Assembly (NCBI RefSeq): GCF_000969885.1
Contig: NZ_CP009501.1
Span: 1-64,000, forward strand
DNA from: Methanosarcina thermophila TM-1
GTDB taxonomy: Archaea; Halobacteriota; Methanosarcinia; Methanosarcinales; Methanosarcinaceae
Direction of reading: 5' to 3'
Length of the DNA stretch: 64,000 nt
Position numbers and translations under genes: made by a program. The first letter of the stretch is position 1. Every line of letters begins with the position of its first letter. Below, piece by piece: positions 1 through 64,000 of the stretch. The notes beneath the pieces are model-generated. The model had not been told where the DNA came from, searched no databases, and saw only the letters and a list, made by a program, of their open reading frames with translations.

Positions 1-2
1 TC

Positions 3-314
3 CGAGTTGCAAAAAAAGAGGCTGAAATTTCTATAATGCTCACCGAACCCGTATTAAAAAGGTTTAAAACCGACCATCTGGAAAATTTGAAAACTCTGAT
101 TAATTTTGGACATGTCAGCCTTTCCCTTTTCACGAAAGATCCAAAACTTGCAGGTTTCACTGTTACAGACAGATTCTTACTGCTCACCGTTCTTCCAAAG
201 ATAAAGTTCTTTGAACACGAAAGCCTGTTAAGTTTCAGACCCGAAGCTCTCAGATGGGGTACAGACCTTTTTTCGCATCTGCAAAAGGAAGCCGTTCAGA
301 TAAAGGAGATATGA
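3..314 (+). CDS. FilR1-domain (Msr-type) regulator, 3' part only, runs off left edge
   Basis: This is the C-terminal ~100 residues of a winged-helix/FilR1 (DUF1724) regulator; the reading frame is open to the window edge. From base 7 onward it is identical to the C-terminal part of the intact regulator at 7201-7992. The two codons before base 9 differ (Arg-Val here, Glu-Leu there), so identity stops inside the coding frame without breaking it. A plausible reading is a chimera between a paralogous regulator upstream and the duplicated 3' end, made by unequal recombination. Whether an N-terminal DNA-binding half exists lies outside the window. Proteins of this family in Methanosarcina control methyltransferase and related genes. 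Confidence 0.7.
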   Translation, partial: RVAKKEAEISIMLTEPVLKRFKTDHLENLKTLINFGHVSLSLFTKDPKLAGFTVTDRFLLLTVLPKIKFFEHESLLSFRPEALRWGTDLFSHLQKEAVQIKEI

Positions 315-422
315 GGCTTTCAGGAAAGCTTAAATGTATAACTCAAGATAGCAAACCTGCAAGATTAAATGTTTATCACAATCATTTAATGGAATGAAAT
401 GACCATATTAGAGGGGATAGAT

Positions 423-713
423 ATGAGTTTCACGCTTAATATTGAAACCGATTTCCCGCCTCAAGAAGTGATTGAGGCTATTCGTTCAGCTCTTGAGCAC
501 GAAAAACACGTTACCAGGTATAAGATTAAACGTTACTCTACGATCTGCAATGAATTCGAAAAGAAATTCGGGCTCAATTCCGCAGAACTCCAGAAACATT
601 TCGAAAATGGGGAAATAACTGATAAAAGTGATTTTTTTGACTGGTATGCAGCAAAAAGAGAGTTAGATCACTGGAACAAAAGACTTGAGATTCTTTCAGG
701 CGTTTCTTTTTAA
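423..713 (+). CDS. Small antitoxin-like protein (copy 1)
   Basis: A 96-residue acidic helical protein. I chose ATG 423 because a GAGGGG ribosome site lies about 7 bases upstream and because the paralog at 6539 has the same length and N-terminus. Recognisable features are an ExxRSALEHEKH segment near residue 25, a YKI-RYS--C-EFE helix and a C-terminal WYAAKR-LDHW segment. The pattern resembles small proteins that form the antitoxin half of archaeal and cyanobacterial toxin-antitoxin pairs, but no toxin gene follows here. That assignment is from memory of the pattern and is weak. It sits between a regulator and fae. An identical copy is at 8101-8391 and a diverged one at 6539-6829. Confidence 0.75.
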   Translation: MSFTLNIETDFPPQEVIEAIRSALEHEKHVTRYKIKRYSTICNEFEKKFGLNSAELQKHFENGEITDKSDFFDWYAAKRELDHWNKRLEILSGVSF

Positions 714-1085
714 ATGGCGGGCTCCGGAATTCAATTTATCAGGATTCAATTTATTATTCTATGTCTTTTCCAGATAACTTATCTTCGGGTTTGAATAAAT
801 TACCTTTTAAAGTTCTACTCTATAATTCCTATTTTTCTATGGAACTTACTTATTTTTGCCTTTGATCAGGTATCTATGTCGTACTATCAAAAATGCATCA
901 AGCAAATATTTATTTGTGTACAGATATTAAGGCTAATTATTTTCCATAGCAAGAATAATTAAACTTAATGCCTGATTCGCTCTTATTATCTGTCTTATTA
1001 TTGATATATATGGAGGTCAAATTCCTTCTCTCCAGCGATTCTGGGTATTGAGTTTTCTATTATAAAATAAGCTGAGGTGTTTAAT

Positions 1086-1592
1086 CTGGTTAAAAATGTT
1101 ATTAAAAGTATGGTAGGGGAAGCTCTCGTAGGTTCTGGTCCGGAAGTTGCACACATAGACCTCGTTATCGGACCAAGAGGAGGACCAGTTGAAGCAGCAT
1201 TTATTAACTCGCTTGCAATGCCCAGGGAGGGTCATACTCCACTTCTTGCGGTTCTTGAGCCAAATCTTCAGCCTAAACCCACGACATTGATCATAAACAA
1301 GGTAACGATAAAGAATGCATCGCAGGCTGCTCTTATGTTCGGGCCGGCTCAGGCTGCGGTAGCAAAGGCAGTTATGGATTCCGTGGCTGATGGCGTGCTT
1401 CCTCAAGAACAGGCAGATGACATTTTTATTATCGTTTCCGTCTTTATCGAGTGGGATGCAAAAGACAAGGACAAAGTTTATGAATATAACTATGAGGCGA
1501 CAAAGCTTGCAATAGCAAGGGCGATGGAAGGCAGCCCGACTGTTGAAGAAGCGCTTGCTAAAAAAGAGTCTGCAAAACACCCATTTGCCTGA
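1086..1592 (+). CDS. fae: Formaldehyde-activating enzyme (copy 1)
   Basis: Catalyses condensation of formaldehyde with tetrahydromethanopterin (tetrahydrosarcinapterin in Methanosarcina) to the methylene form, in the cytoplasm. The catalytic His is about residue 23 in HIDLVIGPRGGPVE, and the rest (PLLAVLEPNLQPKP, FGPAQAAVAKAV, FIEWDAKDKDKV) matches the family. Length of 168 residues is normal. The start is uncertain: the only good ribosome site (GAGGTG, 1074-1079) is placed for a CTG at 1086, giving MVKNVIKSMVGEALV. GTG 1077 lies inside that site and ATG 1110 is too far away. A TATA-like sequence near 1003-1010 and a hairpin-plus-T-run after the stop suggest a monocistronic unit. Identical copy at 8764-9270. 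Confidence 0.92.
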   Translation: MVKNVIKSMVGEALVGSGPEVAHIDLVIGPRGGPVEAAFINSLAMPREGHTPLLAVLEPNLQPKPTTLIINKVTIKNASQAALMFGPAQAAVAKAVMDSVADGVLPQEQADDIFIIVSVFIEWDAKDKDKVYEYNYEATKLAIARAMEGSPTVEEALAKKESAKHPFA

Positions 1593-1636
1593 GTTTATTG
1601 TTCAGTTCAATTCAGTTTCAAAAATAGTTTATTTCG

Positions 1637-1670
1637 GGTTGAATAATGATTCAACCTTTGTTCTTTCTTT
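1637..1670 (+). terminator. Hairpin and T-rich tail after fae (copy 1)
   Basis: A perfect 8-bp stem (GGTTGAAT / ATTCAACC, loop AATG, 1637-1656) starts 44 bases after the fae stop codon and is followed by a T-rich run (TTTGTTCTTTCTTT). This is what an archaeal intrinsic terminator looks like. It is duplicated at 9315-9348. Confidence 0.6.
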
Positions 1671-2125
1671 GCGGCAGGATATGACCCAGCATAAATGCGG
1701 TATTTTTTTACAGTGATTTTTTTACTAGGATAAATAACGCCGTAAGATTCATGAGAACTAAAATACTGCTCCTGGATGACATATTCAACATTGTGTCCTG
1801 GGCTTGAATGATCAGCTATATTTTCCACAGGCTGGAGAAAGACTGCAAAATAGCCCTACATAGTATCAATAATATCATGGGACTTTTCTTTCTCTGGTTT
1901 CTTTGCCGAGAAAATTCCTGCGGGGACTAAAATTTCTGAGTTATGATTATTCTTACAGGTTTTATCTTTCAGGCTTTTTCAGCATTTAAGAGGATCAGGC
2001 AGTAGATTAGAAACAGAGAGACTGTGTAAAAAATAAAAGTGCTGGCAGATAAATATTTATAATAAGTATAAGTAGTGTATATTGAGGTAAAAACATAAGA
2101 ACTTTACAGTGGGGGAATTGTATAC

Positions 2126-2533
2126 ATGAAAATTAGAGTAGTTAGTTCCAGAGAGGAAATATTCACTCTCAATCCTAATGAACGCGTTGTTCACCTGGCT
2201 TTCAGGCCGTCGAACAAGGATATTTTTGCACTAGTCGAAACCTGCCCGAAAATTGAGGTAATTCAATTACCCAAATCTTACAGGCGTACGGTTTCAAAGT
2301 CCATAGAGATGTTTCTTGAGATGCAGAGGATTCAGCTTATTGAGGGCGATGTCTGGGGTCACAGAAAGGATATTAACGAGTACTACAGCATTCCTTCCTC
2401 AGTGATTGAGAAAATCAGAGAACTGAAATCAGAGGGTACACCTGCTGAGAGAATTGAAGAAAAGGTCGCAAGGGAAAGCAAACTTAACCCTGAAATGGTT
2501 GCTTACATCCTGACCAAGGAAGCTTCTGCCTGA
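2126..2533 (+). CDS. DUF1699 family protein (copy 1)
   Basis: A 135-residue soluble protein of the Methanosarcinales family DUF1699; function unknown. Visible landmarks are an N-terminal beta strand (MKIRVV), a LAFRPSNKDIFALVETCP segment, IQLPKSYRRTV and IQLIEGDVWGHR in the middle, and a helical C-terminus. ATG 2126 follows GTGGGGG about 10 bases upstream. A TATA-like AAATATTTATAATA lies near 2047-2060, giving a leader of roughly 45 bases. A strongly structured element follows the gene. Identical copy at 9804-10211. Confidence 0.85.
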   Translation: MKIRVVSSREEIFTLNPNERVVHLAFRPSNKDIFALVETCPKIEVIQLPKSYRRTVSKSIEMFLEMQRIQLIEGDVWGHRKDINEYYSIPSSVIEKIRELKSEGTPAERIEEKVARESKLNPEMVAYILTKEASA

Positions 2534-2646
2534 GAATAATCCTCATGCTGAAATTTCCGCTGGACTCTTGAGTGCAGGTATAATCAATAGTATCAATTCT
2601 GAGAACACCTCTATTATCCAGGTTTCAGCTTTAACATTTGACTTAA

Positions 2647-2718
2647 GGAGCCTTTTCAGGCTCCCTGACCCTGGGTGGTAGCGTAAGCTCTCCACATCAG
2701 GGAGACTATATACGTTTT
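2647..2718 (+). ncRNA. Structured 3' element with alternative hairpins and T-run (copy 1)
   Basis: Two competing stems share bases 2661-2664. The first is GGAGCCT/AGGCTCC (2647-2653 with 2658-2664, loop TTTC). The second is CTCCCTGA/TCAGGGAG (2661-2668 with 2697-2704). Inside the second lies a nested arm, GTGG/CCAC then AGC/GCT, capped by a GTAA tetraloop of the GNRA type (2675-2695). A T6 run follows at 2713-2718. It may be a terminator, a 3'UTR-derived RNA or a switch; sequence alone does not decide. Duplicated at 10325-10396. Confidence 0.45.
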
Positions 2719-2864
2719 TTAATTGTAAACTTCTCCGTCCTGTCTCTTTTATATGATAAGTAGTTTTTTATTTACTGCTTGTTTACAGCCTCATTTTCTA
2801 TATCGAAGCTTAACATGGGATAAAAGAATCTTTGATCTATTCAAATAAAAAAGTAGGAAACAGT

Positions 2865-3872
2865 GGCTCTGTAGAAATCCTCTAAATTCTGTTTTTACCC
2901 AAAAATTATAAAAATAAAATTGTAAAAATGCTCCTTAATTTTTTTGTCCACACAAAAAACAAAGGAGCAATTGCTATTGTCATCAAATAAGTATATTAAA
3001 TTTATTGATCTCAGTCTTAAAACGGTTCAGTCTTCCAGACTGAACCTTTACTCCTGCAAATATTCCAAACGTGTTTATACTCAACATCAGCTTCTTGTTC
3101 TTGTTTTATTGAAGGAGTATATAAGTACAGACTACCGTGACTTTGTAGAACTTGTTGACCTCATGAACAGTATAAAGGAAAAACTTGACCTTGATAAGGT
3201 TCCTCATTACACTACTCTTCAAAAGTTTGTGTCCAGAATTCCCTCTTCATTGTTTAACCTAATTTTGTCAAAAACTCTAAAACTATTTTACTCACATGGA
3301 GAAAAAGTTCTCATTACGGCAATTGATGCAACAGGATTTACGAGTTCTTATGCAAGTCATTATTATTCTAAGAGAACAGGGAAGCTCCGAAGGAGCTTCC
3401 TTAAAACTTCAATATCAGTAGACACTATTAAAAAAGTAATATTAGGATGGAAAATTAGCCAAAAAACAGATCATGATGTCAAGCATGCAAAGACTCTGAT
3501 AAGACAATCAAACAAGTCAAGAAAGTCTCAATGTTATGTGATGGATAAAGGATATGATTCCGAAGAAATTCATACTCTAATAAGAGAAGAGATAAAAGCA
3601 GATTCAATAGTACCTTTGAGAGAAAGAAAAAGAAAGAGAATAAACGGAAAATATAGAAAACAATTAAACAAAGACTTTGATAAGATCAAATACAATAGAA
3701 GGAATATAGTAGAGACAATAATATCTGTTGTAAAAAGAAAATTTGGAGAAACATTAAGAGCAAGAAAGGTTAGAAATCAAGTAAAAGAAGTAAAAGTTAA
3801 ACTAATAGTCTATAATATAAACAAAAAAGTAATACAATTATTATGGATTAAATTAAGGATTTCTACAGAGCC
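2865..3872 (+). mobile_element. IS5-like insertion sequence, 1,008 bp
   Basis: Bounded by perfect 17-bp terminal inverted repeats that begin GGCTCTGTAGAAATCCT. It carries one DDE transposase. There is no target duplication: left flank ends CAGT, right flank begins GTTT. The left end coincides with the end of the 2.86-kb repeat; the right end truncates the next gene. This pattern indicates deletion or recombination next to the IS after insertion. Family placement (IS5, possibly the ISH1-type branch) is from the DDE signature and size, not from a search. Confidence 0.88.
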
Positions 3873-3897
3873 GTTTTATGTTGTTTTTTATTTGTAG
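2977..3897 (+). CDS. DDE transposase of the IS
   Basis: About 306 residues. TTG 2977 is preferred because AAAGGAG lies 9 bases upstream; TTG codons at 2944 and 2971 are alternatives. The acidic triad is visible: Asp in AIDATGF, Asp in MDKGYDSE and Glu in [17 protein letters not shown], the last typical of IS4/IS5-superfamily enzymes. The frame runs through the right terminal repeat, where it encodes RISTEP, and stops 25 bases outside the element, so the C-terminus depends on the flank. No frameshift or internal stop is seen, and the enzyme could be active. Confidence 0.85.
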
Positions 3898-5165
3898 TTC
3901 TCGCGTGTATGCCTGCAGCATCATCTGAATCTTTAGCCGAGTCTAAGCATCCTTATGCAAACAACTTTGAATATACATGGTCTAATATAAGCGAACCTGG
4001 TGCGACTGAAATAAGGCTTCATTTTTCAGATTTAGATATTGGTAGGTACGATAAGTTAACTATTTTAGATAAGTATGGAAATGATCTTGTAACCTATTCT
4101 GGCATCACAAAAGCAGACTTCTGGACAGAATGGTATGTAGGGGATACGTTAGGAGTTAGGCTCATCACAAGCGATCAAGGGACTGCCTATGGGTTTAAAA
4201 TTGACAAATTAGAAAGCAGGTCAGGTACGTGTATATCTAATAACTCTTTAGCCGAGTCATACCATCCTTATGCAAACAACTTTGAATATAAATGGCCTGA
4301 TATAAGCAAGCCTGGTGCCACTCAGATACGAATCCATTTTGAAAGCCTTAATCTTGCTGACACCTACGATAAACTCATTCTTTATGATAAGTATGACAAT
4401 AAACTTGTGACCTATAGTCGTTATCAGTCAGGTAATGATTTCTGGACGGAATGGTACACAGGAGATACATTAAAAGTTAAACTTATAACAGGTAGCTCGG
4501 GGACTGCATACGGGTTCAAAATTGACGAAGTAGAGGGCAGATCAGATATGTTCATATCTAATAGCTCTTTACCCGAGTCATATCATCCTTATGCGAACAA
4601 TTTTGTATATAAATGGCCTGATATAAGCAAACCTGGTGCCACTCAGATGCGACTCCACTTCGAAAGCCTTAATCTTGCTGACACCTACGATAAACTCATT
4701 CTTTATGATAAGTATGATAATGTACTTAAAACATACAACGCTCATCTTGGTATTAACTATCAGGATTTCTGGACAGAATGGTACACAGGAGATACATTAA
4801 AAGTTAAACTTATAACAGGTAACTCGGGGACTGCTTATGGTTTCAAAATTGATAAAGGCGAAATTAAAAATGATAAAAACGTAACAACTGTTTTTACTGA
4901 ATCTGCAAAAGCATTGGATCCTACTACTGAAAAAGTTGGGAATAATTCTGGAGAATATTCTGATGACCTAAAAAAATTCATGGATCGTTTCCATAGTGTG
5001 AGTGTAGAGATTGCAGTTACTTTGAATATCTTAGAAGAAGAGGATAACCAATCATGGATGTATAGAAATATACAATGGGTTTTTAGCGGAATAGGTACTT
5101 CGCTTGGTGCTTCGCTTGTTATAATACTTATGAAAAGATTGAAAGATAAAAAAATCAGACAATGA
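3873..5165 (+). pseudogene. CUB-like triple-repeat surface protein, start removed by the IS
   Basis: The frame from 3873 reads [20 protein letters not shown], the hydrophobic core and cleavage region of a secretion signal, but there is no start codon between an in-frame TAA inside the IS (3849) and ATG 3909. The IS has therefore removed the start and n-region. The body has three ~95-residue repeats, each ESxHPYxNNFxYxW, then YDKLxxxDKY, FWTEWYxGDTL, LIT and GTAYGFKID, matching CUB-like beta-sandwich domains of archaeal surface proteins. Repeats 2 and 3 are nearly identical. A C-terminal membrane segment (VFSGIGTSLGASLVIILM) with a basic tail would anchor it. Translation from ATG 3909 would probably leave an unexported protein. 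Confidence 0.75.
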
Positions 5166-5915
5166 ATACTCAGAAGATAAAAAATTGGAAAGCAACTGAT
5201 TGTCAGGCAATCAAAAATACTCTCGCGCCTCCGTTATAGATTCCATAAGAGAAATAAAAGTAATATTGTTTATCCCTATAAAGCTTCATAGCAAAGTAGA
5301 AGGATAAATATTGTGTAATTCCCTGTGTATTATGGGGAAATTTTCATCCCCCAGCTCGCCGGGGGTATTTTATTGAAATCGAATTTACTCTCAAAACTCT
5401 CATCTATCTGAAAGTTTGAATCTATGCATTTTGAAGCTCTCGGCATTAAAGATAACTCCTTATTATAGGAAAAGACAGTGTTCTATTATCTTCATATCTC
5501 AGCAATTAATATCTAACTCAAAACCCCCAACCCAATATTCAATATCAATGTCCTCAATCCCCCTCTACTTCGCAAACTATATATATCATCCCAAACAAAT
5601 AAAGTACTGTATAAAAGTCTCTAATTTGGAGAGTGTTTTTTCAAATAATGCTACACCAGAGGATCAAGGATGGACTGAACCTTCAGATGCATCCATTGAA
5701 GTTTTCAGCTTTTTATCTCATTTTAGGAGCTCCGTGAAAGCCAGTCGTTATGCTCTTGCGGGGGACCCTATTTAATTTTGAGCGGTTTAAAGCTGACAGC
5801 AGTAAATGATGAAAAAACACAAAAACAAATTAAAACAAAATAGAGGCTAAAACAATAGAAAAACGAGCGAAATAAAGAGTACTTTAGCACCTTTATTTGC
5901 GAGGTTTGAAACAAA
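5166..5915. other. 750 bp without a convincing gene
   Basis: Contains a short GC hairpin (CCCCC at 5348-5352 with GGGGG at 5361-5365), a possible terminator for the CUB gene. The plus-strand frame 5416-5775 is open for 119 codons, but its composition is unlike a normal protein, it lacks a ribosome site, and I recognise no family. Its last part (GWTEPSDASIEVFSF and onward) reads a little like a protein end and may be a relic. The segment before 5916 is the promoter region of the next gene. Confidence 0.35.
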
Positions 5916-6158
5916 ATGTCAGAAGAATCCGACGATTCAGATAGTAGTGATAGTAGCAGCCATCAGAAAATGCTCACAGTAATCGGAATGGTTCTGTGTG
6001 CGATACAGTTTGCGTTCTTCGTATACATGATATTAAAATTTGTAGAGCTGGATTTTGCCCAGGGCTTTAAATTTATGCTGGTTGCATACACTTCAGCGTT
6101 CATTTACAAGAACCTTGAGAATTCCGGGAAAATTCCTGATGTAGCAGCCGAGAACTGA
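5916..6158 (+). CDS. Small two-helix membrane protein
   Basis: 80 residues: a Ser/Asp-rich acidic N-terminus (residues 1-17), a first transmembrane helix (about 20-42, LTVIGMVLCAIQFAFFVYMI), a short loop, and a second hydrophobic stretch (about 48-66) ending in a polar tail. A GAGG site lies about 12 bases before ATG. No family recognised. The composition and start context make it a likely real gene. It stands alone between the damaged CUB gene and the antitoxin-like paralog. Confidence 0.6.
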   Translation: MSEESDDSDSSDSSSHQKMLTVIGMVLCAIQFAFFVYMILKFVELDFAQGFKFMLVAYTSAFIYKNLENSGKIPDVAAEN

Positions 6159-6538
6159 TGACTGTGTGGTTTTGGTTTAAAACTCCACACCTTCTACAGA
6201 AACTATCTGCTTTGAATTTTTTTCCTTTTTCTATTTCTTTAATCTTTTTTGATTTTCTCCTTCTTTTAGGCATGGCTATCCTTTGCTATTCTTTTCTGTT
6301 ATTTGCTATTAGTTGATTTCAGTTTAGAAGAAATTAATACAAACCTTTTAATGTGATTTTACCTCCTTTGAGGTAAAAAGTAATTAGTCTGTGGGAACAT
6401 AAGGAGCAAATAAGCCCCAACATTGAAAAGAGGAATAGCTGAGTCCTTCGGGTAGGAGAAAAACCTTTGATTCACAAATAGAAAAAGAGATATAGGATCA
6501 TTTTTTAGTACCATCAATAGATCTTTTAAGGGATAAAC

Positions 6539-6829
6539 ATGGATCTTGTTTTGCAGATTGATTCCGATTACTCGCTTCAGGAAGCAAGCGAGGTTATCCG
6601 TTCGGCTCTGGAACATGAGAAGCACCTTGCAAAATACAAAATAAATCGCTACTCCATGATCTGCGATGAATTTGAGGATCAGTACGATCTTGTTTCCTCC
6701 GAATTTATTAAAAAATTCGAAGCAGGCGAACTTATCTATGAAGATAAATATTTTGAATGGTATGCGGCAAAGCGAGGACTTGACCACTGGAAGAGAAAGC
6801 TGGCTCTTCTCCAAAATATCAGGTTCTAA
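6539..6829 (+). CDS. Small antitoxin-like protein, diverged paralog
   Basis: 96 residues and collinear with the products at 423-713 and 8101-8391: the same IRSALEHEKH segment, YKI-RYS-ICDEFE helix and WYAAKRGLDHW end, with many substitutions elsewhere. It lies in the unique DNA between the two large repeat copies, so it is an older duplication than the 2.86-kb block. No partner gene lies within 300 bases on either side. The gap upstream (6159-6538) holds only AT-rich DNA with no recognisable signal. Confidence 0.7.
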   Translation: MDLVLQIDSDYSLQEASEVIRSALEHEKHLAKYKINRYSMICDEFEDQYDLVSSEFIKKFEAGELIYEDKYFEWYAAKRGLDHWKRKLALLQNIRF

Positions 6830-7147
6830 CCTGCCAGGATATTGTCATGGGAACTATATTTAAAAAAGGATTTAAACATTAACCGAAAAGCTGTTCGAAA
6901 AATCCTTCCCACTCTCATGCTATTTTAGATTTATATTTTCCTCTATATAAAATTCGATAAACATTATAACATTATTTTAATATTACTTTAGAATACTTTA
7001 GGATTATTTTAAAATTATTTTAAAGTTATTCTATAACCTATATATCATTATTCTACAGTTATATCTCATTAATTTGCTGTCTAAAAGCCGCAGCTATCGG
7101 TTTCATTTCTTTGATCTTTTCTTAACAGTGTATAATTAATGGAAATG

Positions 7148-7195
7148 TATATATAGTAGCCATGCTGTCTCCTCATTATAATCTTTTTGGAGGTG
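7148..7195 (+). promoter_or_regulatory. TATA box and ribosome site that place the regulator start at 7201
   Basis: TATATATA at 7148-7155 would start transcription near 7178. That is downstream of ATG 7162, so this ATG cannot be in the transcript. A full Shine-Dalgarno GGAGGTG (7189-7195) then sits 5 bases before an in-frame ATA codon at 7201. The DNA before this (6830-7147) is very AT-rich with short repeats of ATTATTTTAAA and no gene. Confidence 0.5.
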
Positions 7196-7200
7196 TTAGG

Positions 7201-7992
7201 ATAGGCGCAAAAATTGGGTTAACAGAACTGATCCTTCGGTCTGAAAAGCGCAGGGATCTACTTATTTTCCTTAAAGACGGACCCAAATCCATAGATGAGA
7301 TCCAGGCACATCTGCATGTAAATTCGGTCTACATTCTTCCCCAGCTCAAAAAACTGAAGGATAGAAATCTGGTCATACAGAAAGACCACACTTATGAGCT
7401 TTCTATTATGGGAAAAGCGATTGTAGATAAAATGCCTCCTCTTTTAGAAACCCTGGAAGTATTTGAAGATAATTTCGATTACTGGTCACAGAGGAATCTC
7501 GAAGGAATTCCTCCAGTCCTGCGAAGTCGAATAGGAGAGTTGAAGGACTGTAAGCTTATCCGTCCGGATCTGAGTCATATGTTTGAACTGGACCCCGAGT
7601 ATGTAGAAAACCTTCTCCTTTCAAGGAAGGTTTTCGGTTTCAGTTCCTATTTCCATCCCTCGTTTATCCCTCTCTACCTGGAGCTTGCAAAAAAAGAGGC
7701 TGAAATTTCTATAATGCTCACCGAACCCGTATTAAAAAGGTTTAAAACCGACCATCTGGAAAATTTGAAAACTCTGATTAATTTTGGACATGTCAGCCTT
7801 TCCCTTTTCACGAAAGATCCAAAACTTGCAGGTTTCACTGTTACAGACAGATTCTTACTGCTCACCGTTCTTCCAAAGATAAAGTTCTTTGAACACGAAA
7901 GCCTGTTAAGTTTCAGACCCGAAGCTCTCAGATGGGGTACAGACCTTTTTTCGCATCTGCAAAAGGAAGCCGTTCAGATAAAGGAGATATGA
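7201..7992 (+). CDS. FilR1-domain (Msr-type) transcription regulator
   Basis: A winged-helix DNA-binding half (KRRDLLIFLKDGPKSIDEI through LKDRNLVIQKDHTYELS, first ~75 residues) followed by a FilR1/DUF1724 domain typical of Methanosarcina Msr-like regulators of methyltransferase genes. Alignment with the paralog at 10611, which begins a few residues before LLELIFLSDKRKQ, and the TATA/SD positions favour initiation at 7201. That codon is ATA rather than ATG, GTG or TTG. The longer version from ATG 7162 is the alternative. It precedes the antitoxin-like, fae and DUF1699 genes. From 7685 onward its DNA belongs to the large repeat. A role in regulating the neighbouring fae is possible but inferred from position only. 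Confidence 0.85.
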   Translation: MGAKIGLTELILRSEKRRDLLIFLKDGPKSIDEIQAHLHVNSVYILPQLKKLKDRNLVIQKDHTYELSIMGKAIVDKMPPLLETLEVFEDNFDYWSQRNLEGIPPVLRSRIGELKDCKLIRPDLSHMFELDPEYVENLLLSRKVFGFSSYFHPSFIPLYLELAKKEAEISIMLTEPVLKRFKTDHLENLKTLINFGHVSLSLFTKDPKLAGFTVTDRFLLLTVLPKIKFFEHESLLSFRPEALRWGTDLFSHLQKEAVQIKEI

Positions 7993-8100
7993 GGCTTTCA
8001 GGAAAGCTTAAATGTATAACTCAAGATAGCAAACCTGCAAGATTAAATGTTTATCACAATCATTTAATGGAATGAAATGACCATATTAGAGGGGATAGAT

Positions 8101-8391
8101 ATGAGTTTCACGCTTAATATTGAAACCGATTTCCCGCCTCAAGAAGTGATTGAGGCTATTCGTTCAGCTCTTGAGCACGAAAAACACGTTACCAGGTATA
8201 AGATTAAACGTTACTCTACGATCTGCAATGAATTCGAAAAGAAATTCGGGCTCAATTCCGCAGAACTCCAGAAACATTTCGAAAATGGGGAAATAACTGA
8301 TAAAAGTGATTTTTTTGACTGGTATGCAGCAAAAAGAGAGTTAGATCACTGGAACAAAAGACTTGAGATTCTTTCAGGCGTTTCTTTTTAA
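8101..8391 (+). CDS. Small antitoxin-like protein (copy 2)
   Basis: Identical to 423-713, including the GAGGGG ribosome site and the same 96-residue product. It starts 108 bases after the upstream regulator and could be co-transcribed with it, although a 370-base gap separates it from fae. The gap 8392-8763 holds the fae promoter region (TATA-like sequence near 8681-8690) and nothing else I can identify. Confidence 0.75.
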   Translation: MSFTLNIETDFPPQEVIEAIRSALEHEKHVTRYKIKRYSTICNEFEKKFGLNSAELQKHFENGEITDKSDFFDWYAAKRELDHWNKRLEILSGVSF

Positions 8392-8763
8392 ATGGCGGGC
8401 TCCGGAATTCAATTTATCAGGATTCAATTTATTATTCTATGTCTTTTCCAGATAACTTATCTTCGGGTTTGAATAAATTACCTTTTAAAGTTCTACTCTA
8501 TAATTCCTATTTTTCTATGGAACTTACTTATTTTTGCCTTTGATCAGGTATCTATGTCGTACTATCAAAAATGCATCAAGCAAATATTTATTTGTGTACA
8601 GATATTAAGGCTAATTATTTTCCATAGCAAGAATAATTAAACTTAATGCCTGATTCGCTCTTATTATCTGTCTTATTATTGATATATATGGAGGTCAAAT
8701 TCCTTCTCTCCAGCGATTCTGGGTATTGAGTTTTCTATTATAAAATAAGCTGAGGTGTTTAAT

Positions 8764-9270
8764 CTGGTTAAAAATGTTATTAAAAGTATGGTAGGGGAAG
8801 CTCTCGTAGGTTCTGGTCCGGAAGTTGCACACATAGACCTCGTTATCGGACCAAGAGGAGGACCAGTTGAAGCAGCATTTATTAACTCGCTTGCAATGCC
8901 CAGGGAGGGTCATACTCCACTTCTTGCGGTTCTTGAGCCAAATCTTCAGCCTAAACCCACGACATTGATCATAAACAAGGTAACGATAAAGAATGCATCG
9001 CAGGCTGCTCTTATGTTCGGGCCGGCTCAGGCTGCGGTAGCAAAGGCAGTTATGGATTCCGTGGCTGATGGCGTGCTTCCTCAAGAACAGGCAGATGACA
9101 TTTTTATTATCGTTTCCGTCTTTATCGAGTGGGATGCAAAAGACAAGGACAAAGTTTATGAATATAACTATGAGGCGACAAAGCTTGCAATAGCAAGGGC
9201 GATGGAAGGCAGCCCGACTGTTGAAGAAGCGCTTGCTAAAAAAGAGTCTGCAAAACACCCATTTGCCTGA
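8764..9270 (+). CDS. fae: Formaldehyde-activating enzyme (copy 2)
   Basis: Same sequence as 1086-1592, so same reaction (formaldehyde plus tetrahydrosarcinapterin) and the same unusual start context: GAGGTG placed for CTG 8764. Two apparently identical fae genes within 8 kb would raise gene dosage of formaldehyde detoxification or C1 entry. The methanogen also commonly has a separate fae-hps fusion elsewhere, which is not in this window. Confidence 0.92.
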   Translation: MVKNVIKSMVGEALVGSGPEVAHIDLVIGPRGGPVEAAFINSLAMPREGHTPLLAVLEPNLQPKPTTLIINKVTIKNASQAALMFGPAQAAVAKAVMDSVADGVLPQEQADDIFIIVSVFIEWDAKDKDKVYEYNYEATKLAIARAMEGSPTVEEALAKKESAKHPFA

Positions 9271-9314
9271 GTTTATTGTTCAGTTCAATTCAGTTTCAAA
9301 AATAGTTTATTTCG

Positions 9315-9348
9315 GGTTGAATAATGATTCAACCTTTGTTCTTTCTTT
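9315..9348 (+). terminator. Hairpin and T-rich tail after fae (copy 2)
   Basis: Same 8-bp stem, AATG loop and T-rich tail as at 1637-1670. A minus-strand frame of 73 codons crosses it in both copies, but the hairpin position and lack of a ribosome site speak against a gene. The remaining gap to 9803 carries the DUF1699 promoter. Confidence 0.6.
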
Positions 9349-9803
9349 GCGGCAGGATATGACCCAGCATAAATGCGGTATTTTTTTACAGTGATTTTTT
9401 TACTAGGATAAATAACGCCGTAAGATTCATGAGAACTAAAATACTGCTCCTGGATGACATATTCAACATTGTGTCCTGGGCTTGAATGATCAGCTATATT
9501 TTCCACAGGCTGGAGAAAGACTGCAAAATAGCCCTACATAGTATCAATAATATCATGGGACTTTTCTTTCTCTGGTTTCTTTGCCGAGAAAATTCCTGCG
9601 GGGACTAAAATTTCTGAGTTATGATTATTCTTACAGGTTTTATCTTTCAGGCTTTTTCAGCATTTAAGAGGATCAGGCAGTAGATTAGAAACAGAGAGAC
9701 TGTGTAAAAAATAAAAGTGCTGGCAGATAAATATTTATAATAAGTATAAGTAGTGTATATTGAGGTAAAAACATAAGAACTTTACAGTGGGGGAATTGTA
9801 TAC

Positions 9804-10211
9804 ATGAAAATTAGAGTAGTTAGTTCCAGAGAGGAAATATTCACTCTCAATCCTAATGAACGCGTTGTTCACCTGGCTTTCAGGCCGTCGAACAAGGATA
9901 TTTTTGCACTAGTCGAAACCTGCCCGAAAATTGAGGTAATTCAATTACCCAAATCTTACAGGCGTACGGTTTCAAAGTCCATAGAGATGTTTCTTGAGAT
10001 GCAGAGGATTCAGCTTATTGAGGGCGATGTCTGGGGTCACAGAAAGGATATTAACGAGTACTACAGCATTCCTTCCTCAGTGATTGAGAAAATCAGAGAA
10101 CTGAAATCAGAGGGTACACCTGCTGAGAGAATTGAAGAAAAGGTCGCAAGGGAAAGCAAACTTAACCCTGAAATGGTTGCTTACATCCTGACCAAGGAAG
10201 CTTCTGCCTGA
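9804..10211 (+). CDS. DUF1699 family protein (copy 2)
   Basis: Identical to the gene at 2126-2533: 135 residues, unknown function, restricted as far as I know to Methanosarcinales. Its own promoter (AT-rich TATA element about 75 bases upstream) and GTGGGGG ribosome site are repeated too, so both copies should be expressed alike. Confidence 0.85.
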   Translation: MKIRVVSSREEIFTLNPNERVVHLAFRPSNKDIFALVETCPKIEVIQLPKSYRRTVSKSIEMFLEMQRIQLIEGDVWGHRKDINEYYSIPSSVIEKIRELKSEGTPAERIEEKVARESKLNPEMVAYILTKEASA

Positions 10212-10324
10212 GAATAATCCTCATGCTGAAATTTCCGCTGGACTCTTGAGTGCAGGTATAATCAATAGTATCAATTCTGAGAACACCTCTATTATCCAGG
10301 TTTCAGCTTTAACATTTGACTTAA

Positions 10325-10396
10325 GGAGCCTTTTCAGGCTCCCTGACCCTGGGTGGTAGCGTAAGCTCTCCACATCAGGGAGACTATATACGTTTT
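10325..10396 (+). ncRNA. Structured 3' element with alternative hairpins (copy 2)
   Basis: Same competing stems, GTAA tetraloop arm and T6 run as at 2647-2718. Here it lies between the DUF1699 gene and the promoter of the next regulator, so a terminator role would insulate the two. Confidence 0.45.
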
Positions 10397-10610
10397 TTAA
10401 TTGTAAACTTCTCCGTCCTGTCTCTTTTATATGATAAGTAGTTTTTTATTTACTGCTTGTTTACAGCCTCATTTTCTATATCGAAGCTTAACATGGGATA
10501 AAAGAATCTTTGATCTATTCAAATAAAAAAGTAGGAAACAGTAGTAACTTATATACCTTTGATGGCTTTAATCTCTTTAGCCACATAAAACTCGAGAGGA
10601 GGCTGAAGGG

Positions 10611-11408
10611 TTGCAATTAGAACTTCTAGAGCTGATTTTTCTTTCCGACAAACGAAAGCAATTATTACTCTTTTTGAAAGATGGACCAAAAAATATGGAT
10701 GAAATTAAGGAAACCCTTGATGTAACATCCACTGCAATTCTTCCTCAGATAAAAAAATTAAAAGAAAAATCCCTGGTTTTTCAGGAAGACAAAAGCTATA
10801 GACTCTCGCTTATAGGAAAGGTTCTTGTTGAAAAAATGCAGCCGCTCGTCAATATAGTTGACGTCTTCGAGGATAATTTTGACTACTGGGCTGAAAGAGA
10901 TCTTCAGGGAATTCCTCCTGCTTTTAGAAAGCGGCTTGGAGAACTCAAAAAATCTAAACTGATTCAGCCCGATCTGGATAGGATGTTCGAGCTTGATCCA
11001 GAAATCGTTGAAAACATCTCAAAATCCACCCGTATTCTTGAATGCATAGCTTACTTTGATCCTTCACTTATTTCTATATGTCAGGAACGTGCAAAAAGTG
11101 GGGTCGAATTCTCTTTTCTTATGTCAGAACCCGTTTTTCAACGTTATTCGGTGGATTACCTCGAGGACTTCCGAAGTATGCTTGCCCTTGAAAACACAAA
11201 ATTTTTCCTTTACTCTGGAGAACTCAAGATTGCGAATCTTACCGTAACCGACAGATTTGTCATGCTTTCCCTTTTCCCGAAAAATCAGAAACATTTCGAT
11301 AGGGAAAGCCTGATAAGTTATGATCCTTCTGCTCTTAAGTTTGGAAACGAGCTTTTTGACGAACTACTCAGGAATTCTACCCGGATTACTCAAATACCAA
11401 ATGAATAA
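10611..11408 (+). CDS. FilR1-domain (Msr-type) transcription regulator, second paralog
   Basis: 265 residues, colinear with the regulator at 7201: winged helix (SDKRKQLLLFLKDGPKNMDEI, residues ~10-75), then FilR1 domain with EDNFDYW, GIPPAFRKRLGELK, FELDPEIVEN and the conserved TVTDRFVMLSLFP strand. TTG 10611 is supported by GGAGGC and GAAGGG just upstream. A TATA-like ACTTATATACC (10547-10557) begins five bases past the end of the large repeat. The family regulates methyltransferase and other catabolic genes in Methanosarcina; its target here is unknown. Confidence 0.87.
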   Translation: MQLELLELIFLSDKRKQLLLFLKDGPKNMDEIKETLDVTSTAILPQIKKLKEKSLVFQEDKSYRLSLIGKVLVEKMQPLVNIVDVFEDNFDYWAERDLQGIPPAFRKRLGELKKSKLIQPDLDRMFELDPEIVENISKSTRILECIAYFDPSLISICQERAKSGVEFSFLMSEPVFQRYSVDYLEDFRSMLALENTKFFLYSGELKIANLTVTDRFVMLSLFPKNQKHFDRESLISYDPSALKFGNELFDELLRNSTRITQIPNE

Positions 11409-11447
11409 ACTGGCAACCAGTAACCTGGAATCAGCAATCCTCTCTCA

Positions 11448-11550
11448 CAAGCCTTTTGAAAAAAGTTGATCACAAGCCTTTTAAAAAAGGCTTGGTCAAA
11501 AACCGGCGTGGCGGCGTGATCGACCGGCGCAACGGTCGCAGTGCAGCGCT
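11448..11550. repeat. Intergenic repeat element, CAAGCCTTTT/CCGGCG type
   Basis: Two units beginning CAAGCCTTTT, the second folding on itself (AAGCCTTTT / AAAAGGCTT), followed by a GC-rich part built from ACCGGCG and CGACCGGCGCAACGG. A related arrangement occurs at 40164-40297 and pieces appear near 35708. It lies between a plus-strand gene and the convergent ilvD, where it may serve as a bidirectional terminator. Confidence 0.5.
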
Positions 11551-11652
11551 TCTTGCATTCATGAGGGCTAGTTATAATTCAGACATGTAGAAAAGTTAAA
11601 AAATGAAGGGGAAGCCCTGCGAACGCAAAAGTTCTAAATATATACGGAAAGC

Positions 11653-13314
11653 TCAGTCGACTATTCCACCTGTGTTTGCAGAGTGGACAGAACGCTGGTA
11701 TCTGGCAAGGTAACCTGTAACTTCCTTTTTCAGCGGTACAAAAGCAGCCCTCCGCCGCTCAAGCTCTTCTTCTGAAACTTTCAGGTTCAGGGTTCTCTCA
11801 GGAATATTGATTTCTATCATATCTCCGGTTTTTACCAGAGCAATTGGTCCTCCTTCACTGGCTTCTGGAGAAACGTGCCCTATACATGGCCCGCGAGTGC
11901 CTCCTGAGAAGCGTCCATCAGTAACCAGAGCTACTGACTCCAGCAGACCCATGCCTCCGATTGCGGCGGTAGCTGCAAGCATTTCCCGCATACCGGGACC
12001 ACCTTTTGGACCTTCATAACGGATGACGACAACATCTCCGGGTTTTACCTCGCCTGCAAGGATGCTTTCCATAGCATCTTCTTCACGGTCATAAACTCGA
12101 GCAGGGCCTGTATGAACGCGCATTTTCGGATCAACGGCTGCCTGTTTAACAACCGAGCCGTCAGGGGCGAGGCTACCTTTAAGGACTGCAATTCCTCCCT
12201 CGGCATGAACGGGCGCTTCAAGAGTTGCAATTATTTCTTTATTGAGCTTCGGGTTAACAATCTCAAATTCGCTCAGATTTTCCCTGATAGTTTTGCCATT
12301 CACTGTAAGCTGATCCAGATGGAGTTTGGAGGAAAGTCTCTGCATGACTGCCTGAACTCCGCCTGCTCTATCAAAATGCAGCATGAAATTCGGGCCGCCT
12401 GGACGCAGTGAGATTAGATGGGGCGTTGTCCTGCTCAGCTCGTCAAATTTCTCAAGAGGGAGAGTCAACCCGAATTCGTGGGCGATGGCGGGTAGGTGCA
12501 GGGTTGTATTTGTGCTTCCTCCAATCGCCATATCAACCATTATAGCATTTTCAATGGATTTGAAGTTGACAATCTTTCTTGGAGTCAGGTTCTCACGGAC
12601 CATCTCAACTATGCGCTCGCCTGATTCCTTTGCAATACGTACCTTTTTTGCGTCTACTGCATGGGCTGTTGCACAGCCCGGAAGGCTCAACCCCAGGGCT
12701 TCGGTCATGCAAGCCATAGTATTTGCAGTAAACATCCCTGCACAGGATCCGGCTCCTGCACAGGAAAGATTTTCAAGCCTTCTTAGGTCAGCCTCTGAGA
12801 TTTTACCTGACCTATACGCTCCCACACCTTCGAAAACTGAGATAAGGTCTGTATATTTGTCGTCGACATAGCCCGGAAGCATAGGTCCTCCGGTTACAAC
12901 AATTGCAGGAATATCAAGTCTGCCTGCTGCCATAAGATGTCCTGGCACAATTTTATCGCAGGAAGGGATAAGGACAATACCGTCGAACTGGTGGGCTTTA
13001 ACCATAAGCTCTATTGTATCTTCAATAACCTCTCTGCTGGGGAGGGAATATTTCATGCCCTCATGCCCCATTGCAATTCCGTCACATACCCCTATAGTAT
13101 GGAATTCAAAAGGAACCCCTCCAGCGTTCCTGATTCCGGCTTTCACGGCTTCTGCAAGTTTATCCAGATGGATATGACCAGGAATTATCTCGTTCCAGGA
13201 ATTTACAACAGCGATAAACGGCTTCCTCATCTCGGAATCTGTTACCCCTGTAGCTTTCAGAAGTGAACGGTTGGGAGCCCGCTCCGATCCTTCTTTGATA
13301 ATAGCACTTCTCAT
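11653..13314 (-). CDS. ilvD: Dihydroxy-acid dehydratase
   Basis: Dehydrates 2,3-dihydroxy-isovalerate and -methylvalerate in valine, leucine and isoleucine synthesis; a cytoplasmic iron-sulfur enzyme. The 553-residue product has standard length. Visible are [34 protein letters not shown], the cluster cysteines in [11 protein letters not shown] and [30 protein letters not shown], and the C-terminal [14 protein letters not shown] and [24 protein letters not shown] 13314 gives the family N-terminus MRSAIIKEG with GGAGAT 9 bases before it. Several overlapping frames on the other strand are shadows. Confidence 0.97.
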
Positions 13315-13394
13315 TGCAAATCTCCTTACAGTTTAATGATGAGAGTTGAGTATATAATGTATAGGTAGGAAAAAAACCTCATAGTATAAACAGG

Positions 13395-13532
13395 TTGGGG
13401 AAAAACTGCAAAAAAGAAGGCGAAGATACCGGAACGCTTGGAGAAAAAGAGCTGGAAGGCTGGATGAAAGATAATCAATATGACTGGTACAGTGCGACCA
13501 GAATAGAAAGCCTGCCTGAAAAACATAAATAA
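13395..13532 (+). pseudogene. Short relic or miniprotein ending DWYSATRIESLPEKHK
   Basis: A 45-codon frame (TTG 13395 to TAA 13530) with protein-like composition: GTLGEKELEGWMKDN then QYDWYSATRIE. The WYSATR segment recalls the WYAAKR segment of the antitoxin-like proteins at 423, 6539 and 8101, so this may be the decayed 3' end of a relative. No good ribosome site is visible and an in-frame TAG lies just upstream. The opposite-strand frame of 85 codons here is Phe-rich and looks like its shadow. Confidence 0.3.
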
Positions 13533-13657
13533 AAGATTTGGCAGGAAAATTTGTTTTCGAAATATATAAGCCAGAGAGGACAAAAAGCCTTATCTAAGCT
13601 GTGAAAAATCTCAGTATTTTGCACAAAAGGGTAACATATTATAAAAATATCCAAATA

Positions 13658-13815
13658 TTTATATACTTAATCTTAGTTTTGAGCCAGTAGCATGGTGAAC
13701 GGGCCTGCTCAAGACCACAATTTACAAGATCACACTCGAACAACGAACATAATTTAAAAGCAATCCTTAAAAGCAATCCGGCAGGATTATACCCGTTCAC
13801 AGATTCTATTTTTTA
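13658..13815 (+). ncRNA. Candidate small RNA with its own promoter and terminator
   Basis: TTTATATA at 13658-13665 would initiate near 13690. Immediately there begins a 9-base arm, GTGAACGGG (13695-13703), whose exact complement CCCGTTCAC is at 13792-13800. Inside is a hairpin AATCC-GGCA-GGATT (13775-13788). The closing stem is followed by TTCTATTTTTTAT (13804-13816). No open frame of useful length is present. The layout of promoter, closed fold and T-run supports an independent ~110-120-nt RNA. The rest of the 670-base gap up to 14205 shows only AT-rich DNA. Confidence 0.45.
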
Positions 13816-14204
13816 TCTATAAATACACATAGTTTTTACATAAATCTTTAATTTGAGCTCTGTATAATTAGAGCATTTTTTAGCATGTCTTAGTGGATCT
13901 CTGAAGCAGACTCATACTCATACAGGAGTAAGGATTCTTATAAGTAAGGAGTCTTATTACTTTCCAGGACGTATAAAATTTAATTACGAAATAGAGTCTG
14001 ATATATGAAACTGAACTTTTAGAATTATATACTGATTTGTCTGGAGTTATGAACATTTTATGTTAATACAAATCTGAAAATAGAGTAAGGTAATCAAGAA
14101 AACGAAGTTTAATGGAAACGTAATTATATAAATGAAATATAGATTAAAAGAAAAGAACACAGGAGAAAGTGGGTACTACAGAGTGCTGTACGGGTGGTTA
14201 AGAA

Positions 14205-15968
14205 GTGGGTGAGAGTTCAAAGGGTAAAGGAGATTTAAATGCGAATTTCCAGACTGCTAGTAATGGAAACAACCTGAGAGGTGAGGCTCTCCAGGCTACT
14301 CTGGAAAGAGAGGATACCCTGAGGATGATGATTAACAACAGCCATGTAGTGCTCTTTCTCTGGAAGAACGAAAACAAATGGCCTGTAGAGTTTGTCTCTG
14401 AGAACGTGGCAAAGTTCGGGTACACGACAGAAGACTTCACTTCTGGCAGGGTGGGGCATAAAGACATAATATATTCAGCGGATCTGAACAGGGTTGAACA
14501 GGAATTTGAAAAAAGAGTAAAAAGCGGAGTTTCTGCGTTCAGCATAGAGTACAGGATTGTTACGAAAGCAGGAGATGTGCGGTGGATAAACGAAAGAACA
14601 TTTATCCAGAGAAATGCAGATGGAGAAGCAACACACTTCCAGGGAGTGGTGCTCGATATCACCAAACGGAAGAAAAGCGAAGAAGAATTGGAAAAAACCC
14701 TTAAGATGCAGCAGCTGCTGACGACAGCAATTAATAACAGCCCCGCGGTTGTTTTTCTCTGGAAAAATGAGAAGTACTGGCCTGCAACTTTTGTTTCGGA
14801 AAATATAATACAGTTCGGATATACGGTTGATGATTTTCTATCCCAGAGAATTCAGTACGGGCGAATAATACACCCTGATGATCTGAAAAGAGTAGAAGAG
14901 GAGCTTGAAAGGAATATTCAGAAAGGAGAGGTAAGCTTCAATTCGGAGTACAGAATTTTTACGAAAGCCGGAGACCTGTTATGGGTAAACGAGAGAACCT
15001 TTATCCAGAGAGAAAAAGATGGAAAAGTAGCCTGCTTTCAGGGAATAGTACTGGACATAACCCGCAGAAAGAAGGTTGAGAAAGCCCTGAGAAAATCACT
15101 TGAAACCCAGAGAATGCTGAAAACTATAATTGACAAAAGCCCGACAGTAGCTTTTTTATGGAAATATGAAGAAAACTGGCCTGTAGTTTTTGTGTCTGAG
15201 AATGTAACGCAGTTCGGTTACTCGGTAGAAGACTTCCTTTCTGGAAATATACTTTACGGGAATATAATCCACAGAGATGATATCCGGGCAGTCGTCGAGA
15301 GTCTGGCACGCTCAGTAAGAGAAGGATACGATTCTTTCGAGATGGAGTACAGAATTTTTACGAAAGATGGCAGAGTACGCTGGGTAGAAGAGCGAACATT
15401 TATCCAGCGAGACAATAAAGGCGAGGCTACCCATCTTCAGGGAATAGTTATAGATGTGACTGAGAGAAAAGAAGCTGAGAAAATGCTTGATATCCAGAGG
15501 GAACTGGGTGTATCCCTCAGTACTACTTGGAATCTTCAAACCATGCTCAATAAGATCCTTGATGCCTGCCTGAGTATAGAAGGGATAGATGCTGCAGGCA
15601 TATATTTGAAAGATGAACTCCTGGACCAGATTAATCTGGTTGCACACAGGGGACTTTCTCCGGAATTCGTGAGAAGCGTTTCGACATACAGGGCAGATTC
15701 CCCTGAAGCGCAGCAGATCTGGACCGAAAAGCCGATTTACAGGATGGACTTTTTTTCAGAAAAAATGGGAGATATTATAAGGAAGGAAAAAATCACTGCT
15801 GTAGCTGTGATCCCCATGAAGCACCGGGGAGAGATTATAGGCAGCCTTAATTTTGCTTCTCATACAATAGACCGAATTCCCCAGCATGTACGCAATTTCC
15901 TTGAAAGTATTGCCCTCCAGGCAGTAAATTATATAGCTCCTATCCGTATAGTGGCAGATCTTGGGTAA
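14205..15968 (+). CDS. PAS-PAS-PAS-GAF sensor protein without kinase domain
   Basis: 587 residues. Three consecutive PAS/PAC units (about 35-155, 160-285, 290-415) are strongly alike: each has VxFLWKxExxWPxxFVSENVxxFGY, a PDD-like turn, YRIxTKxGxxRWxxERTFIQR and LQGIVxDxTxRK. A GAF domain follows (about 430-580, LSTTWNLQTMLNKIL to SIALQAVNYIAPIR). No histidine kinase, response-receiver or DNA-binding domain follows, so it must signal through a partner or be a truncated kinase. No membrane segment is present. GTG 14205 has only a moderate ribosome site. The repeats probably arose by internal duplication. Confidence 0.9.
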   Translation: MGESSKGKGDLNANFQTASNGNNLRGEALQATLEREDTLRMMINNSHVVLFLWKNENKWPVEFVSENVAKFGYTTEDFTSGRVGHKDIIYSADLNRVEQEFEKRVKSGVSAFSIEYRIVTKAGDVRWINERTFIQRNADGEATHFQGVVLDITKRKKSEEELEKTLKMQQLLTTAINNSPAVVFLWKNEKYWPATFVSENIIQFGYTVDDFLSQRIQYGRIIHPDDLKRVEEELERNIQKGEVSFNSEYRIFTKAGDLLWVNERTFIQREKDGKVACFQGIVLDITRRKKVEKALRKSLETQRMLKTIIDKSPTVAFLWKYEENWPVVFVSENVTQFGYSVEDFLSGNILYGNIIHRDDIRAVVESLARSVREGYDSFEMEYRIFTKDGRVRWVEERTFIQRDNKGEATHLQGIVIDVTERKEAEKMLDIQRELGVSLSTTWNLQTMLNKILDACLSIEGIDAAGIYLKDELLDQINLVAHRGLSPEFVRSVSTYRADSPEAQQIWTEKPIYRMDFFSEKMGDIIRKEKITAVAVIPMKHRGEIIGSLNFASHTIDRIPQHVRNFLESIALQAVNYIAPIRIVADLG

Positions 15969-16174
15969 CATCTTTTCGTACTAGAGGTCAACCTGATTCT
16001 GGACGAAACCCTTATTTAAAATAATTTTTATAATTAATGCAAGGTTGAAAGTGAGAAAATCCTGGGACTTGCCTTACTTAATCGGACTGGGGAAAAACAT
16101 GCAAGCCTGTTTTTGCTCACTTTTTGTCCATTACTGACGTTAATAAAGGATTTTACGCAGGATGGGGGATTAGA

Positions 16175-16630
16175 TTGAAAGCGATAGTAGTTTATCTCAG
16201 TACCTCTGGGAATACGAAAATTATGGCTGAAGCAATAGCCAGCGGGATTGAATCAAAACACGTGGATGCAAAAGCAGTTAGCTTTTATGATGTAAAAGTC
16301 GAAGATCTCAATGAAGCCGATGCAATCGCTGTTGGCTCCTCAACCTTTTACTATAAAATGCTGCAACCCATGGAAAAATTCATGGACGAAACTCTTGCTT
16401 CCACAAATCCGAAAGGGAAGCTGGGAGCTGCTTTTGGGTCGTACGGGTGGAGTGGAGAAGCACCTATACTGATAGCCGAAAAGATGCGAGAGATGGGGAT
16501 GATTGTTATAGATCCCGTGCTCAGGATCCTGCACAAACCTACAGATAAGGACGTGCAGGAATGCAAAAGGCTCGGTGTTGACATTGCCGAAAAGATGAAG
16601 CAAATAAGTAAAGCGTCACAACCACAGTGA
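16175..16630 (+). CDS. Flavodoxin
   Basis: A short-chain FMN electron carrier of about 151 residues. TTG 16175 is chosen over the longer frame because GGGGGA lies ~6 bases upstream and the product then begins with the strand MKAIVVYLSTSGNT, whose TSGNT loop binds the FMN phosphate. The VGSSTFYYKMLQPM and AFGSYGWSGEAP segments form the isoalloxazine-binding loops. It stands alone. Flavodoxins can replace ferredoxin in low-iron conditions. Downstream (16631-16928) no gene is visible before the convergent mtx operon. Confidence 0.92.
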   Translation: MKAIVVYLSTSGNTKIMAEAIASGIESKHVDAKAVSFYDVKVEDLNEADAIAVGSSTFYYKMLQPMEKFMDETLASTNPKGKLGAAFGSYGWSGEAPILIAEKMREMGMIVIDPVLRILHKPTDKDVQECKRLGVDIAEKMKQISKASQPQ

Positions 16631-16928
16631 GCACCTAGTTAAATAGGTTTTGAATGCAATAATAACTACACATACTACTTACTTCAAGTTCTGTAGTCAC
16701 GAAAAATAAACTATCCGGAAAATTAACTCAAACCCCAGGAGTCACTGAAAACTCGGAGAATACCCAAGACCGTGTCGCTGTTTCCTTTATCCGTGTTTTC
16801 AGTACCTCCTTTGATCCTATTCATTTTATATCCCATTTAGCCACACAAAAGGAAGTATGCAGAAAGCAGTAATTTGAAAAGGCTTGTAAAAGGGTCCCAT
16901 GCTCCCAAAGCGGGATTCAGGCGAGAGA

Positions 16929-17861
16929 TTAAACCAGTAAATTTATGGGATGTCTGGTAGCAGGCTCAATATCGAGGTCAGCTACAGCTTCGGAGATCAT
17001 TATATCGCTCATGGCAGCCATGGGAAATACATATGTAGCATACTCGATGGGTCCATAGAGGATGAAATCTCCAGCGGCTGCCTGCTGCAGGCAGGTTGAA
17101 CCGACATCGCAGATTTTGTGGAGGACAGGGTCTTTTTCTCTTTTCTCGTTTAGCCATTTCCAGGCTGAAGGTGCGTTATGTATTCCCGAACCTGTTGGAT
17201 GCCCCCACTTTGCTTTTGAGGTAATCGTCATCCTGAGGGCTACGCCTGCCCCGTTTCCCATAGGGGTAATGCTTGGATCTATAAGCTTGTTAACTATTCC
17301 GCATTTTTCTGCAATTGAAAGTAATCCTTCTTCGAGAAGACCTGCCCCGTTTTCCAGCAGCTCCATCCTGCCCTGCAAGGATGAGTCCACTGCATTGAAG
17401 CCAAGGATAATCGAGCTGTCAATATCTGACAGGGCAAGAGCTTCGATCTCTGGAGCATTTATGCTCAGATTTATAGAGTTGTAGATTGCTTTATCTGCAA
17501 GCCCTATCTCGCTGACATATTCTGCTGCATGGGAACGCACAGTTCCTTCGGGGGAGTCAATAAGAAAGGGAGCATCTGAGATCTCAGCTACAAAATCAAT
17601 ATAACGGGTAATGCTTTCAGGGGTGGTTCCGAAAATATGAATAAGGTGCGGGTTTCCTGTCTCTTCCGCACTTGCTTCCTGTAGATTTATTAATTCTTCG
17701 GCAGCAGTCCGATCAAAAAGTCCTCTTGCAGCATCTTCTACAATTTCATGCTTATCATAAAAGATAGTTCCTGCAAGTACGGTCGGAAGCTCTCCAGGCT
17801 GTCCGCCTATTTTTACTCCTGCAATATTAACGATTTCCTGTTCTTTCTGGAACTTAAACAT
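16929..17861 (-). CDS. mtxH: MtrH-like methyltransferase subunit MtxH
   Basis: 310 residues, homologous to MtrH, which transfers the methyl group from methyl-tetrahydromethanopterin to the corrinoid of MtrA. ATG 17861 follows GGAGAGTG, so the product starts MFKFQKEQ, the family N-terminus. Core motifs are GGQPGELPTVLAGTIFY, FLIDSPEGTVR, INAPEIEALA, PMGNGAGVALRMT and KWGHPTGSGIHNAPSAW. It is the last gene of mtxX-mtxA-mtxH. There are no genes here for the membrane subunits of the Mtr complex, so it probably serves a cytoplasmic methyl transfer. Homologous operons have been described in Methanosarcina. Confidence 0.9.
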   Translation of the reverse strand: MFKFQKEQEIVNIAGVKIGGQPGELPTVLAGTIFYDKHEIVEDAARGLFDRTAAEELINLQEASAEETGNPHLIHIFGTTPESITRYIDFVAEISDAPFLIDSPEGTVRSHAAEYVSEIGLADKAIYNSINLSINAPEIEALALSDIDSSIILGFNAVDSSLQGRMELLENGAGLLEEGLLSIAEKCGIVNKLIDPSITPMGNGAGVALRMTITSKAKWGHPTGSGIHNAPSAWKWLNEKREKDPVLHKICDVGSTCLQQAAAGDFILYGPIEYATYVFPMAAMSDIMISEAVADLDIEPATRHPINLLV

Positions 17862-17943
17862 TTTTACACTCTCCAAATCTACAGGCGATGTATTTTTTCA
17901 GAACACCGCGACATATGCTCGGAATAGATCTCTTGACTGGTGA

Positions 17944-18537
17944 CTAGAGATCTTCTGCCTCACAAATAATACCTGAGACTGCATCCATAACCAGTCCTTC
18001 AGAGATTATTATATCGCCTGAAAGGGGGACTGAGAAAGTGGGTTGTCTTTTCTTCTGGGAGACGGCGACTACTGGCTCATCTGGATAAGCCTCCCCGCAG
18101 TACTTATATTTTCTCACAATTTTCATTATTTCATCAGGGTCAGTCAATCCTATCCTGTTAATGAGCACTACCTGCTGCTGAAAGCGTTTTACTGCTTCTC
18201 TGGATAAGTTTTCTATAAAGGGAATTGCTCCTTCTGATCCAATAATTCTGCCCTTTTCATCAATTCCGTTTGCATGAATTGCAAGCAGGGATTGACCTGC
18301 CAGATGTCCTCTTGATTCCATCCCGCAGACAAGGACATACCTTATATTGGAGTTTGAAATCACATTTGCGATTATTTTTTCGACTCCTAAATTCTCGGTT
18401 TTTGAGCTTCCCCATATAGCTGCTTCAGGTGAGGGGTTTATCTGGCTCGCAAGGGTTACGACAGCAATCCTGGAATTCGGATCCCCTACCGTGTAGTCGC
18501 CTTTTACTATTGGCCATGTCTCTGCAATGGTTTTCAA
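17944..18537 (-). CDS. mtxA: MtrA-like corrinoid protein MtxA, soluble
   Basis: 197 residues. It corresponds to the cytoplasmic corrinoid domain of Mtr[20 protein letters not shown] at the N-terminus and [21 protein letters not shown], the region that supplies the cobalt-ligating histidine in the family. The C-terminal transmembrane helix that anchors MtrA in the Mtr complex is absent; the chain ends [13 protein letters not shown] 18537 is preceded by AAGGTGAT. It lies 82 bases upstream of mtxH and 11 bases after mtxX. It is presumably methylated by MtxH; the final acceptor is unknown. Confidence 0.9.
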
Positions 18538-18548
18538 TGAATCACCTT

Positions 18549-19391
18549 TTATCTTTCCTTATTCAGGTGAGACAGTGAACTTGCAAGCATTATGGCTTTC
18601 GTAAAATGTCCACCTACCCTTGATGTGTCGACAAAAACGAAGTCGTCCATCAGTACCGGAGCTCCAAGACCATCGCCTCCACCCAGGAAAGCAAGTGTCC
18701 TGAAGATCAGGTTTCCAGAGATTCCGTCAGGGGCAATTATAAAGTTCGATTCTTTTATGGCATCTTCAATAAGAATTGTATAATGCTTGGCATTGATGCC
18801 GAGTTCTTGAGCTCGCCTTGTTACGAATTCTCCGTCCGCAAGGGACCTGTCTACACGTTTGTTCCTTCCTATATCTCCAATCCTGCCTCCGGAAAGCACG
18901 CCGACAGCAGGCTCTACCCCGAATCTCCTTATATGTTCAGCACCAAGAGTTATAATTCTAAGCTTATCTACAATGGTGTTCCCTTCATCGATTCCTACAG
19001 GGGCGAGAAAGAAAGGTTTCCCATCAACCGTGAGGAGTAGGGCAAGCCGGCAAATTCCTTTCTTTCCTAGAGCTTTTTTGAGATGTGCAAGGGCTTCTGA
19101 AGCCGTTGCAGTACCTCTAATTACTGCATCGACCTTTCTTGAGATCATAAGTTCTACGAGAGTTTTTTCGGGGTTGTCCGTGTCCACTACTTCAAGTTTT
19201 GTACCAATCTCATCGATTTCTTTCTTGATTCCCACCAGGACAACCTGTGCATATCCCAGTTCCTGGGCTTTCCAGGCACTCTCGAGCAATTTGGGGTTCG
19301 GGTTTCTTATCCCCATAGCCACTCTGGCTCTGTTCACCCTGGCTCTCCTTTCGATAGTCTCAAGGAGAGCACCTATATTATTATTTTCCAT
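18549..19391 (-). CDS. mtxX: MtxX, phosphotransacylase-like methanogen protein
   Basis: 280 residues from ATG 19391 (ATG 19397 is equally possible). Belongs to the methanogen marker protein 4/MtxX family, distantly related to phosphate acetyl/butyryltransferases: [48 protein letters not shown] and the C-terminal [29 protein letters not shown]. First gene of mtxXAH. Its biochemical role is not established. The frame extends further upstream, but those codons lie in a leader with strong hairpins and do not look coding. Confidence 0.88.
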
Positions 19392-19467
19392 ATACATCCG
19401 GACTGTTGTGTAAGATCTTAAGTAGTTCAAAAAAAGTAAAACTCGATCATTAATTAATTTTGTCCCT

Positions 19468-19532
19468 CCCGAGTTCCGTATCGGGATCACAGAAAATCGA
19501 AAATTTTCTGGAAGTTTGCACTGCAAGTGCAA
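19468..19532. promoter_or_regulatory. Three consecutive hairpins between mtxX and rfcL
   Basis: In 65 bases: CCCGA/TCGGG (19468-19485), CAGAAAAT/ATTTTCTG (19490-19510) and TTGCACT/AGTGCAA (19516-19532). They lie 77-141 bases before the mtxX start (minus strand) and 230 bases before rfcL, so they would be in an mtx leader or act as protein sites. The remaining divergent gap shows no gene. Confidence 0.35.
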
Positions 19533-19761
19533 TAGCACGGTTCATTTCGCTTGCCTCATTAGTTCAAGCGGACTATTTGGGAATTGGAAATTTCTATTTT
19601 TATCAGAGCAAAAAGGCTTTAATACATACGGAAGTGTAGTTTTAGTGTTATTGTTTAAAATCGGTATTGGAAGATGGCAGGAGTAAAACCTTTTTACATG
19701 GTGAAAAGATTAAAATGTATAGAATTAAGAATGAGTTCTTTTTTTATTGGTATGGTTTAAG

Positions 19762-21666
19762 ATGACACTGGCGATTGAATGGGCTGAAAAATACCGCCCC
19801 CAGACCCTGAAGGAGATCGTGGGGAACAAGAAGGCGGTGCAGGATTTGCGAACCTGGGCTGAGAAGTGGCTTTCAGGCATTCCCGAGAAAAGAGCAGTGA
19901 TCCTTCTGGGACCTGCAGGGGTAGGGAAAACCTCTACTGCCCATGCCCTTGCCCGCGATATGGGTTGGGAAGTAATTGAGCTCAATGCAAGCGACCAGAG
20001 AACTGCAGGGGTTATCGAGAAAGTTGCGGGATCGGCAGCTTCAATGAATACCCTCTTTGGAGGAAAACGCCTGATAATTCTGGATGAAGCGGACAACCTT
20101 CACGGGACTGCTGACCGGGGTGGAATGCGGGCTATTGCAGGGATTATAAAGAATACGCTGCAGCCTATAGTGCTGATTGTAAACGATGTTTATGGACTGA
20201 CTCCTACTATCCGGAACCTCTGTCAGGAAATAAAGTTTGGATCAGTACAGAGCCGTTCTATGATTCCTGCTTTGAAGAAGATCTGTGAGAGCGAAAAAAT
20301 TTTATGTAGTCCGGACGCAATCCAGCAAATTGCTGAAAATGCAGGAGGCGACCTCAGAAGTGCAATCAATGACCTTCAGGCTGCAGCAAGTGGAAGGGAA
20401 GTGCTGGAAGTCGAGGATATCAGCACTTCAAGCAGGGATGTCAAAGAAAACATCTTCAAGGTAATGCAGAGAATATTTAAGAGCACAGACTGTAAAAAAG
20501 CCCTGGAAGCTACTTACGGGCTTGATGAGAGCCCTGAAGACCTTATACACTGGATTGATGAAAACCTGCCTGCCCAATATGCTTCTAAGGACGGGGATCT
20601 GGGAGATATAAGAACCGGTTTCGGGTATCTTTCCAGGGCTGATCTTTACCTTGGGCGCGTAAAAAAACGCCAGAACTACGGCATGTGGAGATATGCAAGC
20701 ATGCTGATGGTCTGCGGAGCTGCAATCTCAAAGACAAAACCCTATCCCGGATTTATCAAGTATCAATCTCCTTCTCTGTGGAGAAAGATGGGGCAGATAC
20801 GATCGAGACGAGATCTAAGGGACAATATAGCTTCTAAAATTGGAGAACACAGCTTCGAGTCCATGCGTTATTCCCGAGACAACCTGCTTGAGCTTTACTC
20901 TCGCATGTTAAAGGAAGAAGAATCTGCAGTTGAGATTACTGCAGCCCTGGGGCTTGAGCTTGAGGAATTAATATATCTCTCGGGGAGCACAAAAGCCAGC
21001 AAAAAGCTACAGAAAATTTACGACAGAGCGCAGGAACTCCTTCTTGAAGGAAAAGGGCAATCCGATGACGTGGAGTTTTGGAATCCTTCTCCTTCAATCG
21101 AGAGTAAAGAGATGCCTTCTGGCTGTGCATTTAATACCGCTGAGGAGAAAACCGGGAAGTATTCTGAAAAATCTGATGAATCCGATTCAAAAACTGCCCG
21201 GGGTGGACAAAAAACCCTTAATTTTGGCGTCGCTATTTCGCCGGAAACCTCCCTGGAAATAACAAATTCGAGAAATAAGAATTCTGATGCCAATATTCCT
21301 TATAGTTTTACTTCAGACACACTTTTACCTGACAGTTTGACTTCAGATTCTCTAAATCAGGAGAAGTCTCAGGAAGAGGTTGGTGAAATCGGGTTTATAT
21401 CTAACAGTTTTAAGTCAGACAACCCTAAGCTAGATAATCTTCGGAGTGCTTCCTCCCTGCCTGAGTTCTTTGAGAGTGAAACCTTCCCTGCTCCTGAAAG
21501 TATAGAAAGCGTTACCTCTCCTGAACTCTCAAAGCCGAAGGAACCTGTGAACTGTAAGCCCGTTATCAAAAACGCTCCTGACAAACCTGAAAATCCTGAG
21601 GCAGAGACCAGTGAAGCTCCTAAGAAAACCGGGTCGAAAACGCAAAAAACGCTTTTCGACTTCTAA
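19762..21666 (+). CDS. rfcL: Replication factor C large subunit
   Basis: Clamp-loader subunit that opens the PCNA ring with the small subunit RfcS. From ATG 19762 it is 634 residues. N-terminal AAA+ ATPase: [17 protein letters not shown], Walker [10 protein letters not shown], Walker B LIILDEAD, sensor region [12 protein letters not shown], then the collar domain. The C-terminal ~200 residues are low-complexity, Ser/Glu/Pro-rich and probably disordered, ending in a PCNA-interaction motif KTQKTLFDF. The length fits Methanosarcina RfcL with its long tail. A TTG at 19747 would add five residues; ATG 19762 starts at the family N-terminus MTLAIEW. Confidence 0.96.
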
Positions 21667-21951
21667 TTCTACTTTTGATCTGTAGTTGATTTGTAGTAAT
21701 TATTCTACTTCTAATCTCTAAAGCCTCTCATTCTATTTCTCTTACCACCTGTTCAATTTGCCAGTTTCCTTTTGATTTTTTTGCCCTTTGTCAATGGTAA
21801 AATTGCTAAACTGGCTTCTTTTTCCTGGTTGTCAGTGTCATAAAGGGCTTTCTTATCTATATGGAATTGATTAGAAGAAGCTGTGACAATACAGTTTACA
21901 AAAAAAGTTTTTGATTCTCAGGAATATTGTAAAAATAGACAAAGAAAAGTT

Positions 21952-22111
21952 GTGAGCGGGTTGAAGAGTTTGGGGGAGTAGTTGGGGGAATGTTGGGGGA
22001 ATAGTTGGGGGAATGTTGGGGGAATAGTTGGGGGAATGTTGGGGGAATAGTTGGGGGAATAGTTGGGGGATATGGGTTTGGGTTATACTATGGAAAAAGA
22101 GACCCGCTCAC
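21952..22111 (+). repeat. G-rich tandem repeat inside a 10-bp inverted repeat
   Basis: Arms GTGAGCGGGT (21952-21961) and ACCCGCTCAC (22102-22111) enclose nine GGGGG runs (21972-22069) in TTGGGGGAAT(A)G units of 11-12 bases. Such G5 runs with 6-7-base spacers are strong G-quadruplex candidates on the plus strand. A shorter relative with the same arms is at 22702-22770. There is no gene between 21667 and 23253 that I can support apart from a relic. Confidence 0.8.
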
Positions 22112-22206
22112 TCGACATGAATAGCTATTCATAATATAAATAGTTTTTCATTTTATCTTTCGCTTTTTATAAATTCTAGTTATATGCTCTGACTCATCTC
22201 TTTAAA

Positions 22207-22620
22207 TCAGAGCTTACTTTCTGGGATTAAACTGTGTGAGTTATCACTCAGATAAATACTGAGTGGCTTCCTGAGGCATCCTTCCATTGGAGACAGGTCG
22301 TGCAGGCTCTCTACCCCACGTGCCGCAGGTGAAACCGAATATGGGCATGATATACTTGAGATGTTTATAGCTACTGTCTTCCACGGTTTAATTCCGATCC
22401 TTTCAGGAGAATTTTGCCGTATTATCCAACTTCCAGATATCAAACGTTACCTCGTTTGATTTCCGCTTTGACATTCGGCAAGATTCTTAAGAACTGTGAG
22501 ATTGTGGTGACAGCAAAATCTAATATTACAACGTTTGAAGGGATTTAATAATATAAAGAATAATAATTGTTAACCGTTTGGATGTTGACGTTATATCCTA
22601 AGCTAAAGACTTAGGGATTT
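22207..22620 (-). pseudogene. Possible remnant of an IS200/IS605-like element
   Basis: A minus-strand frame of 78 codons (22207-22443) has a protein-like end (ARGVESLHDLSPMEGC), slightly reminiscent of the variable C-terminal tails of TnpB proteins, but no catalytic motif remains. About 150 bases away is a hairpin CCTAAG-loop-CTTAGG (22597-22615), a type often found at ends of such elements. Both pieces are weak; I offer this as a hypothesis. Confidence 0.2.
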
Positions 22621-22701
22621 TACGCTTCTTCTTATAAAATGGCAGAATTAAAACCTGAAATTAAAACCTTAATATATGTTTCGATTCTGTTTAGAATAGA
22701 A

Positions 22702-22770
22702 TGAGCGGGTTGGGAAGTATGAATTGGAGGTGTTGGGGTTGGGGTTATCTAAAAAAGAGAGACCCGCTCA
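22702..22770 (+). repeat. Second, shorter copy of the AGCGGGT/ACCCGCT element
   Basis: Arms TGAGCGGGT (22702-22710) and ACCCGCTCA (22762-22770) enclose GGGAAG, TTGGAGG and two GTTGGGG units. The 3' flank GTTGGGGTT-GGGGTTATCTA...AAAGAGAGACCCGCTCAC parallels the 3' end of the first element, so the two are related. The rest of 22771-23253 contains no gene; it includes tRNA promoter sequence. Confidence 0.65.
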
Positions 22771-23253
22771 CAAATTACAACACGCTAATCTGCTATAAAT
22801 ACTTTTGCTGTACGGTTTTATCCATCCAGAACAATATTCCTGTCTGTATTTTGAATTGTCTAAGTTCCTGAAGGCAGGTATACTTAATTCCAGCTTTTCA
22901 TCTTTCCTATATAAAAGAAGCAGGTGTTGAGGTTGATGTATATGATTTCTTTTATATAACAGGAGTATTGGTTAGAGTGGCAAATGTTTTATCCAATGAA
23001 TAAATATTTTTTTATGGTGTGTGAAGGGGTTTGATGCAGTAAGATTCTCACTTATTGTAGTAAGAGCTTCTCATTCAGTGAGACAACAGTCTCACTTAGC
23101 GCAACAAAAATTTTATCAAATGATTAAATATCCAATTTTTGCGGTAATTGTTTCTCAGATAAGCTTTGAGGCTCTCTCCTAACAAAAAAGATATATACAA
23201 CTAGTGACATTTTGGTCTTGCACTTAGGGCGATTCAACAAATGCAGGCAAAAT

Positions 23254-23327
23254 GGGCTCGTGGTCTAGTCGGTCATGACATCGCCTTTACACGGCGGGGA
23301 TCCTGAGTTCGAATCTCAGCGGGCCCA
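23254..23327 (+). tRNA. tRNA-Val (anticodon TAC)
   Basis: The acceptor stem GGGCTCG pairs with CGGGCCC (one G-T pair), discriminator A at 23327. The anticodon arm TCGCC-TTTACAC-GGCGG presents TAC, and the T arm carries GTTCGAATC. CCA is not encoded, as is common in archaea. Preceded by a TATA-like AAGATATATACAAC about 65 bases upstream. Confidence 0.97.
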
Positions 23328-23663
23328 TGCTATTTATCCTTTATATCACTTCTAGTTTAATTAGCAATACTTTTTTTATGGCTTTTTTATAGTTTAACCT
23401 TAAATTTACTTTTTGAGCAGCTTTTCTGTTTTTCCTTTTTATACTTAGTATATACTCTTCGTTAAATTTATAATATATTTTGAAAAGATTAAACGATAGC
23501 TGTCTCTATTTTTCTCTCTGGCAATTTCTATTTTTTTGGCCGCAAATGAGATCCTGTCAGTTAAAAACTTTTTTCTTTATAACTTGACATTATATATGAC
23601 ACTGATATTGTTATATAGAAAGGGGACGATTTAGATTAAGAATCTTTGTTACCTACAAAAAGA

Positions 23664-23688
23664 TACGCTTTAATATTTTTAAAGCGTA
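23664..23688. promoter_or_regulatory. Perfect 10-bp inverted repeat before winged-helix gene
   Basis: TACGCTTTAA-TATTT-TTAAAGCGTA, 25 bases, centred ~60 bases before the start of the downstream regulator and downstream of two TATA-like sequences (23590-23597, 23611-23618). It could be an operator for autoregulation or a leader hairpin. Confidence 0.4.
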
Positions 23689-23736
23689 CTTTCTTGCAAA
23701 GATTATTTTGAGATCTACCGTGGGGGAGGAGTTAGT

Positions 23737-23964
23737 ATTAAGAGAAGGAGCAGAACTGATATCGCAGTAGATATTTTAAGAGTAGCGATGAACGGAGCAA
23801 AGAAAACTCATATTGTATATGAAGTCAATCTTAACTTTAATATTGCTCAGAAATACCTCGAAATGTTGAAAGAAAAAGAGCTCATAAGACACGAAAATGG
23901 ACTTTTCATCACTACTGACAAAGGAAAAGTTTTTCAGGAAATGGCTAAGGAACTTAAGCTCTGA
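23737..23964 (+). CDS. Small winged-helix DNA-binding protein
   Basis: 75 residues, an archaeal winged-helix domain: KRRSRTDIAVDILRVA at the start, then KKTHIVYEVNLNFNIAQKYLEML, KEKELIRHENGLFITTDKGKVFQ and a C-terminal helix. The frame has no ATG, GTG or TTG at a suitable place. The very strong site GGGGGAGGAG (23722-23731) lies 5 bases before an in-frame ATT (23737), which gives the family N-terminus. The first internal Met (ATG 23788) would remove the first helix. Probably a transcription regulator. Confidence 0.65.
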   Translation: MKRRSRTDIAVDILRVAMNGAKKTHIVYEVNLNFNIAQKYLEMLKEKELIRHENGLFITTDKGKVFQEMAKELKL

Positions 23965-24221
23965 GCAGCTTTAAGCTCTGAGCAACTCTCAATCTATTTT
24001 AATTTTTTGCCAACTTTTCCCATCTTTTTCTTTTTTTCAATTCTCCATTCTCATTGTATTCTAATCGACTTTTCTCTGCTTCACCATTTCTTTAGTTTCC
24101 ACCTTGTGATTTTCTGCCATGCGGCGATAAGAAAAAGTGTCCGAAGGGTAATTCAGAAATATTATTCCTGAATTATAATGCGCTTCGGTATAAATAAAAG
24201 CAGTTTAGAAACATATATACT

Positions 24222-24668
24222 ATGGCGATGAAAGCACCTTTTTTAGGCTTTACATTACTGAAATCGCCCTGGGGGTCGAGTGCTAAAACACCTTTTGACA
24301 GGTTAACGGCCGTTTTTAAAGAGCCTTATGTAGGAAGTCAAAAGATAAGGATTAGAGATTATGATGTAGCTTTCGGGGTCTCTTCAGACAAAAGAGAAGG
24401 AGACGTATATTATCCTGGCAGGATTATACCCTGTGATATTGGTTTTATAGCGACTCTCACATGGTCTGAGGTTCCCGCTATCGTGAAGGAGGCAACTGGG
24501 AAGCAGGATGGCACTTATATCAAGGGGGACCTCAAAATCTGTCAGTATCCTTTTTATGGGAAGGCTGTGGATAATGCTGTTTCTGGAACTGAAGATTGTC
24601 AGGATGTAGACTATGCGGCACAATCTGATATGCTTTCCAAAATTTCTCACGGAAATCCTACCCTGTGA
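24222..24668 (+). CDS. Unknown 148-residue protein
   Basis: A soluble-looking protein with an N-terminal MAMKAPFLGF and segments such as KIRIRDYDVAFGVSSDKREGD, DVYYPGRIIPCDIGF and YIKGDLKICQYPFYG; three cysteines in the last third. I recognise no family. A TATA box (TATAAATA, 24189-24196) centred 29 bases before ATG implies a transcript start at or next to the start codon, so it may be translated leaderless; no Shine-Dalgarno is visible. It precedes the Cdc48 ATPase by 125 bases, but that gene has its own ribosome site. Confidence 0.6.
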   Translation: MAMKAPFLGFTLLKSPWGSSAKTPFDRLTAVFKEPYVGSQKIRIRDYDVAFGVSSDKREGDVYYPGRIIPCDIGFIATLTWSEVPAIVKEATGKQDGTYIKGDLKICQYPFYGKAVDNAVSGTEDCQDVDYAAQSDMLSKISHGNPTL

Positions 24669-24792
24669 ATTTAAAAGTCTTTCTAAGGAGGCACAGAAGG
24701 CAAACAAATTAAATTAGCCAGCCTGAAAACTGCTGGGCTCATCTTTATAAGAATTTCCTGACATCTTTATTGAGGGAGAGGGGGGTATTAAT

Positions 24793-27087
24793 TTGACTGA
24801 TAAGGATAAAACAACAGTAAAATTGAAAGTTGCGGAAGCCGATCAACGAGATGTCGGAAAGGGCATTGTCCGGATAGATGAAAGCTTCCGGGAAAAATTA
24901 GGTCTCAAGCCCTTCGATGTTGTGGAAATCAGAGGAGGGAAATCTACTTCTGCACTGATAGGTCGTCCGTATCCTAGTGATTCTGGTCTTGATATCATAC
25001 GTATGGATGGGCTCATCCGCACCAATGCAAAAACCAGTATAGGAGAATATGTGGAGATTCGCAAAGCCGACTGGAAAGAAGCAAAAAATGTAACTCTAGC
25101 GCCTGTTGCCAAAGGTATTCAAATCTATGCTCCCAGCGAAACTCTTAAAGCTATATTCATGAATCGTACGGTTTCAAAGGGGGATTTTATTTCAACCACA
25201 AGCTTAAGGAAATCGAGAGAGAGGGAGACCCTGGGTAAAGGAGTGATGTTCGAGGATTTTTTCCAGGATTTCTTTGGCCAGGGTTTTGGTCCATCTTTCG
25301 GGCTCGGAGAAATAAAACTGCAGGTAGTTTCTACTTCTCCATCAGGAATAGTAAAGATTACAGACTTAACACAAGTAGAGCTTTTGCCTGAAGCGACTGA
25401 AGTAACCCCTGAGCAGAATATTCCTTCTGTTATGTATGAAGATTTGGGTGGGGTCAAAGAAGCTATTGGGAAAGTCAGAGAAATGATAGAGCTGCCTTTG
25501 AAACACCCTGAACTTTTTGACAGGCTCGGGATCGATGCCCCAAAAGGAGTATTGCTCCACGGCCCGCCCGGCACAGGCAAAACAATGCTTGCAAAAGCAG
25601 TAGCCAATGAGTCAGATGCCTACTTCATCTCTATTAACGGTCCAGAGATTATGTCAAAATACTACGGTGAATCCGAAAGGGCGATAAGGGAGATTTTCGA
25701 GGATGCAGAAAGGAATGCTCCTGCGATTATTTTTCTTGATGAGATCGATTCCATTGCCCCTAAGAGAGCCGAAGTAACCGGAGAAGTCGAGAGAAGAGTA
25801 GTTGCTCAACTTCTCTCCCTGATGGATGGGCTTAAAGCTCGAAAAAATGTAATTGTCATAGGGTCTACTAACCGTCCTGAAGCTCTGGATGTAGCACTTC
25901 GCCGTCCAGGAAGGTTTGACCGGGAAATTGAACTGAGAGTCCCAGATACTGATGGAAGATTGGAGATTTTCCAGATCCACACAAGGGGCATGCCTCTTGC
26001 AGATGATGTAAACCTCATGGATTTTGCTCAAATAACGTATGGGTTTGTTGGAGCTGACATTGCAGCCCTGTGCAGAGAAGCAGCCATGAGTTCTTTGAGG
26101 CGGATTCTGCCGAAAATCAATCTTAATGAACCTGAAATCCCGGCTGAAATCTTGGATTCTCTGCAGGTAACAAGGGAAGATTTTGAAAATGCTCTTAAGG
26201 ATGTCCAGCCATCGGCAATAAGGGAAATCCTCATTGAAGTACCCACGGTGAGCTGGGATGACGTAGGGGGTCTGGAAGAAGTAAAAAGGCTACTGAAAGA
26301 GGTAGTGGAATGGCCACTTAAGAATCCAGAATCTTACAGGGACATAGGAGTTGAAGCTCCCAAAGGTGTCCTTCTATATGGGCCTCCAGGTACGGGAAAG
26401 ACTCTACTCGCAAAAGCAATAGCTCATGAATCCGATGCTAATTTTATCACAGCCAAAGGAAGCGATCTCCTTTCAAAATGGTATGGGGAATCTGAAAAAA
26501 GGATTGCTGAAGTTTTTACACGGGCAAGGCAGGTTGCCCCCTCGATTATTTTTCTGGATGAACTTGATTCGCTTGCACCTATTCGAGGGATTTCTACAGG
26601 GGAGCCCCAGGTTACGGCGAGAATCCTTAATCAGTTACTCTCGGAAATGGACGGACTTGAAGAACTCAGGGCTGTAGTGGTAATTGGCGCGACCAATCGC
26701 CCTGATGTCATCGACCCTGCCCTTATCCGTCCAGGGCGTTTTGATGAACTCATTCTCGTTCCAATTCCTGATGAGGGGGCTCGCAGGGAAATATTTAAAG
26801 TCCATACCGGGAAAATGTCGCTCGCAGAGGATGTTGATATCGAGAAACTCGTTTCCATGACCGATCAGTATACAGGTGCCGATATTGCAGCTGTGTGCAA
26901 GAAGGCAGGAAGGCTTGCTTTGCGCGAGGATCTTCATGCAAAAAATATCAAGCAGAGGCACTTCCTTAAAGCAATTGCAGAGACCGGTCCTTCCGTTACT
27001 CCTGATACTATGAAATATTACGAAGCTATAAAAGGTGAACTCAGGAAAAAGAAGTCAAAGGAAATAGAGAACCCTTCTTACATTTGA
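24793..27087 (+). CDS. Cdc48/VAT-type AAA ATPase
   Basis: A hexameric unfoldase that extracts and unfolds proteins, often for the proteasome. 764 residues: Cdc48 N-domain (about 8-185, [16 protein letters not shown]), D1 ATPase (about 210-450) and D2 ATPase (about 485-735). Each ATPase has Walker A GPPGTGKT and Walker [10 protein letters not shown] or IIFLDELDS, sensor GSTNRP or GATNRP, and RPGRFD. Between N and D1 is an insert with ...[18 protein letters not shown], Phe/Gly-rich and unusual. TTG 24793 follows GAGGGAGAGGGGGG. Length is normal for archaeal VAT. Confidence 0.95.
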
Positions 27088-27416
27088 GTAAGATCGGTAA
27101 GAGCACATTTTTATCTTCCTCTTATTTTTTCTGCTTGCCTATTAACCTACTTGCCTATTAACCTGCTTCTGCCTGTATATTTTTTAACTTATTTCCACCG
27201 AATGTTTACTGACTTACTTCTATATTTATTTAAGATCTTATTTTTTTACAACAATGCTAATTTTTTAGGTACTTTCAATGTATTAACTGACCGTTAAGGT
27301 CGACCTGTTTCTAAATTCTCCGATTTTTATCCGCATATTTTGTAGGGTCTTTCCGAAAACGATTTATCAGGATTAAACCTTCATTTATATTTAAACTTCA
27401 AAAATTATGTTAACCA

Positions 27417-27433
27417 ATGATATTAAATATCAT
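27417..27433. promoter_or_regulatory. 17-bp palindrome before HTH-CBS gene
   Basis: ATGATAT-TAA-ATATCAT ends 20 bases before the HTH-CBS start codon. The size and position suit a dimeric HTH repressor acting on its own promoter. Upstream (27088-27416) the gap holds only AT-rich DNA with a short repeat of TGCCTATTAACCT. Confidence 0.4.
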
Positions 27434-27453
27434 AATTACTATCGGTAATATAT

Positions 27454-28014
27454 ATGCAGCTTCCAACACCTGAAGATCTTAAAAAAAGAAGGAATGAACT
27501 CGGGCTTACTCAGAGCGACCTGGCTAAAAGGGCAGGAGTAAGCCAACCCCTTATAGCTCGCATCGAGTCAGGAGATGTGGATCCCAGGCTTTCAACTGTC
27601 AGGAAAATCCTTGATGCTTTTGATGAAGCTGAAAAGGAACAGCAGATTATTATAAGAGATCTGATGCATTCCCCTGTTATCCATGTCTCTCCAGATGATT
27701 CTGTGGAAGAAGTGGTGAACCTTATGCATACTCATGGTTTTTCACAGGTTCCTGTGCTTGATGGGGGCATCCCGGTTGGAAGTGTTTCAGAAGATATGAT
27801 AATAAAATTGATGGCAGAAAGTAAGAGAAAATCAATTTCTCATTTAAAAGTTTCCGAAATAATGGGGGAATCCTTCCCAACAGTATCTCCAAGTATTTCG
27901 ATTTCAGTCGTCTCGCATATCCTGGAAGGAAACCCTGCCGTGCTGGTAGTAGAAAAAGGAAAAGTCATTGGCCTCGTAACAAAACACGATGTGATGAAAC
28001 TCCTGCAGGGTTAG
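27454..28014 (+). CDS. HTH (XRE-type) regulator with CBS domain pair
   Basis: 186 residues. Residues 1-60 form a Cro/C1-type helix-turn-helix (LKKRRNELGLTQSDLAKRAGVSQPLIARIESG). Residues ~68-185 are two CBS motifs (DLMHSPVIHVSPDDSVEEVV and EIMGESFPTVSPSISISVV), which bind adenosyl nucleotides or S-adenosylmethionine in relatives. No Shine-Dalgarno is present, suggesting a leaderless or very short-leader message. The palindrome just upstream may be its operator. After the gene, 28015-28332 shows nothing but AT-rich DNA. Confidence 0.92.
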   Translation: MQLPTPEDLKKRRNELGLTQSDLAKRAGVSQPLIARIESGDVDPRLSTVRKILDAFDEAEKEQQIIIRDLMHSPVIHVSPDDSVEEVVNLMHTHGFSQVPVLDGGIPVGSVSEDMIIKLMAESKRKSISHLKVSEIMGESFPTVSPSISISVVSHILEGNPAVLVVEKGKVIGLVTKHDVMKLLQG

Positions 28015-28332
28015 TTGCCGGAATTCACTTCCTGATGAGGCAATGTCCGAAACAGTCACGAAAGCACATTAATTATATACTAGGATATAATTAAAACTGA
28101 ACTCCAAATGGAATTTAATGCTTAATCTCAATAAAAAATTAATTTGTTAAAGCATGTTGAAGAATCCAAGGGATTGAGACATTAAAGTACCTTTTGGGTA
28201 TACTTTGTCGTACTGGCATAATTCTTAATTAACTCAGACGTGTAAAATTTTTAAATTTCAGAATTAATACAAGTGTTTTTAAATAAGTAGAAAATAAATC
28301 GATTAAATCTTGAAAAGTGGAGTATAATAAAT

Positions 28333-29484
28333 ATGGATCTGGAAGACACTCTTCTCATGATGCCTGGTCCCGTATCTGTTGCACCCAGAGTCCTTAGAGC
28401 GATGTCAAAGCCGATGATCAACCACCGGAGCGCGGAGTTTGCCGGAATATATACTGATTGCAGGGAAATCCTTTCCAACATTTTTAAGACAGATAACGAT
28501 ATCTTTTTGCTCAGTGGTTCGGGAACGGCAGGAATGGAAGCTGCTGTAGGGTCTGTGGTTGGTAAAGGGGACAAAGTTATTGCTATAGAAAACGGAAAGT
28601 TCGGAGAACGCTTTAAAGATATTGCAGCTCTCTATGCGGATGTCGTTCCTGCTGTATTCGAATGGGGTCTTCCAATTGACCTTGAGCTTATCAAGGAAAA
28701 ACTCGAAGAAGGAGCAAAAGCTATCACACTCGTCCACAACGAAACGTCTACAGGCATTCTCAACCCGGCTGCAGAAATTGGCAAACTTGCCCGAAAGCAT
28801 GATGCTCTCTTTATTATGGACGGCGTGACCTCCATTGGAGGAGACGATGTCAGAGTTGATGAATGGGGAGTTGACATTGCAGTTGTAGGTTCACAGAAAT
28901 GCCTCGCAGCCCCCCCTGGACTTTCAATCGTTTCTGTAAGCGAAAAGGCTTTTGAGGCTATGAAAGAAGTAACAAAAAGACCCTATTATAACGACCTCTT
29001 AGCATATAAAAAGAGCGGGGACAAACCCAAACCGGAAACACCTTATACGCCTGCGATTCCTCTGTTCTACGCACTTCAGGAAGCTCTGCATATCATAAAA
29101 GAGGAAGGAATGGATGCCAGAATTAAGAGACACAGAATTCTTTCCGAAGCCGTAAGAGCAGCAGTTGCCGAGCTGAATATTGAGATGTTCCCGCAGCTTA
29201 ACGAGTCCAGCCATTACTCCAATACGATCTCTGCAATGAAAGCTCCCGCAGGCATTGAGGGTGAAGACATAAAGAATGATATGAGGAAACAGGGCGTAAT
29301 TATTGCAGGCGGGCAGGAGCGTCTTAAGAACAAGATTTTCAGAATAGGCTGCATGGGAAATGTTACATCAAGAGATGTGCTCTCAACCATCCAGCAGCTG
29401 GAAATTGTATTAAATAAGCGTGGTTATATTGACAGTCTGGGAGCAGGTATAGAAGCTGCGATCAGGGTTATTGACCGAGCCTGA
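28333..29484 (+). CDS. Class V aminotransferase (alanine-glyoxylate/serine-pyruvate type)
   Basis: A PLP enzyme of 383 residues in the family of alanine-glyoxylate and serine-pyruvate aminotransferases. The PLP lysine is K189 in VVGSQKCLAAPPG. N-terminal LLMMPGPVSVAPRVLRAM, GSGTAGMEAAV (phosphate-binding) and VHNETSTGILNP are typical. Substrate specificity cannot be read from sequence. It precedes ribC by 104 bases. TATA-like sequence lies about 60 bases upstream; GTGGAG precedes the ATG. Confidence 0.92.
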   Translation: MDLEDTLLMMPGPVSVAPRVLRAMSKPMINHRSAEFAGIYTDCREILSNIFKTDNDIFLLSGSGTAGMEAAVGSVVGKGDKVIAIENGKFGERFKDIAALYADVVPAVFEWGLPIDLELIKEKLEEGAKAITLVHNETSTGILNPAAEIGKLARKHDALFIMDGVTSIGGDDVRVDEWGVDIAVVGSQKCLAAPPGLSIVSVSEKAFEAMKEVTKRPYYNDLLAYKKSGDKPKPETPYTPAIPLFYALQEALHIIKEEGMDARIKRHRILSEAVRAAVAELNIEMFPQLNESSHYSNTISAMKAPAGIEGEDIKNDMRKQGVIIAGGQERLKNKIFRIGCMGNVTSRDVLSTIQQLEIVLNKRGYIDSLGAGIEAAIRVIDRA

Positions 29485-29570
29485 ACAGGATTAAATTATA
29501 TATCTACTGAATAAATCATAGATCTACTAGCCTCTTCAGGAAAAACCGGAAAAAAAGATTTTAAACTTGA

Positions 29571-30053
<483 letters not shown>

Positions 30054-30092
30054 AGCAATTTAAGTAAAAACAAAGACTGGAGACCTTATTAG

Positions 30093-30497
30093 ATGACTAT
30101 CAGCCTAGGATTTGTTGTAGCTGAATTTAACAGGGATCTGACTTATCAGATGGAACTGCTAGGGAGAGAACATGCGGAGTTTCTGGGGGCAACAGTTAAA
30201 GAGACAATTCTTGTTCCTGGGGTCTTTGACATGCCCCTTGCAATCAAGAAGCTTTGCCAGAGGGACGATATCGATGCCGTGGTTACTATAGGATCCGTAA
30301 TTGAAGGCGAGACTGATCATGACCAGGTGGTTATGCAGCATGCTGCAAGGAAGATCATGGATCTTTCCCTTGAGTTTGATAAGCCTGTAACTCTTGGAAT
30401 TCCTGGCCCAGGCATGACCCGGATGGCAGCTCATGAACGCGTGGATTATGCAAAACGGGCAGTTGAAGCTGCAGTAAAGCTGGTGCAGCGGTTGTGA
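30093..30497 (+). CDS. ribH: Lumazine synthase
   Basis: Condenses 5-amino-6-ribitylamino-uracil with 3,4-dihydroxy-2-butanone 4-phosphate; 134 residues, typical for archaeal RibH. Motifs are [41 protein letters not shown] (catalytic His in DHDQ) and [13 protein letters not shown] lies about 12 bases before ATG. It follows ribC and precedes an aminotransferase by 58 bases, probably one transcript. Confidence 0.96.
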
Positions 30498-30555
30498 ATT
30501 TCTATAATATCTTGAATAAGCTAGCAAAATGCAATAACATACCAGGACCATCCCT

Positions 30556-31698
30556 ATGACATCCGCAAGGCTCAAGCGTGTAGAAGAATCCGCAACTATA
30601 AGGATCTCCAACATTGCAAACAGAATGATTAAAGAGGGTAAAGACGTCATCAATTTCAGCCTTGGCGAACCTGATTTCAATACCCCGAAAAATATCTGTG
30701 ATGCTGCGGCAAAAGCCATGTACGAGGGAAAAACCCATTATGCTCCGTCTGCAGGTATCCCGGAGCTAAGGGCAGCCATTGCTGAAAAACTGAGGACGGA
30801 AAATAACCTCGATGTAACCGAGGCAGGCGTGCTTGTCACTCCCGGCGCAAAACAGGGAATTTTTGAGGTAATGATGGGTGTCCTTGATGATGGAGACCAG
30901 GCTATTCTGTTTGACCCGGCATGGGTAACTTATGATGCATGCATACGTTTTGCAGGGGCAGAAACAGTCTGGGTCCCAACAGTCCCTGAAAAAGGTTTCA
31001 TTCCCGACGATTTTCAAGAATACATAACTGATAAAACCAAGCTAATTGTTGTAAATAGCCCGGGAAACCCAACAGGTGGGGTCTTCGGAAAAAAGACTTT
31101 GAAGTGCATTGCCGATCTTGCAATTGATCATGATCTCCTTGTAGTCTCAGATGAAATTTATGAGAAAATTATCTATGACAAAGAACATATCAGCATCGGC
31201 AGCTTTGATGGGATGCAGGAGAGAACCATCACTGTAAACGGTTTTTCAAAGGCATATGCCATGACAGGCTGGAGACTCGGTTACCTGACTGCTCCTCCTG
31301 AGATTCTAAAACTTCTACTTAAGATTCAGTCTCATTCAGTAAGCAGCGCAACCACATTTGTTCAGTACGGCGGGCTTGAGGCTTTGCAGGGTCCTCAGGA
31401 CAGTGTTAAAGCAATGGTTGACCGTTTCAAGGTACGCCGTGATGTTCTTGTCGATGGGCTGAACAAAATGGGTCTCGAGTGCAAAAAACCCGATGGGGCT
31501 TTCTATGCTTTTGCTAATGTCAGCGAGTACGGAAATGGGACAGAAGTTGCAGAGAGGCTTTTGAAGGAAGCTCAGGTGGCAGTTACCCCTGGGATTGCTT
31601 TTGGCGCATCTGGTGAAAATTTCATCAGAATCTCCTATGCAACCTCAATTGACCGAATCAGGGAAGCCCTCGAGAGACTTGAAGCGGTATTTACATAA
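30556..31698 (+). CDS. Class I aminotransferase (aspartate type)
   Basis: A PLP-dependent aminotransferase of 380 residues, similar to archaeal aspartate aminotransferases. Motifs: NFSLGEPDFNTPKNI, THYAPSAGIPELR, VVNSPGNPTGGVF, the Asp-Tyr pair in VVSDEIYEKIIYD, PLP lysine in NGFSKAYAMTGWRLGYL, and the carboxylate-binding Arg in ENFIRISYA. It is the third gene behind ribC and ribH, though its link to flavin synthesis is not obvious; amino-acid metabolism is more likely. Confidence 0.94.
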   Translation: MTSARLKRVEESATIRISNIANRMIKEGKDVINFSLGEPDFNTPKNICDAAAKAMYEGKTHYAPSAGIPELRAAIAEKLRTENNLDVTEAGVLVTPGAKQGIFEVMMGVLDDGDQAILFDPAWVTYDACIRFAGAETVWVPTVPEKGFIPDDFQEYITDKTKLIVVNSPGNPTGGVFGKKTLKCIADLAIDHDLLVVSDEIYEKIIYDKEHISIGSFDGMQERTITVNGFSKAYAMTGWRLGYLTAPPEILKLLLKIQSHSVSSATTFVQYGGLEALQGPQDSVKAMVDRFKVRRDVLVDGLNKMGLECKKPDGAFYAFANVSEYGNGTEVAERLLKEAQVAVTPGIAFGASGENFIRISYATSIDRIREALERLEAVFT

Positions 31699-31785
31699 AT
31701 TGAACACAGTAACTTATCTTTCTGAAAAGAGGTATGAGTAAAGATTAGCAGATTCTGGTTGAATCTGGCAGCGGTAGGGATAGAT

Positions 31786-32205
31786 TTACCCATACCGTTT
31801 AAGTACCTCTTTTATGATTGCACCTGTACTGCAAAGTGGGCATTTCTTTGAAAGTGGAATCCTGACCACCTTTGCGGGAATCCCTCTTTTAGTAAGTTCT
31901 TTTTCCAGAAGTTCGCTGTCAAAGCGCTGATCATAACCAAGAGCAATGATATCCGGCTTTATCTCTTTCAGGGGTTCAAACATATCCTTTTCGCTGCCAA
32001 GAAGCGCTTTATCAACCATCCCGAGTGCATTTACCATTTCAAGACGCTGCTCTTCGGGTACAATTGGTTTTGGTTTGTGAGTCACATTTGAGTCTCTAGC
32101 AACAATTACGAAAAGCTCATCTCCCAGCTTTCGTGCCTGGGTCAAAAAATAAATATGTCCGGGATGGAGAATATCAAAAGTCCCGGTAGCAAGTACACGT
32201 GTCAA
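31786..32205 (-). CDS. ribL: FAD synthetase, archaeal type
   Basis: Adenylates FMN to FAD. A 139-residue nucleotidyltransferase with ATGTFDILHPGHIYFL (HxGH) and a C-terminal CPLCSTGAIIKEVL, where the cysteines are characteristic of the RibL group. It faces the ribC-ribH operon tail to tail across 87 bases, completing a local flavin set. The related cytidylyl/phosphopantetheine transferases are less likely given the Cys motif. Upstream DNA (32206-32570) is a divergent promoter region with no gene. Confidence 0.9.
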   Translation of the reverse strand: MTRVLATGTFDILHPGHIYFLTQARKLGDELFVIVARDSNVTHKPKPIVPEEQRLEMVNALGMVDKALLGSEKDMFEPLKEIKPDIIALGYDQRFDSELLEKELTKRGIPAKVVRIPLSKKCPLCSTGAIIKEVLKRYG

Positions 32206-32570
32206 CGAATCACCTTGCCCCGGGTATATCCTACAAGCATAAGAAACTTACTGAAAATAACCCTGCCTGCAGTCAAGGAAGAATCCCGAATTATACAAAT
32301 TGTGTACGATATAGACTGTTACGATCTATTTACAGCCGGGTTAAAAGGTAAGTAAATTTTCCAATTATCGCAGGTAATATAGATAACCCTTAAATATGAT
32401 TATTGTTTATCAAACTCAGGGTATAAGTCTGTTAATCTGAAAATAAACCGTACTCAAATACAGCTTTTTGCTTTCTCTGGCAGGGCTGTTGCCTCTGGCA
32501 TTATCACTCATAATATATAATTACAATAAATATTATCTTCAAGATATATTTACAAAATGAGGAGACCCTA

Positions 32571-34073
32571 ATGATTAAAAAATCAATTCATGAGATTAAT
32601 AGAAAAATTGAAGATGGAAGCGTCAACGTAGTGACAGCTGAGGAGATGGTCACAATTGTTGAGGAGCTTGGCACTGAAGGGGCTGCAAAAGAAGTGGATG
32701 TAGTTACTACAGGCACATTCGGAGCTATGTGTTCATCTGGTTTAATGCTTAATCTCGGGCATTCCGAGCCTCCTATTAAAATCCAGAAAATCTGGTTTAA
32801 CAATGTAGAAGCATACAGCGGAGTAGCAGCCGTAGATGCTTACCTTGGAGCTACCCAGATTTCGGAAACACGGGGAATCCAGTATGGAGGAGCTCACGTT
32901 ATTGAGGATCTCCTTAGAGGCAAAGAGATCAATGTCCATGCAACTTCTTATGGGACGGACTGCTATCCAAGGAAAGTGCTTGATACTACAATTACCCTTG
33001 ATGACCTTAACGAAGCCATTCTTCTGAACCCGAGGAACGCATACCAGAAATATGCAGCGGCAACCAATAGTTCCAAAAGAATTCTGAATACTTATATGGG
33101 TGAGCTTCTGCCCAATTTCGGAAATGTAACCTATTCAGGAGCAGGTGTACTTTCGCCTCTCTCAAATGATCCTGAATATGAGACTATAGGCACAGGAACT
33201 AGGATTTTTTTAGGAGGAGCCCAGGGGTATGTTATAGGGAACGGAACTCAACATTCTCCTTCTTCAGGGTTTGGAACTCTAATGGTAAAAGGCAACCTGA
33301 AGGAGATGAGTCCTGATTACTTAAGGGCTGCTTCCTTTACCGGATATGGAACCACCCTCTATGTGGGAGTAGGAATCCCTATACCTATTCTTAACGAAAA
33401 GCTTGCTGCTGCAACTGCAATCCGTGATGAGGATATCGTGACCACTGTTCAGGATTATGCTGTAGGAAGCCGGGAAAAGCCTGTTATCAGAGAGGTAAAT
33501 TATGCCGAACTCAAGTCAGGTTCGGTGGAAATTAATGGAAAAGACGTGCCGACTTCTTCCCTTTCCAGTTTCAAGAATGCAAGAAAAATTGCAAATGAGC
33601 TAAAAGAATGGATTAAGCAAGGGAAATTCTTTGTCAGCATGCCTGTAGAAAGACTGCCAGCTAATGGGCTTGTTAAACCCATGAAGCAGACTCAGGCTGT
33701 ACCTCTTGTAAAAGATGTGATGTCCAATTTTATTGTGACCATTAAAAAAGACCAAACTATACAGGAAGCAGCTAAGAAGATCTGGGAGAATTCCTTTAAC
33801 CACTTGGCTGTGACTTCCGACTCCGGTGAACTGGTCGGAATAATTACTGCTTGGGACATTTCCAAAGCGGTTGCAGAGAACTATTTTGACTCTGTGGAAA
33901 GCGTTATGACGAAAAAGGTATTAACATGCGCTCCGAATGAGCCTGTAGACCTTGCAGCCAGGCGGCTTGACCGTTACGGAGTATCAGCAATGCCGGTAAT
34001 CGATACTCAGAGGCGGGTTCTCGGAATAATAACGAGCGACAATATAAGTAAGCTCCTTGCAAGGAGGTACTGA
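32571..34073 (+). CDS. Homocysteine biosynthesis protein (DUF39) with CBS pair
   Basis: 500 residues: DUF39/HcyBio domain (about 1-370; TTGTFGAMCSSGLMLNLGHSEPP, GTDCYPRKVLDT, FLGGAQGYVIGNGTQHSP) followed by two CBS motifs (about 382-500). In Methanosarcina acetivorans the orthologous protein and the NIL-ferredoxin encoded next to it are required for making homocysteine from aspartate semialdehyde and sulfide. GAGGAG precedes ATG 32571. The next gene starts 2 bases after its stop, so the two are translationally coupled. The CBS pair may sense an adenosyl compound; that part is inference. Confidence 0.92.
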   Translation: MIKKSIHEINRKIEDGSVNVVTAEEMVTIVEELGTEGAAKEVDVVTTGTFGAMCSSGLMLNLGHSEPPIKIQKIWFNNVEAYSGVAAVDAYLGATQISETRGIQYGGAHVIEDLLRGKEINVHATSYGTDCYPRKVLDTTITLDDLNEAILLNPRNAYQKYAAATNSSKRILNTYMGELLPNFGNVTYSGAGVLSPLSNDPEYETIGTGTRIFLGGAQGYVIGNGTQHSPSSGFGTLMVKGNLKEMSPDYLRAASFTGYGTTLYVGVGIPIPILNEKLAAATAIRDEDIVTTVQDYAVGSREKPVIREVNYAELKSGSVEINGKDVPTSSLSSFKNARKIANELKEWIKQGKFFVSMPVERLPANGLVKPMKQTQAVPLVKDVMSNFIVTIKKDQTIQEAAKKIWENSFNHLAVTSDSGELVGIITAWDISKAVAENYFDSVESVMTKKVLTCAPNEPVDLAARRLDRYGVSAMPVIDTQRRVLGIITSDNISKLLARRY

Positions 34074-34075
34074 GC

Positions 34076-34462
34076 ATGAAAATAAAGATCACCATCCCTA
34101 CCGAAAGAATCCATAACCCTATTATTTCCGAATCCATAGTCGAAACCGGCATCCTGATTAATATAATGGTTGCAAACATCGACTCAACTTATGGCGAATT
34201 GATTGCGGACGTAAACGATTCCAAATTTGATAGAATCAAAAAAGCTCTGGAATCGAGAGGGGCGATAGTCTCCATTCTTGACCGACCTATTCACAGGGAT
34301 GAGGAAGAATGTATCGACTGCGGAGCCTGTATTTCGGTCTGCCCTATGAATGTGTATTCCTTTGACAATTCTTGGAGTATCCAGGTAGATGAAAAGAAAT
34401 GTATTCAGTGCGGCGTCTGTATCAAGATGTGCCCGCATGGGGCTTTGAAACTGGGAGAGTAA
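34076..34462 (+). CDS. NIL-domain polyferredoxin of homocysteine synthesis
   Basis: 128 residues. An N-terminal NIL domain (about 1-75; NPIISESIVETGILINIM) is followed by two [4Fe-4S] binding motifs, CIDCGACISVCP (residues ~80-91) and CIQCGVCIKMCP. The NIL domain is otherwise known from methionine transporters. The likely role is electron supply for sulfur incorporation with the DUF39 partner just upstream. GGAGG lies 9 bases before ATG, inside the preceding gene. Confidence 0.93.
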   Translation: MKIKITIPTERIHNPIISESIVETGILINIMVANIDSTYGELIADVNDSKFDRIKKALESRGAIVSILDRPIHRDEEECIDCGACISVCPMNVYSFDNSWSIQVDEKKCIQCGVCIKMCPHGALKLGE

Positions 34463-34738
34463 ACAAAGGAAGGTAGAATTACAAAATCCTTCCTTGATAA
34501 TCTTTCTCTTTTATCCTCGTTTTTCCTGGTTTACTCCTTTAATCCTGGTTTCCTCTTTGTCTTTTGTGTTTTTTTCTTACTGTTCTTTCCCTGGTATTTA
34601 TCCTGATTCTCTTCCTTAGTTTATATGTGGGATTTAGTTATGGATACTAATTTCTATTTCGAAACTCTCATTATTTATACATAGAAACAAATAATTATAA
34701 TTTATAAGAACCAAAAACAGGATAGAAATTGAAGGAGG

Positions 34739-34840
34739 GTGCTGCCAGAACTGGATATTAGCAGTTTCTCAGGCAATGCCTCAAAAATTTCCCCACTGGT
34801 TTATGTTCCCTTTTCTTTTTACATTTTGGGAGTGAAGTGA
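34739..34840 (+). CDS. Possible leader ORF of the DUF166 gene
   Basis: A TATA-like AATTTATAAG (34699-34708) would give a ~190-base leader for the gene at 34916. Within it is a 33-codon frame (GTG 34739 to TGA) overlapping GGAGGG. The product (LPELDISSFSGN...) has no known family. It could be an upstream ORF or chance. The rest of 34463-34738 is pyrimidine-rich non-coding DNA. Confidence 0.2.
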   Translation: MLPELDISSFSGNASKISPLVYVPFSFYILGVK

Positions 34841-34915
34841 TCCGAATTTCATTTTACAAAAAATAATTGAGAACCAAGAAATAACCCTTATAACCTTTAA
34901 AAATTGGAGTAAGCT

Positions 34916-35722
34916 ATGAAGATCCTTGTACTATACTCAGGCGAACTAGGGAGAAAAGTTATCCAGAACCTGATAAACCCGGGAAATTTCTGCGTGTCCT
35001 GCGGTGAACTCTGCAACCACTGCAGACAGGCCAGGAAATCATATGCAAACCTGATCGTAGGCATTCATGAATTTCCTGAAGACTTGCCCACATTTATAGA
35101 AGAGCCCGATCAGTACATGCCTCAAAAGCTTCCGGAATGTGACCTTATACTTGCTATTGGCATCCACCCCGATCTCCTTGTAGCTCTTCCGGACGTTGTG
35201 AAGAAAACGAAGGCAAAAGCCGTAATTGCACCTGCTGAAGATTCAAAGAAAACTCCTGCAGGTGTCCTTGAGCAGCTTAGAAAAGAGCTTGAAGCTATGG
35301 GAGTTGAGTTTGAGGGACCAAGGCCTTTCTGTGCACTTGAGAAAACCGGAAAACCTGTTATAGATGCATTTGTTGACCTCGGCTTCGGAAGACCTGTACT
35401 CAGGATCGAGATGAGTCCTGATGGAAAGATGTTCATAGGTGCAGGCGTTCTCAGGGACGCACCCTGTGGCTCCACCTGGTTTGTGGCAAAGAAGCTCAGC
35501 TGGACTGACGTTTCAGATTATAAAGAAACCATCTCAGGAGCTCATCACTCATATCCCTGTACTGCCAGCATGGACAAAGACCCCCAGCTCGGTGATACTA
35601 TCCTTCACAAGGCAGGATATATCATAAGAGAAGCTGCAGAAGACGCAATGGAATGTGCAAGAAAGGAAAAAGCGAGAATTTTAGCGTCCAGCAGGAACGA
35701 GGCTTCAAGCTCAAGCCTTTGA
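34916..35722 (+). CDS. DUF166 / COG1810 protein
   Basis: 268 residues. The archaeal DUF166 family was once annotated as thymidylate synthase; that activity is not established. The N-terminus KILVLYSGELGRKVIQNLINP is followed by paired cysteines CVSCGELCNHCRQ (residues ~24-36) that could hold a metal or cluster, then ILAIGIHPDLL, a conserved PAEDSKKTPAGVLEQL segment, IDAFVDLGFGRPVLRIE and the C-terminal APCGSTWFVAKKL. Cytoplasmic. A 12-base inverted-repeat hairpin follows 38 bases after the stop. Confidence 0.8.
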   Translation: MKILVLYSGELGRKVIQNLINPGNFCVSCGELCNHCRQARKSYANLIVGIHEFPEDLPTFIEEPDQYMPQKLPECDLILAIGIHPDLLVALPDVVKKTKAKAVIAPAEDSKKTPAGVLEQLRKELEAMGVEFEGPRPFCALEKTGKPVIDAFVDLGFGRPVLRIEMSPDGKMFIGAGVLRDAPCGSTWFVAKKLSWTDVSDYKETISGAHHSYPCTASMDKDPQLGDTILHKAGYIIREAAEDAMECARKEKARILASSRNEASSSSL

Positions 35723-35760
35723 AAAACCCAATTTTTTATTTTTAATAAAAGTTTTATTAA

Positions 35761-35794
35761 GGTTTATTTTCAGGCTTAAGCTTGAAAATAAACC
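35761..35794. terminator. Long perfect hairpin after DUF166 gene
   Basis: GGTTTATTTTCA (35761-35772) pairs with TGAAAATAAACC (35783-35794), with a self-complementary GCTTAAGC centre. A second GC hairpin with a T7 run (GTTGCAACCC then TTTTTTT) lies near 35832-35849. Together they look like tandem terminators. The gap to 36093 has no other feature. Confidence 0.55.
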
Positions 35795-36092
35795 CAACCG
35801 CTGGTCTGAAACCTCTGATCCGCAACTGTTGCGTTGCAACCCTTTTTTTGAGAAGGCTTGTAGGCTTGCTTGCAGCATTTCTCTGTTAGAATAAAGCATT
35901 TTTCTGTCAGGATAAGTGACGTTAATAAGATCTGGTTTCTGAGCTCTTTTCTCCATCAGGTTCATAAATATTGGCTCAAATATATAATATCACTTACATG
36001 TTAATAGATAAACTTTTTGCTATTGCTTTCACGTTCTCTGCTAACGCCAGAGATTCGTTAGGGTTAAAGCAAGCCAGAGGGGGTACTTCAGT

Positions 36093-37067
36093 ATGAACCA
36101 GATCGATGAGATCATAAACTCACTTGAACCAGCAACTAGGGCATTTGTAGAAAATGTAAACAAGCAGGGCGGAACACCGATCTATGAGCTTTCTCCTCAA
36201 GACGCCCGTAAAGTTCTTTCAGATTTGCAGGCGGCTGAGGTAGCAAAATTACCCGCAGATATTGAAGACCTTGACATTCCGGTCGGTCCTAAAGGACAGG
36301 TTTCAATTAGGATAGTCAGACCAGAAGGAAACAAAGAGATCCTGCCTGCTGTGATGTACTTCCACGGGGGCGGCTGGGTGCTTGGGGACAAAAATACACA
36401 TGACCGTTTAATCCGGGAAATTGCTGTCGGAGCCAATGTTGCAGTTATATTTGTCAATTTCACGCCAGCTCCGGAAGCACAATATCCAGTACAGATAGAA
36501 GAGGCGTATGCAGCGACAAAATACATTGCAGAAAACGGGAAAGATCATAACCTGGATACTTCAAAGTTAATTGTTGCTGGCGACAGCGTAGGGGCAAATA
36601 TGGCAGCTGCTGTCCTCCTGCTGGCAAAGGAGGGGGGCGGACCGAAAATTGCCTATCAGGTATTGTTCTATCCTGTCACGGATGCGAATTTCGATACTCC
36701 TTCGTATCAGCAGTTTGCAACCGGAGTCTGGCTTACCCGTGAAGCAATGAAGTGGTTCTGGGACAATTATCTGCCTGATAAGGAAGCCCGCAAACAGCCA
36801 ACCGCATCCCCGCTGCAAGCTTCGATTGAGCAGCTCAAAGGACAGCCTCCAGCCCTTATTATTACTGATGAGAATGATGTCCTTCGCGATGAGGGTGAAG
36901 CCTATGCCCATAAGCTGATCCAGGCAGGTGTCAATGTTACAGCCGTTCGATACATGGGAACCATACACGATTTCGTTATGCTTAACCCACTCGCGGGCAC
37001 ACCTGCAACCTGCAGCGCAGTCGGATTGGTGAATACAACTCTTAAGAGTATTTTTGGCAAATCGTAA
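36093..37067 (+). CDS. Alpha/beta hydrolase, hormone-sensitive-lipase-type esterase
   Basis: 324 residues. Oxyanion-hole motif HGGGW at 91-95, nucleophile S165 in GDSVG, acid Asp in ITDENDVLRDEG and His in GTIHDF complete the catalytic triad of the HSL/bacterial Aes family. It would hydrolyse short acyl esters. No signal peptide, so cytoplasmic. GAGGGGGT precedes ATG. The nucleophile elbow (GDSVG) differs slightly from the usual GDSAG. It stands alone; the substrate is unknown. Confidence 0.93.
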   Translation: MNQIDEIINSLEPATRAFVENVNKQGGTPIYELSPQDARKVLSDLQAAEVAKLPADIEDLDIPVGPKGQVSIRIVRPEGNKEILPAVMYFHGGGWVLGDKNTHDRLIREIAVGANVAVIFVNFTPAPEAQYPVQIEEAYAATKYIAENGKDHNLDTSKLIVAGDSVGANMAAAVLLLAKEGGGPKIAYQVLFYPVTDANFDTPSYQQFATGVWLTREAMKWFWDNYLPDKEARKQPTASPLQASIEQLKGQPPALIITDENDVLRDEGEAYAHKLIQAGVNVTAVRYMGTIHDFVMLNPLAGTPATCSAVGLVNTTLKSIFGKS

Positions 37068-37276
37068 TATAATAGCTGTAGCTTTAATTTATTTCTACAG
37101 CTTCATTTTGTATATCTCTAATTTACTCTTCAGTAGTATACGGTTTTTTTAATTATATGAAGTCTGTTATATGTGCTCAACACTTAGCGTAAGTTTATGC
37201 AAACCATACGTATATGAAGTGCGTAAACAATTGTATAATTGAAGTCTAATTCTCATTTTTATTTAAGAGGGAAATC

Positions 37277-37639
37277 ATGAAACCGAAAATTGATTCCACC
37301 AGTTTTGGTTCGATTACTGTAGATGGAAAAACCTATGAATACGATATACTCATTCGCTTAAATGGTCAGGTTGAAAAAAGAGAAAAACAACTATCAAAGG
37401 GATTGTATGGGACTTCTCACAAAGTCTCGCTTGAGGAAGCAAAATACATCTATGAAGAAGGAACTGAAAAACTTATTATAGGAACCGGACAGACGGGTTA
37501 TGTGGAACTTTCGGAAGAAGCTGATGAGTTTTTCAGGAAGAAGAATTGTGGTGTGGAACTCTTTCCGACTCCCTGGGCAATTGAACGCTGGAACGAGCTC
37601 GAGGGCAGAATAGCTGCAATGTTCCATGTAACGTGTTAA
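37277..37639 (+). CDS. Mth938-like domain protein (DUF498)
   Basis: 120 residues of the Mth938 fold: SFGSITVDGKTYEYDILI at the N-terminus, the central EKLIIGTGQTGYVELSEEA strand-loop-helix and the C-terminal PTPWAIERWNEL. Function unknown in archaea. GAGGGAAATC lies just before ATG. The gap 37068-37276 contains only promoter-like AT-rich DNA. Confidence 0.88.
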   Translation: MKPKIDSTSFGSITVDGKTYEYDILIRLNGQVEKREKQLSKGLYGTSHKVSLEEAKYIYEEGTEKLIIGTGQTGYVELSEEADEFFRKKNCGVELFPTPWAIERWNELEGRIAAMFHVTC

Positions 37640-37737
37640 TACGAAGATCAGACAGTCAGGAAGGTTATTCAAAAGATAGTTGTTTTGTTAATATCTCCTT
37701 CCTAATCGCGCACCCTTCGCCCTGTGCTATTATCCTA

Positions 37738-38616
37738 TTATACTATCCATTTTTCATTTTCTCTTGGTTTAATTTCTTCTTTCAGTTTAATTTCTTCTCT
37801 CGGTTTAATTCCTCTTATGTTTATATCCATCTGAGGGAATGGAATTTCAATTCCTTCCTTTGTATAAGCCTCTAGTATGCCTGCAGTTAGGCTGTTCTTT
37901 ACCGTTACCATATTTTCAGTTTTTGTCCAGGCTCTGAGCTGCAAGTTTATCGAGGAATTCGCAAGTTCGGTAGTCACTACTGCAGGCTCGGGATCCTGAA
38001 GGACGAGAGGATGTGTTTTCATAAGATTGAATGCTATCTCAATGGCTTTTTCAAGGTCTGATGAATAACTTATCCCTACATCAACAGAAACTCTTCTTGT
38101 GGGCATACGTGTCATATTAACAATGGAATTTCCCCAGACCAGCTTATTGGGAATTGTTATGAGCTGGTTGTCAGGGGTAAGGAGTTCGGTTGACATAACC
38201 CCTACAGCCCTTACTCTCCCTGTCTGCCCGTTTACGGTCACAGTCTCCCCCATATCTATAGGTCTAATTGCTGAAACACACACTCCAGCAGTCAGGTTTG
38301 TGAAGGTATCCTGCATGCCCAGACCAAGAACCAGACCTATTACTGCAGAAACTCCTACTATATAACTGTCCACGTCAAAATTAAGGCTTTTTAAAAAAGC
38401 AAGAATAATAATCACATAAAAGAGCACATTTAATAAACGGGTAAGAAACTGAATAGTGAGATCCGGAATATTCGTTTTCCGTATCGCATTTTTGAAAATG
38501 TGGGTAACGTACCTTGCTAAAAGGAATCCTGCAATGAGCACTATAAGTGCGAAAATCAGCCTCGATATTGTTATCCCGGTATATGGAATGACCTTCTCCA
38601 TTATCTCATAACCCAT
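37738..38616 (-). CDS. MscS-family mechanosensitive channel
   Basis: 292 residues. Three transmembrane segments in the first ~110 residues (TISRLIFALIVLIAGFLLARYV, LLNVLFYVIIILAFLKSL, YIVGVSAVIGLVLGLGMQDTFTNLTAGV, the last forming the pore helix), then the beta domain (GETVTVNGQTGRVRAVGVMSTEL, PNKLVWGNSIVNMTR) and alpha-beta domain. The C-terminal tail has short KPREEIKLKEEIKPRE repeats. It releases solutes on osmotic downshock. Monocistronic, convergent with the Mth938-like gene. Confidence 0.94.
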   Translation of the reverse strand: MGYEIMEKVIPYTGITISRLIFALIVLIAGFLLARYVTHIFKNAIRKTNIPDLTIQFLTRLLNVLFYVIIILAFLKSLNFDVDSYIVGVSAVIGLVLGLGMQDTFTNLTAGVCVSAIRPIDMGETVTVNGQTGRVRAVGVMSTELLTPDNQLITIPNKLVWGNSIVNMTRMPTRRVSVDVGISYSSDLEKAIEIAFNLMKTHPLVLQDPEPAVVTTELANSSINLQLRAWTKTENMVTVKNSLTAGILEAYTKEGIEIPFPQMDINIRGIKPREEIKLKEEIKPRENEKWIV

Positions 38617-38891
38617 TTTTACCTTCCTCGCTTCTGGCGTTCGATGGTGGAAAACTCAAAGGAGTTTCTGAATTAATAGAAACAGTTTTAATAATGTTGC
38701 GAATGATGTATAAAGTTTTCTTTTATAAGTATTTGTAGAAGTATAACGTTTTTCTATTCTGCCTTTAATCCGGAAAGTCTTTTACGGATTAAATCTTTCA
38801 TAGAACTAGTTTCAAAAATATACAAAATTAGAGAAAATCTATGTAAATTTCATGATTTAATTAATTTTGTCAAATTCAGGGAAGGTTAAGG

Positions 38892-40163
38892 TTGAAGTGG
38901 ATAAAGAAACTCTTCGGAAAAAATGAAAATTCCAGTGAGGAGACTGGTCTCAAGGAAATCAATTTTGAAGACCTGCCTGCATGGCTAGATTCCAGGTCTC
39001 AAAAGATATCTTCCCGAGTAGAAAAGGATGTATCCGGTCTTTTTAGAGATCTTGATGCTTCACTTCTGGAGCTCAAGGAAAGTAACTCAAGGCTTGCAGA
39101 AGCCAGGGTCGAGGGAGATTTTGATATAAGGGCTGTAAAGCGAGCCAAAAGCAACAGGGAAAATGTGACAAAACAGGTCACACTGTTGATAGATAAAATC
39201 AGGGTGCAGGAAAACAGAGATTTCAAAGCTCTGGAAGGCTTCTATAGAGCAGCTACACAGAATCTTAATACTTGCCTGGAGAATATGAACCGAAGTTTCA
39301 GGTATACCCGTGTTGTTTTCCCCGAGGAATCAAAAGAAGTTAGTGAGAGCCTTGCCAGCGTGGGTAGGGTTTTTAACGCGCTCGGAGAGGTAATTCTGGT
39401 AAATAAAAAGGAAATGGATGCTATTGAGGCGGCTAAATCGATTATTAAAGAGATAAATGAGCTTTCGGCTTCTATAGCAGCCGGAGAACAGGAACTCGAA
39501 TCCAGAAACCGAAAAATTCAGACTTTGAGAGCAGAAGCTTCCGAAGCTAGCCAGGCTCTCAAGGATTTCAAAAAAGGAGCTGCCTGGCAGAAATTACAGA
39601 ACCTGGAAGCAGAATTTTCCGCAGCCGGAGAAAAACTCAGGAAAGCCGAGGCAGGTTTGAATTCTCTTATTCTTCCGCTTTCTGGTCATCTCTCAAGAAT
39701 TAAAAAACTTCATGAAAGCGGCAGATATACCCTAAAGCCGGAGGTAAAGAAGCAGCTTGATATTTGCCTTCAAGATCCCGTAAAAGCTGATCCTTCTTTT
39801 TTCCCTGAGCTTCAAAAAGTATTTGAGGACAATGCCCTGGATATGCAGACCCAGAAAAAGGAAAAAGCTCTGTCACAGGTCAAAGCAGCAATTACAGGTT
39901 TTCCCGAAAGGAAAAAAGAGTATCTTGAAGCCCTGAAGGAATTTGAGACAAAAAAAGCTGAAATTGAAGGTTTTGATACCGGAAAGCTGGTCGAACTTGA
40001 GCGTAAGGAAGCCGAACTTCTGAACAGGGCTCGTCTGCTTGAAGATGACATTGAAGACTCCGAAAAGAAACTTGCCGCTTTAAAGGAAGAACTCGAAAAG
40101 AAAAAAGAAAGCATTCTTGCTAACGCCAGTTCAATCGACAGCAGTGTAAAAATAAATTTCTGA
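38892..40163 (+). CDS. Coiled-coil protein of unknown function
   Basis: 423 residues, highly charged, almost wholly helical: a basic N-terminal MKWIKKLFGK that may contact membrane, then long coiled coils (about 60-150, 195-260, 330-415). There are no membrane segments, Walker motifs or Cys. TTG 38892 is the only start giving the basic N-terminus and is weakly supported by AAGG upstream. It is followed directly by a repeat element and alaX. Possible structural or membrane-scaffold role. Confidence 0.8.
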   Translation: MKWIKKLFGKNENSSEETGLKEINFEDLPAWLDSRSQKISSRVEKDVSGLFRDLDASLLELKESNSRLAEARVEGDFDIRAVKRAKSNRENVTKQVTLLIDKIRVQENRDFKALEGFYRAATQNLNTCLENMNRSFRYTRVVFPEESKEVSESLASVGRVFNALGEVILVNKKEMDAIEAAKSIIKEINELSASIAAGEQELESRNRKIQTLRAEASEASQALKDFKKGAAWQKLQNLEAEFSAAGEKLRKAEAGLNSLILPLSGHLSRIKKLHESGRYTLKPEVKKQLDICLQDPVKADPSFFPELQKVFEDNALDMQTQKKEKALSQVKAAITGFPERKKEYLEALKEFETKKAEIEGFDTGKLVELERKEAELLNRARLLEDDIEDSEKKLAALKEELEKKKESILANASSIDSSVKINF

Positions 40164-40297
40164 CAAGCCTTTTGAAAAAAACTGCTTGAGCGCAAGCCTT
40201 TTGAAAAAAACTGCTTGAGCGAAAAAGACGTAACCTTTGGATTTGAGAATCTTATCCCCTAACCCTATCCGGCGTGATAAACCGGCGTAACGGTTTC
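40164..40297. repeat. Intergenic repeat: exact 29-bp tandem duplication plus CCGGCG part
   Basis: The 29-base unit beginning CAAGCCTTTTGAAAAAAAC is present twice in a row without change (40164-40192, 40193-40221), starting directly after the coiled-coil stop codon. About 45 bases later comes TCCGGCGTGATAAACCGGCG followed by TAACGG, related to the GC-rich half of the element at 11448-11550. Confidence 0.65.
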
Positions 40298-40358
40298 GGT
40301 TATTTTATGTATTCTGACAGTTTTTATCTATTGATGAGCTTAAAAAAGAGGTTTGACA

Positions 40359-41090
40359 ATGACAGAGGCGCTTTACTTCCTTGATTGTTACCTGAAAGAG
40401 TTCGAAGCGACTGTCGAAAAGGTGATGGATGATAAATTTGTGGTCCTTGATCGCACCGCTTTTTACCCTGAAAGCGGGGGACAGCCCAGTGATACAGGAA
40501 AGTTAATCCGCGAATCTGATGGCGCTGAATTTAATGTCCTGCATGTGGGGAAGTTCAATGGAGATATCAGTCATGAGATAGCTGGTGAGACTGCCTTAAG
40601 TGGATTAAAAGCAGGGGACAGAGTAAAAGGATTCATAGACTGGGATCGCCGTTACAGGCATATGCGCATGCATACAGCAACTCATGTAATTGCGAGCGTA
40701 ATTGAGAAAGAGGCGGGAGCCAAGATAACAGGAAACCAGCTTGGGCTTGATCAGAGCAGGGTGGACTTCAGCCTTGAGACTTTTGACAGGGATAAATTTG
40801 CTGATTATGAGAAAATTGCCAACGGCATTATAGCCCGGAAAAATCCTGTTAACTTATATATTGTAAGCCGCGAAGAAGCCGAAGAAAAGCTCTCAAGATT
40901 AACCACGCTGGCGAAAGGCTTTTCCGACGAAATAAAAGAAGTCCGTATGGTCGAAATCGAAGGAGTAACAATCGAAGCCTGCGGTGGAACCCATGTAAAA
41001 AACACTGAGGAAATAAAGGGTATAAAGATCACAAAACTCCAGAACAAAGGGAAAAGCAATAGAAGAATGTATTTCACACTTGTGGATTAA
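40359..41090 (+). CDS. alaX: Alanyl-tRNA editing protein AlaX
   Basis: A free-standing editing domain that hydrolyses Ser-tRNA(Ala) or Gly-tRNA(Ala). From ATG 40359 (AGAGG 7 bases upstream) it is 243 residues. Zinc ligands are visible as HTATH (about residue 107) and CGGTH (about 211). N-terminal FYPESGGQPSDTG is the AlaRS-like beta-barrel entry. The size suggests the medium AlaX-M class. It stands alone after the repeat element. Confidence 0.94.
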   Translation: MTEALYFLDCYLKEFEATVEKVMDDKFVVLDRTAFYPESGGQPSDTGKLIRESDGAEFNVLHVGKFNGDISHEIAGETALSGLKAGDRVKGFIDWDRRYRHMRMHTATHVIASVIEKEAGAKITGNQLGLDQSRVDFSLETFDRDKFADYEKIANGIIARKNPVNLYIVSREEAEEKLSRLTTLAKGFSDEIKEVRMVEIEGVTIEACGGTHVKNTEEIKGIKITKLQNKGKSNRRMYFTLVD

Positions 41091-41107
41091 GCTCTGAACT
41101 GAACCTT

Positions 41108-41424
41108 CATTTTTGGATTCTTTCTTTCCTTATCTTCTTCTTTCCTTTTTCCATCTCTTTTTCTTGTTATTTATCTCTTATTTCTCTTTTCCTTATTATT
41201 TCTCTCTTACTTCCCTTTTTTTCTTATTATTTCTCTCTTATTCCCCTTTTTCTCTTATTATTTCCTTCTTACCTCCTTTTTTCTTTTATTATTTCCCTTC
41301 TTCCCTTATTATTTCTTTCCTATTTCATTTTTTCGCTTCCTTCTTATATTTCTTTCTTTTTTCCATTTTTTGCCTTTTTTCCTCTTTTTCCGCTCTCCTG
41401 TACTCATTTTCTTTTTTTTTCATA
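41108..41424. repeat. 317-bp polypyrimidine tract
   Basis: Almost pure C/T on the plus strand, interrupted by ATTATT, with a degenerate ~30-base unit such as CTTATTATTTCTCTCTTA repeated about five times. An open frame of 114 codons across it is all Phe/Leu/Ser and not a gene. It lies between alaX and the F420 oxidoreductase; such tracts can adopt triplex structure. Confidence 0.75.
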
Positions 41425-41557
41425 AGTTTATTTTCGAGGAAAATGAACTCTATATGAAAAATGAATCGACTGAAATAAGGATTTTTTTGAGTCTGAATAC
41501 GATTATCTAATATAATCTGTAATTTTTGAATTACGAACAAATCAATGGGGGGTTAGA

Positions 41558-42556
41558 TTGCTTAAACTAGGATATAAAATTGCACCTGAACAGTTTCCTC
41601 CATCGGAAATGCTTGAGCAGGTTATAACTGCTGAGAAAGCAGGCTTTGAAAGTATTGCTGCCAGTGACCATTTCCATCCCTGGAGTGAGGATGGGCAGTC
41701 CTGCTTTATCTGGAGCTGGCTTGGTGCGGCAGCTGCGTGTACTAAGAGCATAGAACTGGGAACAGGCCTGACCTGCCCTATTCTGCGCTATAACCCTGCT
41801 ATTATTGCTCAGGCTGCAGCAACGATGTCCTCGCTTGCCGGAGGGCGTACCTATCTTGCGGTGGGAACAGGGGAAGCTTTAAACGAGTATCCCGTAACCC
41901 TCGAATGGCCCGAATATGAGGAACGCCAGATGCGAATGATTGAAGCAGTCAAACTTATTCGTGACTTATGGACAGGGGAGAAAATCAGTTTTGATGGGTG
42001 TTACTACCGGACAAAGGAAGCCAAATTATATACGCTGCCTAAAAACGACATTCCGATCTATATCTCTTCTCTTGTACCCGAAAGCGCTTATGTTGCAGGC
42101 TATTATGGGGACGGACTTTTAACTGTAGGAGGAAAGCCGGATATGCAGGTGTATGAGCGAATTCTATCCGAGTTTGAAAAAGGAGCTAAAGACTCGGGTA
42201 AGAGCCCGGAAAACCTGCCAAAAGCAGTGGAGCTTTTTGTTGACTATGGAACTGATCCTGAAGCTTCTATTAAGAATGTCATGAAGTACTGGGCTGGAGC
42301 ATTTATACCTGCTCTTTTCGTGAATAAAATCTACACTCCCGAGATGTCTGCTCAGAATGGGCAAGTTGTGGGTCCTGATATAATACGAAAACAGTCTTGC
42401 TTTTCGGAAGATCCTGAGGATCATATTAAATTTGCAAAAAAATATATTGACCTGGGTTTCACACACCTTTATTTCCATTCGGCAGCCTCAGACCAGGTAG
42501 CTTTTCTTGAAGCCTATGGGAAAGATGTTTTACCTGCAATAAAAGAAATAGGATAA
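41558..42556 (+). CDS. F420-dependent oxidoreductase (luciferase-like, G6PDH/alcohol dehydrogenase group)
   Basis: 332 residues, a TIM-barrel of the bacterial luciferase superfamily that uses coenzyme F420. N-terminal KLGYKIAPEQFPPSEMLEQ, FESIAASDHFHPW (F420-binding His), TGLTCPILRYNPAIIAQAAATM and LAVGTGEALNEYPV match the F420-dependent glucose-6-phosphate dehydrogenase-like subfamily. Its substrate in a methanogen is not known; an alcohol is possible. TTG 41558 follows GGGGGG. Transcription from AT-rich DNA just upstream. Confidence 0.92.
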   Translation: MLKLGYKIAPEQFPPSEMLEQVITAEKAGFESIAASDHFHPWSEDGQSCFIWSWLGAAAACTKSIELGTGLTCPILRYNPAIIAQAAATMSSLAGGRTYLAVGTGEALNEYPVTLEWPEYEERQMRMIEAVKLIRDLWTGEKISFDGCYYRTKEAKLYTLPKNDIPIYISSLVPESAYVAGYYGDGLLTVGGKPDMQVYERILSEFEKGAKDSGKSPENLPKAVELFVDYGTDPEASIKNVMKYWAGAFIPALFVNKIYTPEMSAQNGQVVGPDIIRKQSCFSEDPEDHIKFAKKYIDLGFTHLYFHSAASDQVAFLEAYGKDVLPAIKEIG

Positions 42557-42663
42557 GTTTCTTTTCCGTTTTTTCATTTTTCAAGGGAAAATGAATCTGA
42601 ATTGAAAATCACCTGACGTTCCATGCATCTGCAAGTCACTCGCGAATCATATAACAAAGGTGC

Positions 42664-45348
42664 TCAGAGTGATTTAAAACGGGCTCGATAAGCCATGATC
42701 TTTTCAGCATATTTTGGACTGTTGCGATGTTTAAATTCAATGGCGCACACGATAAACGGCGGTAGACTTGCCGAGACACTCGACCAGAGTGGTGGATCTT
42801 GCAGTTTCTGCCAGTTAACCTTTTTTGTGCCTATACGCCATTGATTCCAGACACGCACCGCTTCTTCCATACGTGCCGTCTTTTCCAATGGATCCATACC
42901 TTTGAGGCAAGATGCTTCTGCCTGTTTAAGGCTATACGCCCCGGTGAACAACAATGCCCTCTTGTAGTGCTCGCCATCAAGCCAGCGCTCGGGATTCCCG
43001 GACTCTGCGGCGTACTGCAGCGCCTTTGCTACAGTTACCGGTCCAGCATTATAAGCCAGGGCGAGCAAACGAAGCTGCTCAGCTTCCGGAAGCTGGTCGT
43101 AACGCTGACCACGTTCTTTCAGCACATTCTCCATAATGATGCGAAAGTCACGGAGTTTCTTTGTGCCTGAGTCAATGGACACTGCGGGCTGTTTGTAAAT
43201 TTCACCCTTGTCTGACTGCATCAGGCCAGTATATCCACTCTTTGCGACGAGATCTTTGTTGCCTCCTGATTCGGCTGCGATAACGCCAAGGATAAGTGCC
43301 GAATCTACACCATATTTCGCAGCCGCCGCCTCTACAAGCGGGCGATACCGCTCAACCATAGAAACCACTTTATCGCTCACCTTAATTCCACCTGCGGCTG
43401 CACTCTTTGAATAACTGGGTGCAGGAGGCGTCGGAGTCAGGCGCCGTGTCACTGCGTCAGCTAACGCCGCGCGTGTAGCCGCATCAATCGTCGCATTGAA
43501 ACCAAGCCCGCGTTCGGACTTGAACTTTGATATGGTCTCTTTCGTGCGCGCATCTAATAAGCCAAGCTGGGCGAATATCGACTGCTGAGCAAGTTCTTCA
43601 AATGCCCTTTGGATAAGGGCAATCTCTGTCTTAGAATCGAGCACGCCGCCAGTTCCAAGGCTGTATTTTCTGCGGAAGCGCTCGAGTGCACCCTTTGTAA
43701 GAGGTCCAAGGGCTCCATCCGGATTAAGCCGTTCTCCCTCGGCTGCGTTCAGTATTCGCTGCACAAATCGCACCAGTTCAGTGGCTGGTTTAGCTGCACT
43801 TTGTGACGGCTTTGGAACAGACGTTGCGGGAGTGGGCGTCACGGGTTTAACGGGCGTTGCAGAAGGTCTAATGCCCCTCGCTGAAATGCTTGCGCTAGGG
43901 GCAAGATCAAGATGGAAGTGAAGAATTAGAGGGTCCGGTCCGTGCCAATTCAGACCAATAACCCTGTTGTTTTTGTCCTTTACTGCCTTGCCTACAAAAA
44001 TAACATTCTCACGACCGGTCTCCTGGTTAATAGCTTTTGCCACAGAAAAATCATTATAAATTACCCGCCACTCTGCCTGAATTGCCCTGGCAGCCTCTTT
44101 AACCGCCTTCAAGAACTCAATAGCCTCTTTATACGGGTAGAACTTTCGTTCATCTAAACCTTTAAGAAATAAATCAAGAGAATAGCCCCGGTTTAGGAAG
44201 CTTCCTCCGCCATGTCCCCGGTAATTTGATACATCAAAGGGTTTACGATAGCGCTGGCGTAATTCTTCGACAAATTTTACTGTAATGGGTGCTACTAGTG
44301 CCTTGCTGCTGCCACTGATCAGCTTACTGGAAACCATTGTGACTGAAACTGCAGGTGGTTTAAAGTTCAGTAAAGGTTTGATGCTGCCGGACAGAGAAAA
44401 AATCTGAAATTTCATATTCTCCTGGCGGCTTATGACCCAGGCTCTGCCAATAGCTTCAACCGTGTATTTTCCCTTATTATAATTACCCTTCCACCTGAGG
44501 CGGGCACCCTCTAGAGTATCCTGGTAATCTTGCAAAAGCCATTTAGTTATTTCCCCTGCTGATGGCGAGCCTTTTCTGAGCCTTGACCATTCTTTCCCCA
44601 AATTTGTGGCAAATTCTGTGATGTAGGCAGGTATTGCAGGACCCAGTTCTGATTCGAAACTTGGCCAATTTATGCCTTCTTCCTCAGATTGAATAAAGAA
44701 CTCTTCGTCCAGTAATGGTTCTTCTTCCCCGTATACTGTTTCTTCTAAAGGGTATATCCCCTCTTCTTCCGGCTCTATCCAAATTTCTTCTGGTTCGACC
44801 CACATCTGTTGCGGGATAGACAACTTCTCTTCGGGAAAACTCTCCCTATCTACTTCATATGTATCTTCGCCCGAGTAATAGAGTTCATCAGTGCTGTATT
44901 CGGGATTCGAAAATTCTTTCTCACTGTAGGTTTCATTTTCATCCGCCGGATAATTGTCTGCGCCAGCTCGTTCTTCCCAGGAGAGCTCATCTTCCAGTTC
45001 ATCCGCCTTTGTGACCTCTAACTTTCTTGCGTAGGGCTGCTCTAAGGTATCATCCCCCACGCTAAAATCTTCCTCTTGAGGTTCAGCTTCATGCTTGTAA
45101 AAGCTCTCTATCTCCGGCTCTTCTCTTTCTTCATAAATATCTTCTTCATAAAAATCTGACTCAAAAATTTTCCTTTGACTCTCTTCGAACGCGTGCGTAA
45201 ATGGGCTCTCGCTAATTAGGGTTTCAAGATGTGCTTCTAACTCTGGTTCAACTTCCTTGACAAAAAGCTCCCTGTCAAGAAAGGGAGTCTCAAGGTCGCC
45301 CTCTGAGAGGAAGGGCGAATCCTCGCGTTGCTTATCCTTTGAAGGCAT
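42664..45348 (-). CDS. Modular peptidoglycan hydrolase: M15-like, PG-binding, lytic transglycosylase
   Basis: 894 residues. Residues 1-60 carry SPFLSEG, TPFLDREL and ESPFTHAFE; 60-235 is acidic and probably disordered. About 255-482 looks M15-peptidase-like, with possible metal ligands H379 (GHGGG), D392 (YSLDLF) and H477/H479 (LHFH). A Pro/Thr linker (490-520) leads to peptidoglycan-binding repeats (about 521-635). 660-800 is a family-1 lytic transglycosylase: catalytic E693 (AAESGGN), GLMQ 708-711 and AYNAGP 765-770. No signal peptide or membrane helix. Last gene of a five-gene operon, 35 bases after the previous one. Methanosarcina has no murein, so it should act on bacterial walls. Bacterial origin by transfer is likely. 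Confidence 0.85.
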   Translation of the reverse strand: MPSKDKQREDSPFLSEGDLETPFLDRELFVKEVEPELEAHLETLISESPFTHAFEESQRKIFESDFYEEDIYEEREEPEIESFYKHEAEPQEEDFSVGDDTLEQPYARKLEVTKADELEDELSWEERAGADNYPADENETYSEKEFSNPEYSTDELYYSGEDTYEVDRESFPEEKLSIPQQMWVEPEEIWIEPEEEGIYPLEETVYGEEEPLLDEEFFIQSEEEGINWPSFESELGPAIPAYITEFATNLGKEWSRLRKGSPSAGEITKWLLQDYQDTLEGARLRWKGNYNKGKYTVEAIGRAWVISRQENMKFQIFSLSGSIKPLLNFKPPAVSVTMVSSKLISGSSKALVAPITVKFVEELRQRYRKPFDVSNYRGHGGGSFLNRGYSLDLFLKGLDERKFYPYKEAIEFLKAVKEAARAIQAEWRVIYNDFSVAKAINQETGRENVIFVGKAVKDKNNRVIGLNWHGPDPLILHFHLDLAPSASISARGIRPSATPVKPVTPTPATSVPKPSQSAAKPATELVRFVQRILNAAEGERLNPDGALGPLTKGALERFRRKYSLGTGGVLDSKTEIALIQRAFEELAQQSIFAQLGLLDARTKETISKFKSERGLGFNATIDAATRAALADAVTRRLTPTPPAPSYSKSAAAGGIKVSDKVVSMVERYRPLVEAAAAKYGVDSALILGVIAAESGGNKDLVAKSGYTGLMQSDKGEIYKQPAVSIDSGTKKLRDFRIIMENVLKERGQRYDQLPEAEQLRLLALAYNAGPVTVAKALQYAAESGNPERWLDGEHYKRALLFTGAYSLKQAEASCLKGMDPLEKTARMEEAVRVWNQWRIGTKKVNWQKLQDPPLWSSVSASLPPFIVCAIEFKHRNSPKYAEKIMAYRARFKSL

Positions 45349-45383
45349 GGCGAAATTCCTCGGATTGTCAGAGCTGGTCGGTC

Positions 45384-46550
45384 TTATGTTGTCGTAACTT
45401 TCCTTGCTTTCATTTCGCGTCCGGTGATTATAGACCAGTGCCGGATGATAGTTTTCATGGCGTCCTGAAGGGCTCCTTCTTTATAAAAAGCGGACGCGGC
45501 TGCTGGAGTATTGTAAGCTCCAGTCTCAATCAATATAAGAACCCTTGAAATAGGATCAGCAATATCGAAGTAGCTCTTGGAAAGACCATGAGCCGGTAAC
45601 CCAACCCGCTGTGCAATCTTGAAGAGCCTTTGTTCAGGACTTGAGGCTTCTGCCCTTAGTGATACGACGATTGGAGAATCAAACTCCACGGTCAGGTGGA
45701 ACCAGGACATCATCGAGACAAAGACAAATTCTTCACGTGACAGATTACCATTTATCCTGCGCGTTGTGAGCATGTCGTGCAGCTTTTCGGCAAGATCGGC
45801 GATTTTAGCGTCGTCGGTTGGTTTAGGTCCGATCCCGTTGTTAAGATGTTCAATTCCGATCCAGACCTCTCTAAGGAACTCCTCAAATGTGGGAACAAAC
45901 TCATTATTTGCTGCCTCGGCTCTGACATAGGGATATGGTTTGCCGTCCTCTGTACCGTGGTTTAGATCCATACCAAACATCCGCTGATAGGCATTCCTTC
46001 GAGAGGCGCGCAGGTCTCCCCGAATGTCGCTGGTAATGCTGGTAATAAAGAATGATGGAGGATCTCTGTAGAACAACTCTTCGGTATTTCGCAGCCAGTG
46101 CTGTGCATCTGGCAATGGAACCCCCAGTTTTTCCCCATACAGGAACTCGTACAGCACACGGCGAAATATCTCATAAATCCTGGTATTCTCGATCATGTAA
46201 GCATAGATCAGGTGATCCCATAGGACTGTACGGCGCTGCGTTGGATCCTGGGAGAAATTGAGAGCATTCTCCAGAGTCGTACCTGTTAAGGGATTTGCTG
46301 GCGGTGCGGGTCGTATTACGGCTTCCGAACCAGTGGGAGGTTCGATGCTGGCTGCCCTGCTCATCGGATTAAGCCAGAAATCGGGTACTGGAAGGATATC
46401 ACTCCTGTGTCCTGGATGTCCTAAAACCTTTGCAGCATCGTGAACTCTGCTCTTCCAGGATACTTCCAGTAACGTTGTCAACTCCAGCGGATGACATTTA
46501 AAGAGGGCTAAAGCTCCCTCAGGGATTTTGCCTGCAAAACGTCTAAACAT
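45384..46550 (-). CDS. Unknown 388-residue protein of the PG-hydrolase operon
   Basis: I recognise no family. A soluble, mainly helical protein rich in Arg, Pro and aromatic residues: FRRFAGKIPEGALALFKCHPLEL at the start, LWDHLIYAYMIENTRIYEIFRRVLYEF near 110-135, DAQHWLRNTEELFYRDPPSFF, and a C-terminal helical domain (DPISRVLILIETGAYNTPAAA). The clustered His/Tyr/Trp helices vaguely recall haem or di-iron helical bundles, but no motif can be named. It is 32 bases after the CARDB gene and 35 before the hydrolase gene, in the same operon. Confidence 0.75.
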   Translation of the reverse strand: MFRRFAGKIPEGALALFKCHPLELTTLLEVSWKSRVHDAAKVLGHPGHRSDILPVPDFWLNPMSRAASIEPPTGSEAVIRPAPPANPLTGTTLENALNFSQDPTQRRTVLWDHLIYAYMIENTRIYEIFRRVLYEFLYGEKLGVPLPDAQHWLRNTEELFYRDPPSFFITSITSDIRGDLRASRRNAYQRMFGMDLNHGTEDGKPYPYVRAEAANNEFVPTFEEFLREVWIGIEHLNNGIGPKPTDDAKIADLAEKLHDMLTTRRINGNLSREEFVFVSMMSWFHLTVEFDSPIVVSLRAEASSPEQRLFKIAQRVGLPAHGLSKSYFDIADPISRVLILIETGAYNTPAAASAFYKEGALQDAMKTIIRHWSIITGREMKARKVTTT

Positions 46551-46582
46551 ATTTTAATCCTCCATCTCTTTCTATTTCTCTA

Positions 46583-47095
46583 TCAGAGCGGGCCGACTCT
46601 GCACAGCCCAATGGCTACGTTGTTTGTCAAATCGGATTCATCGATCTCAAATTTAGCATTGACAGTTATAATAAACAGGCAATTCGAATTAGAGCACCTT
46701 TGCATATCAAACTCGAGTTCAATGGATTTGCCTGCTGGAATTTCCGGTGTGGTTTTGTCGCTGGTCTCACTGATATTGAAGTTACTTAAGTCAACAAAGG
46801 TCACTCTGGTAGTAGATTGAGGTGCAGTCGCATTGCCTCTGTTCTCGACAGTAACCACCAGCAGTTTCTCTCCTTCCTCCCCCTCTCTCAGATTACAGAA
46901 CTCCTTCAAGCCTTCCCTATCAGAAGGTGGCTTAACAGGCACTAAATCTGGAAGCCCTGCAGGAATACATCCACTTCTCCACTTTCTGTGGCTGGGAAGC
47001 TCTTCGTTCTTCAAATCCGGCTTTAATGGCACAAGCAATAGATCCCGAATCACGCTGAATTCTTTCTGGGCGATTTCTACGGTACTTTCTGTCAT
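46583..47095 (-). CDS. CARDB-like beta-sandwich protein
   Basis: 170 residues. Residues ~70-165 match the CARDB/immunoglobulin-like pattern of archaeal and bacterial surface proteins: LLVVTVENRGNATAPQSTTRV, PEIPAGKSIELEF, FIITVNAKFEIDESDLTNN. The N-terminal part is unclassified. No signal peptide or anchor, unlike most CARDB proteins, consistent with a shared non-Sec route or an intracellular assembly role. Spaced 30 bases after the HExxH gene. Likely a binding or structural component. Confidence 0.7.
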   Translation of the reverse strand: MTESTVEIAQKEFSVIRDLLLVPLKPDLKNEELPSHRKWRSGCIPAGLPDLVPVKPPSDREGLKEFCNLREGEEGEKLLVVTVENRGNATAPQSTTRVTFVDLSNFNISETSDKTTPEIPAGKSIELEFDMQRCSNSNCLFIITVNAKFEIDESDLTNNVAIGLCRVGPL

Positions 47096-47125
47096 AGTTT
47101 GGTCTCCTCAGTTTATTATAAACCG

Positions 47126-48391
47126 TTAAGCGGCCTGCAAAGCGCCGCCAAGTCTTAGCATCCATTGTTCCTGTAACTTTATTGTCTCAGTTGTACGGTC
47201 AACCGATGTCGCTTTCCGCAAGCCCGTAAGAGCTAACAGACGCAAAGCCTCAGTCCAGATCCAGTGCATTGAGGTATACAGCGCAGCGCCAAGCTGTTGT
47301 TCCAGTGCCAGAAGCGTTTCCGGTTTTACACGCTCGGGATTGATCAGGGCAACAAGCGGACGTCCACCGAAAGACCGCATGGGCTTACGCAGCGTGATAT
47401 TGACAATACTCGGAAGCAGAGGCACAGATTCCCTGAGTAACTGTCCGGATGTACCACCTGATGCTCTCTGCAGAGGATATTGTTGAGTCCAGGCAAGGGC
47501 AAGGTCATCCCAGGGACCTGCTCCATAGAACTGCCGGCACATCTCCACACCAAGCAGTACTCGAAGGTAGCCTACGGGATGCGGGTCGCCCGGAGGGTAT
47601 CGAAAAACTATTGACTCTCCCCCGTCCACCACATCGTATAAAGAAGCCACACTTGCATAGCCGGTGTGTACAAAAGAAAAAGCGTCTGCAGCAATTTCCG
47701 ACGCCCAGCTTCTCCATGCCTCTGCAACTCCCGCTGGTGCATCGGTAAGACCGGCTGCAAGAGCCGCGGAAAGTTCTTCACTCCAGCCTGTGATATGTGC
47801 TACTTGATGCCCAGCCTCATGAATCAGAGCAGTCGGACGGTGTAAGTTATGCCGGGTTATTTTGATGGCTGCAACCGGGTTTAAACTGGTCTCGTCCCAG
47901 AGGCGCAGACCGGCTTTCAGAATCGAAGCTCCCAAGCCTTTATCAATATAGGTAAGTACTATCGGGGTCGGCTTTCCAAGCTGATCGAGAATTTGAGCCA
48001 TACTCCGGTGTGCAAGAGTATCACAGGCTCTTAGAAGACCTGCCATTTTCGTACTTGTGCGGGTGCTAATTGCATCAGCATAAAAGTCCAGTGTCGCCTC
48101 AACGCGCAGGTATCGCTTGCGAAAGGTCAGTAATTGACGCCTTACGGTCAATATATCGGCTGTAGAGGAGGCTGAGTTAAGGGAAGTTTGCAAGAAAGTG
48201 GCTTCGCGTTTTAATTTCTCTACTACCATGGTTAGATGCTGCCGAATTGACAAACCAAGATAGCGCTCGAGGCTATTCCACGCAGAAGGCGATGCCAGAT
48301 CATCCAGATCTTGAAGCCGCATTGCAGCGGCAGTCCAGTGAGCTACCTGACGGGCGAGCTGAGTCCTGACCGCAGTATTTGGATCACTCAT
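47126..48391 (-). CDS. HExxH gluzincin-like metalloprotein of the PG-hydrolase operon
   Basis: 421 residues. Zinc motif H191-E-A-G-H195 followed by S-E232-I-A-A-D236, an HExxH...ExxxD arrangement of gluzincin peptidases, with E232 as the likely third ligand. The N-terminal 130 residues are helical. No signal peptide. Its ATG (48391) overlaps the upstream stop by 8 bases (ATGAGTGA), so translation is coupled. It could be a protease that processes operon partners, or an effector. Outside the metal site I cannot assign a family. Confidence 0.75.
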   Translation of the reverse strand: MSDPNTAVRTQLARQVAHWTAAAMRLQDLDDLASPSAWNSLERYLGLSIRQHLTMVVEKLKREATFLQTSLNSASSTADILTVRRQLLTFRKRYLRVEATLDFYADAISTRTSTKMAGLLRACDTLAHRSMAQILDQLGKPTPIVLTYIDKGLGASILKAGLRLWDETSLNPVAAIKITRHNLHRPTALIHEAGHQVAHITGWSEELSAALAAGLTDAPAGVAEAWRSWASEIAADAFSFVHTGYASVASLYDVVDGGESIVFRYPPGDPHPVGYLRVLLGVEMCRQFYGAGPWDDLALAWTQQYPLQRASGGTSGQLLRESVPLLPSIVNITLRKPMRSFGGRPLVALINPERVKPETLLALEQQLGAALYTSMHWIWTEALRLLALTGLRKATSVDRTTETIKLQEQWMLRLGGALQAA

Positions 48392-50756
48392 GCGCGTACC
48401 CCGGAGTAACTCTTATTTTCACAGTTGGTGTGCCATCTGACATTTTCAGGCTGGGAAGAGAGAGGCTTTTTTCTTTTAGAGCTTGACGAAGTTGTGGGAA
48501 CCCTGGCGGATTTTCAACGATAACTACGAACGTCACACCATCAGCGGTGTCTGAGGCAGCCTGGATGAATGCCTCTGAATGTTGCTTCAGATGGTCTGAA
48601 ATCCCTTTAAGAACCCACTCATTCAGCCTGCCCAGGAGAATCCTCGGAACCAGAGAAGGCAGCCGCTGGAAGACACTTGACCATTGATCCGGTGTTACGG
48701 CTTCGTGAATTATTTTCAGCCGCCCAGACGAACCTGAGAGTGCGCGGTGTAACCCACGTTTAATAGGTCTTTGCAAGCGGGCTGTAACTGTGCCAATGTG
48801 TGTATGCTGTCGAAGCTTCACGGCAATCTCTTGAGCGCGGATCTCACTCAGGAAGAGTCGAACCTCTATTTCGTTCCTGGGAAAGTTGAGAATAACCTTT
48901 ACGCTTGTTGCACGGCGCATTTTAACCTGTCCTGGCGCCGCTGGAGTCATGAGAGGGCGCTTCCCGGGAATTTCAAGATAGTAAAACCGCTGCCCAACTG
49001 TGGTAGAGTAAGAGTCAATGAGATACCTGGGGTCTACATCCCTACCCAACTCCGGTTCCCCTAGCAGAAGTCCTGCTGCATCCGTTGTTAGTGGATGGAG
49101 TTGCTCATAAGCATCCTGAGTATCCAATCCAGTACTGTTTTCCTCCAGTCGGGAGATATCTGTCAGGCGTGTACCTGGAATGCTTTCATAAAGATGAACA
49201 ATTGCCTCGAATTCTTCACCGGGCGCAACTCCAAGTTTTTCTTCCAGGAACTCCTCAAGAGAGATCCCCTCAAAGGTCTCGATAGCCGAAACTTTATGTG
49301 GTGAAAGCCTGGTCGGAATTTTGCGACTGAACTTTTTATACCGTTTCCTTCTCCCAGAAGGCATTGTGATCCAGGTGCCACGGAGTTTCCTTGCTTCTCC
49401 AAGGTCAGGGCGCTTTTGATAAATTTCCTCAGGAAGAACCTGTGGGAGATTTGTAGCTGCAGCCTGTTCAAAGGCTTCCAGCACAAAGCCTTCGAGAAGT
49501 TCCTGGTCATTAAGAATATAATCTGGGAGTTCAGCCACACGACGCACAGTTTCCTCAATGGTAGCAGCCACAGCCGAAGAAGCAGCACGCGACTCGTCTT
49601 CATATGTTGCTTCCAGATGGATGAGGCGCAAACCAGCATCTACAATAGCCTGTGAGAGTGCAGGGGTATGCTGAGGACCGACGAATTTCTGTATGAGCTT
49701 GCCCAGAAATTTAGCCAGAAAATCCACGACTTTTTTACGCCCAATGAGTCTGATTCCAACCTTTAGGGCTGGAAGAATGGCTGGGATAAAATTCTCAACG
49801 TATGGAGTGGGATCTTCTCCTTCCTTCAGGTGTTGCAGCTTCTCAGCAAAATCGTTCCTGGCATTGTCCAGCTCAGCCAGAGAATAAATCTCAGGAGCCT
49901 GCTGTTCAGTCAGTGCTTGGGAAACTTCCAGTTCCTGCTCAACTTCAGTGTGGGCGAAAAGTACATTTGCAACATGCTGGTCGAATTCATATTGAATCAG
50001 TGAGATCTCTGAAAGCTCGGTGTCCTCTGGTACAGGATAATTACCTTCTTCAAATTCCTTCAAAAAAGGAAGGCGCTCAGCCAATTTCTTAGCCATGGGT
50101 TGGAGTTGAACGGGTAATTTTCCAATTGCGGTCTGAACAACTCGCTTAAGTAGTGGTTTGATAAGCGCCTTGAGCTTGTTGAGTATTGGCCCAAGACCCA
50201 GCTTGGCTGCAGCGCTGATTCCCTTTTTTGCAAGGTCTACAGCCTTGCCGGCGACTTTCTTTACGACCTTTTTAAGTTTTCCCAGAAAATTTTCAAAGTT
50301 GGGAGTGAATTCAATCGAAGGCTTATACCTATCAACGATTTCTCCAATTTCATACTCTGAAAGACTTTTAATATCTCGCTGGCAAAGTTCTGTTTCCAGG
50401 CTCCCAAGCATAGCCTCGGATTCTGTAATGAGTGGAGCAAAGTGCTGGTTGAGGAATCTTTCAGCTTCGTAGCCGATAATTCTAGGATCTCCGTTTTCAT
50501 GTGTAAAGCGGACTTCATAAAGGGAAGCAGCCTCGCTTACCAGGCCGTATAGAGCTTCATTGAATTCCTCGTCGTAAAGTTCATTGAGAAATTGAATGTA
50601 TTCTTCAGTCTCCGGATCAATCACGCCGCCGGTTTCTTCGGATTCGTAAATAGATAAAAATGGGGTGCTGGGAGGGGTTGAAGTCTCAAAGATTTCTTGA
50701 GTTACCTCCTCCACAGCGAAACTGCTGATGTTCAGGAACGGTGCTTGATTCTTCAT
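48384..50756 (-). CDS. 790-residue PFL-motif protein of unknown function
   Basis: First gene of the operon. Residues 1-40 hold QAPFLNI and TPFLSIYE, like the N-terminus of the 894-residue hydrolase. Residues ~157-235 form a strongly basic amphipathic region (LKKVVKKVAGKAVDLAKKG, then LKALIKPLLKRVVQ) resembling membrane-active helices. A second basic amphipathic stretch lies near 355-375. About 495-515 is very basic (GRRKRYKKFSRK). The C-terminal ~250 residues look like a folded alpha/beta domain. No signal peptide or clear membrane helix. I recall similar large unclassified proteins in bacteria but cannot name a family. It may be a membrane-acting effector or scaffold. Confidence 0.75.
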   Translation of the reverse strand: MKNQAPFLNISSFAVEEVTQEIFETSTPPSTPFLSIYESEETGGVIDPETEEYIQFLNELYDEEFNEALYGLVSEAASLYEVRFTHENGDPRIIGYEAERFLNQHFAPLITESEAMLGSLETELCQRDIKSLSEYEIGEIVDRYKPSIEFTPNFENFLGKLKKVVKKVAGKAVDLAKKGISAAAKLGLGPILNKLKALIKPLLKRVVQTAIGKLPVQLQPMAKKLAERLPFLKEFEEGNYPVPEDTELSEISLIQYEFDQHVANVLFAHTEVEQELEVSQALTEQQAPEIYSLAELDNARNDFAEKLQHLKEGEDPTPYVENFIPAILPALKVGIRLIGRKKVVDFLAKFLGKLIQKFVGPQHTPALSQAIVDAGLRLIHLEATYEDESRAASSAVAATIEETVRRVAELPDYILNDQELLEGFVLEAFEQAAATNLPQVLPEEIYQKRPDLGEARKLRGTWITMPSGRRKRYKKFSRKIPTRLSPHKVSAIETFEGISLEEFLEEKLGVAPGEEFEAIVHLYESIPGTRLTDISRLEENSTGLDTQDAYEQLHPLTTDAAGLLLGEPELGRDVDPRYLIDSYSTTVGQRFYYLEIPGKRPLMTPAAPGQVKMRRATSVKVILNFPRNEIEVRLFLSEIRAQEIAVKLRQHTHIGTVTARLQRPIKRGLHRALSGSSGRLKIIHEAVTPDQWSSVFQRLPSLVPRILLGRLNEWVLKGISDHLKQHSEAFIQAASDTADGVTFVVIVENPPGFPQLRQALKEKSLSLPSLKMSDGTPTVKIRVTPGYAHE

Positions 50757-51775
50757 ATCATTACCTCTTCAGGTTTTCTCGTGACATTGCGAAGGTTTTT
50801 TCCCTCTTGCAAGCAATAGAGAGCATGAGCAGGCTGGAATCTGCACGATCTGTCCGAGAGAGCATGGGCAGGCTGGAATCTGCACGTTCTGTCTGTTACT
50901 GGTTCACATCGTAGGAAGAAAAGCTGGGTCAGTCTGATACAGTGCCTTTTTGATAACTTAACTTTTCTCAGGCGCACGCTGTCAAATCAGATCAACCCAC
51001 AAACTTCTCGTATTTTTGGTGTTAAACTCTCGAGTAAAATATCTCTAAGGTTGACTGTCGGATTCTATTGTTTCCTTAGCTGGCGAGCTTGATGTCCATC
51101 TTATTTGAGTAACATTGTTAACCAATACACTTCAGCAGTGCAAAATGATCAGCCTCTAACTCTTCATGCTTTTGCGCGAATTTCACTGGCCGCGTTTTTC
51201 TCCTGTAAAAAGCAACAGCTAACAGAGCACAGAGGTCTTTAGTACTGGATTGCCAGAGTTTAGCATATCAGCCAATAACCCCACTCAAATTACATCAGCA
51301 ATCACAAAATTACTTGAAGCAATTGTGAGATTATTAATGCCACATCCCTGACTAACAATATTTTTAATATTGACCCCTTATAGCGATTCAGTGAATTTAC
51401 CCATGTCCCCGATTGTTCACTTTGTATAAGATAAATATTAATTTAATGTAATAGTATAAAACTATATTTGTATATAACTGTTATAAAATATATATTTTGA
51501 AGCCTGGTTTCCAGTTTTTCAGACACATGGTCCGTCGATGTCCTTATCTAAAATCAGTTAAAGAATGCTGATTTATCGGCTTATCAGTCTGATTATTGAC
51601 TGCTGGAATAAACAAATTTGAGTTAATAAAAGCAGTTAAAAGAAATCAGTTAATTAGAATCTGCTCATCTGGATTTGCTCATTCAGGTTTATATAGATAG
51701 ACGTAGATATTGTTTGCCCGGTTGAGCAGTTATAAAAGGCGAATCTATCCTTAAAAGGGGGAAGTCAGGTTAAAA
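50757..51775 (-). promoter_or_regulatory. 1-kb upstream region of the five-gene operon
   Basis: No gene seen. A 37-bp unit is repeated in tandem at 50819-50855 and 50856-50892 (three differences; core GCAGGCTGGAATCTGCACG, itself containing GCAGG...CTGCA complementarity) 65-140 bases before the first gene. AT-rich TATA-like stretches lie at 51420-51500. The tandem unit is a candidate regulator binding site. Confidence 0.4.
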
Positions 51776-52147
51776 TTACCTGGCTTCCTCATTCTCTTCC
51801 CAGATCCCGAAGGGGTTATTTTCAGTATCCATGCAGATTGCAAGATATCCCATACCTGGCACAGCGGTTTTTGCCATGAGCGCCTTGCCTCCGAGTTTTT
51901 CAATTTTCGCAAGGTACTCATCCACTGAGGGGACACCTATAAAATTCGTAATTTTCTGTTCTGCACTTCCCCTTTTTCCAAGGCCTCCACCTGGCCCTCT
52001 TTTTCCTTCGAGATCCTCTGTGTCAATCAGGTAATATTCCATTGTTTCTATGGGCTTTTCAAATTTCCAGCCAAACAGTTTTGAGTAAAAGCTCTTTGCT
52101 CGCTCAAGATCGTCTGCTGGAATGTCAAAGTGGACTATTGTTGGCAT
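51776..52147 (-). CDS. VOC (glyoxalase-like) family protein
   Basis: 123 residues, one vicinal-oxygen-chelate unit pair: VHFDIPADDLERAKSFYSKLFGWKFE at the N-terminus, GGLGKRG turn, and VPSVDEYLAKIEKLGGKAL to MGYLAICMDTENNPFGIWEEN. His5 and the C-terminal Glu are plausible metal ligands. The family includes glyoxalases and dioxygenases, but short single-domain members like this mostly lack known function. Monocistronic; 52148-52479 shows only AT-rich DNA with a repeated ATGCAAATTTATTCTGTA. Confidence 0.9.
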   Translation of the reverse strand: MPTIVHFDIPADDLERAKSFYSKLFGWKFEKPIETMEYYLIDTEDLEGKRGPGGGLGKRGSAEQKITNFIGVPSVDEYLAKIEKLGGKALMAKTAVPGMGYLAICMDTENNPFGIWEENEEAR

Positions 52148-52479
52148 TTGTATTCCCCAACATTACTGGACGTTGAAGAATATAGCTCTTGGGTACACAG
52201 GTACCTTAAAGGTTTTCCAGTAAAAACCCTGGAGAAAATATGTTTTAGCATAGAGTCTCAGTATCTCTTCCCTTATGAGTTGAAGCGAGTAATCGGATTT
52301 TTGCATACACAAACATGCAAATTTATTCTGTAATGCAAATTTATTCTGTATATATTTATATATTTCAGAATATGTTTGTTTGTTAAGCAAAATTCCAGAG
52401 GATAAAGCTATGTTTTAGTTCTTTATCTCTCGATTTTTAACTGGGGTTAGCTGATCGGTACCATACCTGTATCAGGTCA

Positions 52480-53169
52480 ATGAAAAGTGATTCCATGGCA
52501 AATGAGTACACCCAGAATTTAAAGTGCGATTACCTCGATAAAAGAGCCGTTCTTAAAGGCGAGGTTGAGCGCCAGTTAATACACTTGTCGACAGGTGTAA
52601 TTTTAATTCTTTTAATCCGGGCAGCCGGAGATATGGCTCTGGCTCTCCTGCTCTTTCTGCTTGCTTCTCATGTAGCTATCTCAGTAGCCATTCTCCTCGA
52701 TAAGATCCCTCTTTCATTATCTGCTTCCCTGTGCAAGTGGGGAAGGGCTTCGAAGCAGACTATACCGCTTAAAGGGACTATTCTGCTTCTTTGCGGCATA
52801 ACCCTCTCTTTTATATTATTCCCTGAGGAAATCGTGTATGCCTCGATTGCGATAGTTGCTTTCGGGGACTCGGTATCAACTGCTGCAGGCGTACTGGCAG
52901 GCAAGCATAAACTGCCATATTCGGGGAAAAAAACCGTAGAAGGAACCGTTTCAGGTATAATAGCAGCCTTTCTGGCGTCTTTGTTTTTTGTGACCCCTAT
53001 TCAGGCTTTTGTCGGGGCTGCAGGTGGGATGCTGTTAGAAAGCGTTATAGGTTTGCAAACAATCCGACAATTTGACTCGCAAATGATATTCAGGTTTTTT
53101 TTTAACGATAATTTTTTAATTCCTCCGTTCTCAGGTCTGCTCATGTTTATTGTGGGTTTTCTTCAATGA
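52480..53169 (+). CDS. Polyprenol/dolichol kinase-like membrane protein
   Basis: 229 residues, with six or seven hydrophobic segments. The conserved core of the SEC59/DGK-like CTP-dependent lipid kinase family is AFGDSVSTAAGVLAGKHKLPYSGKKTVEGTVSG (residues ~127-160). It would phosphorylate a polyprenol or related lipid in the membrane. ATG 52480 is used; ATG 52495 is also possible. The last ~20 codons lie in a tandem duplication (53097-53215), so the C-terminus (FFNDNFLIPPFSGLLMFIVG) is encoded a second time just past the stop. Confidence 0.88.
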   Translation: MKSDSMANEYTQNLKCDYLDKRAVLKGEVERQLIHLSTGVILILLIRAAGDMALALLLFLLASHVAISVAILLDKIPLSLSASLCKWGRASKQTIPLKGTILLLCGITLSFILFPEEIVYASIAIVAFGDSVSTAAGVLAGKHKLPYSGKKTVEGTVSGIIAAFLASLFFVTPIQAFVGAAGGMLLESVIGLQTIRQFDSQMIFRFFFNDNFLIPPFSGLLMFIVGFLQ

Positions 53170-53215
53170 TAATCTTTTAATTCCTCTATTTTCAGCTGCT
53201 CATGTTTATTGTGGA
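53097..53215 (+). repeat. Imperfect ~60-bp tandem duplication at the kinase 3' end
   Basis: The stretch with AACGATAATTTTTTAATTCC and TCATGTTTATTGTGGG is followed at once by AATGATAATCTTTTAATTCC and TCATGTTTATTGTGGA. The first copy encodes the kinase C-terminus; the second lies after the stop and has drifted out of frame. Confidence 0.7.
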
Positions 53216-53302
53216 TTTAACAAACATCTGGGGAATTTCCCGGAGCATACTCTAGACTTATATTATATGAAATCAGTTTTTATAATAATGGAGGGCATTA
53301 AA

Positions 53303-53386
53303 TTGGTAGTGGCAGGTATTTTAAGGATAGTTCTTGGATTGATCATCCTGCTGATTTTGGTATGGCTCTTGATGAGTTTACTTTGA
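53303..53386 (+). CDS. Candidate 27-residue single-helix membrane peptide
   Basis: TTG 53303 is 8 bases after a perfect GGAGGG (53290-53295). The peptide (VVAGILRIVLGLIILLILVWL...) is one hydrophobic helix with a single Arg. A longer version from ATG 53267 would add 12 residues. Tiny membrane proteins of this type are easily missed. Conservation is not known. Confidence 0.4.
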   Translation: MVVAGILRIVLGLIILLILVWLLMSLL

Positions 53387-53599
53387 ATGGCAGGAGAGTA
53401 AAAATGGCTGAACCCCTGTTTTTAATTTTCTTCACAGGCTGGTTCTAACCGGATTTATTAGTTCGGAATACTCTGGAAAACAGGAATGATTAAAACGCCT
53501 GATTAGAGAATATAGTGAAAAACTTGAAATTTTCCATAAAGCAGACACAAATTTTTTTACTTCTGGCTGTTTTCCAGAAATTTTTCAGTTCTCTTTCCC

Positions 53600-54631
53600 T
53601 CAATCCATGCTGAACAGTACCAGAAGAAAAACTGAGTAAAAAGCCATTAAAACCCCTCCTTCCCACCTTTTTATTTCCCAGCCAGTGCTGATAAACACGA
53701 GGAGTAACACGCTTATCAAAATCATAACCGGAGTTGTAAAGAATAAACTAATTTGATCAACAGCTATAGGATAGATCAACCCTGTGAGTCCGAGAATTAA
53801 AAATACGTTTGCGATGTTTGAGCCTATAATATTACCAAGGGCTATACTTCCGAAACCCTGCTTTGCTGCAGTTGCTGTCACCACAAGCTCAGGGAGGGAA
53901 GTGCCCACTGCTACAAGAGTAGTACCTATTATGGTTTCGGGAATCCCAAGGAGCTCTGCAAAGAAGATTGACTTATCTACAAAATACCTTGCCCCGATTA
54001 TAACTGCTGCACAGCTGGCTATCAGGATCAGAATATCTTTTGCAAATCCTTCTCTAGGCGGACAATCCTCATCTCTGGTGCTTCCATTTCTAATGCAACT
54101 GAACTTTTGCCTTGCGCTGACTATATATTCGAACTTAAAAAAGTATATTATGAACTCCTTGAAATGCAGCTTTCCCTCGTATTTCTCGGCTTCCTCAAAC
54201 AGGAAAAATACATAGGCTATAAAGATAAGTATGAAAATGATTGATTCCAGTATCGAGAGTACTCCGTTCAGGGCAAAAGCAAAGAAGAGTAAAGCTGCAA
54301 AAAGCATGACATAACCATCTCTCCTGAGCATCTCAATTTCGGTCTTCATTGGAGAGATAACTGCTGCCAGCCCGACAATGAACCCTATATTTACGATATT
54401 TGACCCAACGACATTTCCTATTACAATACCGCTTGCCTGCTGGAGAGCAGCAGTTATCGATGAAGCGAGTTCTGGAATTGATGTCCCGACTGCTACAAGG
54501 GTCAGCCCTATAACAAACTCGGAGACACCCAGCTTTTCTGCAATGGCCGAAGCTGATTTTACAAAATAGTCTGATCCCTTGGTCAGAAGAATGAGGCTAA
54601 GCATGAGGATTAGAAAGTTTTCTGAAATCAT
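53600..54631 (-). CDS. Calcium/cation antiporter (CaCA family, YrbG-like)
   Basis: 343 residues with ten hydrophobic helices in two homologous halves. Each half has the alpha repeat: VAVGTSIPELASS with GNVVGSNIVNIGFI (half 1), and VAVGTSLPELVVT with GNIIGSNIANVFLI (half 2); the Glu residues in the PEL motifs bind Ca or Na. A cytoplasmic loop separates the halves (~residues 160-190), with two Cys. It exports Ca in exchange for Na or H. Monocistronic. Confidence 0.95.
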   Translation of the reverse strand: MISENFLILMLSLILLTKGSDYFVKSASAIAEKLGVSEFVIGLTLVAVGTSIPELASSITAALQQASGIVIGNVVGSNIVNIGFIVGLAAVISPMKTEIEMLRRDGYVMLFAALLFFAFALNGVLSILESIIFILIFIAYVFFLFEEAEKYEGKLHFKEFIIYFFKFEYIVSARQKFSCIRNGSTRDEDCPPREGFAKDILILIASCAAVIIGARYFVDKSIFFAELLGIPETIIGTTLVAVGTSLPELVVTATAAKQGFGSIALGNIIGSNIANVFLILGLTGLIYPIAVDQISLFFTTPVMILISVLLLVFISTGWEIKRWEGGVLMAFYSVFLLVLFSMD

Positions 54632-55291
54632 AAAAACTACATCTGGTTTATTCTTTCCTGAGTTTACTGTTAGTGATCTGACTCTTATCTAGGGAATCTC
54701 ATATTAAAGGTTTTCAATTAAAATGAAAGATTAGTAATTTTATGTGCCAGGTAACTGAGGGCTTTTCACTAAAAGGCGAATGCTCTGCCTGATCTTTTAT
54801 AACATGTAAATAAATCCTGATATCTGACCAGTAATAAAACTTGACACACCTGTCCTCGATCGGCTTACCATTAGTTTTATATTATAGAACTGAAGCCGGA
54901 ATACAGATAAATTTATTTTAATTTATTAACTCTGAGTCTCAGTAGCTTTCAAGAAAGTTTTTCTATATATGTGATAAACTTATTTCCTGATGGAGTAATT
55001 TTCAGGCAGCAGTAGCCGTTGTGATGGAACTTTTCTCCTTAGTTCTTGTTTTAAACCAGGCTATCTTTAAGGGCACGCCTTCAATAGATGCTAACCAAAA
55101 GCCTTTGTTTGCAGGTATGTTTATTCTTTAATTATAAAAAAAAGCGAAAAGCTTCCAGACTAAAATAATCATCTTCTACCAAACGTTTGAGTTGAATTCT
55201 TTTTTATATTATATCTTACATAATACTCCAATGGAGGGTGGGCAACTTATAGGGAAAGGTAATGGCTACCTGAATTCATGGAGGTGAACTT
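54632..55291. other. 660-bp gene-poor stretch before the DUF2795 array
   Basis: I see no supported gene. Several AT-rich promoter-like stretches are present. A 35-codon frame beginning MELFSLVLVLNQAIFKG (ATG 55024) lacks a ribosome site. A TATA-like TTTTATATTATATC near 55201 may serve the array. Confidence 0.4.
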
Positions 55292-55555
55292 GTAAAAAGG
55301 GATCCAAGCCAGGTTTATGAGTTTGTGACCGGCAGGGGAATAGGTTATCTTGCAAACAGAGATAACCTTGCAAAGTTTGCCGAAAGTAAGCAGGCAAGCA
55401 GTGATGTTCTGGACCTTCTAAGGGGAATATCTGAAATTGAGTATAATACCCCCTGAGATGTTACCAAGGAAATCGAATGTCTGGAAGTGAACGTGCCAGA
55501 CCTCCGAAACCAGAAGAGCAGTGAATTTCTGACCAGCAATTTAAGGTATTCATAA
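55292..55555 (+). pseudogene. Decayed DUF2795 family gene
   Basis: The frame KRDPSQVYEFVTGRGIGYLANRDNLAKF... to LLRGISEIEYNTP aligns with the DUF2795 miniproteins that follow, but it is interrupted by TGA at 55454, after which DVTKEIE continues in frame to TAA 55553. GGAGGTGA is present upstream, yet the codon at the expected start is GTA; a nearby TTG is one base out of frame. Start and interior are therefore both damaged. Confidence 0.6.
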
Positions 55556-55717
55556 ATATCCAGGCACTATCCATGTAAAGGTCTGCCGATGATTTATTGA
55601 ATACCAGAAAATATGGTGCCAGAACAAATGAAAACACCAGAAAGCCCTTCTGACAGGGAAACAAACAGGTAATGCCTGTTAGCAGGCAAACGAAACTGTG
55701 CAACAGTGAGGAAAGTA

Positions 55718-55906
55718 ATGCAAATGGGTGTGGATCCTGCTCAGAGGGTTTTAAAAGATACAGAATATCCTGCAGAGAAGAGAGACCTTGTTAAACACGC
55801 AAAGATGTATAATGCAAGCGAGGGTGTGTTGGAAGACATCAGAAGGCTTCCGGACAAAGTATACACCAGCGCTTCAGGTGTTAACAAGGAGTTAGAAAAT
55901 AAATAA
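55718..55906 (+). CDS. DUF2795 miniprotein 1 of the array
   Basis: 62 residues from ATG 55718, which is 6 bases after GAGG. DUF2795 pattern: a helix with DPAQRVLKDTEYPAEKRDLVKHAK, then ASEGVLEDIRRLPDKVYTSASGVNKELENK. Functions of DUF2795 proteins are not known; the compact three-helix shape suggests nucleic-acid or protein binding. The most diverged intact member of this array. Confidence 0.85.
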   Translation: MQMGVDPAQRVLKDTEYPAEKRDLVKHAKMYNASEGVLEDIRRLPDKVYTSASGVNKELENK

Positions 55907-55926
55907 ACAAAACGTGGAGGAAAATT

Positions 55927-56115
55927 ATGCAAACCAGTCCAATTGAAGTTCAAAAAGCTCTGAAGGATATAAATTATCCTGTAAGAAAGCAGGGCCTTAT
56001 TGAACATGCAAAAAAACATAATGCCAGCGATGAGGTTTTGCAGGTTCTTGAAAGTCTTCCAGACAAGGAATATACCAACGCTGCTGATGTTAGTAAGGAA
56101 TTCTCTGGAAAATAA
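55927..56115 (+). CDS. DUF2795 miniprotein 2 of the array
   Basis: 62 residues: IEVQKALKDINYPVRKQGLIEHAKKHNASDEVLQVL, LPDKEYTNAADVSKEF. A perfect GGAGG precedes ATG 55927, and the gene follows copy 1 by 20 bases, so the array begins as a probable operon. The LPDxxYTNAADVxxEF signature is shared with copies 3 and 4. Confidence 0.88.
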   Translation: MQTSPIEVQKALKDINYPVRKQGLIEHAKKHNASDEVLQVLESLPDKEYTNAADVSKEFSGK

Positions 56116-56226
56116 AACCATTATAATGGGGGGGAAATACCAAAAACTCTCTGATGAGACCTGCGTCAGCACCTTAGATAAATAAAGAATCAGAAAACAA
56201 ATAAGCAAGAAATACGGGGGAAAATT

Positions 56227-56433
56227 ATGAGAACAAGTATGGCTGACATTGAACACGCACTGAAGGGCATCGATTTTCCTAAGAGCAAGAGCGAGATTAT
56301 TAGTTATGCTCAGAGCCACGGTGCAAGCGAACAAGTAATTACTGACTTGCAGCAGCTTCCAGACAGGTCATACACCAACGCCGCCGATGTAGCTCAGGAA
56401 TTCAGCGGAAAACGTGTTGGTGGAGAAAGGTAA
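56227..56433 (+). CDS. DUF2795 miniprotein 3 of the array
   Basis: 68 residues: MADIEHALKGIDFPKSKSEIISYAQSHGASEQVITDL, LPDRSYTNAADVAQEFSGK with a short basic tail (RVGGER). Nearly identical to copy 4, including 10 bases before the ATG (GGGGGAAAATT), showing recent duplication of this unit. Confidence 0.9.
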   Translation: MRTSMADIEHALKGIDFPKSKSEIISYAQSHGASEQVITDLQQLPDRSYTNAADVAQEFSGKRVGGER

Positions 56434-56520
56434 GGGAATAATATAATAAGAATACTGCAGACATTGATAGAAATATTAATAGAAATTTAAACGAACTCTT
56501 TGAGTAATGGGGGGAAAATT

Positions 56521-56727
56521 ATGAGAACAAGTATGGCTGACATTGAACACGCACTGAAGGGCATCGATTTTCCTAAAACCAAGAGCGAGATTGTTAGTTA
56601 TGCTCAGAGCCACGGTGCAAGCGAACAAGTAATTACCGACTTGCAGCAGCTTCCAGACAGATCATACACCAACGCTGCAGATGTAGCTCAGGAATTCAGC
56701 GGAAAGCGTGTTGGTGAACAAAGGTAA
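56521..56727 (+). CDS. DUF2795 miniprotein 4 of the array
   Basis: 68 residues, differing from copy 3 at only a few positions (PKTKSEIV, tail RVGEQR). ATG 56521 is chosen because it preserves the GGGGGGAAAATT site of copy 3; the frame extends upstream to a GTG but that part is not shared. Confidence 0.9.
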   Translation: MRTSMADIEHALKGIDFPKTKSEIVSYAQSHGASEQVITDLQQLPDRSYTNAADVAQEFSGKRVGEQR

Positions 56728-56746
56728 GAACACAAATTCCATCAGT

Positions 56747-56830
56747 GAGGTAATTGGAGGTCTGGAAGATCTTCCGGACAAGGAGTGCACCAATGCTGCA
56801 GATGTCAGCAAGGAATTTGAAGAAAAATAA
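56747..56830 (+). pseudogene. 3' fragment of a further DUF2795 gene
   Basis: The frame IGGLEDLPDKECTNAADVSKEFEEK followed by TAA is the C-terminal third of a DUF2795 protein, without start or first helix. It sits 20 bases after copy 4, so the array once had at least six members. Confidence 0.6.
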
Positions 56831-57065
56831 CTCTGCTTTAGAGCAGCCAGTAAGGCATTAGAAGGGGGAGCAGGTGAAAAAGCTCTCCCACTCTACATAT
56901 AAAATGGGAGGCCACAATTAAACCTCCTTTCTTTCTAAATAACGCAGTATCTGACAGAAATTTCCCTATTTTTATTAAAATTCCAACATTATAACTTCCA
57001 ACATTATAACTTTAACGACTACAAAGTAAAAATTAGGTTTTTAGGAAGCATCTGACTTTTCTTAT

Positions 57066-57170
57066 TCTTGTTCCATTTTTTTCTTTTCTGTTCCATTTTT
57101 TCTTTTCTGTTCCATTTTTTCTTTTCTGTTCCATTTTTTCTTATTCCTATTCCATTTTTCTTATTCCTGT
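57066..57170. repeat. Short tandem repeat TTCCATTTTTTCTTTTCTG
   Basis: About five consecutive 19-20-base units, the middle ones identical, then two degenerate TTATTCCT variants, ending at the stop of the minus-strand gene. A 16-base unit TTCCAACATTATAACT is doubled nearby (56981-57013). The gap 56831-57160 has no gene; a GGGGGAGC/GCTCTCCC hairpin near 56863-56890 may terminate the array. Confidence 0.6.
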
Positions 57171-57514
57171 TTCTGTGTTTCTAGTTGTCTTTCTAACTGT
57201 GTTATGTCCAGCAGTACCCTGAAGAGTGAATTCCTTCCTATGTCCCTTAAATCGACTTCTACGGGCTGGGTCAATGTATCCCTGACAGCTCTCCATTCCT
57301 CCCTGAAGATATCAACTATTTCCCATGGACCTGCAGAGCTATCTTTTGCCCTATCACGGGCAAGTTGCAGAAGCAGGTGTTTCTTTTCCATAGGCGTGAG
57401 ATTTTCTATCCCTTTGACTTCCAGCTCACTTACAGTCGTTTCACCCATTTTGGATTGGACTTCTATTGGCTTTCCTGGCTCATCTTTTATTTCATCTGTT
57501 ACTTTTCTTTCCAT
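57161..57514 (-). CDS. Unknown 117-residue protein downstream of TIR gene
   Basis: An acidic, helical soluble protein. The first 35 residues look disordered (IKDEPGKPIEVQSKMGE); residues 38-115 form a helical domain (LTPMEKKHLLLQLARDRAKDSS, PWEIVDIFREEWRAVRD, RNSLFRVLLDITQLERQLE). ATG 57514 follows AGAGGTC. Its start lies 44 bases after the TIR stop, in one operon. No family recognised. Confidence 0.7.
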   Translation of the reverse strand: MERKVTDEIKDEPGKPIEVQSKMGETTVSELEVKGIENLTPMEKKHLLLQLARDRAKDSSAGPWEIVDIFREEWRAVRDTLTQPVEVDLRDIGRNSLFRVLLDITQLERQLETQKQE

Positions 57515-57558
57515 CAGTTCGACCTCTTCACTATTTCAATCCGACTTTGAATACATGA

Positions 57559-58119
57559 TCAGAGCACAGGTCTGAAGGTTCTGGGGTCCAGATGAATATT
57601 TTTCTGGCAGTAACTGCATTTTGTCTCAAGGTGGGTCCCTGCAAGAAGCGCTCTTTCTACTTCTTCCTGAGGTGAAATGTACTGCGTCATCTCCTCCCCA
57701 CAATAGGGACACTTTATCTTCAGCCAGTCAAGCCTTGTCAGTTCTCTCAGGTTCTGTATCAATTTCCCCAGAGCATCCTCATAAGCTTCTGGAGAAAAGA
57801 CAATGGGCTGCAGGTGACGTATCAGGACAGGCAATTCGACCCCTGTCTCTACCAGTGGAATTATAAGCTGATCTACCCCGACTGCAAAGCCGATTTCCTG
57901 ATTTACTTCTTGCGACCCTGCCCCTTCCTTTGTGAGAATGGGGATAAAACAATCTGACTGACGAATCCCAAAACGTATCCTCTCACCAGGGGAAAGAATT
58001 CGAGCCTTCCTGTACAGGAATGAAAAGCTCTCCAGTTCCACAGCCCAGAGAGCTCTGACAAGTTCCCGAGCAAGTGGTTCATCCTGCTCGCAGTGAGCTA
58101 TATAAACTTTTGAGATCAT
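57559..58119 (-). CDS. TIR-domain protein with C-terminal zinc ribbon
   Basis: 186 residues. TIR-like fold over 1-130: KVYIAHCEQDEPLARELVRAL (first strand and helix), then SDCFIPILTKEGAGSQEVNQEIGFAVGVDQLIIPL. E75 in NQEIGFA sits where the catalytic Glu of NAD-cleaving TIR domains lies. Residues 135-180 hold a zinc ribbon (C137, C140, C168, C171). Such pairings suggest a signalling or immune effector sensing nucleic acid or a partner, but TIR-like (DUF1863-type) proteins also have other roles. Middle gene of a three-gene operon. Confidence 0.75.
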   Translation of the reverse strand: MISKVYIAHCEQDEPLARELVRALWAVELESFSFLYRKARILSPGERIRFGIRQSDCFIPILTKEGAGSQEVNQEIGFAVGVDQLIIPLVETGVELPVLIRHLQPIVFSPEAYEDALGKLIQNLRELTRLDWLKIKCPYCGEEMTQYISPQEEVERALLAGTHLETKCSYCQKNIHLDPRTFRPVL

Positions 58120-58145
58120 AACTGCCGCATTTTATCGAAATTCCT

Positions 58146-58274
58146 CTATTTCCTTGGTTTTTTATCGTGCTCGATTTCCGGCTCGGGATGAGGTATCGGC
58201 TCAGGCGGAGTAACAGGTTCAGGTTCAGGTATCGGTTCAGGCTGGAAAGATGGTTCTCTGTCTTCTTCTGGCAA
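58146..58274 (-). CDS. Pro-Glu-rich 42-residue peptide, first gene of TIR operon
   Basis: TTG 58274 follows GGGGGG 8 bases upstream. The peptide is built of PEP repeats (QPEPIPEPEPVTPPEPIPHP, residues 11-30) with a basic end (DKKPRK). It stops 26 bases before the TIR start. It would be a stiff polyproline-type chain; no family known. Upstream (58275-58743) no gene is visible. Confidence 0.45.
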   Translation of the reverse strand: MPEEDREPSFQPEPIPEPEPVTPPEPIPHPEPEIEHDKKPRK

Positions 58275-58743
58275 AATTATTCCCCCCTTATTCATTGATG
58301 CCTTTTCGTGATTTCTCAAAAAGTTTATCTGGATTATCTGGTTTCTTTCTTTTAAATCAGGTTTTCTACTGAGTTTTTTAATGAAAATAATTTCTATATC
58401 ATCCGGAAGTTCAACTACTTCAGAGTTAACAGATCCATGTATTATTCTTTTAATTACCCTTCACACATTGCGTGCACTTATTTTTATTATATCCTCCGAG
58501 TCCAGATATTTATTTTGTTATAAATAAGGTCAGCTTTGTCGGCTATAGAAACATAGGAATCTGGCTTTCTGAACTCAAATCACGTAATATAAATTTCAAT
58601 TATATCTTTAATAAATTCTTAATTGATCCGTTTTTTATGTCTGCAGCTTAAATTGAAGTTTAAATAATTACAAAAATATACTGAATTAAAAGTAAAAGAT
58701 ATCTCAAAAAAATCAACTACGGAATCAATTTGGGAGGGGTATA

Positions 58744-59274
58744 ATGAAAATAAAAGTAAAAATAAGAAATAAGAGCAGAAGCCTGGTTTCTTTATCCTTT
58801 ATTGCCATAATCATCGTAGTTTTATTTTCATCAGGCTGTGCCGAGCAGGGAGTAAGTTCTCCCGAATCTGACGAGCAGCCAGTAAATTCTGATGGAATCT
58901 CTGTTGAAAATTTGACAAATATTGAATGGCAGTGGATAGGTTTCCAGCAGTCCGACAGCCCTGAAAATAGAACTGTAGTGCCGGACCCTGAGAATTATAC
59001 GCTTGCTTTCTTCTCTGACAACACATACTATGTCAAAGCTGATTGTAACAGCGGCGGCGGGAACTATATTCTGGAGGGGGACAGTCTTTCCCTTGATCCG
59101 CCTGTGATGACGCTCATTGCATGCGGGCCAGAATCTCTGGACAATGAATACCTGTCGCTTTTAAGCAATGTAAGTTCGGCAGCTTTTGAGAATGAACAGC
59201 TTATACTGCATTCAGGAAGCACAGGTCAGAAGATGTTCTTTATCAGCGGAGGGCGGACTGAACAATCCATTTAA
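58744..59274 (+). CDS. META-domain lipoprotein
   Basis: 176 residues. The N-terminus has a basic start, a hydrophobic core and a lipobox ending SSGC (lipidated C32), so it is anchored outside the membrane. Residues ~55-170 form a META/HslJ domain (LTNIEWQWIGFQQ, YTLAFFSDNTYYVKADCNSGGGNY, LIACGPE). The paired Cys in ADCNSGG and IACGPE could form a disulfide. HslJ-type proteins are linked to envelope stress in bacteria. GGGAGGGG precedes ATG. Monocistronic. Confidence 0.9.
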   Translation: MKIKVKIRNKSRSLVSLSFIAIIIVVLFSSGCAEQGVSSPESDEQPVNSDGISVENLTNIEWQWIGFQQSDSPENRTVVPDPENYTLAFFSDNTYYVKADCNSGGGNYILEGDSLSLDPPVMTLIACGPESLDNEYLSLLSNVSSAAFENEQLILHSGSTGQKMFFISGGRTEQSI

Positions 59275-59440
59275 TCTAAAACTGACCCTACTTTTTTGTC
59301 AATGAGGAACTATGAGCTTTTTTTATGCTAGTAAAACACATTTCCCGTTTAATTTTTCAGAATTAATTTTTAACGACAAATTAATAAAATTATTTATATA
59401 AAAACAAATGATTATACGATATAGCAGGCTATTTAAATCA

Positions 59441-59689
59441 ATGTCTCTGGAAGAAGATCTGAAACTATGTGTGGTAGCCATAGCCTGCACACTATTACTT
59501 GTTACAGTACCAGAGAATTTAATTCATGTCCAGCTTGATTTTGCATCAAAATATGCGCCTTTATTGGTTTTTCTATTTTATTTATTCTTAAGAGAAGAAG
59601 AAAAAAGTAGTCCTTTACCCTGGTATTTTTTAATGATTTATGCAACCGCTGGAATTCTGATTCTTAATATAATTGATTTTTTTTTCTAA
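59441..59689 (+). CDS. Small membrane protein with three hydrophobic helices
   Basis: 82 residues from ATG 59441: helices at about 10-26, 35-52 and 62-80. The frame extends to ATG 59408, but a TATA box (TTTATATAAAA, 59393-59403) puts the transcript start near 59420, after that codon. No family recognised. Just past the stop, a 21-base unit CTAATGGTACGG...AAATTG occurs twice (59687 and 59720). Confidence 0.5.
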   Translation: MSLEEDLKLCVVAIACTLLLVTVPENLIHVQLDFASKYAPLLVFLFYLFLREEEKSSPLPWYFLMIYATAGILILNIIDFFF

Positions 59690-59960
59690 TGGTACGGTGT
59701 AAATTGGATTCTTTTACTAATGGTACGGTGTAAATTGATTATTGTAATTGACTTACTCTTTTCACAGACAGGGATTTCCTGAGACGAGGATTGCCTGTAT
59801 TCATAGCTTCCACCAATTCCAACAACTTTAAAAACAATGCCTGTAATCAAAACGTTAATTTTAATGTCTGCAGGTCAGGGTTTACATTCCCCTGGTTTAT
59901 TACTAAAAACCGGGTTGGTTTTTTCAGACTTTAACCTTAGAAGCTTTATGAGAGATTAAA

Positions 59961-60743
59961 ATGGAGCTTGACGAAGTTATAATCACACGGGCAATCTTTG
60001 ATGAGTATTCCAGAACCTTCCTTGATTACACGGATATCGATGTGGCACTCGTAGGAGGAGGGCCTGCAAACCTGGTAGCTGCAAAGTATCTTGCAGAGGC
60101 TGGGGCAAAGGTTGCTATTTACGAACAGAAATTGTCACTGGGAGGTGGCATGTGGGCTGGCGGCATGATGTTCCCGCGCATAGTTGTGCAGGAGGAAGCC
60201 CGCCGCATTCTTGATGACTTCGGGATCAGGTACAGGGAGTACCAGCCCGGATATTATGTGGCAAACTCTGTAGAGTCTGTCGGAAAGCTGATTGCAGGCG
60301 CAACTTCAGCCGGGGCTGAGGTCTTCAACCTTGTGAGTTTTGAGGATGTTATTATCCGGGAAAACGACAGGGTTGCCGGAATCGTGATAAACTGGGGACC
60401 TGTCACGGCACAGCGCCTGCATGTGGATCCTCTCATGATCCGGACAAAATTCGTAATTGATGGCACAGGGCATGATGCGGCTGTGTGCAATACAATTCTC
60501 AGGAAGATTCCCAATGCAAAGATTGGAGAATTTGGGTCTCTTGGAGAAAAGCCCATGTGGTCAGAGGTTGGCGAGCGTCTGGCTGTCGATGCAACCCAGG
60601 AGATTTATCCGGGTCTGATCGTTGCGGGCATGGCTGCAAATGCCGCAACATGTGCCCCAAGGATGGGACCGATCTTCGGAGGCATGCTCCTCTCGGGAGA
60701 AAAGGCTGCAAAACTTGCCCTTGAGAAACTTGAAAAACTCTGA
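59961..60743 (+). CDS. thi4: Thiazole synthase Thi4, sulfide-using archaeal type
   Basis: Makes the thiazole half of thiamine from NAD, glycine and sulfide. 260 residues: FAD/NAD-type loop VALVGGGPANLVAAKYLAEAG, YEQKLSLGGGMWAGGMMFP, C-terminal GLIVAGMAANAATCAPRMGPIFGGML. The position occupied by the sulfur-donating Cys in yeast Thi4 is H171 here (DGTGHDAAV), marking the catalytic, iron- and free-sulfide-dependent archaeal class. No TPP riboswitch-like sequence is visible upstream. Confidence 0.94.
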   Translation: MELDEVIITRAIFDEYSRTFLDYTDIDVALVGGGPANLVAAKYLAEAGAKVAIYEQKLSLGGGMWAGGMMFPRIVVQEEARRILDDFGIRYREYQPGYYVANSVESVGKLIAGATSAGAEVFNLVSFEDVIIRENDRVAGIVINWGPVTAQRLHVDPLMIRTKFVIDGTGHDAAVCNTILRKIPNAKIGEFGSLGEKPMWSEVGERLAVDATQEIYPGLIVAGMAANAATCAPRMGPIFGGMLLSGEKAAKLALEKLEKL

Positions 60744-60906
60744 TGATTATTCAGGGGAAACATTTAGCTGGATTCGGTACATCCCTGAGGCAAAAAAGCA
60801 GAGATCTTCCCTTCCCAGGGAATGGTCTCCTGCCTTTTTCGGCAAAAACTTTATATAAAAAAACTCCATCTATAGCTTGCTTCTATCTTAAGCATCAGAC
60901 CCCAGT

Positions 60907-60980
60907 GGCCGGGGTAGGGTAGAGGTCCATCCTGTGGCCCTGTGGAGGCTACGACCCGAGTTCGATTCTCGGTCCCGGCC
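60907..60980 (+). tRNA. tRNA-His (anticodon GTG)
   Basis: The acceptor stem GCCGGGG (60908-60914) pairs with TCCCGGC (60973-60979). G-1 at 60907 is encoded and pairs with the discriminator C at 60980, the identity element of tRNA-His. The anticodon loop is CTGTGGA with GTG, and the T arm has TTCGATT. CCA is not encoded. Confidence 0.96.
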
Positions 60981-61182
60981 CTAATTATTTTTCTAAATTC
61001 TTCATAAACTTTTAACCAGTCCCTTTATTTTTGTGGCGATTTTGGTTATTACGGTCTTACCTCTCTTTATATCCTTGCATATCCCTTTAATACGATTTTT
61101 AAAACCTGTTCGTTTACCAGTACTTTATATCTGGCTGCGCTCTATACTTTCGATTATCAAGCAAATGAAAACAAGAATTGAC

Positions 61183-62892
61183 ATGAAAGCACTTATTATA
61201 GATGGCTATGTGGACGAACCTGCCTGCCTTGGGGTTCCTCCTTACCTTTCTCCCTATCCACGTTACATGGCAGGCGCTCTCAGGGAACGCGGACTTTCTG
61301 AAAAAGATATTCACTATCTGGCCATTGACACCCTGCGGGAAAACCCTCCCGGAGCAGGGGAGCTTGCAAGAAAAGCGGATCTTGTTATCGTTATAGCAGG
61401 CATGACTGTGCCAGGTAAATATTTGAGGGCTTCCCCGATCACACTGGGGGAAATTGAGACAATTTTTCGAACTGCACATGGAGTAAAGGTTATAGGCGGT
61501 CCTATCAGGCTCGGTTTCAGCAGTGAAGGCGGAAGGGCTGCAAAAGGTACTGAAGGCAAAATAAACCTCTCAGGTGCAGTGCTTGCGAGAATGGACCTTG
61601 AAGCTTTTGTTTATGACCTTTTTAAAGACGATGCCAACCGGGTTTCTTCTGCAAAACTCAGAGATCCTGAGACTGTAGAACACCGCTTCAGGACAACAGC
61701 CGAAATCGGGCGCTGGGGTCCCGGTGGAGCTTTTCTTGTCAGGCAGCACCCTGATTTTCCTTACTGCATGTGCGAGCTTGAGACCTATAGGGGCTGTGGC
61801 AGAGAAGTCCATTGCTCCTTCTGCACGGAACCTTTTTACGGGGCTTCTGACTACCGACCCATCGAGGATGTGATCTCCGAGGTTTCCTCCCTTTACTCCC
61901 ATGGAGCCCGCTATTTCAGGATAGGTAGACAGCCTGACCTCTTTTCCTATCACGGCATGGATACCGGCGGACCTGTGCCAAAGCCCAATCCGGCTGCTAT
62001 TGAGAGGCTCTACAGAGGAATCCGAAACTCAGCCCCGGAATTGTCGGTGCTCCATATGGACAATGCAAACCCGATAACCCTTGCAGCTTACCCTGAAGAG
62101 TCCGAGCAAATCCTGAAAACCATAATTAAATATCATACACCAGGAGATGTGTCAGCTTTTGGAATGGAGAGTGCCGATCAGGCAGTAATTGAGGCAAATT
62201 TCCTAAAGGCATCTTCTGAGGAAGTCTTTGAGGCAATCAAACTTGTTAACAGGTTTGGGGCAGTACGAGGAGCAAACGGGCTTCCTGAAATTCTTCCTGG
62301 CATTAATTTCGTGCATGGGCTGATGGGTGAATCCAGGAAAACCTTCCAGCTTAATTATGACTTCCTGAAGCAAGTGCTCGATTCTGGACTGCTCCTGCGC
62401 AGGATCAACATCCGCCAGGTCATGGCTTTTCCAGGGACTTCAATATATGGAAAAGACGAGGCTGCAAGGAAGCATAAAAAACTCTTTCTGGATTACAAGG
62501 AGCGGGTACGGAAAAATATTGACCTTCCTATGCTTCGGCGTGTTGTGCCCGAAGGGACTGTACTCAGGGACGTAATGTGTGAGGTACATGAAAATGGAGT
62601 TACTTTTGGAAGACAGCTTGGGTCTTATCCTCTGTTAATAGGGATTCCTGCTCCCTTGCCTTTGCGGAAATTTATCGACGTAACGGTCACAGGACATGGA
62701 ATGCGCTCGATTACCGGCATCCCTTACCCTCTGCCTATCAACACCGCTTCTCCCAATCTAATCAGGGAACTCCCCGGGCTTGGCAGGAAAGCTGCGGATC
62801 GTATAATTGCCGGTCTTCCCTATACCGACAGAGCTGATTTTCTTAAGCGAGTGAGTGAAGGAGACAAATTGAACCGATTTATTGAGATTTAA
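61183..62892 (+). CDS. Radical SAM protein with C-terminal helix-hairpin-helix (COG1031)
   Basis: 569 residues. I start at ATG 61183 (MKALIIDGYVDEPACLG); upstream codons are hydrophobic, overlap promoter DNA and lack a ribosome site. An N-terminal cobalamin-like Rossmann region (about 1-170) precedes the radical SAM core, whose cluster cysteines are C205, C211 and C214, a Cx5CxxC spacing instead of the usual Cx3CxxC. The end (about 520-565) is a helix-hairpin-helix, RELPGLGRKAADRIIAGLPY. The family occurs in archaea and some bacteria; substrate unknown, a nucleic acid is suggested by the HhH motif. Confidence 0.9.
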   Translation: MKALIIDGYVDEPACLGVPPYLSPYPRYMAGALRERGLSEKDIHYLAIDTLRENPPGAGELARKADLVIVIAGMTVPGKYLRASPITLGEIETIFRTAHGVKVIGGPIRLGFSSEGGRAAKGTEGKINLSGAVLARMDLEAFVYDLFKDDANRVSSAKLRDPETVEHRFRTTAEIGRWGPGGAFLVRQHPDFPYCMCELETYRGCGREVHCSFCTEPFYGASDYRPIEDVISEVSSLYSHGARYFRIGRQPDLFSYHGMDTGGPVPKPNPAAIERLYRGIRNSAPELSVLHMDNANPITLAAYPEESEQILKTIIKYHTPGDVSAFGMESADQAVIEANFLKASSEEVFEAIKLVNRFGAVRGANGLPEILPGINFVHGLMGESRKTFQLNYDFLKQVLDSGLLLRRINIRQVMAFPGTSIYGKDEAARKHKKLFLDYKERVRKNIDLPMLRRVVPEGTVLRDVMCEVHENGVTFGRQLGSYPLLIGIPAPLPLRKFIDVTVTGHGMRSITGIPYPLPINTASPNLIRELPGLGRKAADRIIAGLPYTDRADFLKRVSEGDKLNRFIEI

Positions 62893-63108
62893 TTATTTAT
62901 TAAAATTTGAATTGTTAGAATTTGAGTTGTTGGGCTATCACAGTTGATACATGTATGAATTATATTACAATGTAGATAACTCAAGCAGCTACTTCTAATA
63001 AAGGAGATATACAATTTAAAAAAATGTTTGGATTAAATAAGGTAAACTCATTAATAAAGTAAACCCAATCAAATTATACTGCCTTGATTATAACTGTCTC
63101 ACGAAAAT

Positions 63109-63645
63109 TCATTTCTTCTCGATGACCCCGCAGGCAATCCGCGCCCCACTGTTACCAGATGGATTCGTCATCTGGTCGTCAGGATCGGAATGGATAATCA
63201 GCGCAGTGCCGTTGGCTGAGAACAGCGTTGTCGGTCCGGGTGAGAGCGTCACAAGGTCTGTGGTGACGTTCATCTGTCCCCTGCCGTCCTTGCCAACCTT
63301 TAGATTGGGCAGGTCACCGGCATGAGGACCTTTAGGGTTATTGAGGCCGTGCTCTTTACCCAGAGGATTATAGTGTCCGCCAGCAGAGGCGAAGTCTGGT
63401 CCGGTACAGTTCCCTTTCTCGTGGATATGGATTCCATGCATGCCCGGCGTCAGGCATTTTACGTTGACATTGATGCGGACAAGCCCATCACACTCCTCGG
63501 TAAAAGTTGCCAGTCCTACAGTATTGCCCTTTGCATCTTTCATGACAGCTACGGCACTATTTGTGGTGTTTTCACGGGCATAGACCGTAGTCGCAGATAT
63601 CAATGCTGCCGAAATGATCAGTATTGTTATCAATCCAGCTCTCAT
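63109..63645 (-). CDS. sodC: Secreted Cu/Zn superoxide dismutase
   Basis: 178 residues with a signal peptide (first ~23, cleavage after VYA). All metal ligands are present: Cu H73, H75, H91 and H152; Zn H91, H99, H108 and D111; disulfide Cys C80 with C172. It removes superoxide outside the cell. Two further Cys (C52, C64) may form a second bridge. The signature GMHGIHIHEKGNC is bacterial-like. Cu/Zn SOD is uncommon in archaea; methanogens normally have Fe-SOD or superoxide reductase, so transfer from bacteria is likely. Upstream 63646-64000 has only AT-rich DNA. Confidence 0.93.
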   Translation of the reverse strand: MRAGLITILIISAALISATTVYARENTTNSAVAVMKDAKGNTVGLATFTEECDGLVRINVNVKCLTPGMHGIHIHEKGNCTGPDFASAGGHYNPLGKEHGLNNPKGPHAGDLPNLKVGKDGRGQMNVTTDLVTLSPGPTTLFSANGTALIIHSDPDDQMTNPSGNSGARIACGVIEKK

Positions 63646-64000
63646 AGTTTGTTCCCCCCAGAAAAATGATTATCTTGACGTAAGAGAAGTTTGCCTGCTA
63701 AAATCCTGGATGATAAGATAATGGCTTCCTTTTCTGTAACGGTTGATGCAGGACGCCCCATCTCAGTTCCAATCCATTGCATATGCCCAGTCTCCGTTCC
63801 AGAATCGGTATAACTGCAGTAATAATATACCATCTGAATGCCGGATGTCTGCAATTCGAAGAATGTCTGTTAGGCATACGCCTAAGAAAAATAAATGTAT
63901 TATACTATAAATTAATTATTATAAATATTAAATTTATAATCTAATCCCAGTAAGCGTTTTATTCATAATCTTTTGCTCTGATTGTGCTCCAGGTGTTCTA

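What the first reader, a model, noticed from the sequence alone, without database searches (positions are those of the whole stretch)
42664..45348. Archaeal protein combining M15-like, PG-binding and lytic transglycosylase modules
The transglycosylase module has all hallmark residues (E693, GLMQ, AYNAGP), so it should be active. With an M15-like metal site and PG-binding repeats one chain could cut both glycan and peptide. Methanosarcina lacks peptidoglycan, and bacterial-wall-killing hydrolases from archaea are only beginning to be reported.
Basis: partly seen in the sequence, partly recalled or inferred. Interest (0 to 1): 0.75.

Follow-up and report, generated by a model that had tools for sequence, protein, structure and literature searches.

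The report
Archaeal bacterial-wall-cutting enzyme, swappable middle
A methane-making archaeon that has no peptidoglycan carries an acquired gene operon encoding an enzyme built to bind and cut bacterial cell walls, and a sister species has exchanged the middle of that enzyme for different enzyme modules, which looks like a weapon aimed at bacteria, although no activity has been tested.

Summary
The ORF (42664-45348, minus, 894 aa) is real and intact. Sequence searches confirm a lytic-transglycosylase/goose-lysozyme domain with its catalytic Glu (E693), and a peptidoglycan-binding domain plus a degenerate second copy. The M15-like module is not confirmed: no Pfam, PDB, plasmid, phage or viral match, two AlphaFold2 runs at pLDDT 40-44, and His-Asp spacing (12 residues between) unlike canonical M15 (6). 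It is nevertheless under strong purifying selection (dN/dS 0.09), so it is a real domain. The gene ends a five-gene operon-like cluster present in only 3 of 31 Methanosarcina genomes, at one site that is empty in others. In Methanosarcina sp. MSH10X1 the head and tail are kept but the middle is replaced by a serine-hydrolase-like plus a DUF2272 (papain-like) domain. One cluster protein (HExxH) has relatives on rhizobial and Paraburkholderia plasmids, one near a PG-binding/DUF2272/hydrolase/glucosaminidase protein. Best reading: an acquired, polymorphic antibacterial wall-degrading effector. No recognisable signal peptide and no phage-sheath gene, so the export route is unknown. Archaeal peptidoglycan hydrolases are already a published class (Strock 2025); the operon and module exchange are what seem new. 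No activity was tested.

The parts
42664..45348 (-). A894: modular peptidoglycan hydrolase: acidic N-terminus 1-235, central module 236-484, PG-binding about 521-640, SLT 655-800, C-terminal extension 801-894
   Evidence: ORF; Pfam; PDB; alignment; dN/dS 0.19 overall versus G006
43000..43338 (-). SLT / goose-lysozyme-like catalytic domain, E693 catalytic Glu
   Evidence: PF01464 4.3e-11, 1.4e-11 at these coordinates; dN/dS 0.095
43429..43788 (-). PG_binding_1 plus degenerate second copy (residues 521-640)
   Evidence: PF01471 1e-7, two stretches; repeat comparison
43897..44643 (-). Central module, residues 236-484, M15-like motifs only (H379, D392, H477/H479); the part exchanged in MSH10X1
   Evidence: no Pfam/PDB/plasmid/phage match; AF2 pLDDT 40-44; dN/dS 0.089; exchanged in L007
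44644..45348 (-). Acidic N-terminal region (79 D/E, 16 K/R in 235 residues), with SPF..HAFE motif shared with the MSH10X1 version; no hydrophobic signal segment
45384..46550 (-). B388: unknown protein, 35 bp upstream of A894; replaced together with A894 in MSH10X1
   Evidence: no Pfam; dS saturated versus MSH10X1
46583..47095 (-). C170: CARDB-domain protein; absent in MSH10X1
   Evidence: PF07705 2.5e-7; absent from the L007 ORF list
47126..48391 (-). D421: HExxH metallopeptidase-like protein with relatives on rhizobial and Paraburkholderia plasmids
   Evidence: tblastn 4e-17; H191, E192, H195, E232, D236 invariant in 7 homologues
48384..50756 (-). E790: unknown protein, first gene of the cluster; contains a strongly cationic stretch (residues 154-233, 19 K/R, 3 D/E)
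   Evidence: no Pfam above cut-off; in G000, G006, G019 and broken in G020

Best explanation
The protein is a secreted-type antibacterial effector of bacterial ancestry, carried by a five-gene cluster (E790-D421-C170-B388-A894) that entered the genome of a Methanosarcina ancestor. The PG-binding repeats hold the enzyme on the bacterial sacculus. The SLT domain cuts the MurNAc-GlcNAc glycan strands, using E693 as general acid/base. The central module adds a second, variable activity: an unassigned, possibly metal-dependent domain here, and serine-hydrolase-like plus DUF2272 domains in the sister species. Neighbours B388, D421 and E790 are proposed to help with processing, release or targeting, D421 as a zinc-peptidase-like protein. 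Shown: domains, conservation, purifying selection, acquisition at one site, module exchange, and the link of D421 to bacterial clusters. Inferred: enzymatic activity, export, bacterial target, and the roles of the neighbours.
For: SLT and PG-binding matches with catalytic motifs invariant in three species. SLT occurs in only 8 of 295 Halobacteriota genomes and, in the sampled Methanosarcina, only in the three cluster carriers. A894 is present in 3 of 31 Methanosarcina, with the flanking genes adjacent (189-998 bp) in non-carriers and 9.9 kb apart here. Purifying selection: dN/dS 0.095 for SLT and 0.089 for the central module. Module exchange between conserved head and tail in MSH10X1. D421 relatives on Rhizobium, Ensifer and Paraburkholderia plasmids; in Rhizobium CCGE532 a protein combining PG-binding, DUF2272, an HSGGG hydrolase-like domain and glucosaminidase lies a few kb away, and its DUF2272, PG-binding and hydrolase stretches align with the MSH10X1 protein. 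Precedent: archaeal PGHs that kill bacteria (PMC12352652).
Against: No signal peptide-like hydrophobic stretch, and no phage-sheath gene in any of the three carriers, so export is unexplained. B388 and E790 could not be linked statistically to the bacterial neighbours. No activity data. The central module is unassigned. No immunity gene is needed in an archaeon, so the usual toxin-immunity signature cannot be tested.
Confidence: 0.55

Rival explanations
1. Scavenging enzyme: it digests walls of dead bacteria or shed muropeptides for amino sugars or amino acids, rather than killing.
For: The same domains would serve; no export or injection machinery was identified.
Against: No peptidoglycan-fragment uptake or catabolic genes are in the cluster. 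Patchy distribution and module exchange fit conflict better. Methanosarcina live on methyl compounds, acetate and H2 (general knowledge).
Confidence: 0.15
2. It remodels the archaeon's own envelope (methanochondroitin, cell aggregation or dispersal), with substrate shifted from peptidoglycan.
For: Carriers belong to a genus that can make a methanochondroitin matrix (general knowledge).
Against: 28 of 31 Methanosarcina lack it; the PG-binding and SLT motifs are kept as in bacterial enzymes.
Confidence: 0.1
3. It is part of an intracellular or release system (for example lysis or packaging in a mobile element), not an antibacterial weapon.
For: No signal peptide; E790 has a strongly cationic stretch; PG hydrolases occur in phage tails and lysis cassettes (one search lists only weak module-level matches).
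Against: No phage or mobile-element genes in the cluster; archaeal hosts have no peptidoglycan to lyse; stable in three species at one site.
Confidence: 0.12
4. A decaying acquired fragment without function.
For: None beyond its patchy presence.
Against: Open frames in three species and dN/dS of 0.1-0.2 for A, B, D and E versus G006.
Confidence: 0.03

Closest known systems
Archaeal modular peptidoglycan hydrolases (Strock et al. 2025, PMC12352652), e.g. Woldo from Halogranum salarium
   Same: Cell-wall-binding PG_binding_1 plus a catalytic domain in an archaeon; patchy distribution; inferred domain shuffling; meets their definition of a PGH
   Different: Here the SLT/lysozyme type rather than M23; no signal peptide; long acidic N-terminus; five-gene cluster; direct case of central-module exchange between sister species. 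Whether it is already in their S2 Table could not be checked
EmtA/MltE and goose-type lysozyme (GH23-type fold)
   Same: Catalytic Glu and GLMQ motif
   Different: Those are single-domain enzymes; here one module of several, with a 94-residue conserved C-terminal extension
Rhizobium sp. CCGE532 plasmid protein (L018:16276-19080) and its gene cluster
   Same: PG_binding_1 plus variable hydrolase modules, acidic head, near a D421 homologue
   Different: Glucosaminidase instead of SLT; different module order; no M15-like region; B and E relatives not established
Horizontally acquired lysozyme of the archaeon Aciduliprofundum (Metcalf et al. 2014, PMC4241558)
   Same: Bacterial wall-cutting gene acquired by an archaeon
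   Different: Different enzyme family (GH25, general knowledge); no cluster or module exchange known to me

Membership tests
SLT lytic transglycosylase / GH23 | Significant match to SLT profile over most of the domain | tested here: met
   PF01464 42.8 bits vs cut-off 21.3, positions 2-111/117
SLT lytic transglycosylase / GH23 | Catalytic Glu, GLMQ and AYNAG motifs | tested here: met
   E693, GLMQ 708, AYNAGP 765, invariant in three species; ESGGN aligned with EmtA
SLT lytic transglycosylase / GH23 | Cleaves peptidoglycan glycan strands to 1,6-anhydro products | not testable with these tools
   needs enzyme assay
PG_binding_1 | Profile match above gathering score | tested here: met
   32.4 bits vs 23
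Peptidase M15 | Profile match to any M15 Pfam family | tested here: not met
   no family up to E 10; hhalign to six M15 domains not significant
Peptidase M15 | SxHxxGxAxD metal motif (His and Asp separated by 6) and downstream His | tested here: not met
   RGYSLD392 resembles GxAxD, but the nearest upstream His is H379, 12 residues between; H479 in HFHLDL resembles HVDL of M15_3
Peptidase M15 | M15 / hedgehog-type fold | tested here: inconclusive
   AF2 pLDDT 40 and 44 with two-sequence alignments
[quoted passage not shown]
   SLT + PG_binding_1; definition
Archaeal modular PGH (Strock 2025) | Secretion signal (found in only 32% of theirs, so not strictly defining) | tested here: not met
   no hydrophobic N-terminal segment by hydropathy; SignalP not available
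eCIS / contractile injection cargo | Sheath gene in the same genome | tested here: not met
   PF04984 absent in G000, G006, G019, present in 9 other Methanosarcina
Known antiphage defence systems (PADLOC) | Model hit for any cluster protein | tested here: not met
   no hit at E 0.01 for the five proteins

The most novel reading that the evidence does not exclude
The cluster is an undescribed, cross-domain family of polymorphic antibacterial systems. A conserved helper set, including an HExxH protein, carries a wall-binding effector whose enzyme modules are exchanged. The system is shared by soil bacteria and a methanogen, and it exports effectors by a route marked by the acidic SPF/HAFE-type N-terminus.
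Probability: 0.25. Interest if true: 0.8.

Novelty: new variant of a known kind. Interest (0 to 1): 0.55.

Why it matters
Antagonism of bacteria by methanogens is almost unstudied, and very few archaeal peptidoglycan hydrolases have been tested. A five-gene cluster with an exchanged effector module, in a genus with established genetic tools (general knowledge), would make archaeon-on-bacterium warfare directly testable and would point to an unknown export route. It would also give functional meaning to related, unannotated gene clusters on rhizobial and Paraburkholderia plasmids.

Tried and rejected
M15 confirmation: Pfam at E 10, PDB phmmer, tblastn of the module in plasmids and phages, viral-contig scans (and 78 with one chance hit L047 rejected), two AF2 jobs and hhalign to archaeal M15_3/M15_4 domains all failed to confirm it; low-confidence models were not sent to fold search. 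Contractile injection (eCIS) delivery: rejected as the local route because no sheath gene is in the carrier genomes. GC island as evidence of transfer: 2-kb windows are raised (0.455-0.497), but neighbouring coding genes have 0.44-0.48, so it was not used; the empty site was used instead. Homology of B388 and E790 to the bacterial neighbours, suspected by eye, was not significant and is not claimed. The 'of' option cannot start from a bacterial plasmid locus, and the single genome-contig scan found only MSH10X1, so bacterial chromosomes were not surveyed.

Full report
Observation. The ORF is at 42664-45348 on the minus strand, 894 aa, ATG to TGA. Pfam finds SLT (671-783, 4e-11) and PG_binding_1 (524-575, 1e-7). 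The SLT region matches EmtA (6e-7) and, over almost its whole length, goose-type lysozyme (5e-6) among solved structures. E693, GLMQ and AYNAGP are present and invariant in the three archaeal relatives. A second, degenerate PG-binding copy follows the first. These parts of the finding hold.

The M15-like module. Residues 236-484 have no significant relative in Pfam, PDB, plasmids, phages or viral contigs. AlphaFold2 with the only available pair of sequences gives pLDDT 40 (236-484) and 44 (340-486), too low to use. By eye the stretch LRQRYRKPFDVSNYRGHGGGSFLNRGYSLDLF...LILHFHLDL resembles Peptidase_M15_3 (L..LR...G....SGYR...SxHxxGxAxDI...HVDL). hhalign picks the first part of that, but without significance (E 0.097 for one comparison). 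The canonical metal His would fall on L385; the nearest His, H379, is separated from D392 by 12 residues instead of 6. So membership of M15 fails the motif and profile tests, while a derived metal site remains possible. The module is a real, constrained domain: dN/dS against the closest species is 0.089, as low as the SLT domain (0.095), compared with 0.56 for the short linker after it.

Context. A894 is the last of five same-strand genes with gaps of -8, 30, 32 and 35 bp and purine-rich ribosome-binding-like sequences upstream of most starts: E790, D421, C170 (CARDB), B388, A894. This is operon-like; transcription was not tested. Only 3 of 31 Methanosarcina genomes carry A894, and of 393 sampled Halobacteriota only those three plus one SLT-only hit. 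D421 shows the same three. E790 is in the same three plus a broken copy at a contig edge in a fourth. In three non-carriers the flanking genes (luciferase-like and the 52480 gene) are 189-998 bp apart; here they are 9.9 kb apart, with the cluster and a glyoxalase gene between. The three carriers share the same site, so the cluster probably entered once, in their common ancestor; loss in the others is the less simple alternative.

Module exchange. In Methanosarcina sp. MSH10X1 (L007) the syntenic protein is 1116 aa. It keeps the acidic head, including the (S/N)PF.HAFE motif, and the PG-binding/SLT/C-terminal tail (about 75% identity), but has a different middle: a stretch with an HSGGG nucleophile-elbow-like motif and a DUF2272 domain (2e-21). 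DUF2272 is classed as papain-like, grouped with NlpC/P60 and CHAP, usually with Ser replacing the Cys (PMC10318531). Synonymous divergence to MSH10X1 is 0.59 for D421, 0.85 for E790 and 0.64 for the flanking luciferase-like gene, but 1.1-2.0 for the A894 tail and saturated for B388, and C170 is missing there. The simplest reading is that the C-B-A end of the cluster was replaced by a divergent allele in one lineage. This suggests that A and B travel together; with one event it is only a suggestion.

Bacterial link. D421 has clear relatives on plasmids of Rhizobium, Ensifer, Paraburkholderia and, more distantly, Bradyrhizobium. HExxH (191-195) and a downstream E232/D236 are invariant in seven homologues, as in a gluzincin-type zinc site; this is inference from motif. 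In Rhizobium sp. CCGE532 a few kb away lies a 934-aa protein with an acidic head, PG_binding_1, DUF2272, an HSGGG hydrolase-like stretch and a glucosaminidase, which aligns with the MSH10X1 protein in DUF2272 (1e-24), PG-binding and the hydrolase-like stretch. In Ensifer the neighbouring PG-binding protein ends instead in a GIY-YIG domain. I suspected that E790 and B388 also have bacterial counterparts there, but the tests were not significant.

How it most likely works. Shown: a wall-binding and glycan-cutting architecture under purifying selection, acquired and with an exchanged middle. Inferred: that the protein reaches bacterial walls and cuts them. There is no hydrophobic N-terminal segment (best 12-residue mean 0.32) and no transmembrane stretch. 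The carriers lack phage sheath genes although nine other Methanosarcina have them, so an injection system of that type in the same cell is not available. The acidic head (79 D/E against 16 K/R) may mark a non-classical route, and the cationic stretch in E790 may be membrane-active; both are speculation.

Comparison and novelty. Archaeal modular peptidoglycan hydrolases, found in 175 of 3,706 archaeal genomes and shown to kill a bacterium in the Halogranum case, were published in 2025 (PMC12352652). This protein meets their definition. Their main text did not name Methanosarcina or SLT; their table could not be read here. Acquired wall-cutting lysozymes in archaea go back to 2014 (PMC4241558). 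The protein is therefore a new variant of a known kind. New, as far as these searches show, are the operon, the central-module exchange between sister species and the connection to an unannotated cluster type on rhizobial plasmids.

Limits. Bacterial chromosomes could not be surveyed. Structures were not obtained. No statement about killing rests on data.

Noticed in passing
50818-50886 (minus strand, upstream of E790): Two copies of a direct repeat CGTGCAGATTCCAGCCTGCYCATGCTCTCT, 39 bp apart, about 60-130 bp upstream of the first gene of the cluster; possible regulatory repeat. The upstream region is well conserved in G006 (93-94%).
   Followed up: partly
L017:16312-17244: Ensifer adhaerens plasmid protein with PG_binding_1 fused to a GIY-YIG nuclease-type domain, in the same cluster as a D421 homologue.
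   Followed up: no
L016:10665-11717, L017:10828-11745, L018:10904-11860: Family of acidic-headed proteins with a FLG(G/D) motif followed by a cationic/glycine-rich stretch and a conserved WVRxG C-terminus, encoded just upstream of D421 homologues on rhizobial and Paraburkholderia plasmids; no Pfam family.
   Followed up: partly
L019:9502-11613: Paraburkholderia sp. PGU19: two tandem highly acidic (EFEE/EWEGE repeat) proteins directly upstream of a D421-like gene.
   Followed up: no
L043:1-2388: Another archaeon of the same class (G304) encodes a long protein with a subtilase-like part, repeats and a Peptidase_M15_3 domain with canonical motif, another possible wall-directed protein in this group.
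   Followed up: no
L023:3162-12884 and L049:4134-13425: Rhizobial plasmid islands combining a D421-like or DUF2272/PG-binding protein with patatin, phospholipase D, CHAT, matrixin or serine protease genes; look like collections of hydrolase effectors.
   Followed up: no
57161-58119: TIR-like protein (weak ThsB match, E 0.005) next to a small conserved gene; conserved in non-carrier Methanosarcina as well.
   Followed up: no
L040 (G020:C40:38-1869): E790 homologue in a fourth Methanosarcina, broken by an in-frame TAG and a frame change near a contig end; could be decay, pyrrolysine reading or assembly error.
   Followed up: no
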